A stretch of 64,000 nucleotides of DNA from Terriglobia bacterium (GTDB lineage: Bacteria > Acidobacteriota > Terriglobia > JAIQFV01), in the NCBI GenBank assembly GCA_020072965.1, contig JAIQFY010000031.1, positions 1-64,000 on the forward strand. Direction: 5' to 3'. Below the pieces are notes generated by a model, which was not told where the DNA came from, ran no database searches, and saw nothing but the letters and a program-made list of their open reading frames with translations. Both the position numbers and the translations under genes were made by a program. Each line of letters opens with the position of its first letter. Position 1 is the stretch's first letter. Shown here piece after piece: positions 1 through 64,000 of this stretch.

Positions 1-126
1 CGCCTGAAGCTATGGGAGTTTGAGTACAATACGCGACGGCCCCACCAGGCGCTGGGAGGCCAAACGCCGATGGAAGTCTATCTCTCGGGGTATCGTACTC
101 ATGCTCATACTCGTATGCTAACGTAG
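1..126 (+). mobile_element. C-terminal fragment of integrase-core (rve/DDE) transposase, truncated by window edge
   Basis: Frame 1 from base 1 reads RLKLWEFEYNTRRPHQALGGQTPMEVYLSGYRTHAHTRMLT*; YNTRRPHQALGGQTPMEV is typical of the end of IS3/IS481-type transposases. Confidence 0.75.
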
Positions 127-138
127 TATGTCAATACA

Positions 139-185
139 TATAGGGGATAGGGGATAGGTAATAGGTAATAGGGGATAGGTAATAG
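139..185. repeat. Heptad-type short tandem repeat (GGGGATA/GGTAATA)
   Basis: taggggataggggataggtaataggtaataggggataggtaatag; inverted partner at 329-382. Confidence 0.75.
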
Positions 186-328
186 AGAGGCTAAATCGAA
201 TTTCAGTCTTCTTTCTCGACGCCTGATGGAGGAGAACAAGTTTCTTGAATATTCTACCAATCGTGGTCTTTCATCCTAGAGACTGAGACCCAACACCCCC
301 TTCTTGTTCCCAATTCCCCATTAACCTC

Positions 329-382
329 CTCCTATTACCTACTCCCTATTACCTACTCCCTATTACCTATCCCCTATCCCCT
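329..382. repeat. Inverted partner heptad repeat (CTATTACC/TACTCC)
   Basis: cctcctattacctactccctattacctactccctattacctatcccctatcccc, reverse complement of the 139-185 type. Confidence 0.75.
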
Positions 383-389
383 TCCAGAC

Positions 390-2087
390 TCACTCTTTAT
401 CCAGCGAATACGCATTGGAGACGTACTGCGATACCATGCGCTGCGTATTGAAGAAGGACCCGTTGAGGGCAATGGCAGATCGCATGACTTTGGCGTAAGA
501 AAGCGGCCGGCCATAGAACATCGGGAGAATGATGAGTTCCAGTTTCTCGTACAAGGACGCGGCTTCGGAATAGTTATCCTCGAGCAGGCCCGGGCCGTGC
601 CCGACAGCCCAACCGGTAACCCCTTCGACATGTCCCTCAATCCACCAGCCATCCAGGACACTGAGGCTGGGCACCCCGTTTAGCGCCGCTTTCATGCCGC
701 TGGTGCCGGATGCCTCCTGCGGCCTCTTGGGTGTATTCAGCCACAAATCGACCCCGCTGGTCATCAACTGCCCCCAGTGCATGTCGTAGTTTTCGAGGTA
801 GACGAATTTCACAATATCCTTCAACGCCGTGGCCGCATCAAAGACGCGACGGATGACACCCTTGCCCCCTTCATCATGGGGATGTGCTTTTCCTGCAAAA
901 ACGAGCTGGAACGGACCCACGTTTTGGGCGATGTACTTCAGCCGTTCAGGACTGAAAAAAAGAAGGTCGGCGCGCTTGTAGGTGCTCGCCCGGCGGGCAA
1001 AGCCGAGGGTCATCACGGTTTCGTCCATTTGCACCTGGGTGCGTTTCTTGACTTCTTCCAGCAACGCCCGCTTCGCGAGGAGATGGGCTTCACGAATTTC
1101 CTGGATGGGAATCCCGATGGCATAACGAAGATAGAGATTATCGTGCCGCCATTCGGGGACGTGTTTGTCAAAGAGCTCTCGCAATGCAGGTGAGGTCCAG
1201 GTCACCGCATGCACGCCATTGGTGATCGCACTGATGGGATACCGTGGAAACATATCCCGGGACACTTCGCCGTGCTGCATCGCCACCCCGTTGATGTAGT
1301 GAGAAAAGCGAAGCGCCAGGTAAGTCATGTTCACCCCGCCGTTGGAACAGCAATGCGTGGCCTGAAGCAAGCTCTCCCGTTTTTCCCCCAGAACTTTTAC
1401 GACCATCTCTTGTGGAAACTGGTCATGTCCTGCGGGGACCGGTGTGTGAGTCGTGAATATGCACTTGCGTCGGACGGCGTCCACATCCTGCTCAGTAACC
1501 GAATTGAGGTCGCGGCCCTCGAGAACATGTTCAAGCAGGGCCAGGGAGAGAAGCGCGGAATGTCCCTCATTCATGTGGAAGTTCTCGATCTGATCCTCGC
1601 CCAGGCTTCGAAGAAATTCCACGCCTCCGACCCCCAACACGACTTCCTGACAAAAACGGTAGTGGTCGCCGCCGCCATAAAGGAAATCAGTCAAGGTTTG
1701 GTCCCAGGGAGAGTTGGCCGACAAGTCCGTGTCCAACAAATAAACCGGTACTGTATGACCGGAATGACCCTCAATGAGGTATTGCCAGGCGCGGACTTCA
1801 ACGACACGTCCCTCGATCATCACTTTGACCTGAGGCTCCATTTTTACCAACACCTCGTCGGGGATCCAAACCTCCGGCTCCTCACTCTGGATGCCCTGCC
1901 CATCAATATGCTGTCGGAAGTAGCCTTTCCGCTGCAATAAGGTAATACCAATCACAGGAACGCCCAGATCCGCTGCCGAACGGAGCATGTCGCCCGCAAG
2001 AACGCCCAAACCCCCGCTGTAGGTCGGAATCGCAGGATCGAGGGCAATTTCCATGGAGAAGTAAGCCACTTTGTGTTTATTTGGCAT
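390..2087 (-). CDS. glgP: Alpha-glucan (glycogen/starch) phosphorylase, short form
   Basis: 565 aa; AYFSMEIALDPAIPTYSGGLGVLAGD N-terminus and EASGTSGMKAALNGVPSLSVLDGWWIEG PLP-site region. Confidence 0.9.
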   Translation of the reverse strand: MPNKHKVAYFSMEIALDPAIPTYSGGLGVLAGDMLRSAADLGVPVIGITLLQRKGYFRQHIDGQGIQSEEPEVWIPDEVLVKMEPQVKVMIEGRVVEVRAWQYLIEGHSGHTVPVYLLDTDLSANSPWDQTLTDFLYGGGDHYRFCQEVVLGVGGVEFLRSLGEDQIENFHMNEGHSALLSLALLEHVLEGRDLNSVTEQDVDAVRRKCIFTTHTPVPAGHDQFPQEMVVKVLGEKRESLLQATHCCSNGGVNMTYLALRFSHYINGVAMQHGEVSRDMFPRYPISAITNGVHAVTWTSPALRELFDKHVPEWRHDNLYLRYAIGIPIQEIREAHLLAKRALLEEVKKRTQVQMDETVMTLGFARRASTYKRADLLFFSPERLKYIAQNVGPFQLVFAGKAHPHDEGGKGVIRRVFDAATALKDIVKFVYLENYDMHWGQLMTSGVDLWLNTPKRPQEASGTSGMKAALNGVPSLSVLDGWWIEGHVEGVTGWAVGHGPGLLEDNYSEAASLYEKLELIILPMFYGRPLSYAKVMRSAIALNGSFFNTQRMVSQYVSNAYSLDKE

Positions 2088-2549
2088 GGTGTTGGGGTGG
2101 GAACTGGGTCAAATTCCGGATAGGGCCTCCTCTCGAATTTATCCATTCGGCAAGCATTGACCCGCTTTGCCCTTTTTCTCGCACGCGGATCGTTCCGCTG
2201 CGATGGGATGCCGGATCAATGTTCGTTCGCCCGCAGGGTTCTGCTCAAAACAAGTGGGCCATCTTACCAGCTTGCGAAAGCCTTTTCCAATCATTAGAAT
2301 CATCCGGTGATGCGGCCATTTACTATGTAATTCGCCCCAATGGCCGGTCTCACCACATCGCGCCTGGCTGACAATACTTCATCGATCAGGAAATCTAACT
2401 AAGCCGGCACTGGCCGAACGGCTCATTTATTTCCGTTCCAATGCAAAATTCCTTCAACGTTTTTCCTTTGAACACAGTAGATCTGTTATGAAAGGTCGAT
2501 TGGATGTGGCGAGGAAACCTTGGAGCTTGAAATTCGAGACAACTCACTG

Positions 2550-3158
2550 ATGATGACAGGTTCATTGCTGGAAGCATCCAATCCGCCGGTCAGCCAGGAA
2601 TACTCCCTGCTGGTCAAACGAGCGAAAGCGGGTGACATCGGCGCCTTTGAGGAACTCATGATCCGGCATGAACGGCGAGTCTTTCTAACAGCATTGCGGT
2701 TGCTCGGGCATCCCGAGAATGCACGGGACGCGGCGCAGGACGTCTTCCTCCGGTTTCACCGGTTTATTCACCGCGTCGATGAACAACGCGACCTGGCGCC
2801 CTGGCTCTATCGAATGACCGTAAATGCCTGCCATGATATCCACCGCAAGCAAGTGAAAGTAAACACCATCTCGCTGGATGAATTTCAAGAGACCGGAGAG
2901 GCCCAATCGATGGTTCCGTCGCCACATCCCGACGAAAATCTGAGCCGGGGAGAGGAAAAGCGGATCGTGGCGGAGGCCTTAAAAAGGCTGCCCGAAAAGG
3001 AACGAACGGCGCTTGTTCTTCGGGATATTGAAGGCCTTTCGACCGGCGAAGTGGCCCGTATCCTTGGCTCATCCGAAGGCACGGTCCGGTCGCAGGTTTC
3101 CATGGCGAGATTAAAGATTAAGAAGTTCACTGAGCGTTTGCTGAGGCGAAAACCATGA
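2550..3158 (+). CDS. RNA polymerase ECF sigma factor
   Basis: sigma-70 r2 (DAAQDVFLRFHRF) and r4 (LPEKERTALVLRDIEGLSTGEVARILGSSEGTVRSQVSMARLKIKK). ORF track extends to 2520. Confidence 0.9.
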   Translation: MMTGSLLEASNPPVSQEYSLLVKRAKAGDIGAFEELMIRHERRVFLTALRLLGHPENARDAAQDVFLRFHRFIHRVDEQRDLAPWLYRMTVNACHDIHRKQVKVNTISLDEFQETGEAQSMVPSPHPDENLSRGEEKRIVAEALKRLPEKERTALVLRDIEGLSTGEVARILGSSEGTVRSQVSMARLKIKKFTERLLRRKP

Positions 3159-3883
3159 ACTGCAAATCCTTCGAACAACTCATCGCCCTGTATGCCGGAG
3201 GCGATCACCCCGAGCAAAGGACCCGGGAGATTGAAGAACACCTCAAGGAGTGCCCCTCGTGTCGCGAACTGGTGGAACAATTGAAGCGCGGAATGATAAC
3301 ACTGAATGAGTTTAGCTGTGAGTCCGTGGATCCATCCACTCTTCAAGGGATTCGGAACCAGGTCTTGAGCCGGATTTCCTCAGAGACGACGCGCGCTCCC
3401 CTGGAATGGTTTAGGTTCTCGCCTTTCTGGAAATGGAACTACGCCCTCGTGGCGGTCCTCGTCGTCGCCATCCTGTCCGTTGCCCTTTTCAGACTGAACC
3501 TGTTCAAACGTTCCCATCAGGAGATGGCAACCATGACGAAGAAGGAGCTTGCTTTACCCTCTGCGCCGAAGGTGACCCCTGCTCCTACACCATCAGGCGA
3601 GCCCGAGGTTCAAGGCACACAACGCGCCGGCTTGAACGAAGGTCCGGTGCCGCGCCCCCGATCAAATCATCGCGTCAAGTCAGGAGGTCAAACTGAACGA
3701 CCGACGCAGAGCCGCCCCGGGCCGATCGTGAGCCCGAGCTTTGAGATATCCCAGATCATCCCTCCACATATTGAGCCTTTCAAGATCGAGTTTCCGAAAA
3801 AAGCGGATCCGCTGGTCGTCAAATGGGTGACCCAGGATCCGGACATTGAAATCATCTGGTTAGTTGACACGAAGGGAGAATGA
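3155..3883 (+). CDS. Zinc-finger (zf-HC2) anti-sigma factor, single TM
   Basis: HLKECPSCRELVEQL motif, TM YALVAVLVVAILSVALF; overlaps the ECF gene by 4 bp. Confidence 0.75.
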   Translation: MNCKSFEQLIALYAGGDHPEQRTREIEEHLKECPSCRELVEQLKRGMITLNEFSCESVDPSTLQGIRNQVLSRISSETTRAPLEWFRFSPFWKWNYALVAVLVVAILSVALFRLNLFKRSHQEMATMTKKELALPSAPKVTPAPTPSGEPEVQGTQRAGLNEGPVPRPRSNHRVKSGGQTERPTQSRPGPIVSPSFEISQIIPPHIEPFKIEFPKKADPLVVKWVTQDPDIEIIWLVDTKGE

Positions 3884-3884
3884 A

Positions 3885-4712
3885 ATGAAAGCATTCACGC
3901 ATCACTCCATTGGGTGGGTGTTGTTGGTGGTTTTGGCTCTCCTGATTCACAATCAGCCTGGCGCGGCACAATCGACTGCAGAAAAAGAGGCAACCGCCAG
4001 AACTCAAGCAGAAAGGTCCTTGGTAGGTCAACCACTCGGCTGGGTGACAAAGATTTTCACCGTCAAGTACGCGGACGTAGTCGAACTGTCTCAAACGCTG
4101 AGGGTCTTTACTGCCCAGTTCATTCCAAACCGCGATTTGAAAGTGTTGGGTGTCTCCTGCGCGCCTGATACCATGCCGGCAATTGAGGATGTCATCAAGC
4201 GGCTTGATGTGCTGCCTGCAAGTGCGAAGAACATCGAATTGACCGTCTACCTCTTGAACGCCTCTGAACAAGCAGTTTCATCTCAGGGAGTGCCCCCTGA
4301 TCTTCAAGGCGTGATCGATCAGTTGAAAGGAATCTTCCCATATAAAGGGTTCCGGCTTTCGGAATCGATGGTGGTCCGGGTGCGGGATGGACAGGGTGGG
4401 AGCGTGAGCGGAATCGCTCCTTCAACCTCGGAAGGGTATAAGATTTTCTATAACTTTGATTTTCGCTCAGCGAATGTCACGGAGGGTGCCGAAGGACGAG
4501 CCATTCGACTAAACCACCTGAAGCTGGGCGCGAAGGTACCCCTTGTTCTTCCTGGACCTTTAGAAAAGACTTCAAACGTCCAATACCAGAACACCGGCAT
4601 CGAGACAGACGTAGATGTCCGCGAAGGAAAGAAAGTCGTTGTTGGAAAAGCCAATACGGATGGCTCAAGCGGTGCCATGATCCTCGTGGTGACCGCCAAA
4701 ATAGTGGACTAA
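3885..4712 (+). CDS. Secreted protein, possible secretin-N-like fold
   Basis: Signal peptide; TKIFTVKYADVVELSQTLRVF...DTMPAIEDVIKRLDVL resembles secretin short N-domains. SD gaagggagaa. Confidence 0.5.
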   Translation: MKAFTHHSIGWVLLVVLALLIHNQPGAAQSTAEKEATARTQAERSLVGQPLGWVTKIFTVKYADVVELSQTLRVFTAQFIPNRDLKVLGVSCAPDTMPAIEDVIKRLDVLPASAKNIELTVYLLNASEQAVSSQGVPPDLQGVIDQLKGIFPYKGFRLSESMVVRVRDGQGGSVSGIAPSTSEGYKIFYNFDFRSANVTEGAEGRAIRLNHLKLGAKVPLVLPGPLEKTSNVQYQNTGIETDVDVREGKKVVVGKANTDGSSGAMILVVTAKIVD

Positions 4713-4760
4713 TGCAAATGTGGGAATAGAGTTACAGGGGGTAATTGGAGAATCCCCACG

Positions 4761-4792
4761 GTAGGGGCGTCCGCCGCGGCGGACGCCCCTAC
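4761..4792. repeat. 32-bp perfect palindrome, dispersed family A copy 1
   Basis: gtaggggcgtccgccgcggcggacgcccctac followed by gttgaatcatgc; related copies at 14388 and 42921. Confidence 0.85.
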
Positions 4793-5139
4793 GTTGAATC
4801 ATGCCGGTTCTGTATCATCTTCAAAGGGGTTTGTATTAATAGGTTCTCTTCCGGGCGGGTATGGTCATGCTCTTTAAGAATCGGACTGGCCCTGCCGACC
4901 CTCTCTGTTCCCTCTCGACACCCCGTCTCCTTCTTAATTCAATCAAGCCCAGCCCCTAGTGCAAGGGCATTTTCGCCTTGGCATACCTGCACCCGTAGAG
5001 GAGCCTGGATCGCTGCTCACTCGACTGAGTCGTCAGGTAATGATTGCAGTTGCAGAACGAACGGAGGTGTTCCAAAATGCAAGGCATCTGATTTTTGAAT
5101 TCCACGGCGACAAGATTACGCCCCGGAAAGGGATCTGCG

Positions 5140-6714
5140 ATGCCAAAATCTTCTGCAATCATTCTTTCATTCATTCTTCTTTCGACCTTTAGCTTTGGTA
5201 TCTGCCACTTTCTTCCGGCGCAGGACAGGAGTCCCTCCGCTCCATCCATTTCGCAACAGGGCCGTCAGTATCGAATCCAGCACGCTGTGACCATCCTCAA
5301 AGAGCTTGACCGCCTCCTTTCGATCCCCAATGTCGCATCCGATCTGACCAATATCAAAAGAAATGCAGACATGCTCAAGGAGATGCTCGAGCGCCGTGGA
5401 ATTCGCACCCAATTGCTTCAACTCGAGAATGCCCCTCCGGCCGTTTTCGGAGAGTTACTCTCTCCCGGGGCGCTTCGGACAGTTGCCCTCTATGCGCACT
5501 ATGATGGTCAACCGGTCGATCCCTCGCTCTGGAAGAGTAATCCCTGGAAACCGGTGCTTCGTGATCGTCCGTTAGAAAAGGGCGGTCATGAAATCTCACT
5601 CGATTCGTTGAATTCACCGCTCGAGGGTGAGTGGCGTCTGTATGCTCGTTCGGCCAGCGATGACAAGGCGCCGATCATGGCCTTGCTGGCCGCGCTCGAT
5701 GCCCTCCGTGCGGGAAACATACCGCTATCAGTCAATCTCAAGCTGTTTTTTGAAGGCGAAGAGGAGGCCGGGTCGCCCAACCTGGCAGGTCTCTTTGAGA
5801 AATACAAAGATCTCCTGAGAGCAGATGCGTGGCTCCTCTGCGACGGACCGGTTCATCAATCCCGCCGTATGCAGCTCTACTTTGGAGCGCGCGGCATCAC
5901 TGAGCTGGAGTTGACGGTTTATGGCCCCAGCCGGGGTTTGCATAGCGGGCACTATGGCAACTGGGCCCCCAATCCCATCTCCCTCCTGGCAGATCTCTTA
6001 AGCAGCATGCGGGACGGCGAGGGTAAAATTCGCATCCCTCACTTCCTGGATGACGTCAGGCCCCTCACCGATTCCGAACACCGCGCTCTGCTTGAGATTC
6101 CCGCTGTCGAAGGACAATTGCGCAACGATTTGGGACTCGCCTGGAACGAGGGCGGTCAAGAGGCGCTGGCGGAGCGGATCCTCCACCCGGCGATCAACTT
6201 TCGTGGCATCCAGTCGGGCCATGTGGGAGACAAAACTACGAACTCAATCCCGAGCGAGGCAATTGCCTCCATCGATTTCAGGTTGGTCCCTGATCAGACA
6301 CCCGATCGGGTACGGTCGCTGGTGGAAGAGCACATACGCCGGGAGGGATTCTTTATCGTTCATGAAACCCCGACGACGGAAACTCGGCGAGCCCATCCAA
6401 AAGTCATCAAGCTCGCCTGGGGTCCAGGCTATCCTGCCGCGCGCACTTCCATGGATTTGCCCCTTTCCAGGGCCTTGATCCGTGTGGTCGAGCAGTCCAC
6501 GGGCGAGCCTGTAGTCAAAATGCCTTCGTTGGGTGGAAGCGTGCCGATGTACTTGTTCATCGAACAGCTCAAGACCCCCGTGATCGGGTTCCCCATTGTC
6601 AATCATGACAACAACCAACATGCGTCCGATGAGAATTTGCGGCTGCAAAATCTGTGGGATGGGATCGAAGTGTTCGCTTCAGTGCTAGCCCTGTTAGGAA
6701 AAGTCTGGCCCTAG
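5140..6714 (+). CDS. M20 family metallopeptidase (dipeptidase), secreted
   Basis: Signal peptide MPKSSAIILSFILLSTFSFG; VALYAHYDGQPVD, RSASDDKAPIMA, FFEGEEEAGSPN. Confidence 0.85.
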   Translation: MPKSSAIILSFILLSTFSFGICHFLPAQDRSPSAPSISQQGRQYRIQHAVTILKELDRLLSIPNVASDLTNIKRNADMLKEMLERRGIRTQLLQLENAPPAVFGELLSPGALRTVALYAHYDGQPVDPSLWKSNPWKPVLRDRPLEKGGHEISLDSLNSPLEGEWRLYARSASDDKAPIMALLAALDALRAGNIPLSVNLKLFFEGEEEAGSPNLAGLFEKYKDLLRADAWLLCDGPVHQSRRMQLYFGARGITELELTVYGPSRGLHSGHYGNWAPNPISLLADLLSSMRDGEGKIRIPHFLDDVRPLTDSEHRALLEIPAVEGQLRNDLGLAWNEGGQEALAERILHPAINFRGIQSGHVGDKTTNSIPSEAIASIDFRLVPDQTPDRVRSLVEEHIRREGFFIVHETPTTETRRAHPKVIKLAWGPGYPAARTSMDLPLSRALIRVVEQSTGEPVVKMPSLGGSVPMYLFIEQLKTPVIGFPIVNHDNNQHASDENLRLQNLWDGIEVFASVLALLGKVWP

Positions 6715-6783
6715 GCCTTCTTAAAGACTCTCTGCTCGAACCGGTGCTGAATGAATATCACAATCTCATGCTGCCCCCGCTCC

Positions 6784-6807
6784 AAATTCGGATTGCGGAT
6801 TTCGGAA
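6784..6807. repeat. Heptad-type repeat (TTCGGAT/TGCGGAT)
   Basis: aaattcggattgcggatttcggaa. Confidence 0.5.
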
Positions 6808-6934
6808 TAGAAGCGAGGGATCGCTCGTCCATCCATTCTGTTGGGAGCCGGAAAATAGAATCGAAGGGTCCGATCATTAACTTTCGGTTCGTAGACCTTT
6901 AAGGGCAATCGCCCAGGTCTGAATAAACCCGCTG

Positions 6935-7963
6935 ATGGCACATAGACACCAAACATCAACGCAAAAAAAGCCTCTCCTCGTTCCTACTCCGTCAGGTCTC
7001 TATTGCGAGCTTGGAGATTTCCATGTCGATCCGCGACGTTCGGTCTCGAAAGCCCTCATCACGCATGCACACAGCGATCATGCTCGTGCCGGCAGCAGGG
7101 CTTACCTCTGCGCTCTCCCTTGCGTTCCCCTTCTGCGACACCGCCTGGGAACCCGTGCCTGTATTTCAGGAATTCCGTATGGCGATAAGACAAGGATCGG
7201 CGACGTGGGAGTCTCCTTTCATCCGGCCGGACACATCCTGGGGTCGGCGCAGATACGCATCGAGACAAACGGGGAAGTGTGGGTCCTCTCCGGTGACTAC
7301 AAGCGAGCGGAAGATCCAACATGCGCCCAGTTTGAGACGGTTCGCTGCGACACTTTTATCACCGAATCAACCTTCGGCCTGCCGATCTATCGATGGGACT
7401 CGGGAGCCTGCATTGCCCGGGAGATTCTGGACTGGTGGAACCGGTGCCGCCAAGCAGGCCGTGCCGCCGTCTTGTATTCCTATTCGCTGGGCAAAGCTGA
7501 ACGCATTCTCGCCGAACTGGCGCGGATCACCGACCGGGACGTCTTTGTCCACGAATCGATTCAATGTGTTGTGGCGTATTACCGCAAGGCAGGTATCCGC
7601 ATGCTCCCAACCCGTCTCATTCCTGAAGAGCTCCCCGATCAAGATCTTTCCGGCCAGTTGATTTTAACGCCTCCGGGCGCAGGCGTCTCACCCGGGATGA
7701 AGCGAGCGGGAGAGTACGAAACCGCGTTTGCGTCCGGCTGGATGATGACACGTTCAAGCCGCAGACTTGGCAGCTTCGACCGCGGGTTCACCCTCTCAGA
7801 TCACGCCGATTGGCCGGCCCTGATTCAGACGGTGCAGGAATCAGGGGCCGACCGGGTGCTGGTAACACATGGCAACTGCAAGTCCATGGTGCAGTATCTG
7901 CGGGAACGCGGCATCGACGCCTCCCTGCTGGATACTGAAACACCAGGTTCTCTCAACCACTGA
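6935..7963 (+). CDS. MBL-fold (ligase-associated) DNA exonuclease
   Basis: ALITHAHSDHARAGSRAYLC (HxHxDH) and FTLSDHADWPALIQTVQESGADRVLVTHG. Confidence 0.85.
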   Translation: MAHRHQTSTQKKPLLVPTPSGLYCELGDFHVDPRRSVSKALITHAHSDHARAGSRAYLCALPCVPLLRHRLGTRACISGIPYGDKTRIGDVGVSFHPAGHILGSAQIRIETNGEVWVLSGDYKRAEDPTCAQFETVRCDTFITESTFGLPIYRWDSGACIAREILDWWNRCRQAGRAAVLYSYSLGKAERILAELARITDRDVFVHESIQCVVAYYRKAGIRMLPTRLIPEELPDQDLSGQLILTPPGAGVSPGMKRAGEYETAFASGWMMTRSSRRLGSFDRGFTLSDHADWPALIQTVQESGADRVLVTHGNCKSMVQYLRERGIDASLLDTETPGSLNH

Positions 7964-7974
7964 CAACCCAAAAG

Positions 7975-9624
7975 ATGAAACGGTTTGCCGAATTAATTGA
8001 AGGGTTAACTCAAGCAGGGTCACCCCGTGAGAAGAGCCAGCTGCTCGCCATCTACCTCTCATCAGTTCCCGCAGTAGATGCCGCCTGGACGCTCTCCCTT
8101 TTGCTGGGTCGACGACCCAGACGACTCGTAACAACCAGGACACTTTGCGATTGGGCCCTCCAATATGCTGGAATTCCGCGATGGCTATTTGAAGAATCTC
8201 ATGATGTGGTCGGCGACCTCGCGGAGACCGTGGCCCTGCTCGTCTATCGACCTGCGGATCGCGATTCCCACATGAGTCTCCCACTCAGCCGCTGGATGGA
8301 GGATTGGCTTCCGTCCTTCGAGCGCCTCGATTCGGAGTCGCAACGCCGGAAGATATGCCTGTGGTGGAGTGAAATGGACCGGAAAGAACTGTACGTTCTC
8401 AATAAACTGTTGACGGCCACCCCTCGCGTTCCGATGTTGCCACAGGATGTCTTTCGATCTGTTTCCCAAATATCCGGATTGCCGATCACAACAATGTCGC
8501 TCCGCCTCGAAGGAAACTGGCAACCCTCCGCGGACTTTTTTACGCGGTTAATCGCACCAGAAAATGAAGAGGAAGTGGACGCACAACCTTATCCTTTCCA
8601 GGAGGCCTCTGCCCTGGATCAACCCCTAGAATCCTTGGGGCATTGTGAGGATTGGCTTGTCGAATGGGCGTTCCCGGGGATTCGAGCACAGTTGATCCGG
8701 CGGGGTAATTCGGTGTATCTCTGGTCACAGGACAGCGACCGAATGAGGCAGTTCCCGGATATATGCCGGGCGGCTCTGCTGCTGCCGGCTGAAATAGTTC
8801 TTGACGGAAGAGTCGTCCCGTTTCAAAACTCGACCCCCCTTCCCCCGACGTCGCTTGAAAACTGGCACAAACCCGCGCGCTCTGCAAGAAAATCCTCCAG
8901 TAGTCCATTAATGGCATTCATGCCCTATGATCTTCTCGAGGAAAGCGGCAAGGACATCCGGCACTTGCCCCTTCGCGAACGGCGAGAAAAAATCTCAGGC
9001 CTCATGAGGCATTCACCAGAACCCTTTAGGACTCCGGCTGTCCTCGAGAGGCGCGGCTGGTCGGAATTGCAGGAGGTATTCGAGAATTCGCAACATCGAA
9101 ATCCCGGTTTTTTGATGCTGCGTCGCCTTTCTTCAAGGTATGCGGCTGGCCCAAACAAGGACTGGTTGGAATGTCACCCCGATCCATTGATTCTCAAGGC
9201 TGTCCTAGTCAATGTGAAAACGGACCCGCGGGAGAGGCTGGGCCACCCCTCTGAATATACCCTGGCTGTATGGAAGGGCAGCGTCCTTGTTCCTATCGCA
9301 AGAGTTGCTCCAACTGGTTTCCTTGAATACGCTGCTGCGCTTGACCAGTGGGTGATTCAACACATAATTCAGCGCTTTGGTTCAACTTACGCCGTCGAGC
9401 CTTGTTTAGTACTTGAAATCACCTTTGATGGGATAACGTGCTCCCGGAGACACAAATCAGGCTTCTCTCTATCTACCCCTCGCATCACTCGCTGGCTGAA
9501 AGACATTCCTGCTCAGGAGGCAGATACACTCGAATGCGTAGCACGAATTGCAAGAGTCCCTTCTGACGAGACCACATCCTCCCGCGATATCCCTTCCCCG
9601 CCCAATCTGTTCGACAAGGAATGA
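7975..9624 (+). CDS. ATP-dependent DNA ligase-like protein lacking catalytic motif I (putative pseudoenzyme)
   Basis: Overall LigB/LigD-type layout; motif I reads WLVEWAFPGIRAQLIRRG instead of EWKxDGIRAQL. Confidence 0.8.
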   Translation: MKRFAELIEGLTQAGSPREKSQLLAIYLSSVPAVDAAWTLSLLLGRRPRRLVTTRTLCDWALQYAGIPRWLFEESHDVVGDLAETVALLVYRPADRDSHMSLPLSRWMEDWLPSFERLDSESQRRKICLWWSEMDRKELYVLNKLLTATPRVPMLPQDVFRSVSQISGLPITTMSLRLEGNWQPSADFFTRLIAPENEEEVDAQPYPFQEASALDQPLESLGHCEDWLVEWAFPGIRAQLIRRGNSVYLWSQDSDRMRQFPDICRAALLLPAEIVLDGRVVPFQNSTPLPPTSLENWHKPARSARKSSSSPLMAFMPYDLLEESGKDIRHLPLRERREKISGLMRHSPEPFRTPAVLERRGWSELQEVFENSQHRNPGFLMLRRLSSRYAAGPNKDWLECHPDPLILKAVLVNVKTDPRERLGHPSEYTLAVWKGSVLVPIARVAPTGFLEYAAALDQWVIQHIIQRFGSTYAVEPCLVLEITFDGITCSRRHKSGFSLSTPRITRWLKDIPAQEADTLECVARIARVPSDETTSSRDIPSPPNLFDKE

Positions 9625-9972
9625 TAACCTTGTACTTTAATCCCTGGATAGATGAGGGGGGAATACCCCGCTCTATCCTCTTCTCCCCTGACTTCGGGAT
9701 TTAGTTTGAACGGGGGAACCCTCAGCGAATTCTCTAGCCGCCCGCGACTAATTGCCTTTCTACACGTCTAAATGGAAGAGGTGGCATCTGAAATTTCCAG
9801 CCAATAGGCAGCGGTGTCGCTTGTAGGATTTTTTGACCCACAAGAAGGTGACCTCGTCACACCATGAATAAACATCGCTGTCATGTCTCTATTAGATCCT
9901 CTTGAGCATGGGAATTCATATTGATTAATCAGAGCAACTCACGAGTAGGTTTGATTTGGTTTGGTTCGGTTT

Positions 9973-10070
9973 GGTAGCCGGGATCCGCCCGGTTTTTGGC
10001 GGATCCCGGGCTTGTGCGTGCGATCGGCAAGGGAGAACCCGGGATCCCAAAGAACGGGGTCCCGGCTACC
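9973..10070. repeat. Double stem-loop element, dispersed family B copy 1
   Basis: ggtagccGGGATCCGcccggtttttggCGGATCCCgggc...cCCGGGATCCCaaagaacGGGGTCCCGGctacc. Confidence 0.75.
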
Positions 10071-10227
10071 AAAGCAGTTCAACCATAATGACCGACAAGT
10101 GTCACCCTATTTTGAAATCCACGATAACAGGCTGATTCCTGAGATTTTCGGAACAATTCGAATGAAGCGACCGTATGGATAATACACAGGTGAAAGGGCG
10201 AGGGCTGCCCTATCTTAAGGGGGGGAA

Positions 10228-11427
10228 ATGGCAAAGAAAAAATCGAGAAGGGTCATCATCGTGGTCATTTCAGTCCTGGCGGTTGCGGGACTGGCGGTCG
10301 TTGCCTATTCTGCAAAATCGCACGGGAAGTCCACCATCGATCCTTCGCGCCTGGCTGCGGTGGAACGAGGCGACCTGGCGCGATCGGTCGTCGCCACAGG
10401 CCGAATCGAACCGATCTCCAAAGTGGAGATTAAATCTAAGGCCAATGGGATTATCAAGGAACTCAAAGTCGATGTCGGTGATCTGGTCTCCGTAGGACAG
10501 GTCCTGGCTGAGCTCGACAAAGACAATCTGGAAGCACAACTTCGGCAGGCACGCGCCGCGATGCTGAGTTCCGAGGCCAACTTGAAGGCGGCTGTCGCAC
10601 AACTCGAAAAGAACAAGATCGAAGCGGAAGGCCCCGACGTTCCCTTCGCTCGGCGGAACAAAGAGCGCGCCGAAAGACTGAATAAGGACGGCCTGATTAC
10701 TCAGCAGGCGCTCGACGACGCCCGGAGCGCGCTGGATATGGCCGTAAACCGGCAAAATGCCGCCAGCTCCCAACTGAGCATCAGTCAGGCGCGCATTGCG
10801 CAAGCGAAAGCCGACGTCGCTCAGGCTCAAGCGAATGTCGATCGCGCTCAGGAGGAATTGAGCTACTCCACTATCCGTTCTCCCATTCGGGGAATGGTCC
10901 TCTCACGCGATGTGGAGGTGGGCAGCCCGGTCTCTTCTATATTGAATATGGGCGCTCAAGCGACCCTGGTGATGGTGTTGGGAGACATCAGCCAGGTGTT
11001 CGTCCGCGGGAAGGTTGACGAGGCGGACATCGGAATGGTGCGCCTGAACCAACCCGCGCGTATCAAGGTGGAGACCTTCAAGGAGAAGCAATTTGAAGGT
11101 CGAGTGACGCGAATCTCGCCGCTCGGGGTCGAGAAGGACAACGTCATCAGCTTCGAAGTTAGAGTTTCCATCAACAACCCCGGCGGCGAATTGCGCGCCA
11201 ATATGACCGCCAATGCGGAAATCGTCCTGGAAGAGCACAAGGGAACTCTGATCGTTCCTGAGAGCGCCATCATTTACGATGCCCAGCATAAAGCCTGGGT
11301 TGAGGTGGCTTCGACCAGCGTCCGCATGGGCCGTGAACGCAAGCCCATTAAAGTCGGAGTCAGCAATGGAACAAGAACTGAAGTCTCGGAGGGAGTAGCA
11401 CTGGGGGAGAAGGTAATCCTCCAGTGA
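10228..11427 (+). CDS. HlyD/MacA-type efflux periplasmic adaptor
   Basis: N-terminal TM, GRIEPISKVEIKSKANGIIKELKVDVGDLVSVGQVLAELD lipoyl-like region, coiled coil. Confidence 0.85.
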   Translation: MAKKKSRRVIIVVISVLAVAGLAVVAYSAKSHGKSTIDPSRLAAVERGDLARSVVATGRIEPISKVEIKSKANGIIKELKVDVGDLVSVGQVLAELDKDNLEAQLRQARAAMLSSEANLKAAVAQLEKNKIEAEGPDVPFARRNKERAERLNKDGLITQQALDDARSALDMAVNRQNAASSQLSISQARIAQAKADVAQAQANVDRAQEELSYSTIRSPIRGMVLSRDVEVGSPVSSILNMGAQATLVMVLGDISQVFVRGKVDEADIGMVRLNQPARIKVETFKEKQFEGRVTRISPLGVEKDNVISFEVRVSINNPGGELRANMTANAEIVLEEHKGTLIVPESAIIYDAQHKAWVEVASTSVRMGRERKPIKVGVSNGTRTEVSEGVALGEKVILQ

Positions 11428-11430
11428 AAA

Positions 11431-11490
11431 AGGAAGTTGCCAGTTCCCAGTTGCCAGCAAACAGCTATCAGCGGTCAGCAGTCAGCAACC
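11431..11490. repeat. Heptad-type repeats (CAGTTGC / GTCAGCA)
   Basis: aggaagttgccagttcccagttgccagcaaacagctatcagcggtcagcagtcagcaac; inverted partner at 11571-11640. Confidence 0.7.
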
Positions 11491-11570
11491 CGCGTCGGCG
11501 GGCCTATGGAGATTGGCTTCGAGCTTCAAGCAGATAAGTCTCTTGTTAAATCCCCACCTCCATTATTCTC

Positions 11571-11640
11571 GCTGATTGCTGATGGCTGAAAGCTGAGCGC
11601 TATCCACTGGAAACTGACAACTGAGAACTGGCAACTGAAT
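11571..11640. repeat. Inverted partner heptad repeats (GCTGATT / AACTGA)
   Basis: gctgattgctgatggctgaaagctgagcgctatccactggaaactgacaactgagaactggcaactgaat. Confidence 0.7.
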
Positions 11641-11644
11641 TCCC

Positions 11645-12946
11645 ATGCGAGAATTCCTCACCCAAATCTGGTTCAACCTGGCCGCACACAAGCTGCGCAG
11701 CTTTCTTACCATGTTCGGCATCCTGTGGGGCGTGATTTCGCTCGTTATCCTGTCGGCGGTCAGTGAAGGGTTTCAGCGGGGCAACCAGAAAGTCTTGCTG
11801 GAGCTGGGAAAGAACGTTGCGATCGTTTTCAGTGGCCGGACGAGCATGCAGGCTGGCGGTGCGCGCGCCGGCCACCTGGTGCGACTCGACATCACCGATG
11901 TCTACGCCATCAAAGAGCAGTCTAAAATGTTGCAGGACATCTCCCCCGAGCTGATGCGCGGGGGGATCAAGGTGAAAAGCGCGTTCAATGCGAGTTCCGT
12001 CGGGATGAGCGGCATCTGGCCGGTCTACCAGTCGATTCGCACCATCGAAGTGGAACGAGGGCGCCTCCTTAACGAGAAAGACAGTGAAGAGGCGCGTCGG
12101 GTGATCCTGCTGGGCTATGAGGTGAGTAAGCAGCTTTACGCCGAGCGCGACCCGGTGGGCAGTGAAGTCACTTTGAACGGGGTTCCGTATACTGTGGTCG
12201 GGAAGATCCGCAAGAAGTCACAGGAGTCCAATTATATGGGTCCGGACAACAACCGGATTTTTGTCCCCTATGAAGCGATGCGGAGAGATTTTCCTCTCTC
12301 GGGCCCGTTGGATACGTCGGACACCATCAACACCATCATCACCACTCCCCACGAGGAGGTGACCAACGAGTTGGTGCGGATTCTGGAGACCGAAGGAAAG
12401 ATTGACTTCGAGCGCGGTGGCCCTTTTGAGAATGAAATCCGGACCATCCTGGCGCCCCGGCATGCCTTCGATCCCCGCGACCTTGAAGCCCTCCCGATCT
12501 GGAATACCGGCCTTGAAACGGCCCTCTTCAGCAAAATCGTTACTGGGATGAGAGAGTTCTTTTCTGCCGTGAGCATTATCACCCTGATCCTGGGCGGAAT
12601 CGGAGTGATGAATATCATGCTCATCTCGGTCAGGGAGCGAACCCGGGAAATCGGGATACGGAAATCAATCGGCGCAACGGCCCGAAACATCCAGTGGCAG
12701 TTCTTCAGCGAGGGGCTGGTTTTGACGCTCGTCAGCGGCGCGGTCGGCCTCATGGGTGCTTTTGTCCTTTCGAGTCTGGTGAACATGCTTCCCATGCCGG
12801 ATCGCTTTGTCGGAATGGTCATCACGTGGAAGACCGCCTTCTTTTCGACCGCGGCCCTGGTCGTTATCGGGGTTGCTGCTTCCACCTATCCGGCGCGTCG
12901 AGCCGCGGAGCTGCCCCCCATCGAAGCACTGCGATACGAGATGTGA
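11645..12946 (+). CDS. MacB/FtsX-type ABC transporter permease (no ATPase domain)
   Basis: MREFLTQIWFNLAAHKLRSFLTMFGILWGV; VSIITLILGGIGVMNIMLISVRERTREIGIRKSIGA; YPARRAAELPPIEALRYE. Confidence 0.9.
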   Translation: MREFLTQIWFNLAAHKLRSFLTMFGILWGVISLVILSAVSEGFQRGNQKVLLELGKNVAIVFSGRTSMQAGGARAGHLVRLDITDVYAIKEQSKMLQDISPELMRGGIKVKSAFNASSVGMSGIWPVYQSIRTIEVERGRLLNEKDSEEARRVILLGYEVSKQLYAERDPVGSEVTLNGVPYTVVGKIRKKSQESNYMGPDNNRIFVPYEAMRRDFPLSGPLDTSDTINTIITTPHEEVTNELVRILETEGKIDFERGGPFENEIRTILAPRHAFDPRDLEALPIWNTGLETALFSKIVTGMREFFSAVSIITLILGGIGVMNIMLISVRERTREIGIRKSIGATARNIQWQFFSEGLVLTLVSGAVGLMGAFVLSSLVNMLPMPDRFVGMVITWKTAFFSTAALVVIGVAASTYPARRAAELPPIEALRYEM

Positions 12947-12958
12947 GAAACGGTTGTC

Positions 12959-14212
12959 ATGCTGAAAGCCATCTTCAAAGAAGCCATTTACGCACTGACC
13001 AGTCACCGGACCCGCGCCGTTCTCACTCTGCTCGGCATTGCCTGGGGAATCATGACGGTGGTGTTGTTGATGGCCTATGGGAACGGCTTTCACAATGCCC
13101 TGATGACGGGGATGGAATGGGCTTTTTCTGACGGCACCGTGGTGATCTGGAACGGGCAGACCAGCATGCAGGCCGGGGGTGAGCGCGCTGGAAGAAGAAT
13201 TCGATTGAAGGAGGACGACGCCCTCGCCTTGCGGGATTTGGGCGTTATTAAGTTCTCAAGCCCGGAATATGTCGAGAACCTGCCGCTGACCTTTGGCAAT
13301 CGACAGACCTCGGCCCTGGTGCGTGGCGTTGCCCCTGAATATGGCACGATGCGGAGTGAAATGCCGGAATCCGGACGATTTATTAACCAGGAGGATGCCG
13401 AAAAGCGCCGTCGCGTCGTTTTTTTGGGCTACAAGGTCTCTCAAAAACTCTTCAGCAATAGCTCCCCCATCGGCGAAACCATCCGGATCAAAGGATTAAC
13501 CTTCGAGGTGATCGGGGTGTTGGCAAACAAGGTGCAACTCTCCTCCTACTACTCTCACGACCGCGAATGCGTGTTCATTCCGTACACCACCGTCCGGCAG
13601 GTATGGAGCCAAGAATGGGTGGATAACGTCGTCTTCCAAACGGTCGACCCGTCCATGCAACCGAGGGCCCTGAAACAGGTCCGGGAATTCCTGGCGGCCC
13701 GGTACCGCTTTGATCCTCGCGATGAGCGCGCCCTCAACTTTGAAGATTCGGTGGAGAACAACCAGATGATTGGGGGGATCACCAATGGACTGAGAATTGT
13801 CTTGATCTTCATTGGGACTTTGACCCTCATGATCGGTGGTGTCGGGGTCATGAACATCATGCTGGTTTCCGTTACCGAGCGCACGCGGGAGATTGGGGTG
13901 CTGAAGGCCCTGGGCGCCCGCCGTCCCCATATCCTCCTCCAGTTTCTCCTGGAAGGCCTGGTCATTACCGTTCTCGGCGGCATCGTGGGGATGTTGTTTT
14001 CCTATGCCGTCATCTGGATCATCCATTCCCTTCCCTTCCTCGCAGGCATGCTCGACGACCCCACCGGCCGGACGGATATCAATTTAATTCTGTCTCCTGA
14101 CGTGCTTCTGGCCGCCTCCGGCATCCTCGCCTTTGTGGGTGTTATCAGTGGTTTCCTGCCTGCCCTCCGAGCCTCCCGCCTCGACCCCATCGAATCCCTC
14201 CGGTACGAGTAA
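12959..14212 (+). CDS. MacB/FtsX-type ABC transporter permease (no ATPase domain)
   Basis: Paralogous to the preceding gene: [57 protein letters not shown]. Confidence 0.9.
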
Positions 14213-14387
14213 GAACACGCATCCCTGACCTCGGACCAGGTATCTGCGAAATCTGTGTTCAGTTTTCCCTAGACAATATACATCGCATTACGATATTGTT
14301 TCATCATAACAAGAGATCAAATTTCAGAGGTGCGAATGACTAATGCGAACGCCATAGGAAATGGGACGATAGCGCGCCTGCTTCGAC

Positions 14388-14415
14388 GTAGGGGCGCATA
14401 GCTATGCGCCCCTAC
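14388..14415. repeat. 28-bp perfect palindrome, dispersed family A copy 2
   Basis: gtaggggcgcatagctatgcgcccctac followed by attgaatcatgc. Confidence 0.85.
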
Positions 14416-14463
14416 ATTGAATCATGCACAATTCTGTAACGTCTTTAAACTCGTTTGAATTAG

Positions 14464-16326
14464 ATGGAAAATGGAATGAATCCAATGGAGGCACCCAAAG
14501 CCACAGAGCTCGGAATCGAAAGCGAGGAATTGTCGGGCGAACTCGGCGACTTCACGACAACGTGGAAGGTCGTCCCCTTGTCGTTCGCCGCCCTCGGAAT
14601 CGGCGTGCTCAGCGCCTTTGTCGCGCTCGGCCTGCTCCGACTGATCGGACTGTTCACCAATCTCTTCTTTTACCTGCGCTGGAACACCGCCATGGCTTCC
14701 CCGGCAGGGCATCACCTGGGGCCTGTAGTCATCCTGATACCGGTCGCGGGAGCGCTCATCATCGGCTTGATGGCGCGCTACGGCTCAGAGCGTATCCGCG
14801 GACACGGGATCCCTGAGGCCCTCGAAGCCATTCTCATCAGCGGCAGCCGGATTGAACCCCGGGTCGCCATTTTGAAGCCACTTTCTTCTGCCATCTCGAT
14901 CGGCTCAGGAGGACCCTTCGGGGCAGAGGGCCCGATCATCATGACCGGCGGCGCCTTCGGCTCCCTGGTGGCGCAATTCATGCACTTGACCAGTGCGGAG
15001 CGCAAAACGCTGCTGGTCGCCGGAGCCGCCGGCGGCATGTCAGCGACTTTTGCCTCACCCGTGGCCGCTGTGCTTCTTGCGGTCGAGCTCCTGCTGTTTG
15101 AGTGGAAGCCGCGCAGCCTGATTCCCGTTGGGCTGGCTAGCGCCGCGGCCGCTGCCACTCGTCGTTACATCCTTGGAATGGGACCGCTCTTCCCTACGCC
15201 GCTGCACCCCGTGTTTATCGGGCCCAAAGGTCTGCTCGGCTGTGTCCTAATGGGGTTGCTCGCCGGCGCCCTCTCGGCACTACTGACCCTCTCGGTCTAT
15301 GCCGCCGAAGACGCTTTCGGGAAAGTACCGATTCACTGGATGTGGTGGCCGGCGATCGGTGGTTTAGTGGTCGGAATCGGAGGCTGGATTTCTCCCCATG
15401 CCCTCGGTGTGGGTTACGATTCCATCGGGTCGCTGTTGCGCGGCGACATGCCGATTCGCTTGATGTTGGGTCTCCTTGTGGTCAAGTGGATCATTTGGTC
15501 CGTGTCTTTGGGTTCCGGAACCTCGGGAGGCGTCCTGGCGCCCCTGCTGTTGATGGGTGGAGCACTGGGCGGCGTAATGGCCACGGTGTTGCCCAACGAA
15601 GGAGCGGGCTTCTGGCCGCTCATCGCCATGGGCGCGATCCTCGGGGGGACGATGCGCTCGCCCTTCACAGGCATTATATTCGCGTTGGAACTCACTCATG
15701 ATGTGACCGTGCTCTTGCCCTTGCTGGTCGCCTCCATCATCGCTCACGGATTCACAGTTCTCACCTTGCGCAGGTCCATTCTTACTGAAAAGGTGGCTCG
15801 CCGAGGTTATCATCTGAGCCGGGAATACACGGTCGATCCGCTGGAGATATTGTTCGTGCGCGAGGTCATGAGAACGAACATTGCGGTCCTACCGACGAAT
15901 ACCCCGTTGAACGACCTCGCCCGATCTCTCCATGGTGATCACAAGCACGGCCAACGATTGTACCCCGTCGTAGACGCAGATGGCCGCTTTGCGGGTGTGG
16001 TAACCCGCCACGACCTGCAGAAGTTTTTGGGGGAGCACCCTGCCCGGAGCAATGGGCACCATCTGGCGGAACTGGTCAGGGCGAACCCGGCCAAAGCCTA
16101 TCCCGACGAGCCGTTGCGCGTGGTGGTGAACCGGATGGCCGATACCGGCCTCACCCGTCTCCCTGTGGTCGATCGCGAGGATCCGGCCAAGCTGATGGGT
16201 ATTGTTTCATTGAACGATCTGCTGAAAGCCCGTGTACGAAGCCTCGAGGAGGAACGCCATCGCGAACGCGTTCTCACCATGCGCCCCATCTTCCCTGCTG
16301 GCTCCCGACGGCGGAGTACCGGCTGA
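14464..16326 (+). CDS. ClC chloride channel/antiporter with C-terminal CBS pair
   Basis: GSGGPFGAEGPIIMTGG, GSGTSGGVLAPLLLMGGALGG; CBS domains VREVMRTNIAVLP... and ...LPVVDREDPAKLMGIVSLNDLLKA. Confidence 0.92.
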   Translation: MENGMNPMEAPKATELGIESEELSGELGDFTTTWKVVPLSFAALGIGVLSAFVALGLLRLIGLFTNLFFYLRWNTAMASPAGHHLGPVVILIPVAGALIIGLMARYGSERIRGHGIPEALEAILISGSRIEPRVAILKPLSSAISIGSGGPFGAEGPIIMTGGAFGSLVAQFMHLTSAERKTLLVAGAAGGMSATFASPVAAVLLAVELLLFEWKPRSLIPVGLASAAAAATRRYILGMGPLFPTPLHPVFIGPKGLLGCVLMGLLAGALSALLTLSVYAAEDAFGKVPIHWMWWPAIGGLVVGIGGWISPHALGVGYDSIGSLLRGDMPIRLMLGLLVVKWIIWSVSLGSGTSGGVLAPLLLMGGALGGVMATVLPNEGAGFWPLIAMGAILGGTMRSPFTGIIFALELTHDVTVLLPLLVASIIAHGFTVLTLRRSILTEKVARRGYHLSREYTVDPLEILFVREVMRTNIAVLPTNTPLNDLARSLHGDHKHGQRLYPVVDADGRFAGVVTRHDLQKFLGEHPARSNGHHLAELVRANPAKAYPDEPLRVVVNRMADTGLTRLPVVDREDPAKLMGIVSLNDLLKARVRSLEEERHRERVLTMRPIFPAGSRRRSTG

Positions 16327-16573
16327 GGATTTCTCATCAGCTTTTGTGACCGGTGTCTTCTTAATCTCCAAAGCAAGTATACCGCCGAGACGCAGAGTGA
16401 ACGCGGTCCTGTCTTTGCAATTTACAATTGAAATGTAGAATGCAAAGATACGACCCTGAGCTTCCATTCTGCGTTGTAGGCCGGGTCCCTCGACCCGGCG
16501 GTTCGAATTCGGCAAGGGCCTCAAAAGAGGTGACCCCATCGTCCTCATCCTTGGTCCTAGCTGGAGAGGGCGC

Positions 16574-16966
16574 TTATTTTTCCTTCGTGGGGGGCGTGTC
16601 GCGGGATACAAGGGCGATCGAGTCGCCCTTGACGAGCCAAAGCCCACGCTGGGTTTGAACGTAGATGTTGACATGATTGACCATGCTGGCGAACACATGG
16701 GATTCAAGAGGATAGTCAGTGACGATATGAGTGACGTAAAGCGCCACGGTGTCCTTATCTTTTGAGAGCTCCACTATCCCTTTTGAGAGCGGCGTAATCT
16801 GCAGCACTTGGCGACCATCCTCTGAGACAATGACGCGATAGTGCTTCCCTATCACCACTGTATTCGATTTGTCCGTGCCTGCAAGCAACTCGACGAGCAC
16901 CCCCTTTTGTCCAATTGCGTCTGCGGGAAGAACGGCTGGATTGATCGGCTGAATGAAGAGGGTCAC
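16574..16966 (-). CDS. Hypothetical protein, probably 5'-truncated
   Basis: Open frame of about 130 aa whose GTG start lies inside one arm of a 32-bp inverted repeat. Confidence 0.45.
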   Translation of the reverse strand: MTLFIQPINPAVLPADAIGQKGVLVELLAGTDKSNTVVIGKHYRVIVSEDGRQVLQITPLSKGIVELSKDKDTVALYVTHIVTDYPLESHVFASMVNHVNIYVQTQRGLWLVKGDSIALVSRDTPPTKEK

Positions 16967-17224
16967 ATCTTCGCATTTTGCAAATGGGGGGGCAAAGTTG
17001 GGAAACGACGAAGGGATGATGAAACCTCGCGAGGGATGGTTGCCGGTTTTGGGAAGGCAGGATGAGGCATAGGCGGATCAATTCCGACGTCTGCACTCCC
17101 CCCCGGGAGAGAAGTTGAGTTGCGGAGGGCGCAACCCCTTTGAATCTCTACATTGCCTCTACACAATAAAAAGACGGGACCACCCTGCCAAATGCAAAAT
17201 GCGAAGATGTGACCCTCTTCATTC
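16951..17224. mobile_element. About 274-bp element bounded by 32-bp perfect inverted repeats (MITE-like)
   Basis: gaatgaagagggtcacatcttcgcattttgca (16951-16982) and its exact reverse complement (17193-17224). Confidence 0.65.
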
Positions 17225-17269
17225 CGGCAGTCACCTACCCTCTTCGTCCTATCAAGGTCCTCGAATCTC

Positions 17270-18577
17270 CTACTTCGCCGCCTTTTGCAGCTCCTTTATC
17301 GCGCTTGAAATCCTTTCAATGTTGTGGTCACGTGCTTGTTTGACGCCAATCGCCTGCGCAGACTGTAACGCCTCATCGAGGACGCGGCGAGCTTCCGAAG
17401 GCTGTCCCGACTGGGTCAGCGCGTCGGCCTTCGTTTCAAACAGCCATGTCCGGCCCAGTGGACCGCTGACGTGCTCCAATCCGCGATCGCACGCCGCAAT
17501 GGCCTCGTCATATTGTTTTGCCTCGATCTCCATCTGGGCGAGCCGCAGTGACGCGTTGTAGTTGTTCGGCATGGCTCGTTCCGAGGCGATCAGTGCCGGC
17601 AGCACCCGCGATGCAGCCCCCAGGAAAGACGCTGCGTCGACCCGTGCAATATCGAGTGCGGACCGCTCGTCCTCGTTGGCGGGGCGTGTCGCCTCGAGTT
17701 CGTTAAGCCAGCGGTCGCCCCATCGCGCCAAGGTCGCCTTATCACCGCGCGCTTCAGCGTCGTGCATGAGCTGCTGATAGAGCTGAAAGCGATGGTCGCG
17801 CAGCGTCGCCGGCAGCGCAATCGCTTCCTCCGCGAGCGGCTCCAGGGTCTTTCGGGCGCCTTCGGCCCACGGAGCCGGTCGACCCTGGTTCACACACATG
17901 ACTCCTGCGAGAACGACTCTTCCAAACATTTGGCCACGCGTCATATGCACTGCTTCCGTGGAGGCCGTTTCGGCACAGGCCTGCGATTGTCCACTCAACA
18001 TCAGCGCCCAGGTAACCGATCCGACCGCGCGCCCGCGCTGAGGCCAGGTCCCTCCTCCGGAGCGGAGGGCCTCACGATAAGCTGCGGCCGCCTCAGCGTG
18101 CTGGCCGTGGGCGAGCAATTCGTCGCCCCGCGCGAGAGCCGCGTCGGCAGGCATTCCCGCTTTCCCGATGACGCCGTGCTCCCCGTGGTCGAGAAATTGC
18201 GTCAGCTCGGGCAACGTCATCCCCCCGATCTGCGTTGCTGTCGTCCGTTCATCGGCAGGGTCGATCACGAAAAATGACGGGGTATACATCACCCCGTGTC
18301 GCGCGAGAAACGCTTGATTGTCCGGTTTATCAAAATTGAGCTCGAGCCAGACGAACTGTCCGGCGTACCTGGCGAGGCTGGCGTCGGCCAACGTAGCTCG
18401 CATCAGGCGACACGAATATCACCACGGGGCCCACACTTCGACGAATACGGGCAGCTTCTGCCGCTTCGCTTCGAAGAGCGCCCTGGGGTAGTCGTCTTCG
18501 ATGAAGGGCAGGCGGGTCGTCGCGAATGCGGACGTGGCAAGCATTGAAAGCAACACCCACATCGAGAGTTTCTTCAT
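17270..18577 (-). CDS. Secreted thioredoxin-fold protein with C-terminal repeat region; candidate selenoprotein with in-frame TGA at 18419-18421 (UxxC)
   Basis: SD ggaggtgcacaATG; MKKLSMWVLLSMLATSAFATTRLPFIEDDYPRALFEAKRQKLPVFVEVWAPW-[TGA]-YSCRLMRATLADASLARYAGQFVWLELNFDKPDNQ...YTPSFFVIDP; the two listed ORFs (17270-18403 and 18419-18862) share a frame. Confidence 0.75.
18368..18407 (-). promoter_or_regulatory. Putative bacterial SECIS-like stem-loop
   Basis: Starts 12 nt after the TGA: CCUG(AU)GCGAG(CUAC)GUUGGC-CGAC-GCCAGC CUCGC CAGG, 15 pairs, apical loop 33-36 nt after TGA. Confidence 0.4.
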
Positions 18578-18672
18578 TGTGCACCTCCAGCGCCGGGAAT
18601 GGTAGAATGATATCGGTCTGTTCACAAGAGCCGATCTCGATTTGAAAAATGGACCATTTGGAGGATGGAACC

Positions 18673-20124
18673 ATGCGCCGATCGCAGGGTGTGCTTCTGC
18701 CGCCAGTTCGCGTCGCGCGTCCGCGGCGTGGCGACGTGTATCGCACGCTTCGAGCCGCAGTGCTGGACGGCGTTCTCTCTGCCGGCGAGCGGCTCCCCTC
18801 GACGCGGCAGGCTGCCGCCGACTACGGCGTCTCGCGCGGAATGCTGGAAGAGGTCTTCGCACAGCTCACCGAGGAGGGCTTTATGGAGCGCGCGGTCGGA
18901 CGCGGGACCTTTGTCGCACTGACGGTGTCACGGCTGAGTGCCCCCGCGAAGCAAAAACAGGGACCGCGGCGCTCGCCCACGCCATCGCGCCGCGGTCACT
19001 CGGTCGCCGCGAATGCCGCCTGCCGCGAGCCGGCGGTTCCGAGCCCGTTTAATGCGGGCATTGCCGATACAAGCGAGTTCCCATGGAAGATGTGGCAGCG
19101 GCTGATGGCGCGCTCGGCGCGCGAGCTCGGGCATGGTGCCTTGAACTTTGCTGACCCGCGTGGGCTGCCAAACTTGCGGGTAGCAATCGCTCGCTACCTG
19201 GCCCAGTTCCGTGGAATCCGATGCCAGCCTGGCCAGGTCATCGTCTTCAACAGTGCGCAACAGGCGCTCAATGCGCTTGCCGTGCTGCTGCTCGATCGCG
19301 GCGATGCCGTCTGGATCGAGGATCCCTGCTACCTGGGCGCACGCGCCGCGTTCGAACTCGCGGGGGCAGCGATCACACCGGTGCCCGTCGATGACGAAGG
19401 TATTCGCGCCGACACCCGGGTTCGCCGTTCCGCCCGCGCGCGCCTTACCTATGTGACGCCTTCGCACCAGTACCCGACCGGCGTCGCTCTGGGTCTCGAG
19501 CGCCGCATCGCCCTCCTCGAGGTCGCGGAGCGTGACGGATCCTGGGTCGTGGAAGACGATTACGACGGCGAGTTTCGCTACGAAGGGCAGCCGCTCACGG
19601 CGCTCTATTCGCTCGACTCCCAGGGGCGCGTGCTCTATATCGGCACCCTGAACAAGTCGATGTTCGTTTCGCTGCGCCTCGCTTATGCCGTTGTGCCTGA
19701 GGAGCTCGTGGAATCGCTGGCGAACATTCGTACTCAGCTCGACGGGTTCACGCCGGCGGTGCGGCAGATGGCGATGAGCCTCTTCATGGACGAGGGCCAC
19801 TTCTCCTCGCACTTGCGCCGCATGCGCGCCGTGTACGGAGCAAAACGCGCAGCCTTGGTCGAAGGACTTGCGCCGCTCGCCGCACTGGGCTGGACGTGGT
19901 CGAGCAACCCCGCCGGCATGCATCTCCTAGTGCGGCACAAACGGGGCGACTACGTTCGCGCCGTCGCCACGGCCAGCTCTCTTGATCTTGCGCTGCTCAG
20001 TGCTTACCGGATCGCCCGAACGCGCGACGACGGCTTGTTTCTTCGCTTTGGCGCCCTCGACACAGCAAGTCTCAGTGCCGGCATCGCAGCGCTCGTCGCG
20101 GTGGCAAAGAAGATGAGTCGGTGA
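18673..20124 (+). CDS. MocR/PdxR-type GntR-HTH + aminotransferase-fold transcriptional regulator
   Basis: GntR HTH (LSAGERLPSTRQAAADYGVSRGMLEEVFAQLTEEGF) plus class I aminotransferase domain (YVTPSHQYPTGVALGLERR, YIGTLNKSMFVSLRLAYAV). Confidence 0.9.
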   Translation: MRRSQGVLLPPVRVARPRRGDVYRTLRAAVLDGVLSAGERLPSTRQAAADYGVSRGMLEEVFAQLTEEGFMERAVGRGTFVALTVSRLSAPAKQKQGPRRSPTPSRRGHSVAANAACREPAVPSPFNAGIADTSEFPWKMWQRLMARSARELGHGALNFADPRGLPNLRVAIARYLAQFRGIRCQPGQVIVFNSAQQALNALAVLLLDRGDAVWIEDPCYLGARAAFELAGAAITPVPVDDEGIRADTRVRRSARARLTYVTPSHQYPTGVALGLERRIALLEVAERDGSWVVEDDYDGEFRYEGQPLTALYSLDSQGRVLYIGTLNKSMFVSLRLAYAVVPEELVESLANIRTQLDGFTPAVRQMAMSLFMDEGHFSSHLRRMRAVYGAKRAALVEGLAPLAALGWTWSSNPAGMHLLVRHKRGDYVRAVATASSLDLALLSAYRIARTRDDGLFLRFGALDTASLSAGIAALVAVAKKMSR

Positions 20125-20515
20125 AGTTATGGCGGGGGCTTTAAACTTACAGCATAACAGCATCGGGTCATAACAGCATCGCCAGCATCGGGTCGGACCA
20201 AACGAAGTTGTACTAGGATAAAAGAATAATTCCAAGAACCGGGTATTTTCGAGGCTTAAACGGTTCTTTTTGCCCTCAAAATTATCCCCATAAGCCGCTT
20301 CGTCCTGCCGCAACTGGAAACCAGTTTCGGCGGGCATCACTTCCCTTCCTCTGGCATTTTCGGGTCAGGCACCGACGTTCGAAATTCGGGTCGGGCGCCG
20401 ACATTCGACATTTGTTTCATCCACAGATTTCGCGGATAACGTATTTCGGCCGCAGGCATCGCTCAAATCCGCGGCTGAGGCCGTGAAAAACAAACTTGGG
20501 CTGGCGCCCGGTCAC

Positions 20516-22774
20516 CTATCCCTGCTTGCGAATCAGCCTACCCAACGCCTCCCGATCGGGTGCCAGGAGCTCGGAGATCCGCTGGTGGTCGACGTCGGCG
20601 ACGATGATCTGGCCGACCTCGGTGTTGACCTCGTGGAAGATGCCTTGGGACCTCATCTTCGCGACCTGATATTGGTTATCCTCGGTGGGGGTGACGTAGT
20701 GCACCGAGTCGACCCTGAAGCGATGCACCAGGAAGAGGTGGATGAGAGTCATCAGGCGTTTCTTGCGCAGCGACTCCACGAAGGTGTTCTGGTCGCGCAC
20801 CGAGAGGATGCTCCGGCCACGCCGGTCCTGGATCGGGGCGAAGACGACGTTGGCGAGCTTCTCCTTCCCCGTGTCGTAGATGGTGAGCTCGAGCAGCTCC
20901 GAGCCGGCGCTGTGGGGCCGCAGCTGGACGCGGAGCCCGCCGGGGAGCTCGTAGTGCTGCGTCCACATCGCCAGCCACTCCTCGAGCAGCTTCTTGGGCA
21001 CCTCGGTCTGTACCAGGTGCTGGTGCTGGGTCGAGCCCTTGCCCATCGCCATGGTCGTCGCCGTGCGCCCCGACGTGGCCGCGAGTGCGGCGTCCCCGCG
21101 CGGTCCGCCGACGAGGGTCTGTGGCGTGACGTAGGGCGACTCGACCATCCGCAGCTTTCGTTGCAGGCGGGCGAGGGCCAGCATGCCGTCCTGCTTGAGG
21201 GCGATGGCGAGCTCCTCGGCGGCGAGTCCATCGATCTGGTGGCCGCCGTACGTGATGAAGTTGAAGACGAAGCCCAGCTTGCCGAGTTCCTCGGGGAAGC
21301 GCCGCATCTCCTCCTCGCTCATGCCCGTGGTGTCCCAACTGAACGATGGCGAGAGATTGTAGGCGAGCATCTTGTCGGGAAACTCGGCGTGGATCGCCTC
21401 GGCAAACGCGCGGGCGTCGGCGAGGTGGGCGGTCTTGGTCTCCATCCAGAGCAGGTCGGCGAAGGGCGCCGCGGCAAGCGACTTGGCGATCGCATAGGGG
21501 ACGCCGCCGCGAACCTGGTAATACCCCTCGGGCGTCTTGGCTTTTTCTGAGTCCCAGAAGACGTCGGCGTTGAGCTCCCGCGCTTTCTCCCGTGCGGCGT
21601 AGAGCGAGGCGCGCGAAGCGAAGCGCCGCCATTCGTCGACGCTCAGGGTGAGCGGTTCGCCCTCGCTGGCACGGAACTCGAGCACTTCGGCAACCGCCTC
21701 GCCGAAGGTCTGGAGGCCGGCCTCGTCCTCCCACGCTGCGAGGAAGCGGCAGGCGACTCCGTCGAACGTGGCGTCGAGCGAGATTCCCTTTCCCTCCCGG
21801 TGGGCCGCCGCAGCTTCCGCGACCTGAGAAAGGAGGCCATGGCGCTCGAGCCAGTCGGAGGCGACGGCGTGCTCGCCGTCGGCGATGGCGTAGAGGAGGT
21901 GGCCGTTGAGCTCCCGGACTCCCAGCTCGTAGAAGTGCCGGATCAGCGACAGGAAGCACGCCTTGTAGGCCGGCAGGTCGCGGTTGGTGGCGCCCAGCAG
22001 GAAGGGCTGGTCGCGCTCGTCGCCGCAGCCGTCGATCAGGTTGGCCGCCTCGGCGTCGGTGCGGGCGACAATGATGCCTGCAACCCCCATGACGTCGAGC
22101 TGGAAGCGGGCGGCGTTCAGGCGCTTGTTCTGCTCGTCCTGCGGCACGAGCACCTTCCCCCCCTGATGGCCGCACTTCTTGGTGCCCGGACGCTGGTCCT
22201 CGATGTGGTAGCCCGGCACGCCGGCCTCCACAAAGCGACGGATCAGGTTGCGTACGTGCGGGTCGCCGCCGTGGCCGGTGTCGGCGTCGGCGATGATGAA
22301 CGGCCGGAAGTCGCGGGCCGGCGTCGCGGCGCGCTGCGCCTCGGTCATGCGCGAGCGCAGGTACTGCTGGTTGCGGTCGGCCGTGAGCAGGGCGCGCACC
22401 AGCATGGCGGCTTCGTCGGGAACCTGGCTGAGAGGGTAGCTCGCGAGATCGGGTCCCGGGTCCTCGCTCGTTCCCCCCTTGGCGGAGGTCGCCCAGCCGC
22501 CGAGGTAGATTCCCTCGATCCCCATCCGCTTCATCGCCACCGCCTGCCCCGGCGAGTAAGGGCCAAAGGTGGTCATGCTCTTGCGCTCAGCGAAGAGTTG
22601 GCGCAGACGGTCGTAAAAGGCCGCCGCGGCCTCGCGCGGCACCGTGTAGTCGTGGGCGATCGTGCCGCGCTGCTCGGCCACCTGACGCGCAGTGTAGAGG
22701 CGGACGACGCCTCGGAAGCGGGGGCTGTCGAACCACTGCTGGGTGGCGGCGACTTCCTGCTCGAACGAGTTCAT
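20516..22774 (-). CDS. aceA: Isocitrate lyase (long form, about 750 aa)
   Basis: Active-site [33 protein letters not shown]-terminal extension [39 protein letters not shown] aaggagcccgagtATG. Confidence 0.93.
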
Positions 22775-22790
22775 ACTCGGGCTCCTTGCT

Positions 22791-24674
22791 TCAGGTGACA
22801 AAGTCCAGGCTCTCGGTGATCCGCGTCCCGTCGCGCTCGAAGGCCTCCATGTAGGCCTGGATGCGGGACCTTGCCGTGGCGAGGTCGTGGTTGTCGAGGT
22901 TGAGATTCAAGAGGTCGATGTACCAGGGCGGCTTGACGCGATCGGTGACGTAGGTCGCGACGATCTCCCGTGCGATGGGCAGCGTGGTCGCCTTCGAGTC
23001 GTCGTGGACGTCGCGGTCGCGCGCGCCGAGCAGCTTCTTGTACTCTTCGGCGAGCAGCCGCCCGAAGAGCGCGGCGTCGAAAGGGTCGCCGCCGCGGACG
23101 CCGGTCGCGGGGTCGTCGTCGGTGAATTCGGCGCCCTTCTGCAGCCACTCCCAAAGGATGCTGAGACGGATCTCCCCGGTCGCCATATCCTCCATCAGGT
23201 AGAGCACGTCGTCGTTGCCGAAGAAGTCCGCCGGCTTAAGCGCCGCGGCCTGAAACCCCCGGCCGAACGCATTGCCGTACTGCAGGGCGACGCTCAGCAG
23301 ATCGCGGGCGCCCCGGACGGTGCGCGGTGCCGGGTCGAGCAGCACCAGCGCGTCGGCGTCTTCCGGAGTGTAAGTGAGAGGCGCAAACTCGCGTCCAAGC
23401 TGGTTGTCGGCGCCGACCTCCTCCCATACCGGCCGCACGATGTGCACCATCTTCCAGTGCGCCACCCACTTGCCGCTCGCTCCGGCGCGCTGCTCGCGCT
23501 CGCCGCCGGCCTTCGCCCTGCGCATGCCTGCGGCGACGCCCGCGTCGGAGCCGACCGGGATGTTGGGCTCCATCCCGCCCTGCCAGAGGGCGTAGCGGCC
23601 GCTCCGGTCGGGAGTGTTCACCGCCCGGCGCACGCGGTCCTCGTAGGTGCGCATGTAGCCGTAGGTCATGCCGATGGCGTCGATGTTGGGGTTGACGAAG
23701 TCCGGGTCCCACGCCATCGCGTCGGCGACGCTGTTGATGTAGTCCCAGCGCCCGGTGTTGAAGCCGACGAAGTGGCGGCCGAGGGCGGCCCGGATCTCCA
23801 TCAGCTGGAACGCCGCCTCGATCTGCTCGACCAGGACGTAGGCCTTGATCGTGCCCACCGGCATCCCGAGGTGCTGCTCGAGCGTGGCGAGCAGGTCATT
23901 CCACAGCGCCGCCTCTTCGGCGGTCTGGATCTTCGGCAGATACAGGACGACCGATGCCCCGGCGTCGCGCAATCGCTGCTGGTTGTTGACCACGTAGAGC
24001 ACGAGGTCGACGATCGAGGCGGAGAAGCCGGTGCCGCCCTTCTCGCGCGCGTGGCGGTCATCGAGGTGCAGGCCGCGGACGCGGAAGATCTTGGTGGTGA
24101 AGTCGAGCTGCTGCCGCCAGTCGGCGATGATGGGTCGACCGAAGAACCCTTGCGCCCACTGGTTCATCTCGGCGGCGACGTGTTCGGCGACGCGCAGGAA
24201 GAGCGGGTCTCGGGCGATCGCAAGCCGCAGGTTGTGCTGGTTGTCGAGAGACATGGTGGTGACCTGCCCGAGGGCATCCTCACCATCGAACATCCAGCCG
24301 TCGGCGCCCGAGAGCAGAGCATAGGCGACGTTGCGCAGGCCGCTCTCGATCGTCGCCCGCGGTTTGGTGCCGGGTCCGGTGCCCTGGATCCACTGGCGCT
24401 TCAAATCGGCGGGGATCTCGCTGCCCTCGAAGTTGCCGTCGCGGGCGTCCTGAACCCGGATGCCGGTGCGCGGGATTGGCGCCCGGGGGTCAAGGAAGGC
24501 GATGCGCTGGTGGCCGCGCGCTCGCGCCAGTCGCCGTGCGATGCGCGATGCCATCAACTCGCGCCGGTCACGGTTTAGCGGGGCCAGGGCCTCTAACGCC
24601 TCGAGCGCCGCTGGGGTGTAGACCTCGGGGTACGCCTCGAGCACGCCGGCGCGATATTCGAGTGTGTGAGTCAT
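22791..24674 (-). CDS. aceB: Malate synthase (A-type)
   Basis: [76 protein letters not shown]. Confidence 0.92.
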
Positions 24675-25103
24675 AAGGTTCTCGTCCTAGGAGGTTTGTC
24701 CTACGGACCGATCCGGACAAGGCTGAAAGAAGACTCCCTCAAGAATGCAGTAGGAAATTGGAAAGGTCTGACCCCTCTTTATTCTGTCCAATGTCCAGGT
24801 CTGGCCCCTTTTTGTTTAAACTTGCGGATTCGCTCAAGGATTATACACTCGCTGCGAAAGCATGACGCGAAACGTTTTTTCCTCAAGGCATCGTCCTTGC
24901 CCCGACCGGCCCTTTTGTCCAGTGTGCAGGCCTGATATACATCTCAAAGTCGGAATGAATTTTGGGGTCAGGCTATCACAAATCCACAATTAGAGACCAA
25001 ACGAGGGACCATCTATCGGGATGTTGAGGATCGGCGGGTTTTCTTGGGGAATACTATTCTATTCACCGCAAGGGCGCGGAGGTTTTAGGCGATAGGGAAG
25101 ATC

Positions 25104-25132
25104 AGTTCAAGGTTCAAAGTCCAAAGTTCAAA
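25104..25132. repeat. Heptad-type repeat (GTTCAAA)
   Basis: agttcaaggttcaaagtccaaagttcaaaat. Confidence 0.65.
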
Positions 25133-25167
25133 ATCGAAAAACATTTTCGGGTCAGACAGCGACGGGT

Positions 25168-25245
25168 TGTTGCTCAAACCCGAGAGCGCCCGGTGAGGCC
25201 CCGATGACTCATCGGGGCTGAGCCGGCGATTTGAATTGAGCAACA
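25168..25245. repeat. Nested inverted repeat with 21-nt central palindrome
   Basis: TGTTGCTCAA ... GCCCCGATGAcTCATCGGGGC (25198-25218) ... TTGAGCAACA. Confidence 0.7.
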
Positions 25246-25280
25246 GCCCGCGAAGATGTGACCCCAAACTTCATGCTGGT

Positions 25281-27782
25281 TCATTCGCTTCTAAGCGCAA
25301 CCATTGGATCCACCCGAATCGCCCTTCGTGCTGGAAGATAACTGGCTACCAGCCCCACAAATATTAAGAAGATCGCCACCAGGAGGAACGTAAATGTATC
25401 GGTGGCCCCTATTTCGAAAAGGAGGCTTTGCATGACCCGGCTCATAATCAAAGCCCCGATCAATCCTCCCAGAATTCCTCCACCCGTCAGATACAAGCCG
25501 TGCTGTAAAACCAAACTAAGAATGCTGCCTCGTTGGGCTCCCAGCATGATGCGCACACCGATGTCCCGCGTCCCTTGCGTGACCGCATAAGAGAGGACAC
25601 CATAAACACCGATCGCGGCCAGTATGAGCGCAAAGACTGCGAAACTACCTAGCAACGTCATGGAGAACCGCTGCCGAGCCAGGGAATGCTGCAGTCGTTC
25701 TTCCATTGTGGCGATATCATACACGGCAATATTTGGATCGATGCTGTGAATCGCACGTATGATGGCGCTGGAGAGGGCAGCGGGATCCGAAGCTGTGCGG
25801 GCCGCCACGTAGAGACTCGTGGTGCTTCTCTGCTTGTATGGAAAGTACAGCGTGATACGGCCACTGGAATCCAGACCATACTGCTTGACTGTCCCAACGA
25901 CCCCTACGATGCTGTAATAAGGCGTGCCGGGTCCATCATCGGGACGTATTCGCTTCCCTATCGGATTTTCATGGGGCCAGAAACGCTGCGCCGTCTTGTC
26001 ATCCACCAGGATGACCGGTTGGCCATCTTTCGTGTCGCTGTCGGTGAACACTCGGCCTTTGATCAAGGGGATTTTCATCACCCGGAAATAGTCAGGCGAG
26101 ATTCCGCGAACATCTGCCTGAATCTCAGGCTCGTTGGCTGGAGGTACATAACCCTCTACCGACACGGTCCCCCAAAATGCTGCCGAGGTCAAGGGCAGAG
26201 CGGAAATTACGCCCTGCACGTTGACTCCTGGCAAGCTCTTGATTTGTCCCTGCACGTCTTCAGCGAACCGGGTCTTTGCCGACGCGTCTTGATACTGGGG
26301 ATCGGTTAGAGAGATCCGCATGGAAATAACGTGATCGGGACTGAAGCCGGGAGGCACCTCCAGCAGCCTCACAAAACTGCGGATCAACAGGCTGGCACCT
26401 ACCAGCAGCATCAGAGAGAGTCCCAGTTCGCCAGCCACGAGCAAACTGCGCAACTTATGCCGCTTCACATCGAAGCCCCCTCCGGATTGCGAGCTTCGCC
26501 CGCCGGACTTGAGTGCGTCATTCAAGTCGATTTTCAGCGCCTGCAGCGCTGGAGCGAGTCCGAAAAGTAGGCTAGTCAACAGAGAAACCGACAGGGTGAA
26601 CAGCAGCACACGGCCATCGATACCGATTTGATCGACCCGGGGAATGTTGCCGGGGTTGAAGGCGCGGATTGCACTCAATCCCAAGCTGGCCACCACCAGA
26701 CCGCCAGCTCCGCCCAGCAGGCCAAATACCACGCTCTCGGTGAGCAACTGCCGGATCAACCGGTGACGGCTGGCTCCAAGTGCGGTCCTTAAGGCTATCT
26801 CTTTCTTTCGGCCCATCGCCCGCAACAGCAACAGGTTGGCCACATTCGCGCTTGCAATCAGCAATACCAGAAAAACTGATCCAAACAGCACCAGCACCGT
26901 GAGCCTTACATCGCCCACCACCTGTTCCAGAATCGGAACCACACTGACCGTGAATGTTCGGTCTCGATGACGACTCTCACGGATGTAATTGGCGACGATG
27001 TCAACGGAGGCCTGCGCCTGGCTCAGGCTGACCCCGGGCTTAAGCCGTGCCAGCACGTTGTAATTCTCGTCGTCATAATCGTTGAGCATTCCCGCGGATA
27101 GTGGCAGCGGCAGGAATATCTCGGCTTTCTCCAGACCCCCGATGGTCTGCAACACCTCATGGTTGAGCTCAAACGAAGGCTCCAACACACCTACGACCGT
27201 ATATTGCCTGCCGTCAATGACCAGACTCCGTCCGACGACCTGCCGGTCCGAGCCGAACAGCCTCGTCCACAATGCAAAGCTAAGCACCGCTGAATTGGCC
27301 TGTCCCGGCTTGTCTTCCTGGGGCAGCAGCGAGCGTCCGATCATCGCCTTCGCCCCCAGCATGTCCAGCAGTGTCGAAGTGGTGCGCACAGCCTGCAGCC
27401 GCTCCGGCTGCGTTAATCCTGTCAGCGTCGCCGTCCTGCCGATCGCGAGGGCGAGTTCATCGAACACCTTGTTCTGGGTTTGCAGGTCATTGAACTCCCC
27501 GGGAGACGGCCAATCCTGCGAAATTCCAATTCCGGGTGAGCGCTGCCACAGGACTGCAAGCCGATCCTGGTCAGGATACCCCAAGGGACGCAGAAGCAGT
27601 GCGTTGATCACGCTGAACATGGCAGCGTTGGCCCCAATTCCGATTGCCAACGAAAGCGTAATAATGAGAGCCGTGCCGCCGCCTTTGCGGAGGGTTCGGA
27701 GGGCGTAACGGAGGTCTTGAACGAGCTGATTCATGGAGGTGTTGCCGAGGCTATGCTGGATGCCCCGCTGCAATTCGTTCAT
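25281..27782 (-). CDS. ADOP-like duplicated orphan FtsX/MacB permease
   Basis: 833 aa; LVQDLRYALRTLRKGGGTALIITLSLAIGIGANAAMFSVINALLLRPLGY and second FtsX domain ending YLPARRAIRVDPMVALRSE. Confidence 0.9.
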   Translation of the reverse strand: MNELQRGIQHSLGNTSMNQLVQDLRYALRTLRKGGGTALIITLSLAIGIGANAAMFSVINALLLRPLGYPDQDRLAVLWQRSPGIGISQDWPSPGEFNDLQTQNKVFDELALAIGRTATLTGLTQPERLQAVRTTSTLLDMLGAKAMIGRSLLPQEDKPGQANSAVLSFALWTRLFGSDRQVVGRSLVIDGRQYTVVGVLEPSFELNHEVLQTIGGLEKAEIFLPLPLSAGMLNDYDDENYNVLARLKPGVSLSQAQASVDIVANYIRESRHRDRTFTVSVVPILEQVVGDVRLTVLVLFGSVFLVLLIASANVANLLLLRAMGRKKEIALRTALGASRHRLIRQLLTESVVFGLLGGAGGLVVASLGLSAIRAFNPGNIPRVDQIGIDGRVLLFTLSVSLLTSLLFGLAPALQALKIDLNDALKSGGRSSQSGGGFDVKRHKLRSLLVAGELGLSLMLLVGASLLIRSFVRLLEVPPGFSPDHVISMRISLTDPQYQDASAKTRFAEDVQGQIKSLPGVNVQGVISALPLTSAAFWGTVSVEGYVPPANEPEIQADVRGISPDYFRVMKIPLIKGRVFTDSDTKDGQPVILVDDKTAQRFWPHENPIGKRIRPDDGPGTPYYSIVGVVGTVKQYGLDSSGRITLYFPYKQRSTTSLYVAARTASDPAALSSAIIRAIHSIDPNIAVYDIATMEERLQHSLARQRFSMTLLGSFAVFALILAAIGVYGVLSYAVTQGTRDIGVRIMLGAQRGSILSLVLQHGLYLTGGGILGGLIGALIMSRVMQSLLFEIGATDTFTFLLVAIFLIFVGLVASYLPARRAIRVDPMVALRSE

Positions 27783-27890
27783 GCTGCTTGTCCCCTTTCC
27801 TGAGGTGGCATGATCAAAATGGCCCGGAATAGTTTCTCACCGCTCATGACGGCGGTTCCCCGGCGTTGGCCAAGCCATTGCGGCCGGTAG

Positions 27891-28283
27891 TCATCGCTCA
27901 CGAAACCTGGCGCCGCGCTTGGCGAGCAGCTGCCTCAAGATCGAACGGTGGCATCGGTTTTCGTCCTGACAATAGCACCCCAGCGAGAAATCGGTCGTGT
28001 GGGAAAGTGCGGCCAAAAGATCGAGGATCTTTTCAGCGCCGGGCTGTTTCATTTCAGATCGGAATTTGCGCTGAAAAGCAGACCACGCCTTTTCATCCCG
28101 TCCCGACTGCCCCTGCTTCATGAGCTCCCGGCTGGGCGCAAGATTGGGCAGCCAGCCATCGTAAAAATCGCGACTGGCATATTCTGCCTTTGGGACCCCT
28201 CTCGGAGGTCTGCGAACTGTGCCCAGACGGAGGCCCTCACGCACTTGCCGGGGAGAACCAAGTCTTACGATCATTACGGACAT
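27891..28283 (-). CDS. DUF488-family protein
   Basis: MSVMIVRLGSPRQVREGLRLGTVRRPPRGVPKAEYASRDFYDGWLPNLAPS...CYCQDENRCHRSILRQLLAKRG. Confidence 0.8.
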   Translation of the reverse strand: MSVMIVRLGSPRQVREGLRLGTVRRPPRGVPKAEYASRDFYDGWLPNLAPSRELMKQGQSGRDEKAWSAFQRKFRSEMKQPGAEKILDLLAALSHTTDFSLGCYCQDENRCHRSILRQLLAKRGARFRER

Positions 28284-28284
28284 A

Positions 28285-28584
28285 TCAGGGAAGCTTTGTG
28301 CCGAGAACGTCAATCGGTTCGATGGCAGGTGGTTTGGCGAAGAGCTCCGCCGCCTTCGCCATGAGCGCTTGGGCGATGGGACCATTCAGGTGAGCTTGAC
28401 GGCCGCTTTCATCAGCGAACGCGTCGAAGACGCCAAAGCTCGACGGCCCGAATCGCAACGCGAACCACAGCGGCGTCGTCGCTTCCTGGTTGGCCAGGGC
28501 GAGTCCGGTTTCCAGGAACTTCGCGACGTCGTTTTCTTTCCCGGCCTTGGCTTCCAAACGCACGAACAGTGCAACTCTTAACAT
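28285..28584 (-). CDS. Antibiotic biosynthesis monooxygenase (ABM) fold protein
   Basis: MLRVALFVRLEAKAGKENDVAKFLETGLALANQEATTPLWFALRFGPSSFGVFDAF. Confidence 0.8.
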   Translation of the reverse strand: MLRVALFVRLEAKAGKENDVAKFLETGLALANQEATTPLWFALRFGPSSFGVFDAFADESGRQAHLNGPIAQALMAKAAELFAKPPAIEPIDVLGTKLP

Positions 28585-28680
28585 TTGGTTTCTCCTTCTC
28601 AATTTCAGGCATCACCAGGATAGCGCCAGGACATGGAATCCGCTATTGGCAGAATCGCCAATTTTGATAGAATAGTTGCC

Positions 28681-29643
28681 ATGAGAGTTCACATTCTGGT
28701 ATTGGATGATGTTTTTGATACGGGTTTGGCGACGCTGCTGGATGCGTTTGAGACGGCGAACGAACTCGCGGAAATGTCCAGTCTGACTTCCCTGCGGTTC
28801 GACGTGGCGATCGTCGGGGTACGCAAGGCGGTCAAGACGTCGCAAGGGTTGGTTGTACCGGTTGTTCCGGTGCCGAAGCGGATCATTCCAGATTGGGCTG
28901 TCGTTCCAGCGATCGGATTCAAAATGCCCGGCCCGCTGCAGATGGCTCTGGCGAGACCTGATGTGAGCGACGTCGCCAACACGCTTCGCTCGTACGCGGA
29001 TCGAGGAGTTGCCACGGCGGCGGCCTGTATCGGGACATTTGTGCTTGCCGAGTCAGGATTACTGGATAACCAGGACGCGACCACCACCTGGTGGCTGGCT
29101 CCGCTATTTCGTCAAAGATATCCCCACGTTCGCCTCGATGAATCGAGCATGATCGTAAAATCCGGAAAGTTTGTTACGGCGGGAGCGGCGCTCAGTCACA
29201 TGGACCTGGCTTTATGGATCATCAGGCAAAAGAGCCCGCGGCTGGCCGCATTGACCGCAAAATATCTGGTTGTCGATTCGCGGCCGTCTCAGTCTGCCTA
29301 TATCCTTGTGGATCATTTTGCCCACTCCGACCCTCTCGTCGAACGGTTCGAGCGCTGGGCGCGAGGTGCGCTGACGTGCGGTTTTTCACTCGAAGATGCC
29401 GCCGATGCTACTTCGTCGAGCAAGAGAACACTGGCTCGCCGCATGCAGGCGGTCCTGGGAAAGTCGCCGCTGGCTTATTTTCAGGATTTGCGCGTGGAGC
29501 GCGCCGTGCATCTGTTGAAGACGACGGATCAGAGCGTCGAAGAAATCGCTGCCCAAGTCGGCTACTCCGATGGCGTCACTCTGAGAACGCTTCTCCGCCG
29601 CCGGCTGGGGCATGGAGTCAAGGAAATCAGAAGGAGTCTGTAA
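28681..29643 (+). CDS. GlxA-type transcriptional regulator (DJ-1/PfpI + AraC HTH)
   Basis: ACIGTFVLAESGLLDNQDATTTWW elbow and AraC helix TDQSVEEIAAQVGYSDGVTLRTLLRRRLGHGVKEIRR. Confidence 0.88.
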   Translation: MRVHILVLDDVFDTGLATLLDAFETANELAEMSSLTSLRFDVAIVGVRKAVKTSQGLVVPVVPVPKRIIPDWAVVPAIGFKMPGPLQMALARPDVSDVANTLRSYADRGVATAAACIGTFVLAESGLLDNQDATTTWWLAPLFRQRYPHVRLDESSMIVKSGKFVTAGAALSHMDLALWIIRQKSPRLAALTAKYLVVDSRPSQSAYILVDHFAHSDPLVERFERWARGALTCGFSLEDAADATSSSKRTLARRMQAVLGKSPLAYFQDLRVERAVHLLKTTDQSVEEIAAQVGYSDGVTLRTLLRRRLGHGVKEIRRSL

Positions 29644-29746
29644 TGCGCTGCGAACGCACGCTTTCGGACGGGGTGCAAATGATGCTCAAGCAGCAAATGC
29701 AGGGTCAGGCCTGTACTTTTCTACAAGTCAAGTTATTCGGGCGACC

Positions 29747-29770
29747 CATACTCCGATGGATCGGAGTATG
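29747..29770. repeat. Hairpin of dispersed family C (stem followed by CGCCACCCC), copy 1
   Basis: catactccgatggatcggagtatgcgccacccc. Confidence 0.7.
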
Positions 29771-29967
29771 CGCCACCCCGCCCGAAGCTCAAACCGTTGG
29801 GTACTCCCGCGAGTGGGTTGAAACATGTCAATGTCGCTGGTGTCATTCGTCGCTAAAGGAAAAGGTGGAGAAAGGCAATCGCTGAGTAAAAATCCTCCAA
29901 GACGATAGATCCCAATTGGAGATTGGAAAGAATGACCCCGAGCATTCCGTAAGCTATAATCGCTCAA

Positions 29968-31284
29968 ATGGACAGCCTTCCTCCATCTCAGGAACCAGAC
30001 CTGTCCGGTGTCGGCCTGGATCGACAGTCCCGCCACCTGCGTCTCCACGCCATTAAGGTTTTCGTTCGTGACCAGGACCAAAGCCTGCGATTCTTCGTCG
30101 ATCAACTCGGATTCGAGGTGGCTTTTGATGCCCGGCTTCAATCGGGTGACCGTTGGGTCGCGGTTTCCCCTCCCGACGGCACCGCAGTGCTCACGCTGGT
30201 CGCCCCTCAGCCCGAATCCTATGAATACCAGCTCATCGGCCGGCCCACAGGCGTTGTGTTCGTCACCGACAATGTGGCTGCAAAGTACAGTGAATGGCAC
30301 AAGCGCGGGGTTCGCTTTTATTATGCGCCCCGCCTACGGCGGGTCAGGTATGAGCGCCCGGCAACGGCCAAGCCTTCCGATGCCCCGTCGATACCAGGCG
30401 AGGAGCCCCCGCCGGCTTGGGGAGGCGTGTTCACTCGCTTCAGCGATGTGGATGGAAACTCCTTTGATCTGGTCGGCTTTGATGAAGTGAGCCGGGAAGT
30501 CGAAGCGCAACGGCGTGCCAGCGCTGAGAGGCTGGAGTCGGAGCGACGGGCGGCACAGGAACTGGAGATTGCCAGACTGGTCCAGGCAAGGTTCTTCCCC
30601 CAAATGCTGCCGCCCATCAAGACCCTCGAGTACGCGGGGATCTGTATCCAAGCCCGCCAGGTCGGTGGCGATTACTACGATTTCCTTGATCTGGGTCAAG
30701 GGCGTTTCGGGTTGGTCGTCGGCGACATTTCGGGGAAAGGTATCGCGGCGGCTCTTCTGATGGCCAATCTGCAGGCGAATCTCCGGAGTCAGTGCGCGAT
30801 CGCGTGGGAGACCCCCCAGGGCCTGCTGCGATCGGTGAACCGGATGTTTTACGAGAACACACCTGAAAGCGCCTACGCCACCCTCTTCTTTGCTGAGTAT
30901 GACGAAGCGATGCGCCGCTTGCGCTACGTGAATTGCGGCCATCTTTCAGCGCTTCTCCTGAGGAGCGATCATACCGTTGAGAAGCTCGATTCCACGTGCA
31001 CGGTCCTGGGACTCTTCAGGGAATGGGAGTGCTCGATCGCGGAACGCCAACTCCTCCCGGGAGATACTCTCGTCCTCTGCACCGACGGGATCACTGAATC
31101 GTTCAACGGCGAGGGAGAAGATTTCGGAGAAGAGCGGCTGATCGAAGCGCTGCGGCGGCATCGAGAACTGTCTTCACAAGAGTTGATCGCCTCAATTGTT
31201 GCGGAGGTCCAGCAGTTCAGCCCCCGGGAACAGCACGACGACATCACTCTCATCGTGGCCAAGTGCAGAGGAGAGGGGAACTAG
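29968..31284 (+). CDS. VOC (glyoxalase-like) domain fused to SpoIIE/PP2C serine phosphatase
   Basis: N-term AIKVFVRDQDQSLRFFVDQLGFEVAFDA...; C-term QARQVGGDYYDFLDLGQGRFGLVVGDISGKGIAAALLMANLQA...LCTDGITESFN...HDDITLIVAK. Confidence 0.9.
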   Translation: MDSLPPSQEPDLSGVGLDRQSRHLRLHAIKVFVRDQDQSLRFFVDQLGFEVAFDARLQSGDRWVAVSPPDGTAVLTLVAPQPESYEYQLIGRPTGVVFVTDNVAAKYSEWHKRGVRFYYAPRLRRVRYERPATAKPSDAPSIPGEEPPPAWGGVFTRFSDVDGNSFDLVGFDEVSREVEAQRRASAERLESERRAAQELEIARLVQARFFPQMLPPIKTLEYAGICIQARQVGGDYYDFLDLGQGRFGLVVGDISGKGIAAALLMANLQANLRSQCAIAWETPQGLLRSVNRMFYENTPESAYATLFFAEYDEAMRRLRYVNCGHLSALLLRSDHTVEKLDSTCTVLGLFREWECSIAERQLLPGDTLVLCTDGITESFNGEGEDFGEERLIEALRRHRELSSQELIASIVAEVQQFSPREQHDDITLIVAKCRGEGN

Positions 31285-31422
31285 AACCCGTGTTAGATCG
31301 GGCCTTGGGTAGATTCGGGAATGGCCCGAATTTTATTAACCTGCCCGGCCTCCAAACTGATTACCGCGGAGCCGCAGAGCAGCCGGACTATCGGTTTGGC
31401 AGCAAACAATACAGCGCGGCCA

Positions 31423-31460
31423 GGTGGCGCGTACTCCAATGCATCCGAGTGTGCGCCACC
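31423..31460. repeat. Hairpin of dispersed family C, copy 2
   Basis: ggtggcgcgtactccaatgcatccgagtgtgcgccacc. Confidence 0.7.
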
Positions 31461-31623
31461 CCGCTCGGGACTGTCCCAAATTTTCTCAATAAATAAAAAC
31501 GCACGGGAAGAGGAAAGAGCAAGTTTTCCGTTTCCCGCGCGAGAGCGATCGATCAATAAGGAGGCAAGAGGGCCACTCAGGGGTGACCCTCACAGCATGT
31601 TTTCGCCTCAAATTTTCCTGTTA

Positions 31624-33954
31624 CTACCGCTGGGGCGAGAAACTTAACTCGAACGGCCGCATCATGTCGTTGTCTTCGTGGTCCAGGATATGACAGTGCA
31701 CCATATAGCCCGGTCCTCCCGGAAAGCCAAACCCGTCGTTCTTGATCCCCAAGGGCGCCGTCGGGTCAAAATCAAATCGGTTCTGGCCCCCACGAACATG
31801 ACCCACCTCGACATCCTGCGGAGCCCAGCGGGTGACAAGGCGAGTCACTGTGCCCGGGTACATCTTCAAGGTGTCCTTCCAACCGGCCTCGTTGGGATCC
31901 GGCGGGAGAGGACTGCCTAACAAGTACGGAGTCACATCCGGGTTTCCGCCCATCGGGGTAGTACTCAAATAATCCAAGGGCGGCCCATCACCGTATCGGG
32001 CTCCTCCACTTCCAAAGGCGGCTTCCCATGCATCAAACCGGTAAGTCCCGGGAGTGACAATCGGAGGCACCACATCCCCCACGTTGAACACCTGCCGGCT
32101 CAGGACCTGGAACTGAATCAGGTGGATATGGATGGGGTGAGCATCCGGGGTGAGATTAATGAACTCCCAGACCTCGGTGGAGCCGATCTGGGGTATCTCT
32201 GTCACATTGATATTGCCGTTGTTATAAGGGATCGACTCCGCGATCGGCTGCCCATTTTGCCAGGAGAACGAGCCCATAGGTGTATTTCCGTCATAATGGG
32301 TGTTGTTGATCACTACCTTCACAGGGGCGCCGGTGTCGGGGTCTTCCTGCTCGATGAGGACCAGCCGCCTGGAATTATCCACTTTCACCCCGGTAGCCAA
32401 GCCCGCTTTGCCGTCCGCCAGGCGGACGATCTTATCGCGATTACGCAGAGTGGCGCCGTGCGCGGCGGGATTGAAACTGAGGTCAGCTGAAGAGAGTTTC
32501 TTGTTTACGCGGAACTGCATAATAAGCCCATCGAGAGTGGGATCCGAGGGATCACCGCCTGGGAAGGGGTGATTGGCGTCATTCACCAGGGTGAAGGTCT
32601 GTCCCTGAAACCCTGAGAAGTCGATGATGACATCCATCCGCTCCGCCGGGGCGAAGAACAACCGTGGTCCAGGGAAACCCAAGAAACCGCCGGTGGGGTC
32701 AAACGTAAAGGGCGTGAAAGCATCAATCTTCACTGGCTTATCAAACAGACCGCCATCAGAGCCGATCTGCCAAATGGTCGGTACTTTCGGCGCGGAGGTA
32801 TTACCCTTCTTATCCGCCAGCTGCAAGGCATACATCCTGGCATTGCTGCCGTTCAGGAAGTGGAACCGATAGCGCCGGGGTTCCACGTTCATATACGGCC
32901 AGCTCTTGCCGTTGACCACGATGACATCCCCGAAGAACTCCGGGATGGCGTAGGCGTGAAGTGTGGGATTGCCCGGATCGCCATTCAGACCTGCGCCTGG
33001 AGGATTCCCATCCGGGAAGAACAACTGACCGTTACTGTCAAACTGCTTGTCTTGGATGACCAGCTCGACCTCTTCGTCCCCACTGGGCAGCGGCGGGAAG
33101 ACATCGGCCTCCGGATCACCCCGGAGAAGGTAAAAGGCCGCCAAGCCTGAATAGACATTCAGACGGGTCTCACCCAGGACATGGTCGTGGTACCACAGAG
33201 TGGTGGCTTCCTGGTTGTTGGGATAAGTGTACAAGTCCGAGACAAAGCCGGGTCCCTTAATGGTTTTGCCCGGCGTGAACCAAGTGTCCGGGCCACCGTC
33301 AAAGGCCGACGGTACCTCTGCCCCATGCAAGTGCACCGTCATGGGTTGAGGGCCGCCATAGAATGCTGGATTGCCTAAATCAAGACCAGTGGACGGATCG
33401 GTTCCCGGAATCGACATAGAAAGATTCAGGGGGTTGGCCCAGTGAAAAGAAAGATCCACCGTGAGGAATTTCTGGAGCAAGGGACCGGGCAAGCCAGGAA
33501 AAGGAAGCAGGTTGTTGACTAGTTTCACCTTCGTGGGGATACCGCGCTGGGCCAGGATGGTGGGGCCGGGATAAGAGGGACCCAAGGTCCTGTTCCCATC
33601 ATTGACTTTGTATCCCCAAACATAGGTGCCTCTTCGAGGGTTGATCCTGGCCACAATTCTGCCTGTAACCGGGTCCCTATAAATGACGGAGCTCGGCAAC
33701 GCATCGTAAAAGCTAGCCGGCAGAATCTGCTGTTGGAACTCCTCCGCCGTGAGCGTGAGAATTTGCCCGAATTGGGCACCATTAGCTCTTCTCCCGTTAA
33801 AGGTGGGCACCTGCTCCACGAATTTTGGAATGGTCGATCCGAGCAAGACTGTCTGGCCCACCTGCTCGTTCGCCAGCGCAGTGGAGCAAAGCCCCAAGAC
33901 CCCAAAAATGATAGCCGCCATTACCGTTAGCTGCCTTAATCTTTGCTGTCTCAT
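31624..33954 (-). CDS. Multicopper oxidase (CotA/bilirubin-oxidase-like), secreted
   Basis: MTVHLHGAEVP, LWYHDHVLGETRLNVYSGLAAFYLLRG, DAHPIHIHLIQFQVL, MVHCHILDHEDNDMMRPFEL. SD aaaaggaggaatcatcaATG. Confidence 0.93.
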   Translation of the reverse strand: MRQQRLRQLTVMAAIIFGVLGLCSTALANEQVGQTVLLGSTIPKFVEQVPTFNGRRANGAQFGQILTLTAEEFQQQILPASFYDALPSSVIYRDPVTGRIVARINPRRGTYVWGYKVNDGNRTLGPSYPGPTILAQRGIPTKVKLVNNLLPFPGLPGPLLQKFLTVDLSFHWANPLNLSMSIPGTDPSTGLDLGNPAFYGGPQPMTVHLHGAEVPSAFDGGPDTWFTPGKTIKGPGFVSDLYTYPNNQEATTLWYHDHVLGETRLNVYSGLAAFYLLRGDPEADVFPPLPSGDEEVELVIQDKQFDSNGQLFFPDGNPPGAGLNGDPGNPTLHAYAIPEFFGDVIVVNGKSWPYMNVEPRRYRFHFLNGSNARMYALQLADKKGNTSAPKVPTIWQIGSDGGLFDKPVKIDAFTPFTFDPTGGFLGFPGPRLFFAPAERMDVIIDFSGFQGQTFTLVNDANHPFPGGDPSDPTLDGLIMQFRVNKKLSSADLSFNPAAHGATLRNRDKIVRLADGKAGLATGVKVDNSRRLVLIEQEDPDTGAPVKVVINNTHYDGNTPMGSFSWQNGQPIAESIPYNNGNINVTEIPQIGSTEVWEFINLTPDAHPIHIHLIQFQVLSRQVFNVGDVVPPIVTPGTYRFDAWEAAFGSGGARYGDGPPLDYLSTTPMGGNPDVTPYLLGSPLPPDPNEAGWKDTLKMYPGTVTRLVTRWAPQDVEVGHVRGGQNRFDFDPTAPLGIKNDGFGFPGGPGYMVHCHILDHEDNDMMRPFELSFSPQR

Positions 33955-34811
33955 TGATGATTCCTCCTTTTGGTCGATGGGAAATATGAAAGACATATTG
34001 ATCGGGTGGCATCGTCTTGATTTCCAAGTCACCAAGTGGTCAGCAACTCCGATGGCAGAATGAACTATTTGGCCCGAGCCATCTCTATGCAATCCCGAGT
34101 GGGTAAGAGAAACGTGCAGTTAGATGATGTTACCTTTCACTCACCCGGATGCAATTGTGTCTTCCACCATGCTTTGTTTTGCGGGTTACCTGTGCGACAT
34201 TCGCCTCCAGAGCATTCAGCTCGAGCCTCTCCCCTCAATTTCGCTGGGCGGCGGCTTATTTCTCCTAAAAGGGAGACTCAAACTGGTTGTACAGCTTCTC
34301 TTGCAAAGAAGGTGCCAAACAGCTCCTCATGTAATTTGAACAGATCTGGATGATGAGAGCCCGGTTGGCGATCGAAAAGACAGCGCCGAACCCAAAGGGA
34401 TCCAAACAAAGGGCGCGCGCCGCGAAAACGCGATAACTGTTGGTCCTTCCAGACCCAAGCGTGACGGGAAAGAAAAAGGGGGAGGAGAGCCAACCACAAT
34501 GCCCGACTTAAAACAATTGTAAGCCCTTGTTAAGACAATACCTTATTTGTTTCTTTGAGAACCCTAAAGTTGAAAAAGTGTGCCCCCTTCTTCCCACTGG
34601 GGGGTTGCATTGCCCCCTCGGGATGACGGGAACCGAGGGCCCACGCAAAGATACTTTAAAACTTGGGACCATTGCGATCGGGTGGAATAACACTCTCAAG
34701 GTTTGCTGCACACCCAGTAGTTCCTCGCCATACCTAGTTCCTTTTAACGCGAAATAAGCGAAGAAAGAGAAATAATAATGCTCGGGCCGGATAAGGCGGG
34801 ATATTCCCCAC

Positions 34812-36152
34812 TTGATCCTATTGAAGCAAAGAGGAATCAAACTTGGATATAGGATTCCGCTGCAAGATCCTTCTGTGTCAATCGGTGGAAAAATAAATGC
34901 TTTCGCCGGTGACAATTATGCAATTTGCAATTCTCATTTTGACCGCAAGATTCGGATAGATTTCCGCAAGGATTTGCCCTATCTTCGTCAAGGATTGCTG
35001 AACCTTTATAGATATCGAAGAAATCGGAGGACCAAGAATTTGCTTCACCAAGAATCCAAGTCCCAACCCTCAAGAGTTTCGTCCGAGGATTTGCGATGGC
35101 AGGCCGTTCTGAACCGAGATTCCAGGTCAGACCGGGCCTTTGTATTCGCGGTTCGCTCGACTGGAATCTATTGTCGTCCATCGTGTCCGGCGCGACGTCC
35201 ACAACGCGCGCAGGTGGTCTTCTTCCCTGAACCGAACGCAGCTGAGCGTTCAGGGTTTCGCCCTTGCCGCCGCTGCCACCCTCGGGATGGTGTTGATCGC
35301 GACCCTCAAGCCGAACTGGTCTGCCGCGTCTGCGCCATCATTGATTCCGGCTCCGACGAAACGCTTACCCTGGACGCCCTGAGCACTCAGGTCGGACTCA
35401 GCCCGCATCACCTCCAGAGGACTTTCAAGCGATTGATGGGCATTACTCCGCGGCAGTATGCAGAAGCGCGCCGCCTGAAGAATTTCAAAGCGCATCTGCG
35501 CAATGGCCGGAATGTGACGACGGCCCTCTATGAAGCAGGGTATGGGTCGAGCAGTCGTCTATACGAAAAAACCGGTCCTCATCTCGGCATGACCCCGACC
35601 GCTTATCGAAAAGGAGGAGAAGGAATGATGATTCGCTACACGGTTAACAATTCGCCGCTGGGCCGCCTTCTGGTGGCGGCCACTGATCGCGGAATTTGCT
35701 TTCTGAGCTTGGGAGACGCTGACCGGCCCCTCGAAACGGTGCTTCGCGAAGAATATCCATCCGCTGAAATTCGTCGAGAGGAATCCGGCCTGGGCCAATG
35801 GGTCAACTCCATCGTGAAACATCTTCAAGGAAACCAACCTCAGCTCAAACTGCCTCTCGACGTCCAGGCAACCGCATTTCAGTGGGAGGTGTGGCACAAA
35901 CTGCAGTCCATCCCCTATGGACAAACACGCAGTTATAGCGATATCGCCCGTTCCCTGGGCCGTCCTCGGGCAGCCCGGGCGGTTGCCCGCGCCTGCGCGA
36001 CGAATCGCGTACCGATCGTGATCCCCTGCCACCGTGTGGTCAGGGAAGATGGCAACCCGGGTGGTTATCGCTGGGGGATCAACCGTAAAGAAACGCTGCT
36101 TTCGATGGAGCGGAGCAACTCCGCAAGTCTTCGGAAGGCTGCGGGATCTTAG
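34812..36152 (+). CDS. ada: Ada bifunctional DNA repair protein/AraC regulator (true start probably internal, near 35080)
   Basis: FVFAVRSTGIYCRPSCPARRP Zn-Cys box, AraC HTH, C-terminal MGMT active site IVIPCHRVVREDGNPGGYRWG. Confidence 0.9.
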   Translation: MILLKQRGIKLGYRIPLQDPSVSIGGKINAFAGDNYAICNSHFDRKIRIDFRKDLPYLRQGLLNLYRYRRNRRTKNLLHQESKSQPSRVSSEDLRWQAVLNRDSRSDRAFVFAVRSTGIYCRPSCPARRPQRAQVVFFPEPNAAERSGFRPCRRCHPRDGVDRDPQAELVCRVCAIIDSGSDETLTLDALSTQVGLSPHHLQRTFKRLMGITPRQYAEARRLKNFKAHLRNGRNVTTALYEAGYGSSSRLYEKTGPHLGMTPTAYRKGGEGMMIRYTVNNSPLGRLLVAATDRGICFLSLGDADRPLETVLREEYPSAEIRREESGLGQWVNSIVKHLQGNQPQLKLPLDVQATAFQWEVWHKLQSIPYGQTRSYSDIARSLGRPRAARAVARACATNRVPIVIPCHRVVREDGNPGGYRWGINRKETLLSMERSNSASLRKAAGS

Positions 36153-36189
36153 AGACTACGGAATGCAGCCATCGGGGAGACAATTTCTG

Positions 36190-36217
36190 ATTACGGATTT
36201 CGGATTGCGAATTGCTA
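36190..36217. repeat. Heptad-type repeat (TTACGGA/TTTCGGA/TTGCGAA)
   Basis: attacggatttcggattgcgaattgct. Confidence 0.5.
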
Positions 36218-36390
36218 AGGAGTCGGATGGCGCGTGCCCAGATCCATCCGAGTGTACGGTTCTTCTTCCCGGGGAATGAATAAAATGAGTCATTCATGCT
36301 AAGGCTAACTCATTCCCATTTACGAGTTTCCTTTGAATCTGTAGGACTATCGCACTCAGCCCGCAGTGCAGCTCCGTCCCCCTAGGGCTC

Positions 36391-36419
36391 GCACACATCG
36401 CACAAGTCGCGATGTGTGC
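36391..36419. repeat. Hairpin of dispersed family C, copy 3
   Basis: gcacacatcgcacaagtcgcgatgtgtgcgccaccc; 11-bp perfect stem. Confidence 0.7.
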
Positions 36420-36454
36420 GCCACCCTGCCATCCACGACAACAGGACTCCACCG

Positions 36455-36811
36455 TCATCCTTTTACCAGTCCTATGGCATGACCCTCCGGATCCTGGAAG
36501 AGGGCAAACGTAACCAGGTTAGGAATCTCGGTGGGGGGCACAAGCGTGGTGCCGCCCATCCTCTCGACCTTCTTCAAGCAGGCATCGAGGTCAGGGACCG
36601 CCACATAAAAAGTCACGTATCCCGGTGCTCCCGCCTCGGCCGCTCCAACTCCTCCCCCAATGCCCCCCTGCCCGCCGGCCTTAACCAGACCATAATTCAT
36701 CGGGTTGTTGGCATCGATCTCCCACTCGAAGAGTTTGTTGTAGAAGTCTTGAAGTTTCTTCCCATCTTTTCCCATGATCTCAAAGTGAACTACGGGTGCG
36801 GCCATCGGCAT
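36455..36811 (-). CDS. VOC family protein
   Basis: MPMAAPVVHFEIMGKDGKKLQDFYNKLFEWEID...ALFQDPEGHAIGLVKG. Confidence 0.88.
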   Translation of the reverse strand: MPMAAPVVHFEIMGKDGKKLQDFYNKLFEWEIDANNPMNYGLVKAGGQGGIGGGVGAAEAGAPGYVTFYVAVPDLDACLKKVERMGGTTLVPPTEIPNLVTFALFQDPEGHAIGLVKG

Positions 36812-36900
36812 ACTCCTTGTTGAATTGAATTTGATTCAGTCTGAATTCCAGAACTTGATTAGAGATTCCGCCATTGGGGTTCAGCGCGGTAACGGGTTCA

Positions 36901-37272
36901 TCACGATTGATTCGCACCGATCCATTTAGAACCCTTTCCATACTTCTGAGTCGCGAATCCCAGAATCATACCCACAATAGACCCCGGAACCATGATCTCC
37001 AAGTAGTGATGCTGTCCGTTGGGGTCACCCATCCTGGCCACGAGGTAGGCGAACAACAACCCTACACCAAATCCAAAAACTATCCCCCAAGGCACTGAGC
37101 GGACCTTTCGTGCAAAAACTCCGATGAGTACTCCGGCGACGAGCCCCTTGAAAGTGGAACCAATGAGGATGCTCATGATCCAAGGCACAGCATAGGGATA
37201 AAAAAGCGCGGTCAGTCCGTCAAAGAGCCCCAAAACCGTTCCCAGAATCAGTCCAAGCAGTGGTTTTGACAT
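36901..37272 (-). CDS. Small hydrophobic membrane protein, unknown function
   Basis: 123 aa with several TM/glycine-rich segments. Confidence 0.6.
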   Translation of the reverse strand: MSKPLLGLILGTVLGLFDGLTALFYPYAVPWIMSILIGSTFKGLVAGVLIGVFARKVRSVPWGIVFGFGVGLLFAYLVARMGDPNGQHHYLEIMVPGSIVGMILGFATQKYGKGSKWIGANQS

Positions 37273-37347
37273 CGGTGTCCTCCGTGGGTTAAACCAGATT
37301 GGAAAGCTTGCCCTCCAGTGTCTTATTAAACACTTTTCGGATTTCCT

Positions 37348-38457
37348 TTAACGTCGGGCCAAAAAAAAGACCAGGAATCTTACGAACATGTAGGCAAACA
37401 GCAGCAACACGATGAAGCGATAGCGATTAAACCATCTTCCGGCCTTTTCTAACACATTCTCCCTGTAGGCAGAAACAGCCAAGTCGCTCAAATACGCTTC
37501 GATATCGGCCTCAAGGTCTTCGACTTTTGAGTACCGATCAAGAGGGTCGGTTGCCAGGGACTTCATGCAGACTGCTTCGAGAGGTCTAGGAATATTCGAA
37601 ACCACGTCCCGAGGCCGGAGGACTTGCTTTCGAAGAAAGCGCTCTCGAATCTGGCCTATCGAGGCGCCTTCATGGGGGTGACGATGGGTCAAAAGAAAAT
37701 AGAGGATCGCGCCCAAAGAATACACGTCCGTCGACTGATTGTGGTTGCTGGTTTGACCCAGGGCCTGCTCCGGGGCCATGTAGGAAGGCGTGCCCAAAAC
37801 TGTGCCTGACAGGGTCTCCACAAAGGGCACGGCTGGAATTTCACCGGGCGGTTGCAGGCGCGTCTCATCAGCGGTCGCCTTCCCTTCTTCACCCTGGAAA
37901 TACGGATCCCCCGATAACTGAGTCCCCTCGTCACCTGTAAGGAGAATTTTGGCGACCCCCCAATCCATGACCAGGACCTCTCCGAATGCCCCCACCATAA
38001 TGTTTGCCGGCTTGAGGTCTCGGTGGATGACACCATGGGCATGGGCAAAGGCCACGGCCTCGCAGACTTTTAGAAAAACCCTCAACCGTTCCGGCAGTGA
38101 TCCTTCCTTCCGCGCGTATTTCGTGAGATCGTCTCCGTGAACATACTTCATCACATAAAAAACCCGCCCATCCGGCAAGCTTCCGACATCATGGATCGGA
38201 ACAATTCCGGGATGTTCGAGCCGTGCGATGATTCGCGCTTCCGTTTGCATGCGTGAAGCCATTTCGTTAGAAGGCGCTAGGACATCCATGATCTTCAGTG
38301 CTACCTGCCGGGAAAGTTTAGCGTCCTCGGCGAGGTAAACAGTCGCCATCCCACCGGAGGCCAGGGAGCGGAGAATCCGGTATGGGGTCCCGCTTAAATC
38401 CGGCAAGGCGGATACCTCGCGCAGATGATTCACCATTTCGTCATTCAACCAGTTCAT
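37348..38457 (-). CDS. Hanks-type Ser/Thr protein kinase with C-terminal TM
   Basis: LASGGMATVYLAEDAKLSRQVALKI, HGVIHRDLKPANIMV, MDWGVAKI, GTPSYMAPEQA; C-terminal YRFIVLLLFAYMFVRFLVFFLARR. Confidence 0.92.
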   Translation of the reverse strand: MNWLNDEMVNHLREVSALPDLSGTPYRILRSLASGGMATVYLAEDAKLSRQVALKIMDVLAPSNEMASRMQTEARIIARLEHPGIVPIHDVGSLPDGRVFYVMKYVHGDDLTKYARKEGSLPERLRVFLKVCEAVAFAHAHGVIHRDLKPANIMVGAFGEVLVMDWGVAKILLTGDEGTQLSGDPYFQGEEGKATADETRLQPPGEIPAVPFVETLSGTVLGTPSYMAPEQALGQTSNHNQSTDVYSLGAILYFLLTHRHPHEGASIGQIRERFLRKQVLRPRDVVSNIPRPLEAVCMKSLATDPLDRYSKVEDLEADIEAYLSDLAVSAYRENVLEKAGRWFNRYRFIVLLLFAYMFVRFLVFFLARR

Positions 38458-39203
38458 TTCAGATTCGCGCCCAGCACCCAGCGCGCCTCATTGCGAAATT
38501 CCTCGTCGCTGGCAGTGAGCTCGCGGAGCTTCTCCAGAACAATGCGGCGAAACTCCCTCCGGGCATAGGCCAGGTAGTTTGTGACTTGACTAACAGGGAT
38601 TCCGACTTCGCTGGCAATGGCTTCGTAGGTTTTTTTCCCGGTCGCGCCCTCTTCATTCAAATCGTATCGCTCGAATACCTCGAACTGGGTTGTCTTTCCC
38701 GCGGATGCACATTCCTGGCGCAAAATGTCGACCGCCATCGAAAACAAGCTGCGTATCCATTCCCTGTAAAAGTAGTCTTCCATGGAGCTACTTTCAGGCA
38801 ACTCGGAAAATTCGATTTCCATTTCCGCGCTATTGAAGTCGACGGATTCGATTGGGCAATCGCCTCCCCGCTTGACCCGGTGGGCCGCCTTTTCTTCATT
38901 GGAAACGAAGCCGTCCACACACGCGCGAAGAAAGGTCCGGAACCGCGCCCGGGAAGGATCGTAGGACCTGAAAAAATCCTTCTCGAGGGCCCGGGTGAAG
39001 AAGCCCTGAGTGAGATCCTTGGCATCATCACTCGATTTGTTCCACTTCAGCCGGATGTATTTGTAAATGGGTTTCCAATAGACTGCGGCCATCAATTCCG
39101 CGGCCTGGAACCGCAGAGAGAGGTCGTCGCTTCGGAGTCCGACAATTGCGGACATCTGGGTTGTGGGAAACGAGCTCCCTCTGATTTTTGAGTCGTTGGA
39201 CAT
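38454..39203 (-). CDS. ECF-type RNA polymerase sigma factor paired with Ser/Thr kinase
   Basis: SDDAKDLTQGFFTRALEKDFFRSYDPSRARFRTFLRACVDGFV...YEAIASEVGIPVSQVTNYLAYARREFRRIVLEKLREL; overlaps kinase start by 4 bp. Confidence 0.88.
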   Translation of the reverse strand: MSNDSKIRGSSFPTTQMSAIVGLRSDDLSLRFQAAELMAAVYWKPIYKYIRLKWNKSSDDAKDLTQGFFTRALEKDFFRSYDPSRARFRTFLRACVDGFVSNEEKAAHRVKRGGDCPIESVDFNSAEMEIEFSELPESSSMEDYFYREWIRSLFSMAVDILRQECASAGKTTQFEVFERYDLNEEGATGKKTYEAIASEVGIPVSQVTNYLAYARREFRRIVLEKLRELTASDEEFRNEARWVLGANLK

Positions 39204-39435
39204 GAGACAATGACGGTACGATCCTTGACCACCTAGCGAAGCAAAGCAACCCCTTCGACTCTGATCACCGCGAACTCTTGAGCTTGTACCCTTTTGAATT
39301 GCGTCGCCAGAATATGTAATTGAATACGGGCCCGCAAGCGAAAAGTTGCGCCTGTAGAGAAGAACGTGTGAATTTGTCGGCGTTCAATTAAGATCAGATG
39401 AAGGTTTGATTGCGGGTGACATTACGATTTAGGAA

Positions 39436-40191
39436 ATGCACGACCCTGGAGCCCTGCTGAGGGGAAGGGATGATTCGAAAGAACACCTCATGTGGAACGA
39501 TTGGCTCACTCTTGGACGATGGCCGGGCATGGATTCAGTCGGCAGAGTGCTGCTCCGGATTTCGCTGGGGAGCAGCCTGATTTTCTTTCTTAGCCTGGCC
39601 TGGCAACCTTATCCGGGAAGTGTCGTCATCAAAGCAATGTGTATCCTTACCCTGGCTCTCCTTGCCTTCAGGCTCCTCCACAGCCGCGATGGCACGATAT
39701 TGGGCCTCTCCCTGTTATTTTCCTCGCTCGGCGATGTGTTTCTTGCGCTCAATCCCGGAGAATTGTTTATCTTTGGCCTGGGGGCATTTCTCATCGCTCA
39801 CTTCCTGTACATCGTCTTGTTCGTCCAGAGCTGGCCCCGCCCCGCACCGGTCCGCCGGGTGCGTTTGGTCTTGGTTTTTTTCGTCTTCCTTTACGGGGTA
39901 TTTATGGCTGATTGGCTATTGCCTGGCCTGGGCACGCTGAAAGCGCCGGTCATGGCCTACCTGTGTGTAATCACCCTAATGGTCATGGCAGCCCTCCGGG
40001 CCGATTTTTCAAGGCCGTGGGTGGTGATTGGTGCGGCTCTCTTCATTCTCTCCGATTCGCTGATCGCGGTGAGTAAATTTAAACATGCCCTTGCGTATCG
40101 TGATTACCTCGTGTGGATAAGCTATTACGTGGCCCAGTATTTCATTGGCGTTGGATTTTTGCGCGAGAAGCTTGGCCCGCGAAACTCCTGA
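39436..40191 (+). CDS. YhhN family (lysoplasmalogenase-like) membrane protein
   Basis: SLLFSSLGDVFLAL, GLGAFLIAHFLYIVLF, GAALFILSDSLIAVSKF, YYVAQYFIGVGFL. Confidence 0.8.
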   Translation: MHDPGALLRGRDDSKEHLMWNDWLTLGRWPGMDSVGRVLLRISLGSSLIFFLSLAWQPYPGSVVIKAMCILTLALLAFRLLHSRDGTILGLSLLFSSLGDVFLALNPGELFIFGLGAFLIAHFLYIVLFVQSWPRPAPVRRVRLVLVFFVFLYGVFMADWLLPGLGTLKAPVMAYLCVITLMVMAALRADFSRPWVVIGAALFILSDSLIAVSKFKHALAYRDYLVWISYYVAQYFIGVGFLREKLGPRNS

Positions 40192-40318
40192 AAGCCTGAC
40201 CCTACTTATTTGGTTCTTCCGGAGAGGATGTGCGTAAAAAGCGAACCCGCCGCGCGGCGACTCGCGGAGCAAGCTCCAAGAACGCCGAGCCAGCATGTAT
40301 TAAGTTCCCAACACCCAG

Positions 40319-40386
40319 GTTGATTGATCCCGCACCCATGCCCTGAAAGGGCAATCTTCAAAAGCCCAGGGCATCGCCCTGGGGCG
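40319..40386. repeat. REP-like palindromic block (left of RAYT relic)
   Basis: ...gccctgaaagggcaatcttcaaaagcccagggcatcgccctggggc... Confidence 0.7.
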
Positions 40387-40394
40387 ACACCTCC

Positions 40395-40727
40395 CATCGG
40401 CCACCTGCGAGGGGCTCACCGAAAACGCCCCGTACCCGCTTTGCCAATGAAACTTGGTAAAGAGGCCGCCTTTCGTCTTGATCCACTTCGAGGAGGCCTT
40501 CTTGACGTCGTCGACCAAGAGGGTCTTCGAAAGCGAACACAGGGCATGGATATGATCAGCAGGCTCACCCTCCTCGAGCGACGGCGACTTATAGGTCCGG
40601 AACACCGTAGTGAGATAGGCGTGTCCGCTGTGGCGGTCCGGCGGACTTCGAGATCCGCCAAAAACTTGTATCGGGGTTGGGTGGAGAACACGAGATGGAG
40701 CAGGATTTGTGCAAGTGTTTGTGCCAT
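40395..40727 (-). pseudogene. REP-associated tyrosine (Y1/IS200-like) transposase relic, frameshifted and 3'-truncated
   Basis: Frame 1 MAQTLAQILLHLVFSTQPRYKFLADLEVR; frame 2 HAYLTTVFRTYKSPSLEEGEPADHIHALCSLSKTLLVDDVKKASSKWIKTKGGLFTKFHWQSGYGAFSVSPSQV. Confidence 0.85.
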
Positions 40728-40860
40728 GTAATTGATCTCTGGGGAGTGTTAGAAAACACGCTCAAGCTTCGGGAAGGAAGATAGCACCATCCGTCATTCG
40801 GGCTTACACCCGGGTCATGGGGATTCTTAGCAGCGCCGGCCCCATCATCACAAGATTGCC

Positions 40861-40942
40861 CTTACAGGGCAAGGCAAGAAGATGAAATGACCATCGGCCC
40901 CAGGGCGATGCCCTAGGCATTTGAAGGGTGCCCTTGCAGGGC
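40861..40942. repeat. REP-like palindromic block (right of RAYT relic, inverted)
   Basis: ccttacagggcaagg...ccatcggccccagggcgatgccctaggcatttgaagggtgcccttgcagggcac; reverse complement matches the left block. Confidence 0.7.
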
Positions 40943-40992
40943 ACGAGGACACGCCATCCCCCTCTGACGCACACAACTTCCGGATGAGTCAT

Positions 40993-42687
40993 TCATTTAT
41001 CAGCAACGTACGCCCGGGCTTCGCGGAGCTCGGGCAATTCAGGGTCGGCCTTTTGCCAGTTCTTGAGAAACGTATTGTACGCATCAACTGCCCCCACCCG
41101 GTCTCCGGTCTGGGCGGCCGCGCGGGCAGCACCGAGCAGCGAGCGGGCGCGGTTCGGCTGGCGTAGCAGCGACTTTGCAAATTCCTGTGCCGCTTCAGTC
41201 GACTTGCCCGCCTGCAAAAGGATTTCCCCCAGAAGTTCGTGAGATGGCTTGATGAGAATCGGCGGGCCGGAAGGGGGCGACATTTCTTCTTCAAGTGTAG
41301 TGGCTTCCTTTAGTTGCTCGATGGCCCGATCGAGATTCCTTTTTGCGGCTGCCTCCATGGCCTCCACTTCCAGTTCTCGGACTCTCGTCACCTTGGCCTC
41401 GTAGGTATCGTGACTGCCAGTGAGCTGCTGTTGGTAGTCCTGCAAGGTTTCGGCACTATGACTGCCGGCCACGGATGCCAGGTGGCCCGAAGCAAGACCC
41501 CGAATGAAGACCGGGATGATTTGATTGGAATCGAGGGAAGTCATCTTCATTCCTGGTGTATTACCGTCCATGGTATGTCCGCTTCGAGTGTCCCCGGAGG
41601 CGTATGCCGCCGTCGTTCCGTCATTCTGCCCGCCTGGCCTCTCAAAAAGACCTGCGGCTTGTTGCCAGCGCTGCGTTTCAACTACAAAAGCTGCGGCCAT
41701 GTCCTGATAGTCATGAGTCGGGATAGGGATAGCGGGGCGTGAAGAACTCGCGCCGGAATCCGTCCAGGCACTCCCCTTTTGCAAGAGCAGTTCTTCTGCC
41801 TCGCGATAGCGGCCCTCCTGCAGGTAAGTGTAAAGGAGCCACTGGAGGCTATGATAGTCAAGCGCCGAGGCAGGGAGGTTTTTCTGCTTCACCCAGGCCG
41901 TTGAAGCCGCCCAAGCCGATTCGTTGGAGGCCGCTGCGTCCGGCCACATTCCCAACTGGAGAAAGATGTGAGAAGGCATGTGACGGGCGTGGGGTGCGGC
42001 GGGTGCAATTTGAGCGTATCGTCTCGCCGCAGGCAAGGCCAGGATGGCATGCTCCGGATCATCGAAGGCATGGATGATGTAATGCGCCGCCCCCGGGTGA
42101 TTTGGATTCTTCTGGAAAACGTCCAAGGCAATAGCGCCCGCCTGCATCTGGCGGCGAAATCCATGGTCCCCCGGGCGAACGGTGCCGAGCAACGAGAGCG
42201 CGTAAAAGCAGGCGGCTTCAAGATCCTCAGGGTAGTCGTGATAAATCTTTCCCATGGCGACGGAGTACGCGCGATCTCGTGAAAGTTTGTCTCCCTCACC
42301 ATAAATCGCCTCTACCGCGCTGATGTAAGCACGTTCCCGATCCGTCAGCTTGCTTGTTTCCCGGATCTTTTTCAGGACGCTGCGCGCGCCCTCCGTGTCT
42401 TGCTGCGCCCAGAGCGGATGATTCAAGGCCATCGCCTCTCCCCAATAGCCCATCATAAAGTCCGGTTCGATCTTCGTCGATCGACGAAACTCTTCGAGAG
42501 CTTCCTCAAACCAGAACGAGTGAAGGGCCGCCAACCCCCGCAGGAAATGTTGTTGAGCTTCCGCACCTCCGGTGGTCGGGAACTCAACCTTGCCCAGGGC
42601 ACCCGATTGGGCTTGGAGTTGACCTAACGCGAGGAGGAGCCCCCAGGCGGAAACAAGAATCAAGCGAATAGTTTGCCTTGTGGACAT
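40993..42687 (-). CDS. Secreted TPR-repeat protein
   Basis: Signal peptide MSTRQTIRLILVSAWGLLLALGQLQAQ; repeats such as HSFWFEEALEEFRRSTKIEPDFMMGYWGEAMALN. Confidence 0.8.
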   Translation of the reverse strand: MSTRQTIRLILVSAWGLLLALGQLQAQSGALGKVEFPTTGGAEAQQHFLRGLAALHSFWFEEALEEFRRSTKIEPDFMMGYWGEAMALNHPLWAQQDTEGARSVLKKIRETSKLTDRERAYISAVEAIYGEGDKLSRDRAYSVAMGKIYHDYPEDLEAACFYALSLLGTVRPGDHGFRRQMQAGAIALDVFQKNPNHPGAAHYIIHAFDDPEHAILALPAARRYAQIAPAAPHARHMPSHIFLQLGMWPDAAASNESAWAASTAWVKQKNLPASALDYHSLQWLLYTYLQEGRYREAEELLLQKGSAWTDSGASSSRPAIPIPTHDYQDMAAAFVVETQRWQQAAGLFERPGGQNDGTTAAYASGDTRSGHTMDGNTPGMKMTSLDSNQIIPVFIRGLASGHLASVAGSHSAETLQDYQQQLTGSHDTYEAKVTRVRELEVEAMEAAAKRNLDRAIEQLKEATTLEEEMSPPSGPPILIKPSHELLGEILLQAGKSTEAAQEFAKSLLRQPNRARSLLGAARAAAQTGDRVGAVDAYNTFLKNWQKADPELPELREARAYVADK

Positions 42688-42920
42688 AAAGTCACATTGA
42701 AACAGCGTTCTGGCTTTCGTCGCTATTTCCCTTTTCTGAAGAATGGAAAACAACTTTACCCGGATTGACGTATTGAGGCGTATAGGTTAATTCACCCGGT
42801 GTTTACTGGCAAGACATGGTTTTCCAAGGCCCAATTCATTGGCTCTAAGATGCGAGATACATTCCTTTGACCTTATTACACACGTCATTGAAAATGCTCC
42901 GAAATCATGCATCGTTCGAC

Positions 42921-42952
42921 GTAGGGGCGCCCGCCGTGGCGGGCGCCCCTAC
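42921..42952. repeat. 32-bp near-perfect palindrome, dispersed family A copy 3 (inverted)
   Basis: gtaggggcgcccgccgtggcgggcgcccctac; flanks match copy 1 in reverse complement. Confidence 0.85.
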
Positions 42953-43203
42953 CGAGAGGATTCCCCAACTACCGCATGTAACTCTAATGATAGCGTTCGT
43001 AGTAGTGAGGTCCGAGGCGCTCGGAGTTATGCCGTGGTGAAACCATTTTCATAAAGGGGATTCCACCAGATCGCTGTGGTGGCTGCTCTGGATCTGGGTT
43101 GAATTGTAATCTCTGTATCAGGGCCGAGATTCGTGTCATATGATTCACGCGTTGGAACGACTAATACAAGGAAGCGAGAGGTTGGACCCGAGCGGGCCAA
43201 GTA

Positions 43204-43782
43204 ATGGACAATCTCACACTGAAAGCGCAACTTGAACAACTTCATCCTGAGAGTTACGGCTGGGCGCTGAGCTGTTGTCGGCGTAATCCCTGCGACGCCG
43301 AGAGTGTCCTCCAGGCCGTCTATCTCAAGATCCTGGAAGAGAGGGCACGCTACGATGGGAAATCCGCTTTTAAGACCTGGTTGTTTTCCGTCATTCGGCG
43401 AACGGCCGCCGACAGGAGACGGCGACAATTGTTCTTCAATTTCAGACACGTCAAGTCTGAAGACGCTGAAGCGTATCCCGCTCGGGGTGTAAGTCCGGAT
43501 GAAACGCTTTACCAGTCCGAGGTTCACAATCTGTTTCGACTCGCACTTGCCGCCCTGCCCCGGCGGCAGCGCGAGGTTCTTCAATTGGTTTTCTATCATG
43601 GCCTCAACCTCGGCGAGGCGGCTCAAGTCATGGGTGTGTCTTTGGGGAGTTCTCGAACCCATTACGAGAGGGGAAAGAAACGACTCCGTCAAACTTTACT
43701 GAAAGCGGAGGTGTTCCATGATTCAAGGGTTGGACGAAGAGACATTCCGGGAGTTCTTCCAGGAACTGAAGCGGGAGGATAA
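43204..43782 (+). CDS. ECF-type RNA polymerase sigma factor
   Basis: AESVLQAVYLKILEERARYDGKSAFKTWLFSVIRRTAADRRRR; LPRRQREVLQLVFYHGLNLGEAAQVMGVSLGSSRTHYERGKKRLRQ. Confidence 0.85.
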   Translation: MDNLTLKAQLEQLHPESYGWALSCCRRNPCDAESVLQAVYLKILEERARYDGKSAFKTWLFSVIRRTAADRRRRQLFFNFRHVKSEDAEAYPARGVSPDETLYQSEVHNLFRLALAALPRRQREVLQLVFYHGLNLGEAAQVMGVSLGSSRTHYERGKKRLRQTLLKAEVFHDSRVGRRDIPGVLPGTEAGG

Positions 43783-44215
43783 GCGCGCGGCGGCCTCCTT
43801 CGATAGCGCATGGCAGTCCTCGTTGGCGCGGGTGGAAGCAACTCGGCGGCGGCCTCCAATCATTCCGCTCGCCGTGCCTGCCCTGGCTATGATCGTGATC
43901 TGTGCATCCTTGCTCATCTACCTCCTACGCGGCCTGAGGCAGTCAACACCCTTTGTGGCTTCAAGACAGGCATCGCAGGTGTCGGGCTCTCAGGGCAAGA
44001 CCTTTCCCTCGTTAATCGGACCTTTTGGAGAACAGCGGAAAAACTCGACTCGGGGAGGACCGCAGGACCATCCATCAATCCAATCCATTTCAGCGTGGAG
44101 GTCACCCACGGCCTTTCTGTTGCGGCCTCCCGGTGATTCCTTGCTGACCGATGTCCCCGATCTAAAGAAGTCATTGATCCGGATCGATAAATTCAAAACA
44201 GTCACACTCAATTGA
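43718..44215 (+). CDS. Putative membrane anti-sigma-like protein
   Basis: Overlaps the ECF gene; single TM PLAVPALAMIVICASLLIYLL. Confidence 0.55.
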   Translation: MIQGLDEETFREFFQELKREDKRAAASFDSAWQSSLARVEATRRRPPIIPLAVPALAMIVICASLLIYLLRGLRQSTPFVASRQASQVSGSQGKTFPSLIGPFGEQRKNSTRGGPQDHPSIQSISAWRSPTAFLLRPPGDSLLTDVPDLKKSLIRIDKFKTVTLN

Positions 44216-44227
44216 ACTGGAGATTAT

Positions 44228-44674
44228 ATGAAATTGAAGATTTCCGTACTCGGCGTCTTGCTGTTCTGGTGTAGCACCGCGATTTTTTCCCAGCAGCCCA
44301 TGCCCGGTCCCCAGCCACAGCCCGATCCCATCGGCGAGAACTTTTTCCCGCCGGAGCTGGTGATGCAGAACCAGCAGACCCTCGGGCTGAGTGACGTGCA
44401 AAAGAACACCCTGAAGACAGAGATTCGAAAGGCACAAACGCGATTTACAGAGCTGCAATGGCAACTCCAGGATGAAGGAGAAAAAATGGTCGCGTTGGTG
44501 AAAGAGGAACACGTCGATGAACAGCGCGCCCTGGCAGAGCTGGACAAGATCCTCGACCTTGAGCGCGAAATCAAGAGGGCCCAGATCTCCTTGGTGGTCA
44601 AAATCAAAAACACGCTGACCGCGGAGCAGCAAGCGCGCCTTCAAGCTCTCAAGGGGAAACCCCGTGAGAGATGA
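44228..44674 (+). CDS. Spy/CpxP-like (heavy-metal-resistance family) periplasmic protein
   Basis: Signal peptide; QQTLGLSDVQKNTLKTEIRKAQTRFTELQWQLQDEGEKM...LTAEQQARLQALKGK. Confidence 0.75.
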   Translation: MKLKISVLGVLLFWCSTAIFSQQPMPGPQPQPDPIGENFFPPELVMQNQQTLGLSDVQKNTLKTEIRKAQTRFTELQWQLQDEGEKMVALVKEEHVDEQRALAELDKILDLEREIKRAQISLVVKIKNTLTAEQQARLQALKGKPRER

Positions 44675-44999
44675 TCGATCCATCCGGAGAGATTGTGGAT
44701 CGTACGCTGGGGGAATTCTTGATTGCGCGGGATTTGAAAGGTGATGATCTTCCAGTATTCCGGTCCATCCTGAAAAGTGTACATCCCTGCCGACCAATCT
44801 CGTCCGCTCCAAGGCATGAAGGGGGATTTTTCGCTTCTTGCGAAATTCCTCCCTCATGCACGTCGCCACCTGACTCCTCCCGACCCCCATTCTTTCCTCA
44901 TTTGACCCGAATTCCGAATTTGAAGGCCGTGATCCGTGCCGGGGGAAGCGTCGATTTCCCTTTGGGGACGCTGTTCAAGCAAGGCTTCTCTCTCTTCAC

Positions 45000-45041
45000 G
45001 CCCGGAGGGCGCACAGATTGTAGATAGGATGCCCTCCGGGC
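45000..45041. repeat. REP-like inverted repeat
   Basis: GCCCGGAGGGCgcacagattgtagataggatGCCCTCCGGGC, 11-bp perfect arms. Confidence 0.6.
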
Positions 45042-45447
45042 CAAAAGCGATAAAGGCCTGGCTCAACAAGCATGAACCGACAGAACAGCATCAGCTGTCT
45101 CTTCGCCTGTCTCCGGTCCCTTCAGGGGCGGAACCATTCATTCCTCCCTCATTTCATCTCAATCGATTTGGACCCAAGAACCTAACATTTAATTGAAGCC
45201 CTTAACTTCGGAATCCAACTTAAACACCCGGCCGTAGACGCTCACTCCATTGATCGCAGCGTCCTTTATGCGAATCCCGATGAAAGGATTTCTCACAACC
45301 ATGGAATATTTCTTAGCGGTCCCGTGATTAGAGAAGTGAATATCAAGGAATGAATTGGCTGGAACGAGACGGCTTCGACGAGCAGCCAGCGCCGGGCCTG
45401 GATGAAGTTCCGGCTGAATTCCAGAATTTTGAAGGCTGAGGAACGCA

Positions 45448-46254
45448 ATGAATTCTGCCCTGAAACAACATTGGCCTGAATACCTGATGGAAGCGGGGGA
45501 ACTGGGAATTTTCATGATTTCCGCATGTCTGTTTGCCTCCATCCTGCAGTACCCGGGTTCCCCCGTGTACTCGGCCATCACTGATCCCTTCTTGCGGCGT
45601 CTCATCATGGGCCTGGCCATGGGCATCACGGCGATTGCACTCATCCATTCCCCCTGGGGAAAACAGTCGGGGGCCCATTTTAATCCCGCGGTGACCCTGA
45701 CTTTTCTCAGACTCGGGAAAATTAAATCCTGGGACGCATTTTTCTATGTCATCACGCAGTTTTGTGGGGGGGTGATGGGAGTGCTGGTTTCCTCTGCCCT
45801 TCTGGGACAAGTAGTGATGGATCCGCTAGTGAATCATGCGGTCACGGTTCCGGGCATGAGCGGAGTCGCTGGGGCTTTTGTTGCTGAATTAATCATTTCG
45901 TTCGGCCTCATGACCGTCGTGCTGACAACCTCCAACCATCAGAACCTCTCCCGTTACACCGGGGCGTTCGCAGGAGGACTGGTGGCGACATACATCACTT
46001 TCGAATCCCCCATCTCCGGGATGAGCATGAACCCCGCGCGCACCTTTGGATCTGCAGTGGTCGCTCAACTGTGGACAGCGCTCTGGATCTATTTCACGGC
46101 CCCTCCCCTCGGGATGCTTTCAGCAGCAGAAATTTACCTTTACTTCAAAGGGCGTTCGTCCGTGCTGTGCGCAAAATTGAACCATCACAACAACAAACGC
46201 TGCATCTTTCGGTGCGGCTACATGCAGAAACAGGAGTATGACGTCACTATCTAG
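45448..46254 (+). CDS. MIP/aquaporin family channel
   Basis: Two NPA motifs: SGAHFNPAVTLTF and SGMSMNPARTFGSAVVAQLW. Confidence 0.88.
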   Translation: MNSALKQHWPEYLMEAGELGIFMISACLFASILQYPGSPVYSAITDPFLRRLIMGLAMGITAIALIHSPWGKQSGAHFNPAVTLTFLRLGKIKSWDAFFYVITQFCGGVMGVLVSSALLGQVVMDPLVNHAVTVPGMSGVAGAFVAELIISFGLMTVVLTTSNHQNLSRYTGAFAGGLVATYITFESPISGMSMNPARTFGSAVVAQLWTALWIYFTAPPLGMLSAAEIYLYFKGRSSVLCAKLNHHNNKRCIFRCGYMQKQEYDVTI

Positions 46255-46316
46255 ATCAACCGTCCGCCTATGGCGGACAAAACGAATCAACATTGAATTG
46301 AAAAGGAGCTTCCACA

Positions 46317-47195
46317 ATGCAAAAACGAACACTGATCATAGGTTTACTTGTTCTTGTCATCGGCGTGGGCGCCTGGATTGCCTTCCGGCCCGATCGCCTC
46401 GTCGTCAATGCCAAGGTCAACGAATCTTTTCCCTCCGGGATGGCCGCGTCAACCGGTTCCAGCTCGAGGGTCCTCCTCGCCGGCCAATTTCACGATGGAG
46501 CCCACAAGGGTGTCGGCGAGGCATCCATCTATCAGTTGCAGGATGGAAAGCGCGTTCTGCGTTTCACCGGATTTGAAACCTCGAACGGGCCGGACGTCCA
46601 GGTTTACCTTGTCGCCGCCGCAGACGCCAAGGACAGCGAGACGGTCAAGACGGCTGGGTTCATCCCCATCGGCGCACTCAAGGGAAACATCGGTGACCAG
46701 AACTACGATGTGCCCGCTGATGCTGACCTGAACAAGTACCGCGCCGTCACAATCTGGTGCCGCCGGTTCGGTGTTAATTTCGCGACGGCTCCACTCTCAC
46801 CGACCCAGGGCAATATGGCCGCCACATCGGCCACTCCCGCCTCGCAGGCCCTCTTTTCCGGTCACTTTCATGATGTGGCCCACAAAGGCGCGGGTGAAGC
46901 CACGGTCTATCAACTTGCCGACGGCAATCGGGTCCTTCGCTTCACGAATTTCGAAACTTCAAATGGCCCGGACGTCCAGGTCTATCTGGTCGCGACAGCC
47001 GATGCACGCGACAGTGAAACCGTCAAGGCCGCCGGCTTCATTCAAGTAGGAGCGCTCAAAGGAAACATTGGGGATCAAAACTACGAGTTGCCCGCCAATG
47101 TCGATTTGAGCAAATACCGCGCGGTCACGATCTGGTGCCGCCGTTTCGGCGTTAACTTCGCAACGGCCCCGCTCTCGCCGGCCCAGGGGTCGTAG
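46317..47195 (+). CDS. Protein with two tandem DM13 domains
   Basis: Two nearly identical copies of GxFHDxAHKGxGEAxxYQLxDGxRVLRFxxFETSNGPDVQVYLV...YRAVTIWCRRFGVNFATAPLSP after an N-terminal TM. Confidence 0.88.
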   Translation: MQKRTLIIGLLVLVIGVGAWIAFRPDRLVVNAKVNESFPSGMAASTGSSSRVLLAGQFHDGAHKGVGEASIYQLQDGKRVLRFTGFETSNGPDVQVYLVAAADAKDSETVKTAGFIPIGALKGNIGDQNYDVPADADLNKYRAVTIWCRRFGVNFATAPLSPTQGNMAATSATPASQALFSGHFHDVAHKGAGEATVYQLADGNRVLRFTNFETSNGPDVQVYLVATADARDSETVKAAGFIQVGALKGNIGDQNYELPANVDLSKYRAVTIWCRRFGVNFATAPLSPAQGS

Positions 47196-47246
47196 AAATC
47201 CAGTTCCAGCTTAGGTGCTTATCGATTACGTGGCCTCCCCCAAGTT

Positions 47247-47318
47247 AGGGACAGACACCTTATCTTAAGCACCTTCGCAGGAATGGCACCAAAGCAGGTG
47301 TCTGTCCCTCTTTTTTTT
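47247..47318 (+). terminator. Inverted repeat followed by T-run; possible rho-independent terminator
   Basis: agggacagacacct (47247-47260) / aggtgtctgtccct (47296-47309) then cTTTTTTTTT. Confidence 0.45.
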
Positions 47319-47836
47319 TGGGTTTTGTTTGGAATTTGTCCGCCGCAGGCGGATTGGAATTTGAACTTTGCCACTACCTGTCAATTCTCTCCTCCACGTC
47401 AGGTCTTCCCAGGCGTCCTTGATTTCTCCTTGAATTCCCTTAGCGCGAGTTCTACACTTCGGGTTGGCCAGGCGACCCCCATGTCGGGCCCCTCTTCTCA
47501 CCATGGCGATTGGCTGGCCGTTGTCGCTTAACTGATTCTTCATCGTTGCCACATCCGGACGGGAGGGCACATTTCCTTGGGGGGCTTCAAGAATATTGCC
47601 AGGACGTCTTTTATCCTCTTTTGTTCCTGTGTGCTTCTCTTCTTGCAGCAGATTAAGCCAAGCCCTGCGTTTTTGGGACCAACACCAAATCGCAAGAAAT
47701 TATTGGAGGTTTTTGGAGACCTCTCTGGTAGCCCGGCAAGTTTTGTATGGTGAGGCCTTTCATCGCACACTAGAAAGACCCAGCGGTTATGGCAACGGTC
47801 ATGGAAGTGCCCAGGCTAGATTGTCCGACTTGAACG

Positions 47837-48259
47837 TTGGCCAGGATGATGTCCGCATGCGGAGTTCTTTGCTCGGATTGTCCGGCGTACCATGGGGACG
47901 CCATGGGGGTCGCGCATCAGGAGCGTACCGTGGCTGCCTGGCAGAGGATTTACGGGCTCAATGAGACGGCCGAAAACATCTCATGCGGCGGTTGTCGCGG
48001 GCCCGACGACGCGCTGTTTCACACCAGCCGCACCTGCAAGGCACGCCGCTGCTGTCGGGCGAAGGGTTTCAGTTCCTGCGCGGAATGTGCTGTGGAAGAG
48101 TGTCCGGACCTGGAGAAAGCACAATCGTTGTGGGACGAGGTGCCGGATTTGGGCAGGGACCTGTCCCGCGAGGAATTCGTCATCTACGCTCAACCCTACT
48201 GCGATCACCGCCGCCGATTGACCGAGGCACGTCGAGCGCTTCGTCGACGAGCACGATGA
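47837..48259 (+). CDS. DUF3795-like Cys-rich protein
   Basis: MSACGVLCSDCPAYHGD...CGGCRGPDD...CKARRCCRAKGFSSCAECAVEECPDLEKA. Confidence 0.8.
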   Translation: MARMMSACGVLCSDCPAYHGDAMGVAHQERTVAAWQRIYGLNETAENISCGGCRGPDDALFHTSRTCKARRCCRAKGFSSCAECAVEECPDLEKAQSLWDEVPDLGRDLSREEFVIYAQPYCDHRRRLTEARRALRRRAR

Positions 48260-48585
48260 GTGCCGCGCATCTACGCCCCTCTTCACAAATGACTCCTTTT
48301 TGATTCTTGACTTACGCCAGTTCTGCTCTGACCCTGTCTTGGACTGACCCCTTTTGCTTCTCCTCCCTGCACAGGACAAAGAGTTCGAAGCGTCTCTGCA
48401 TCGCCGCGGTAAACAAGGATTTCTTAAACGCAGAGACGCGAAGATCACAGAAGGGATCCCGGCAGGAAGATTCCATGAGGCTCACAAAGCAATCCAGGTG
48501 TGGCGTTTGAAACTTCAATTGCGAGCAAATCATGTCGCAGCGGCACTCGGGGATCAACACCCATCGAGCGCCGCCGCTCGCCTAT

Positions 48586-49923
48586 CTACAGCGATTTCAG
48601 GTACTCGATCAAGTCTGCCTTTTCCTGGTCACTCAGCCCAAGGTGAAACTGGGTATCGTAGTGCTCGACCACATCACGCAGGGTTGCGAAACGGCCGTCG
48701 TGATAAAAGCCGCCGGAGGTATGGGTCCACAAGCCTTTTAGCGGAGCTGTGCGATAAGCATGGTCGGGCGCTCGATTGGACTGGAAATCATCGATCCCCA
48801 TTTCTTGAGCCGTGTGCATGTTCCAGCCGGGTTCCGTAAAGAGCGGCGGCACGTGGCAAGTGGAGCACTGGGCCCTGCCTTTGAAGACCTCTTGACCGCG
48901 TTGGGCGGCCTCGTGATTGAATGTGTTCGCGGGAGGTGCCGGTGCCGGGATGGCCAACTGGTAAACGTGCAGGTCGGGCAACTTATCAGTGATCAGGTCT
49001 TCGGAGCTCCGAACATTATTGAAGCCCGCTTCCGCGGCAATGGGAAACTGGCTGGCGTTTGCCAATCGCGGATCATAGAACGTGCCCTTCCCATGCATTT
49101 CCAGATTTGCAACCAATGCATTCCAATGCGTCGCAGATCCCCAGCCTGTCCACGTATGCAGATTGACGCCGGCAAGTCCAAATGCAGGCGGGATAAGCGT
49201 CGCAGCCGGCTTGCCGTCCGGACGGAACGCTTTCCCATCCAAAAAGAGGGCAGCGTCAAACCTGCCGGGGCCCCAACTCGTCAGAACCTGGCGTACCGTG
49301 GCCTGATCCGTATGGAGAAGATTGGCCGGCCCGCTGAGATCGGGCGCCAGGGCGACGATGGCGCCGACGTTAAGATCGCGATTCGCCCAGCCGTCAAGCC
49401 GATGGCCAATTCCCGGGGCGAATGAATTATCCACGGTGGAATGGCACAGGGCGCACTGGATCCCGACGGACTTCAGGCTTCCGTCTTCGTTGAAAAATCC
49501 TTTGACGCCTAGAACGGAATTCAGGCGAAGCAAAGCAAGGGTGGTCGCGGGGTCGTCCAAATTGACTTTGCCCGCCCGGATTTGACTTATCAAGTCACCG
49601 GGAAGAGCATCCGCATCCACCTTCAGCCCGACGGCTAGGGCCGTGCGAGGGGAGACGCCGGGGCCGACTCCACCAAACTTTGTCCCCTCGATGGCCTGGT
49701 GCAACTTTAATGCGCCACCCCAGAAATCCTCATCCCCGAAGGTGTCGTAGCGAAACACCTGCCTCCCGTGGGCGACCATCATATTGCCGTTCATCTCTAT
49801 GGCGCGATCGTGAGAGCGCCCGCGGATTTCTTCTCCACGATTTTCAGAACTGTATTGCTGTGCCGCGACGAGCGAGAACATCACGACTAGAGCCAATGTG
49901 CCGAACACCGTTATCTTCCTCAT
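48586..49923 (-). CDS. Secreted dihaem cytochrome c (MauG/CcpA-like)
   Basis: Signal peptide; CxxCH motifs CALCH and CSTCH; APLKGLWTHTSGGFYHDGRFATLRDVVEHYD. Confidence 0.87.
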   Translation of the reverse strand: MRKITVFGTLALVVMFSLVAAQQYSSENRGEEIRGRSHDRAIEMNGNMMVAHGRQVFRYDTFGDEDFWGGALKLHQAIEGTKFGGVGPGVSPRTALAVGLKVDADALPGDLISQIRAGKVNLDDPATTLALLRLNSVLGVKGFFNEDGSLKSVGIQCALCHSTVDNSFAPGIGHRLDGWANRDLNVGAIVALAPDLSGPANLLHTDQATVRQVLTSWGPGRFDAALFLDGKAFRPDGKPAATLIPPAFGLAGVNLHTWTGWGSATHWNALVANLEMHGKGTFYDPRLANASQFPIAAEAGFNNVRSSEDLITDKLPDLHVYQLAIPAPAPPANTFNHEAAQRGQEVFKGRAQCSTCHVPPLFTEPGWNMHTAQEMGIDDFQSNRAPDHAYRTAPLKGLWTHTSGGFYHDGRFATLRDVVEHYDTQFHLGLSDQEKADLIEYLKSL

Positions 49924-50262
49924 GTTATCCTCCGCGGGGAATCCCCCGTCGACACGATAGAGTGCGCAGCACACACGAAAGATACAGTAAACTTCCAGGT
50001 ATATTTTTTGTTTTCAGTGTAACCTTTTTGCGTGAACGTACTCTCAGAACAGGATGGGTCACTGTGGACAGGCGGGGTGCCGAGAGGATTTCCTCCAGGG
50101 CCGGCGGCTTACATTGCGCCTGGAATTCTCTCTCGATCCGGATTATAGCGGTGAGATCCGGGGCGGCGAAGTCGAATTGATCGACGATCCTCCGCCCCCG
50201 GAAAGAAGGGATGCTTGTACACGCGGGAGTGGAAAACTCCGGCACTTGCTATGGCTACAGGG

Positions 50263-50601
50263 CTACAGCAGCTTGATCGTTTTCACTTTCAGGGTGTCGC
50301 TTTCAACCTCTCCACTGACATCGACGCGGAGGTGATCTTTCTTCTGAGAGTTTTTGAGCGCTTCAAGGACCCTCGCATTGCCCTCCTTGTCAAATTTTAT
50401 GAACTGATGCCCTTCCGTCACGATGCCGAAACCGCTCTCCTGACACATCAGAAGGCAGGACCGGGTGTGTGCATCCGGGTCAGCCGACGCTTTCTGTGAG
50501 CACTTCACATCCACCATCGGAACATTGTTGAAACTCTTGTTCGCGGCCATTACGGGAAGCGTTAAAGCCGCGGACAGTACCAATAACATTAGTTTTCGCA
50601 T
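50263..50601 (-). CDS. Small secreted hypothetical protein
   Basis: Signal peptide MRKLMLLVLSAALTLPVMA; 112 aa. Confidence 0.65.
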   Translation of the reverse strand: MRKLMLLVLSAALTLPVMAANKSFNNVPMVDVKCSQKASADPDAHTRSCLLMCQESGFGIVTEGHQFIKFDKEGNARVLEALKNSQKKDHLRVDVSGEVESDTLKVKTIKLL

Positions 50602-50635
50602 GGTCTCCTCCGTCCGTTAGTGTTGAGTTGCACAA

Positions 50636-50739
50636 GCCCGCCACGGCGGGCCGTGATCCCGTTTTTGGGGATCGCGGGTCTTTCCCTGCCGGTCGAAAAA
50701 GCCCGTGATCTGCGGAAAAGCGAGCGGATCACGGCTACC
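50636..50739. repeat. Double stem-loop element, dispersed family B copy 2 (inverted relative to copy 1)
   Basis: gcccgccacggcgggccgtgatcccgtttttggggatcgcgggtctttccctgccggtcgaaaaagcccgtgatctgcggaaaagcgagcggatcacggctaccc. Confidence 0.7.
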
Positions 50740-50791
50740 CAAGCGTCTCACTTCGCAAGATGCTCTTATCCGTCACTATCATCTATCATCC

Positions 50792-51229
50792 TCAGTAAGC
50801 AGCGAGCGCGCGCCCCAGAGCTTTTTTCTCTTCGCGTGCCCCTAATGCGCCTTCCCGCACAGCGGTCAGCTGCGCTAGGGCAAACGCACCAATAGCCAGC
50901 TCCATGTCGCGCACGGCCAGGTCATAGAACATCCCGGTCGTCAGCAGATTGGCTGCTATAGCGAACAACCACAGCATCACGACGTAGCTGCCAAGCTTTG
51001 TCCAGCGGCTCAGCACCACAATCCCGGCAACGACCTCCACGATGCCGACGATATGCATGAAAGTCGGAGTGCTGACAGGAACGAGTTTCGTGGCGAGGGG
51101 GCTCAGGTACATTCCCCAATCAACCAATTTGTTGAAGTACTTGTCTATTCCAGCAACGATGGGGGCTACTCCCAAACCGATCCGCAGTGCCCACCAGGAA
51201 ACATTGAGTCGAGAATCGAAGTTTTTCAT
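50792..51229 (-). CDS. DoxX-like membrane protein
   Basis: MKNFDSRLNVSWWALRIGLGVAPIVAGIDKYFNKLVDWGMYLSP...; SD ggaggtcaaaaATG. Confidence 0.75.
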   Translation of the reverse strand: MKNFDSRLNVSWWALRIGLGVAPIVAGIDKYFNKLVDWGMYLSPLATKLVPVSTPTFMHIVGIVEVVAGIVVLSRWTKLGSYVVMLWLFAIAANLLTTGMFYDLAVRDMELAIGAFALAQLTAVREGALGAREEKKALGRALAAY

Positions 51230-51383
51230 TTTTGACCTCCGGCGGAATAGAGTGATGAGTGGCCGTTTGGTTACACGAAAGTTTGAGCGTCCATGACAAG
51301 AAAAGGACACGACGAATGTCTTGCCAGAGAATTTGAATGAGATGTCGTTTCTGGATCAATCGAAGAATGTTCATTCTTGATAT

Positions 51384-51515
51384 TGAAGTCAGAAATCAGA
51401 AGTCGGAAGTCAGAACTCAGTGGTCAGATGAAAGATACCTCCTCTATCGTGGAATCTTAGAACCAATGCCTTAAATCCTTGACCTCTCATATCCGACGTC
51501 TGACTTCTGACTTCT
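51384..51515. repeat. Heptad-type repeats in inverted pair (GAAGTCA / TGACTTC)
   Basis: gaagtcagaaatcagaagtcggaagtcagaactcagtggtcaga (51384-51428) and gacgtctgacttctgacttc (51495-51514). Confidence 0.7.
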
Positions 51516-51680
51516 CCCGCCAGGCCCGATGGCCCCGGCAGCATCGCCTCCAAATGTTGGACTGTTTCTGGACAGACTTGTCATGTCAGAATCCAAAGTG
51601 CTTAAGGCCCAACATTGAACCCATAGCAAATATCCTGTAACCTTTCATCGCTGGTGGACTCTATCGTTTGGTGGAAGAAA

Positions 51681-52385
51681 ATGGAAAGCACACGAATTCC
51701 AGGTGAGGCCAAAACTGAGGCGTGGACCGACGAACAGGTCGTCGAGCGGGTCCTGGCGGGAGAAACAGCGCTGTATGAGGTCATCATGCGGCGTTATAAC
51801 CAGCGGCTGTACCGTGTCGTGCGTGCGATCTTGCGTGACGACGGCGAGACCGAAGATGTCATGCAGGATGCCTATGTTCGCGCCTACCAACACCTGAACC
51901 AGTTCGCAGGCCGGGCGTCTTTTTCGACCTGGCTGACGCGAATCGCTGTCCATGAAGCCCTGGCGCGTGTCCGTCGGCGGAACCGCAACCAGCAATTGGA
52001 TGAACCAGACTTTGACGGAGAACCCGCCATGAATCATATAGACACATCTCCTGACCCGGAGCAAACCACTTCGGAAGCCGAACTTCGCCAACTTCTGGAG
52101 GAAGCGGTTCTTGCTCTACCCGAGCAATATCGAGTTGTGGTCATGCTGCGGGATGTCGAGGAATTGAGTACATCGGAGACCGCGGCGGCATTGGAGATCA
52201 CCGAAGAAAATGTGAAAGTCCGCCTTCATCGGGGCCGAGCAATGATGCGCAGAGACCTTTTTGCGCGTGTCGGAGAAACCGCCAAAGAGACGTTTTCCTT
52301 CATGGGGGCGCGCTGCGACCGTGTCGTGCGACGCGTATTTCAGCGCCTGGCAGAAATCGGTGTAAAGGATCCCTCGATCATGTGA
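51681..52385 (+). CDS. ECF RNA polymerase sigma factor (RpoE-like)
   Basis: ETEDVMQDAYVRAYQHLNQFAGRASFSTWLTRIAVHEALARVRRR; LPEQYRVVVMLRDVEELSTSETAAALEITEENVKVRLHRGRAMMRR. Confidence 0.92.
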   Translation: MESTRIPGEAKTEAWTDEQVVERVLAGETALYEVIMRRYNQRLYRVVRAILRDDGETEDVMQDAYVRAYQHLNQFAGRASFSTWLTRIAVHEALARVRRRNRNQQLDEPDFDGEPAMNHIDTSPDPEQTTSEAELRQLLEEAVLALPEQYRVVVMLRDVEELSTSETAAALEITEENVKVRLHRGRAMMRRDLFARVGETAKETFSFMGARCDRVVRRVFQRLAEIGVKDPSIM

Positions 52386-52555
52386 ATGGGCGGTACGCCC
52401 TGGACCTCACTGAAACCCACCCGAAAACGATCGCCAACCGCTAACCCCCCTAGGGACAATCCCATTAGGAGGGCTCCTTACCTCTTGGGCTTCGTGTCGT
52501 TTTCGGCCCGCCTTCCCATGACATCAGTCGCGGGCCGCCCACGCCTCTTCCCTAT

Positions 52556-53887
52556 TCACTTGTTTCTTTTCACCACTCGCAGCAGCCAGAGAATACTCTT
52601 CATTCTGAGACTGACTTGGGTGTTCAACTCATCGATCTGCTGGCCCACCTGGACGTTCAAAGAAGGGGACTTTTTCACGGAGAGAATCTGGGAAGGATAT
52701 ACGCTGCGATGTCCGGTCATAAGAAAGCTGATGACACAGGAGACCGCGGCGTAGGGGGCAATCTGGGGTCCGAAGAGTTCAACCGCCATGATGCTGGCAG
52801 CAATGGGGGTGTTCGCGGCGCCAGCCAGAAGACTCACGAGACCAATGGCTGAAAAGGTCGCCAGGTCGAGACCGGCAATCCTGGCGTAGAGGCTCCCGGA
52901 AGTGGCGCCGACGAAAAAAATCGGCGTTACAATCCCGCCACTCCCCCCAAAGCTTAATGTCGTGGCAGTAAACACGCTTTTCACAAAAAATGCATACCAC
53001 GAAACCGGTTGACCATTCAACGATGCCTCGATCGTGTCGAGGCCAAGCCCGAGATACTGCCGGGAGAAAGCGAGGGCAAGTAATAAAACGGCAGCTCCGC
53101 CCAGAAGGCCCTTGCGCGGCTTTGAAATGTTCAGAAGACCTGAAAGCCGTTCGACTGACCGCAGGATTTCAACCAGGACAAATGAACACATTCCGAAGCA
53201 GATGCCTGCCACAACCACCTTTAAGAAAAAGAGTTCACTAAAGACAGGCGTAAAGGCGATGGCGTGATGGAAGTACTTCACTCCAAGGGCGGAAGAAATC
53301 TGAAATGCGGTAATGCCGGAGATGAACGATGGGAGGAGAACGTCATACAGGAGACTGCCGACGAATAGGACCTCGACCCCGAATATCGCGCCGGCAATGG
53401 GAGTCCCAAACACCGCCGCAAACCCGGCGCTGATTCCACAGATCACGAGCTTTTTTCTGTCCCGGTTGTTAAATCGGAAAAGATCGGCGAACAGTGAAGA
53501 CAAGCCGGCGCCAATCTGGGCGCAGGGCCCTTCCTTCCCAGCGGAACCCCCCGCCGCCAGAGTAATAATCGTGGCAATCAGCTTGACGGGAACTACCGCC
53601 TTATCGATCCTTCCGGAACGTTTGTGTACCGCCTCAATCACTTTCTCGGTCCCGTGGCCTTCTGCCTCGGGGGCAAGTACTTTAACCAACAACGCGCTCA
53701 ACCAGAACGCGATAGGCAAGGACAAAAAATAGTAGGGGTATTTCTTAGCAAAGGCGATGCTGAAATTGAGCGCAATCAGAAATCCAGAGGTCGAGAGACC
53801 GACGATGGAACCGATTACGGTGGCCAAGATGACCCATTTCAAGATGCTAATAAAGAGAATGCTCTGTTCCGCAAGTCTTTTGCGCAT
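52556..53887 (-). CDS. ClC chloride channel family protein (no CBS)
   Basis: GGSAGKEGPCAQIGAG, FGGSGGIVTPIFFVGATSGS. Confidence 0.92.
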   Translation of the reverse strand: MRKRLAEQSILFISILKWVILATVIGSIVGLSTSGFLIALNFSIAFAKKYPYYFLSLPIAFWLSALLVKVLAPEAEGHGTEKVIEAVHKRSGRIDKAVVPVKLIATIITLAAGGSAGKEGPCAQIGAGLSSLFADLFRFNNRDRKKLVICGISAGFAAVFGTPIAGAIFGVEVLFVGSLLYDVLLPSFISGITAFQISSALGVKYFHHAIAFTPVFSELFFLKVVVAGICFGMCSFVLVEILRSVERLSGLLNISKPRKGLLGGAAVLLLALAFSRQYLGLGLDTIEASLNGQPVSWYAFFVKSVFTATTLSFGGSGGIVTPIFFVGATSGSLYARIAGLDLATFSAIGLVSLLAGAANTPIAASIMAVELFGPQIAPYAAVSCVISFLMTGHRSVYPSQILSVKKSPSLNVQVGQQIDELNTQVSLRMKSILWLLRVVKRNK

Positions 53888-53952
53888 GTGCGTTTACCAA
53901 TGAATCCCTTCCACCCCCATTCCCCTTGACTCGGTTCACTGCTGACGGTACG

Positions 53953-53975
53953 ATACCATTACCCCGTATAGGTAT
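53953..53975. promoter_or_regulatory. Candidate CsoR-type operator
   Basis: ATACCattaccccgtataGGTAT dyad between the divergent ClC and CsoR-like genes. Confidence 0.35.
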
Positions 53976-54014
53976 ACAACAGACCGTCGACCAATCGATG
54001 ATCAGGAGAATTTC

Positions 54015-54305
54015 ATGCTGGACTCGAAGAAGCAGAAAGCCGTTGGCTTGCGGTTGCGGCGGATCGAAGGACAGATTCGGGGCCTCGAACGAATGGTCAC
54101 TGAAGGTCGACTCTGTGTCGATCTTCTCACTCAAATCGCTGCAGCGCAGGCCGCCCTGAAGGGCGTGGGGGACGAGATTCTCCAATATCATGTTCGACGG
54201 TGCGTCCCTGGATCCTTCTCAAAGCGCTTACGGGCCGTGGAGCGTGACCGCCTGACAGAACTCGGGACGATTTTTGGCCAATATTTAAAGGGGCCGCGCA
54301 GGTGA
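54015..54305 (+). CDS. CsoR/RcnR-family metal-sensing repressor
   Basis: LRRIEGQIRGLERMVTEGRLCVDLLTQIAAAQAALKGVGDEILQYHVRRCV; C...HxxxC ligand pattern. Confidence 0.88.
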   Translation: MLDSKKQKAVGLRLRRIEGQIRGLERMVTEGRLCVDLLTQIAAAQAALKGVGDEILQYHVRRCVPGSFSKRLRAVERDRLTELGTIFGQYLKGPRR

Positions 54306-54606
54306 TGGTGACCCCGTGTAAGCGCAGCGCCCTTGCAGACTGTCTGGGGGGGATCTCCCGCGGGTGGCTAAAGGAACCAAACATAAAACCCTGAAAAAGC
54401 AGTGTCGCTTGTGGGATAATCGCATCCCTTCGCCAAATTTTTGGGAGGCGTGATCAGACCACTCCTCGGGAGTGAAGTCTGGGTTGAGGCCACCCGCATA
54501 TAAGTAAGACAGCGTTATTGAGGCGCTGCCACAGTAACACCGTCTTACCGAGTCCGTCGGAGGCCGCACAATCTTCATTTGGCTGGGTGCGAGGAGCTCA
54601 GGGTTT

Positions 54607-57600
54607 ATGACGGTTTGTGGTATCGAGGTCGTTGAAGAACTCTCATTTTTGGATCCGCACGCGCTGTACCGCGGACGCCGTGCCCCGGATCAAGGGACGG
54701 TCGTTGTCAAAACTCCGAAAGGCAATCCTCCGCATGTCGCCGCCGTTCAAATGCTGGAACGAGAAATTGGCATCCTGAGCGAACTCGATTTCCCCGGGAT
54801 CCCTCGCATTTTGGAAATCGTGCGCGAGGGGGGAACGTGCTGCCTGGTGCTAGAGGATAAGGGCGGCTCTCCGCTGCCACGTCTCTTCGATTCGCTCAAG
54901 CACGATCCGGAATGCGTGCTCAAGCTCGGGATCAAACTGTCAACGATCCTGGCTGAATTGCATCGGCGCGATATCCTCCATCGAAGCCTCACTTCGCCGG
55001 GTATCCTCGTCAATCCCTCGACCCAGGAGGTTGAGATTGGCGAATTCCTCTTTGCTTCACGACCCAACGGTGAGGTCACTGCTTCCCTCCCGGCCCACTT
55101 ACCGGGCCGCATGCTGGCTTATATTTCACCCGAGCAAACGGGCCGAATGAACCGCGGGACCGACTATCGCACCGATTTCTACTCCCTGGGAGTCGTCTTA
55201 TATGAGTGCCTCACCGGGGCACTCCCCTTTTCTGCGGCTGATCCGCTCGAATTGATCCATGGGCATATCGCGAAGGTTCCGCTCCCGCCCTGCGAGGTTA
55301 ACCCTGAAATTCCCCGGCCGCTGTCCGAAGTTGTCATGAAGCTGCTGGCCAAGACCGCCGAGGAACGCTACCAAAGCGCGCTTGGACTGAGAGAAGATTT
55401 GAGTCATTGCTTGCATGAGTGGAACTCTCACCATTTCATCGCTCCATTCCCGCTCGGTCAGCATGATGTTTCGGACCGGTTCTTGATCTCTCAAAAGCTC
55501 TATGGCCGAGATCAAGAAGTCAAGGCCCTGCTGGATGCCTTTGACCGCACCTGCGACGGGCCCACCGCGTTGGTCCTGGTTTGCGGATATTCCGGAATTG
55601 GCAAGACCTCATTGATCCAGGAACTGTACAAACCGATTGTCCGGCAGAGAGGATACTTCATTACGGGCAAGTTCGACCAAATCGTTCGAAACATTCCCCA
55701 TGGCGGGTTGATCCAGGCGTTTCGCGGGCTGATCCATCAACTCCTGACCGAAAGCGAAGAACGACTCTCGATGTTCCGTTCGAGGCTCCAGGAAGCACTG
55801 GGAAACAATGGAGGGGTGATCTCCGAAGTCATCCCCGAGGTCGAATTGATTGTGGGCAAGCAGATGCTGGTGCCCTCCCTGGCTCCAACGGAAGCCTTAA
55901 ACCGGTTTCAGATGGCATTCCAGAATTTTGTGGGGGCCCTCGCTCAGCCGGAGCATCCGCTGGTTGTCTTCCTGGACGACCTGCAGTGGGCCGATACCGC
56001 GACCTTGAGCCTTCTCCAGCCCTTCCTGACGGGCCCGGATATTCATCACCTTCTACTGATCGGTGCCTATCGCGACAACGAAGTGGACGAAGGACATCCT
56101 CTCACCCGCACCTTGAACTCTCTTGGCCAGGCGGGCGCCCGACTCCACCGCGTCCTGTTGGGCCCATTAAATATTGAAGATCTCATGTTCTTGATCCGCG
56201 ATACCCTCCACGGAGATTTGGCTGAAGTCGCCTCTCTCTCCCGTCTAGTCCTGGAGAAGACCGGGGGAAACCCATTCTTCGTTCTTCAGTTTCTGAAGAT
56301 GCTCGAACAGGAGGGCTTCCTGAAGTTCGACCACGGTCTGAATCGATGGAATTACCAGCTGGAGGCCATCGCGAATGCCGGCATGACCGACAACGTCATC
56401 GACCTGATGACCCGAAAGATTCGAAAACTCACCCCCCGCTCCCAACAAGCCTTGACCTTGGCCTCATGCATCGGAAACACGTTCGACGGGGAAACACTGG
56501 CGATCATCAGCGAGCAGGAACCCGAAATAGTGGCCGCAGATCTCCGTGAAGCGCGGGAGGAGGGATTGATTCTTTCATCGGCGGACCCTTTCGAAGTCTC
56601 AGCGACTGACGGGCCTGAACGCCCCGCACCGGTGGCGCCCACCTTCACATTCCTCCATGATCGGGTGCAGCTCGCGGCCTACAGCCTGATTCCCGAGGAA
56701 CGGAAGAGCCTCGTCCATCTAACGGTCGGGCGGCTGCTTCTAAATCGGGGAAATGCTTCCCTCGCCGAGGAAAGAATATTCGATGTGGTCCACCATCTCA
56801 ACCTCGGCAGAAATCTCATCAGCGAGGCCGAGGAACGAGTGACTCTTGCCAAGCTCAATCTCGACGCGGGACGAAAGGCCAAATCGTCGACCGCATATCA
56901 GGCGGCCCTCAACTATTTCAACCAGGGAATTGTCCTCTTGGAAGAGGGCTATTGGAGCTCGAATTATGACTTGATGCTCGGGCTGCACCTGGAGAGGGCG
57001 GAAAGTGAATATCTTTGCGGAGACTTTGAGAGGTCTGAACAGCACTTTGAGCAACTCTTAAAGCGGGCAGGCTCGCGGCTCGACAAAGCCCGGGTTCACA
57101 GCTTGAGAATCGTCCAGTACGAGAACATGTCGCGGTACCTGGAGGCTATTGCCAGTGGCCGGGAAGGGCTTGCGCTGTTTGAGGTCTTGTTTCCCGACCG
57201 GACCGAGGAGAAGGAGGCAGCGCTGGAAGCCGAGGTGGAGGCCATTCAGAAACTCCTGGGAGCGAGGACCCTCGACTCCCTTATCGATCTGCCGGCCATG
57301 ACCGATCCCGAAATCCGCATGGTCATGAAGATCCTCACCGCGCTTTGGCCATCGGCTTATCTGGTCGGGGACCAACTCCTCACACGCCTGATTTCCGCTA
57401 CCATGGTACGGCTTTCGCTGGTTTATGGAAACACCGAGGACTCCGCCTACGGATACGTGACTCATGCCATCACAGTGGGCCCGGTCCGGGGAGACTATAA
57501 GTCCGGCTATGAATTCGGACGGCTGGCATTAAGTGTGAATGAACGCTTCAATGATCCCAGGCTGAGAGCCAAGATTCACCAACAGTTCCAGGCCCACGTG

Positions 57601-60195
57601 AACATCTGGCGCCGGCCCATGGAGACCTGCCTGCCGCATTCACAAGAAGCCTGCCGGAGTGGCTTTGAGACAGGCGATTTCACCTATGCGAACTATGCGG
57701 TTTTTTCCGAGAGTTGGCATGCCCTGTTGATCAGCCGCGATCTGGGCCGCTTCGTCCGCGATTATTCGTCGAATCTTGCCTTGATCAACAAGCTGAAGAT
57801 GACCAGCTTTGTCGATGCCCAAAAGATCATCCTGAATTGGGCGCGGGCCCTCCAGGGGCTGACCCGGGACATGTTCTCGCTCTCTGATGAGACGTTCAGC
57901 GAAGAGAATTACCTCCGGACTTATGAATCCAATCCCTTCTTTATGACCTTTTATCACCTGGCGAAGCTCCACTTGTATTTCAACCTTGAGGAATACGGGA
58001 AGGCCATGGAGGCGGCCTCCGCCTTGCAGCGCGTGGCGCATTCCCTGGGTGGAACCATCTGGCCTCCCGTCATGGACTTCTGGATTGGTCTGACCCTGGC
58101 TTCATCTTACTCACTTCCTGATGGGATAGATCGGGGTCGTTCCTGGGACCAACTTCTCAAGCCGCAGGAATCCCTGAGAATCCTGGCCGAAAACAGTCCT
58201 GAAAATTTTCGCTGCTTTTGGTTGCTGCTGACAGCGGAGATCGAACGCCTCCGGGGACACGCTTCGGAGGCGATGGAATCCTACGAAAAGTCCATTCAAT
58301 ACGCCCGGGAGGTGGAAAGTCTTCAAAACAGGGCCCTGGGCAAAGAGCTACTCGCCAAGTTCCTGCTGGGCCGGGGACGCAAAGAGACCGCCGCGGCGCT
58401 TCTAGCCGAGGCGCGCGATTCTTATGCCGAATGGGGCGCCATGGGTAAAGTCAGATCAATGGAGCACAAGCACAGTGATCTGTTGGGCGAGAAAACCCCC
58501 GCCCGACGGCTTGATTTCGAGACTGCCGAGCCAACCTCATTGGACATCAATAGCGTTTTGAAAGCCTCGCGGGCGATCACCGTTGAAATCGAACTGGATG
58601 GTCTCCTCCGTAATCTGATGAAGATTGCCTTGGAAAATGCCGGTGCACGCCGGGGGATCTTCCTCAGAGAAGAGGAAGGGAGGCTTGTGATCGAAGCCGA
58701 GGGTGCGCTCGACCTTCAGGAAATACGCGTCCGGCAGTCCGTTCCCATGGAGCAATCTGCAACCCTGGCTCGTGCGGTCGTCCGGTATGTCCGGAAAACA
58801 GGCGAAAGCGTCGTCATTGATGATGCGACAGCCGATGAGCGATTCGCCAACGACCCCTACATCGTGTCGGTCCGGCCGAAGTCGGTTCTCTGCGTCCCGG
58901 TGGTGGATCAGGGAAGGCTCAGTGGAATTCTCTATCTCGAAAATGACCTGACAAGCGGCGCGTTCACTCCGGAGCGGATTGAGATGATGCGAATCCTTTC
59001 CTCCACTGCGGCCATCGCCCTGGAAAAGGCGAGACTCTACGAGGAAATGCGGCATGAGGTCGCCCGTCGACGGCAGGCGGAGGACGAGTTACGTCTCGCC
59101 CTGGCGGAGGTTGAGGCGTTGAAGAACAGGCTCGAGGCCGAGAATGTTTATCTCCAGGAGGAAATCCGCCGGGAACACGACTTTGAAGAAATTGTCGGCA
59201 GCAGCCCTGCCCTCCTCGACCTACTTCGAAAATTAGAGCAGGTGGCCCCGACCACTTCCTCTGTGCTGATTTGTGGAGAGACGGGGACTGGAAAGGAATT
59301 GATTGCGCGGGCGATCCACGACCGCAGCCTCCGCAAAGACCGCCCCCTGGTGAAAGTGAACTGCAGTGCCATCTCCGCAGGCCTGGTCGAAAGTGAACTT
59401 TTCGGTCATGTGAAAGGGGCTTTTACAGGCGCACTCGAAAGACGAATCGGACGCTTTGAACTTGCCGACGGCGGTACCATCTTTCTTGACGAAGTTGGAG
59501 AATTGCCCCTGGAGACCCAGGTCAAACTTTTGCGAGTCCTGCAGGAGCATGAATTCGAGCCGGTTGGCAGCAGCCGGTCGATCCGTGTGGATGTGCGGGT
59601 TATTGCTGCCACAAACAGGGATCTCGAAGAGGCAATCGAGACCGGCAGATTTCGTTCCGACCTCTATTATCGTCTCAACGTGTTTCCACTCAATGTCCCC
59701 CCACTGCGCAACCGGCAAACAGATATCTCCCAACTGGTGATGTTCTTTGTGTCCCGCTTTTCGAAAGAGTTCGGCAAAAGCGTCCGGTCAGTCGCCCAGG
59801 AGACAATGCACCGCTTAGTGCAGTATTCATGGCCAGGGAACATCCGGGAACTTCAAAACATCATCGAGCGGGCTGTTGTTCTTACGCAAGGGACGGTCCT
59901 GACCCTGGGTGAGGATTTACTTCCAATTTCCAGTTCGCGCGTTCAATCGGGCCTGTCAACAGAGGGCGGCGCTCCCTCAGGGTATGAGAGTTTGCCGATG
60001 GTCCCTGGTCCGAACGAGAACAACCTCACATTGGAAGAGATGGAACGTCATCATATTCTGGCCGTGCTTGAACGATCGGGCGGCGTTATTGAAGGAGCGA
60101 AAGGCGCCGCCAAGCTGCTTGATCTGCATCCCAACACCCTCCGAAGCCGCATGAAGAAACTCGGCATTCGACGATCAACCCACGATATTTCGTAG
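54607..60195 (+). CDS. 1862-aa sigma-54 activator: (pseudo)kinase - AAA/NTPase - TPR-like - GAF - sigma-54 AAA+ - Fis HTH
   Basis: Kinase fold with [36 protein letters not shown]; Walker A [33 protein letters not shown]; C-terminal [46 protein letters not shown]. Confidence 0.93.
   Translation: [1862 protein letters not shown]
60180..60193. promoter_or_regulatory. Candidate upstream activating half/dyad 1 (CCACGATATTTCGT)
   Basis: Same 14-mer as in the dyad at 60432. Confidence 0.35.
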
Positions 60196-60411
60196 TCCAC
60201 CGCTGCGGAATCCGAGGTACCCCCGTCTTCCCGACATTCCATGAAAAATCAAGAATCGCCCCCTCCATCTGCTCAGCCTGTTTAACTGATTTAATCACAA
60301 TCACATGAATACTAGAAGAGAGGGAACGTGCGAGGAACTCAGCCCGCACGATTGAACCCGTTCAGCTTCCATTGGTCATCGGGTTTCGGAAGTCGCCCTG
60401 TATTTTATCAT

Positions 60412-60447
60412 CCACGAATATCCGTTCCATCCCACGATATTTCGTGG
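60412..60447. promoter_or_regulatory. Candidate UAS: CCACGAATATCCGT and full dyad CCACGATATTTCGTGG
   Basis: 60412-60425 and 60432-60447; about 100 bp upstream of the sigma-54 promoter. Confidence 0.5.
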
Positions 60448-60535
60448 ATACTATATCCCAATAATTCCCCTTTGATTCACATTAGCTTGTTTAAAATAAA
60501 CAACATAAAAAAATTCTAGCGCAGTGAAATTATTT

Positions 60536-60551
60536 TGGCCCCGGGCTTGCC
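60536..60551 (+). promoter_or_regulatory. Sigma-54 (-24/-12) promoter
   Basis: TGGCCCCGGGCTTGCC: GG-N10-GC spacing, TGGC/TTGC cores, 32 nt before the STAS start codon. Confidence 0.65.
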
Positions 60552-60582
60552 ATAACAGAGGCTTGAGAAGGGAGTCATCAAG

Positions 60583-60849
60583 TTGCTCAAGATATCAATC
60601 GCCGATAAGACAGAGAAAGTCACAACTCTTCGCCTCGAGGGCAGAGTCATTGGTCCCTGGGTGACCGAGTTAAGAACAGCCTGTGAAGAAGCATTCTCAC
60701 AGGGGCAGATCGTCAGCCTGGATGTAGCAGAGGTCACCTTTATGGATCGGGAAGCGGTCGCGCTGCTAAGGAAAATGAATGGGCATGTGATCACCCTGGT
60801 GAATTGTCCGCCGCTTCTGACTGAGCAACTCAAAGATGACAGAACTTGA
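60583..60849 (+). CDS. STAS-domain protein (TTG start)
   Basis: LKISIADKTEKVTTLRLEGRVIGPWVTELRTACEEAFSQGQIVSLDVAEVTFMDREAVALLRKM; SD gagaagggag. Confidence 0.75.
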   Translation: MLKISIADKTEKVTTLRLEGRVIGPWVTELRTACEEAFSQGQIVSLDVAEVTFMDREAVALLRKMNGHVITLVNCPPLLTEQLKDDRT

Positions 60850-61017
60850 CGGGCTGTAGAAGCCGCAATGGCTTCTGATCCCCAAGGGTCTCGTGGTACT
60901 CAGATCAGTAAATGCTCGCGATCAACTGATGGACTCCAACGGAAGAGGAAGTCATCAGACAAGCCCGAGGCAATCGCATGGTAAGTTCCGCCTCGCGTCC
61001 TGGCTAGGAGGAATTCA

Positions 61018-61578
61018 ATGTCAGCAGAAAAAATTGAAAACCTGGTCGCTCTGGGAAGTTTTGAAGCGACGGCCCTGCCCCACATGAAAGACCTTTATCG
61101 GGCGGCGTCCTCCATTCTTCGAAACCAAACCGAGGCTGAAGATGTCGTTCAGGAGACGTTCCTTCAGGCATGGAAGTCCTTTCATCGATTCGAGACTGGA
61201 ACCAATTGCCGCGCATGGTTGTTTAAGATCATGTTCCATGTCATTGATCATCACCGCAGGAAGTGGTATCGCTTGAATTTGGTTAAGGATGAGGACATCA
61301 ATCTCGAAGAGCTGCTGGTTTATGAACCGCCCGTTGCGGAGGATATTAGTGACGCCGACGTCCTGGCCGCGTTCAAGGAGATTCCTCAGCAGTATCGCGA
61401 GGTGGTTTTGTTGTCCGACGTCTACGAATTCAGCTACAAGGAAATTCAGGAGACCTTGGGAATTCCGGCGGGGACAGTGATGTCACGACTCAGTCGGGGA
61501 AGACAGATGCTGAGAAGTCAGCTGACAAAATTCACTCCGCCCTCATGCCCCCCCCTCAGCATGGCTCAAGCGTTGTGA
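61018..61578 (+). CDS. ECF RNA polymerase sigma factor
   Basis: EAEDVVQETFLQAWKSFHRFETGTNCRAWLFKIMFHVIDHHRR; IPQQYREVVLLSDVYEFSYKEIQETLGIPAGTVMSRLSRGRQMLR. Confidence 0.92.
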   Translation: MSAEKIENLVALGSFEATALPHMKDLYRAASSILRNQTEAEDVVQETFLQAWKSFHRFETGTNCRAWLFKIMFHVIDHHRRKWYRLNLVKDEDINLEELLVYEPPVAEDISDADVLAAFKEIPQQYREVVLLSDVYEFSYKEIQETLGIPAGTVMSRLSRGRQMLRSQLTKFTPPSCPPLSMAQAL

Positions 61579-61764
61579 GGGGCCCCCATCGAGTTCTCGT
61601 TTTCCCACGCCGGCCCGGAATAATTCACAGCACCTCCGGGATTTAAGGTCTGAACAAACTGTTCTTCTAATCTCAAAGCTCAATTCCCTGGCCTCTTCCC
61701 GCAGGGCGGGAGCGGGTCCCGGAAGGTGAATACCTGGCTTTTAAAATTCAGGGGGAGAACGTAT

Positions 61765-63336
61765 ATGCCAAATGAAAATCATTACGACGTGATCATCATC
61801 GGGACCGGCGCGGGTGGAGGAACGCTGGCCCACAAGCTGGCCTCTTCAGGCAAGCGGATCCTGTTGCTCGAGCGCGGCGATTACGTACCCCGTGAAAAAG
61901 AAAACTGGAGTTCAATCGCGGTCAATGCCCAGGGAAAGTACCAGACCAAGGAAATCTGGCGCGACAAGGAGGGGAAAGAGCTGCATCCCCACACCAATTA
62001 TTGTGTCGGGGGCAACACCAAGTTTTACGGTGCTGCGCTGTTCCGGCTTCGTAAAGAGGATTTCGGAGAGATACGGCACCACGGCGGAGTCTCTCCGGCT
62101 TGGCCCATTCCTTACGAAGAGCTGGAACCTTATTACACGCAGGCCGAACAGCTTTATCATGTTCACGGCCAGCGGGGTGAAGACCCTACCGAACCCTCGG
62201 CGACCGCCCCATTTCCCCATCCGCCGGTCAGTCACGAGCCTCGCCTGCAACTGCTGAGTGACGATTTTGCAAGCCTTGGCCTCAGACCTTTCCACACACC
62301 ACTGGGAGTCATGCTGGACGAGAAGAATCCGCGAACAAGTAAATGTATCCGCTGCAACACGTGCGACGGCTACCCTTGCCTCGTCTATGCGAAATCGGAC
62401 GCGCAGGTGGTTAGTGTGGACCCTGCACTCAGTCATTCCAATGTCACTCTGATGACCAATGCCTATGTCTCCCGCCTGGAGACCAGTCCGTCGGGTCGCG
62501 AGGTTACCGGAGTTTGGATCGAACACGATGGCTCCAAGAATAAATTCTCCGCCGACGTCGTTGCCGTGTCGTGCGGGGCCATCAACTCCGCGGCGCTGTT
62601 GTTGCGCTCCGCCAACGACAAGCATCCACGCGGGCTGGCCAATTGCTCCGACGTCGTTGGACGCCACTACATGGGGCACGTCAACTCCGTGCTGATGGCG
62701 ATTTCAAAATGTCCGAATCCCACTATCTTCCAGAAGACCTTGTCGGTGAATGATTTCTATCTTGGATCCAGGGAATGGGAATTCCCCATGGGCCACATCT
62801 CCTTCGTCGGGAAATTCGACCGGGACACCCTCAAGGCAGGCGCTCCGGCGATTGCGCCAGGATTCACCCTCGAGATTATGGCGAACCATTCGCTCGATTT
62901 TTGGCTGACGTCAGAAGATTTGCCTGAACCCGAGAACCGCGTGACCCTGGATCGTGACGGGAACATCGTTCTTTCCTACAAGGTTAACAATGAAGAGGGA
63001 CACAAGCGGCTCATCGCCAAGCTTCAGAGCGTCATGAAGCAACAAACCAAGTGCACGGTCCATGGCCACGAGTGCTATCAGGGGCTGTTCTCCCGCAACC
63101 TCTATGTAGGGCAGCGCATTCCCCTGGCCGGCGTCGCTCATCAGAACGGCACGATCCGGTTTGGGCGGAATCCACGCACCTCTGCGCTGGACGCCAATTG
63201 CAAGGCCCACGAGCTCGACAACCTCTACGTCGTGGATGCGAGTTTCTTTCCGTCGAGCGGGGCCGTCAATCCCGGATTGACCATCATGGCAAACGCGCTG
63301 CGCGTCGGCGACCATCTGATCCGGAGATTAGGTTAA
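61765..63336 (+). CDS. GMC-family oxidoreductase
   Basis: YDVIIIGTGAGGGTLAHKLASSGKRILLLERGDYVP; VVDASFFPSSGAVNPGLTIMANALRVGDHL. Confidence 0.92.
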   Translation: MPNENHYDVIIIGTGAGGGTLAHKLASSGKRILLLERGDYVPREKENWSSIAVNAQGKYQTKEIWRDKEGKELHPHTNYCVGGNTKFYGAALFRLRKEDFGEIRHHGGVSPAWPIPYEELEPYYTQAEQLYHVHGQRGEDPTEPSATAPFPHPPVSHEPRLQLLSDDFASLGLRPFHTPLGVMLDEKNPRTSKCIRCNTCDGYPCLVYAKSDAQVVSVDPALSHSNVTLMTNAYVSRLETSPSGREVTGVWIEHDGSKNKFSADVVAVSCGAINSAALLLRSANDKHPRGLANCSDVVGRHYMGHVNSVLMAISKCPNPTIFQKTLSVNDFYLGSREWEFPMGHISFVGKFDRDTLKAGAPAIAPGFTLEIMANHSLDFWLTSEDLPEPENRVTLDRDGNIVLSYKVNNEEGHKRLIAKLQSVMKQQTKCTVHGHECYQGLFSRNLYVGQRIPLAGVAHQNGTIRFGRNPRTSALDANCKAHELDNLYVVDASFFPSSGAVNPGLTIMANALRVGDHLIRRLG

Positions 63337-63348
63337 AGGACAATAGCG

Positions 63349-64000
63349 ATGACACTCGGGAATCAAAGAACCAAGCCTGACAAACTTGCGCGCGTTAAGA
63401 AATCGTGGGGTCGTTCTGCCGGCCCTGTTCTTATTCCGCTTTGGATCCTTCTGGCACTCTTCCGGCCTCTTTCATCCTGGGCCAATCCTTCTCACCTCGA
63501 GGCGGGGAACAATGGACCCAACGGAGCAGAAATTGCAGCTCCCGCGAGCCCGTCTCCCCGCCCCCTCCCTGTCTCGATCAGCAGCGTCGATGCCGTGGGA
63601 ATGACCGTCGCCGACATGGACCGTTCAGTCGAGTTTTATTCCAAGGTTCTCCAATTTGAAAAGGTTTCCGACGTTGAGGTCGCCGGAAGTGGTTATGAAC
63701 ATCTCGTAGGACTGTTTGGAGTGAGGATACGAGTCGTCCGGATGAAGCTGGGTGACGAATTGATTGAACTGACTGAATATCTTGCGCCTCGGGGACGTCC
63801 CATTCCCTTGGATTCGCGCAGCAATGACCGCTGGTTCCAGCATATTGCGATCATTACGAATGACTTGGATCGCGCTTATCAATGGCTGCGGCAAAACAAA
63901 GTTGAACATGCCTCTTCCGGACCCCAACGACTCCCGGACTGGAACAAGAAGGCCGGCGGGATCCGCGCCTTCTATTTCAAGGATCCGGACCGCCACGTGC
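63349..64000 (+). CDS. Secreted VOC (glyoxalase-fold) protein, partial at window end
   Basis: SSVDAVGMTVADMDRSVEFYSKVLQFEKVSDVEVAG...HIAIITNDLDRAYQWLRQ...FYFKDPDRHV; open at 64000. Confidence 0.85.
   Translation, partial: MTLGNQRTKPDKLARVKKSWGRSAGPVLIPLWILLALFRPLSSWANPSHLEAGNNGPNGAEIAAPASPSPRPLPVSISSVDAVGMTVADMDRSVEFYSKVLQFEKVSDVEVAGSGYEHLVGLFGVRIRVVRMKLGDELIELTEYLAPRGRPIPLDSRSNDRWFQHIAIITNDLDRAYQWLRQNKVEHASSGPQRLPDWNKKAGGIRAFYFKDPDRHV

Follow-up and report, generated by a model that had tools for sequence, protein, structure and literature searches.

The window, that is, the whole stretch of 64,000 nucleotides analysed here, carries on its minus strand a coding sequence for 435 amino acids with an in-frame TGA at codon 53. 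The gene and the features assigned to it are the following.

17270..18577, minus strand: whole coding sequence, 435 aa with putative selenocysteine (Sec) at residue 53 and a TAG stop; homology spans residues 1-435
18583..18588, minus strand: Shine-Dalgarno GGAGGT, preceding the ATG at 18577, read directly
18577-18575, minus strand: start ATG, read from the sequence
18518..18577, minus strand: probable signal peptide (MKKLSMWVLLSMLATSAFA), with K-rich start, hydrophobic core and A-x-A by eye; pLDDT is low there
18167..18505, minus strand: thioredoxin-fold domain, about residues 25-137, Pfam Thioredoxin_7 (from Pfam and the AlphaFold2 model)
18419..18421, minus strand: TGA, codon 53, putative selenocysteine at the first redox position of UxxC
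18410..18412, minus strand: resolving Cys56 of UxxC, invariant in 59/59 aligned members
18363..18411, minus strand: SECIS-like hairpin right after the UGA; its apical loop, CGAC, lies at 18386-18383, 32 nt past the UGA
18278..18280, minus strand: cis-Pro-type Pro100 of the thioredoxin fold (segment YTPSFFVID), invariant in 59/59
17276..18151, minus strand: TPR superhelix, about residues 143-434 (from Pfam, the AlphaFold2 model and the fold search)
17975..17977, minus strand: conserved Cys201 of the TPR part, 56/59 members
17894..17896, minus strand: conserved Cys228 of the TPR part, 58/59 members
17272-17270, minus strand: stop TAG, read from the sequence

The preliminary description of this DNA had noticed a Shine-Dalgarno motif (ggaggt) ahead of the ATG at 18577, a signal peptide in the frame, a TGA at 18421-18419 after PVFVEVWAPW with YSCRLMRATL beyond it, and about 380 open codons with a cis-Pro-like YTPSFFVID. 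Our examination agrees on each point: GGAGGT is located at 18588-18583 on the minus strand, a K-rich start, a hydrophobic core and A-x-A can be read from the sequence as a probable signal peptide, and the TGA is codon 53 (PVFVEVWAPW-U-YSCRLMRATL, with TGA translated as U) and the single in-frame TGA of the gene, followed by 382 further open codons in which the proline is P100. To this first reading the present analysis adds a TPR superhelix at the C-terminus, a hairpin resembling a SECIS element, and membership of a large family in which Sec and Cys have been exchanged repeatedly. Translation with table 11 splits the gene into ORFs 18419-18862 and 17270-18403, so what automated annotation reports is probably a fragment that begins with the ATG at 18403.

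The product (P0001) is matched in Pfam by Thioredoxin_7 at 9.6e-11 and then by several TPR models. An alignment of 59 family members from the fetched loci, which was also the input for AlphaFold2, gave a confident model with a mean pLDDT of 93.8 and a pTM of 0.89, in which residues 25-137 or thereabouts form a thioredoxin fold and residues 143-434 an all-helical superhelix. Thioredoxin_7 is matched by 59/59 aligned members and the TPR models by most. Trp52, column 53 (Sec or Cys), Cys56, Pro100 and Gly372 are invariant in the alignment, and Met59, encoded by the ATG at 18403, is kept in 55/59 members. Cys201 and Cys228 are located on adjacent TPR helices and may be linked to each other by a structural disulfide. 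The best solved structures found by Foldseek are YbbN/CnoX of Salmonella and E. coli, with poor whole-length overlap, followed by many TPR proteins, while the nearest by sequence are 2kuc, a putative disulphide-isomerase that we take to be from Bacteroides, and the C-terminal domain of DsbD.

Full-length homologues were found in Acidobacteriota, Myxococcota and Eiseniibacteriota. Column 53 of the full-length members holds TGA in 47 loci, a Cys codon (TGC/TGT) in about 50 and no other residue, which bears out the earlier proposal that the TGA replaces the catalytic Cys of WAPWCxxC; in each Sec member this is the sole in-frame TGA, and column 56 is always Cys. Besides the window gene, 46 loci from at least two phyla carry the TGA at this codon, down to 33-34% protein identity and beyond what chance would give. 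These relatives include a locus of the same genus (L003, 86% identity), a Thermoanaerobaculia MAG (L065, 66%), G351 and G367 (about 49%) and, more distantly, G011 (41%), a Myxococcales MAG (L068, 37%) and a Bryobacterales MAG (L067, 34%); G436 also carries a Sec-form member. Cys is found at column 53 in an Eisenbacteria MAG, a Polyangiaceae MAG and a Myxococcaceae MAG. A wider search at E <= 1e-12 located the family in 132/195 Myxococcota genomes and in 26/396 sampled genomes of the window's phylum, some of the weak matches in this second set being other thioredoxin-fold proteins. The family is rare in the window's own class, with five intact genes and one 5'-truncated remnant among 399 genomes. 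No relatives were found among IMG/VR viral contigs, and the plasmid search returned only a distant thioredoxin-domain match.

The remnant (L064 / L073, G385:C140:969140-969532) retains the last 130 TPR residues, with no trace of thioredoxin upstream. We also noticed tandem Cys-form paralogues in some Myxococcota (L160, G534:C1:9349207-9351983; similar in G522, G531 and G533), one of which reads ATAGWC, not WAPWC, ahead of the motif.

A search of the genome for selA, selB, selC (tRNA-Sec) and selD, which the preliminary description had proposed as a check, found all four in the genome of the window (G000; 5.9 Mb, 108 contigs, 100% complete): tRNA-Sec at 69.8 bits with anticodon UCA, selB at 381.7 bits (cut-off 242), selA at 556.5 bits (cut-off 268) and selD at 376.7 bits. 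Across the family, selA is present in 77/80 family-bearing genomes and in 9/9 others tested. The three family-bearing genomes without a selA match are G771, which has the Sec form, and G471 and G512, which have Cys forms. The absence from G771, an assembly of 490 contigs with two tRNA-Sec matches on two contigs, is probably due to fragmentation; tRNA-Sec is present in G471, and in G512 neither selA nor tRNA-Sec was found. Cys forms mostly sit in Sec-decoding genomes as well, so losing the Sec trait is usually not what drives the Sec/Cys switch. The selD gene of the window's genome (L053, G000:C68:64978-65904) itself carries an in-frame TGA (VKAAGUAAK), as it does in G001, G002 and G011, at what we take to be the customary Sec position of SelD.

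A close examination of the RNA following codon 53 was made by comparing the minimum free energy of positions +3..63 after the codon with that of synonymous shuffles built, for each gene, from the codons of that gene. The mean z is -1.96 for Sec members (n=43) versus -0.08 for Cys members (n=48), with a Mann-Whitney p of 1.3e-13 that is too optimistic because the members are related; control segments farther downstream and upstream gave no difference in structure between Sec and Cys. Among seven independent Sec/Cys pairs, structure follows Sec in about 4-5, opposes it in about 0 and is tied in the rest (sign test, median p 0.06-0.13 depending on the cut), and close pairs differ modestly. One long hairpin is formed in 43/43 distinct Sec segments, with an apical loop beginning 29-33 nt after the UGA. 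The bSECISearch rule calls for a hairpin directly after the UGA, with a loop about 16-37 nt away and a G among the first two bases of the loop, and the window gene conforms to a rule of this type with its CGAC loop 32 nt past the UGA. The excess stability of its own hairpin is modest (z of about -1.1; p of 0.07 in the bSECIS scan). A strict bSECIS scan with short arms gives weak p values in most single sequences, the signal being seen only over the full +3..63. RNAalifold returned a consensus on the window's own clade of five and none on 38 Sec sequences outside it, because the basal stem slides by ~2 nt between subgroups. An Rfam scan of the window gave no match, bacterial SECIS elements being too variable for one model. 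On these sequence comparisons the predicted hairpin is well supported at the level of the family, short of proof for each gene.

A tree of 94 members, calculated with column 53 masked and silent on the direction of each change, needs eight Sec/Cys changes, seven of which are forced by strongly supported branches. Judged from this tree, the family has switched between Sec and Cys at least seven times. Close Sec/Cys sister pairs include L141/L102 and, inside one genus, L116/L110, and some Sec and Cys members share >90% DNA identity around codon 53.

The sel genes, a column occupied by Cys or TGA only and the recurrence of the TGA across genomes support the Sec insertion suggested in the preliminary description, and the in-frame stop almost certainly encodes the active-site selenocysteine of an exported redox protein. 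The best explanation overall is a genuine selenoprotein, an exported UxxC thioredoxin-TPR oxidoreductase, to which we assign a probability of about 0.96. The other possibility raised at the outset was a pseudogene, a dead or truncated gene in which TGC/TGT has recently mutated to TGA or has been misassembled as TGA. One point mutation would indeed yield a frame that is open but for a single TGA, and decay does occur in this family, as in the 5'-truncated remnant of G385. However, 47 loci that were assembled independently and represent at least two phyla share the TGA at this codon, which excludes an assembly error, and the frame contains no other stops. For G000 against G001, dN/dS comes to 0.145 ahead of the TGA, 0.131 over the remaining thioredoxin domain and 0.248 over the TPR region; such low values on both sides of the TGA indicate purifying selection and exclude a dead gene, so that we give the pseudogene practically no weight. 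Reading of UGA as some other amino acid, by a variant code or a suppressor tRNA, is just as improbable: the frame would be open whatever residue the TGA encodes, but column 53 alternates with Cys only, not with Trp or Gly, selA or tRNA-Sec is present in every Sec-form genome tested, and the orthologue L004 ends in TGA as its true stop, which excludes wholesale reassignment of UGA.

It is also very unlikely that the locus gives two products, a short exported peptide ending at Trp52 and a second protein, begun internally at Met59 (ATG 18403), that comprises part of the thioredoxin fold and the TPR region. The ATG lies six codons past the TGA, where gene callers will start, and Met59 is conserved in 55/59 members, but it is equally conserved in Cys members, which have no stop. 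No Shine-Dalgarno sequence is visible ahead of it, and a protein started there would be missing the active site as well as the first strand of the fold.

For the selenoprotein, we propose that UGA codon 53 would be decoded by the genome's own SelA, SelB, SelD and tRNA-Sec, with decoding directed by the hairpin just 3' of it, and that the product would be exported, presumably to the periplasm. The selenolate of U-x-x-C would then attack a partner's disulfide or oxidised thiol, the reductase direction being the one we infer, and Cys56 would resolve the Se-S intermediate. The TPR superhelix behind the thioredoxin domain most likely serves to hold the partner or client protein in position. The combination of a signal peptide, a DsbD-like thioredoxin domain, UxxC and a TPR arm points to a likely role as an extracytoplasmic thiol-disulfide oxidoreductase, with the TPR part recruiting its partner or client.

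A true selenoprotein might instead act mainly as a chaperone-like holdase, an extracytoplasmic analogue of CnoX, and not as a plain thiol-disulfide reductase. CnoX is a chaperedoxin with an N-terminal thioredoxin fold and a C-terminal TPR region that joins holdase and redox functions (PMC8129009), the window protein has the same order of domains, and YbbN/CnoX of E. coli and Salmonella are its best fold matches. The TM-scores to YbbN are nevertheless low (0.21/0.32, with an rmsd of 25) because the TPR part differs; CnoX is a partner of the cytoplasmic GroEL/ES without Sec, whereas the window protein has a probable signal peptide, and E. coli CnoX is SxxC. We consider a mainly holdase function unlikely, and by whole-length fold the protein, with YbbN/CnoX as its top Foldseek match, falls outside that family. 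It is similarly doubtful that these proteins constitute a new widespread extracytoplasmic selenium-dependent chaperedoxin class, in which Sec would raise thioredoxin reactivity, the TPR arm would capture envelope clients, and the Sec or Cys form would be set by ecology across Myxococcota and Acidobacteriota.

The protein was compared with known thioredoxin-fold systems. The Sec thioredoxin (PF00085, UxxC) and other UxxC selenoproteins, an established class (inventory PMC13188914), likewise have a thioredoxin fold with Sec first and a resolving Cys; the window protein differs in its probable export, in Thioredoxin_7 as best match and in a TPR superhelix of ~290 residues. It scores 28.6 bits against the curated cut-off of 96.8 for the TrxA equivalog TIGR01068. 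The Trx7/PDZ selenoprotein NF041199 is also a Thioredoxin_7 selenoprotein, with a weak profile relation to 11/59 members (best E 8.5e-06), but has Sec second (CxxU) and a PDZ partner domain, whereas the window family has UxxC with TPR, and Pfam finds no PDZ in it. The DsbD C-terminal domain and TsoB (NF045694), which act in extracytoplasmic thiol-disulfide exchange, are the nearest thioredoxin-fold models by sequence; unlike them, the window protein is stand-alone and soluble, with TPR and without a membrane domain or rhodanese, and it scores far below their cut-offs. P0001 scores below the cut-off of every NCBIfam model as of June 2026.

No thioredoxin-TPR protein is among the 119 prokaryotic selenoprotein families inventoried in 2026 (PMC13188914), and the present work adds a widespread, probable selenoprotein family whose layout is missing from that inventory. 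The selenoprotein listing of a 2006 survey gives 'thioredoxin (2)' for Anaeromyxobacter dehalogenans (PMC1794560), and one copy of the family may have been counted there as 'thioredoxin', with the family itself unrecognised. Gene callers will miss the family, since the UGA interrupts the frame and a conserved Met follows six codons on. The many Sec and Cys members, some congeneric or >90% identical in DNA, make a good natural experiment on the advantage that Sec, compared with Cys, brings to a thioredoxin fold, and on the gain or loss of a SECIS hairpin around a codon flipping between UGA and UGC/UGU.

A conserved neighbourhood was sought, and none was found except a divergent GntR/aminotransferase regulator limited to the three closest relatives, so genomic context gives no function. 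This regulator (18649-20124, plus strand; GntR-HTH and aminotransferase, MocR/PdxR-type) is divergent to the candidate selenoprotein gene and shared with G001 and L065 only. Farther along, an isocitrate lyase gene (20516-22801, minus strand) adjoins a malate synthase gene (22791-24674, minus strand), the two making up a glyoxylate bypass pair. The isocitrate lyase has 761 aa, presumably longer than usual for this enzyme, and its ICL match falls in two stretches.
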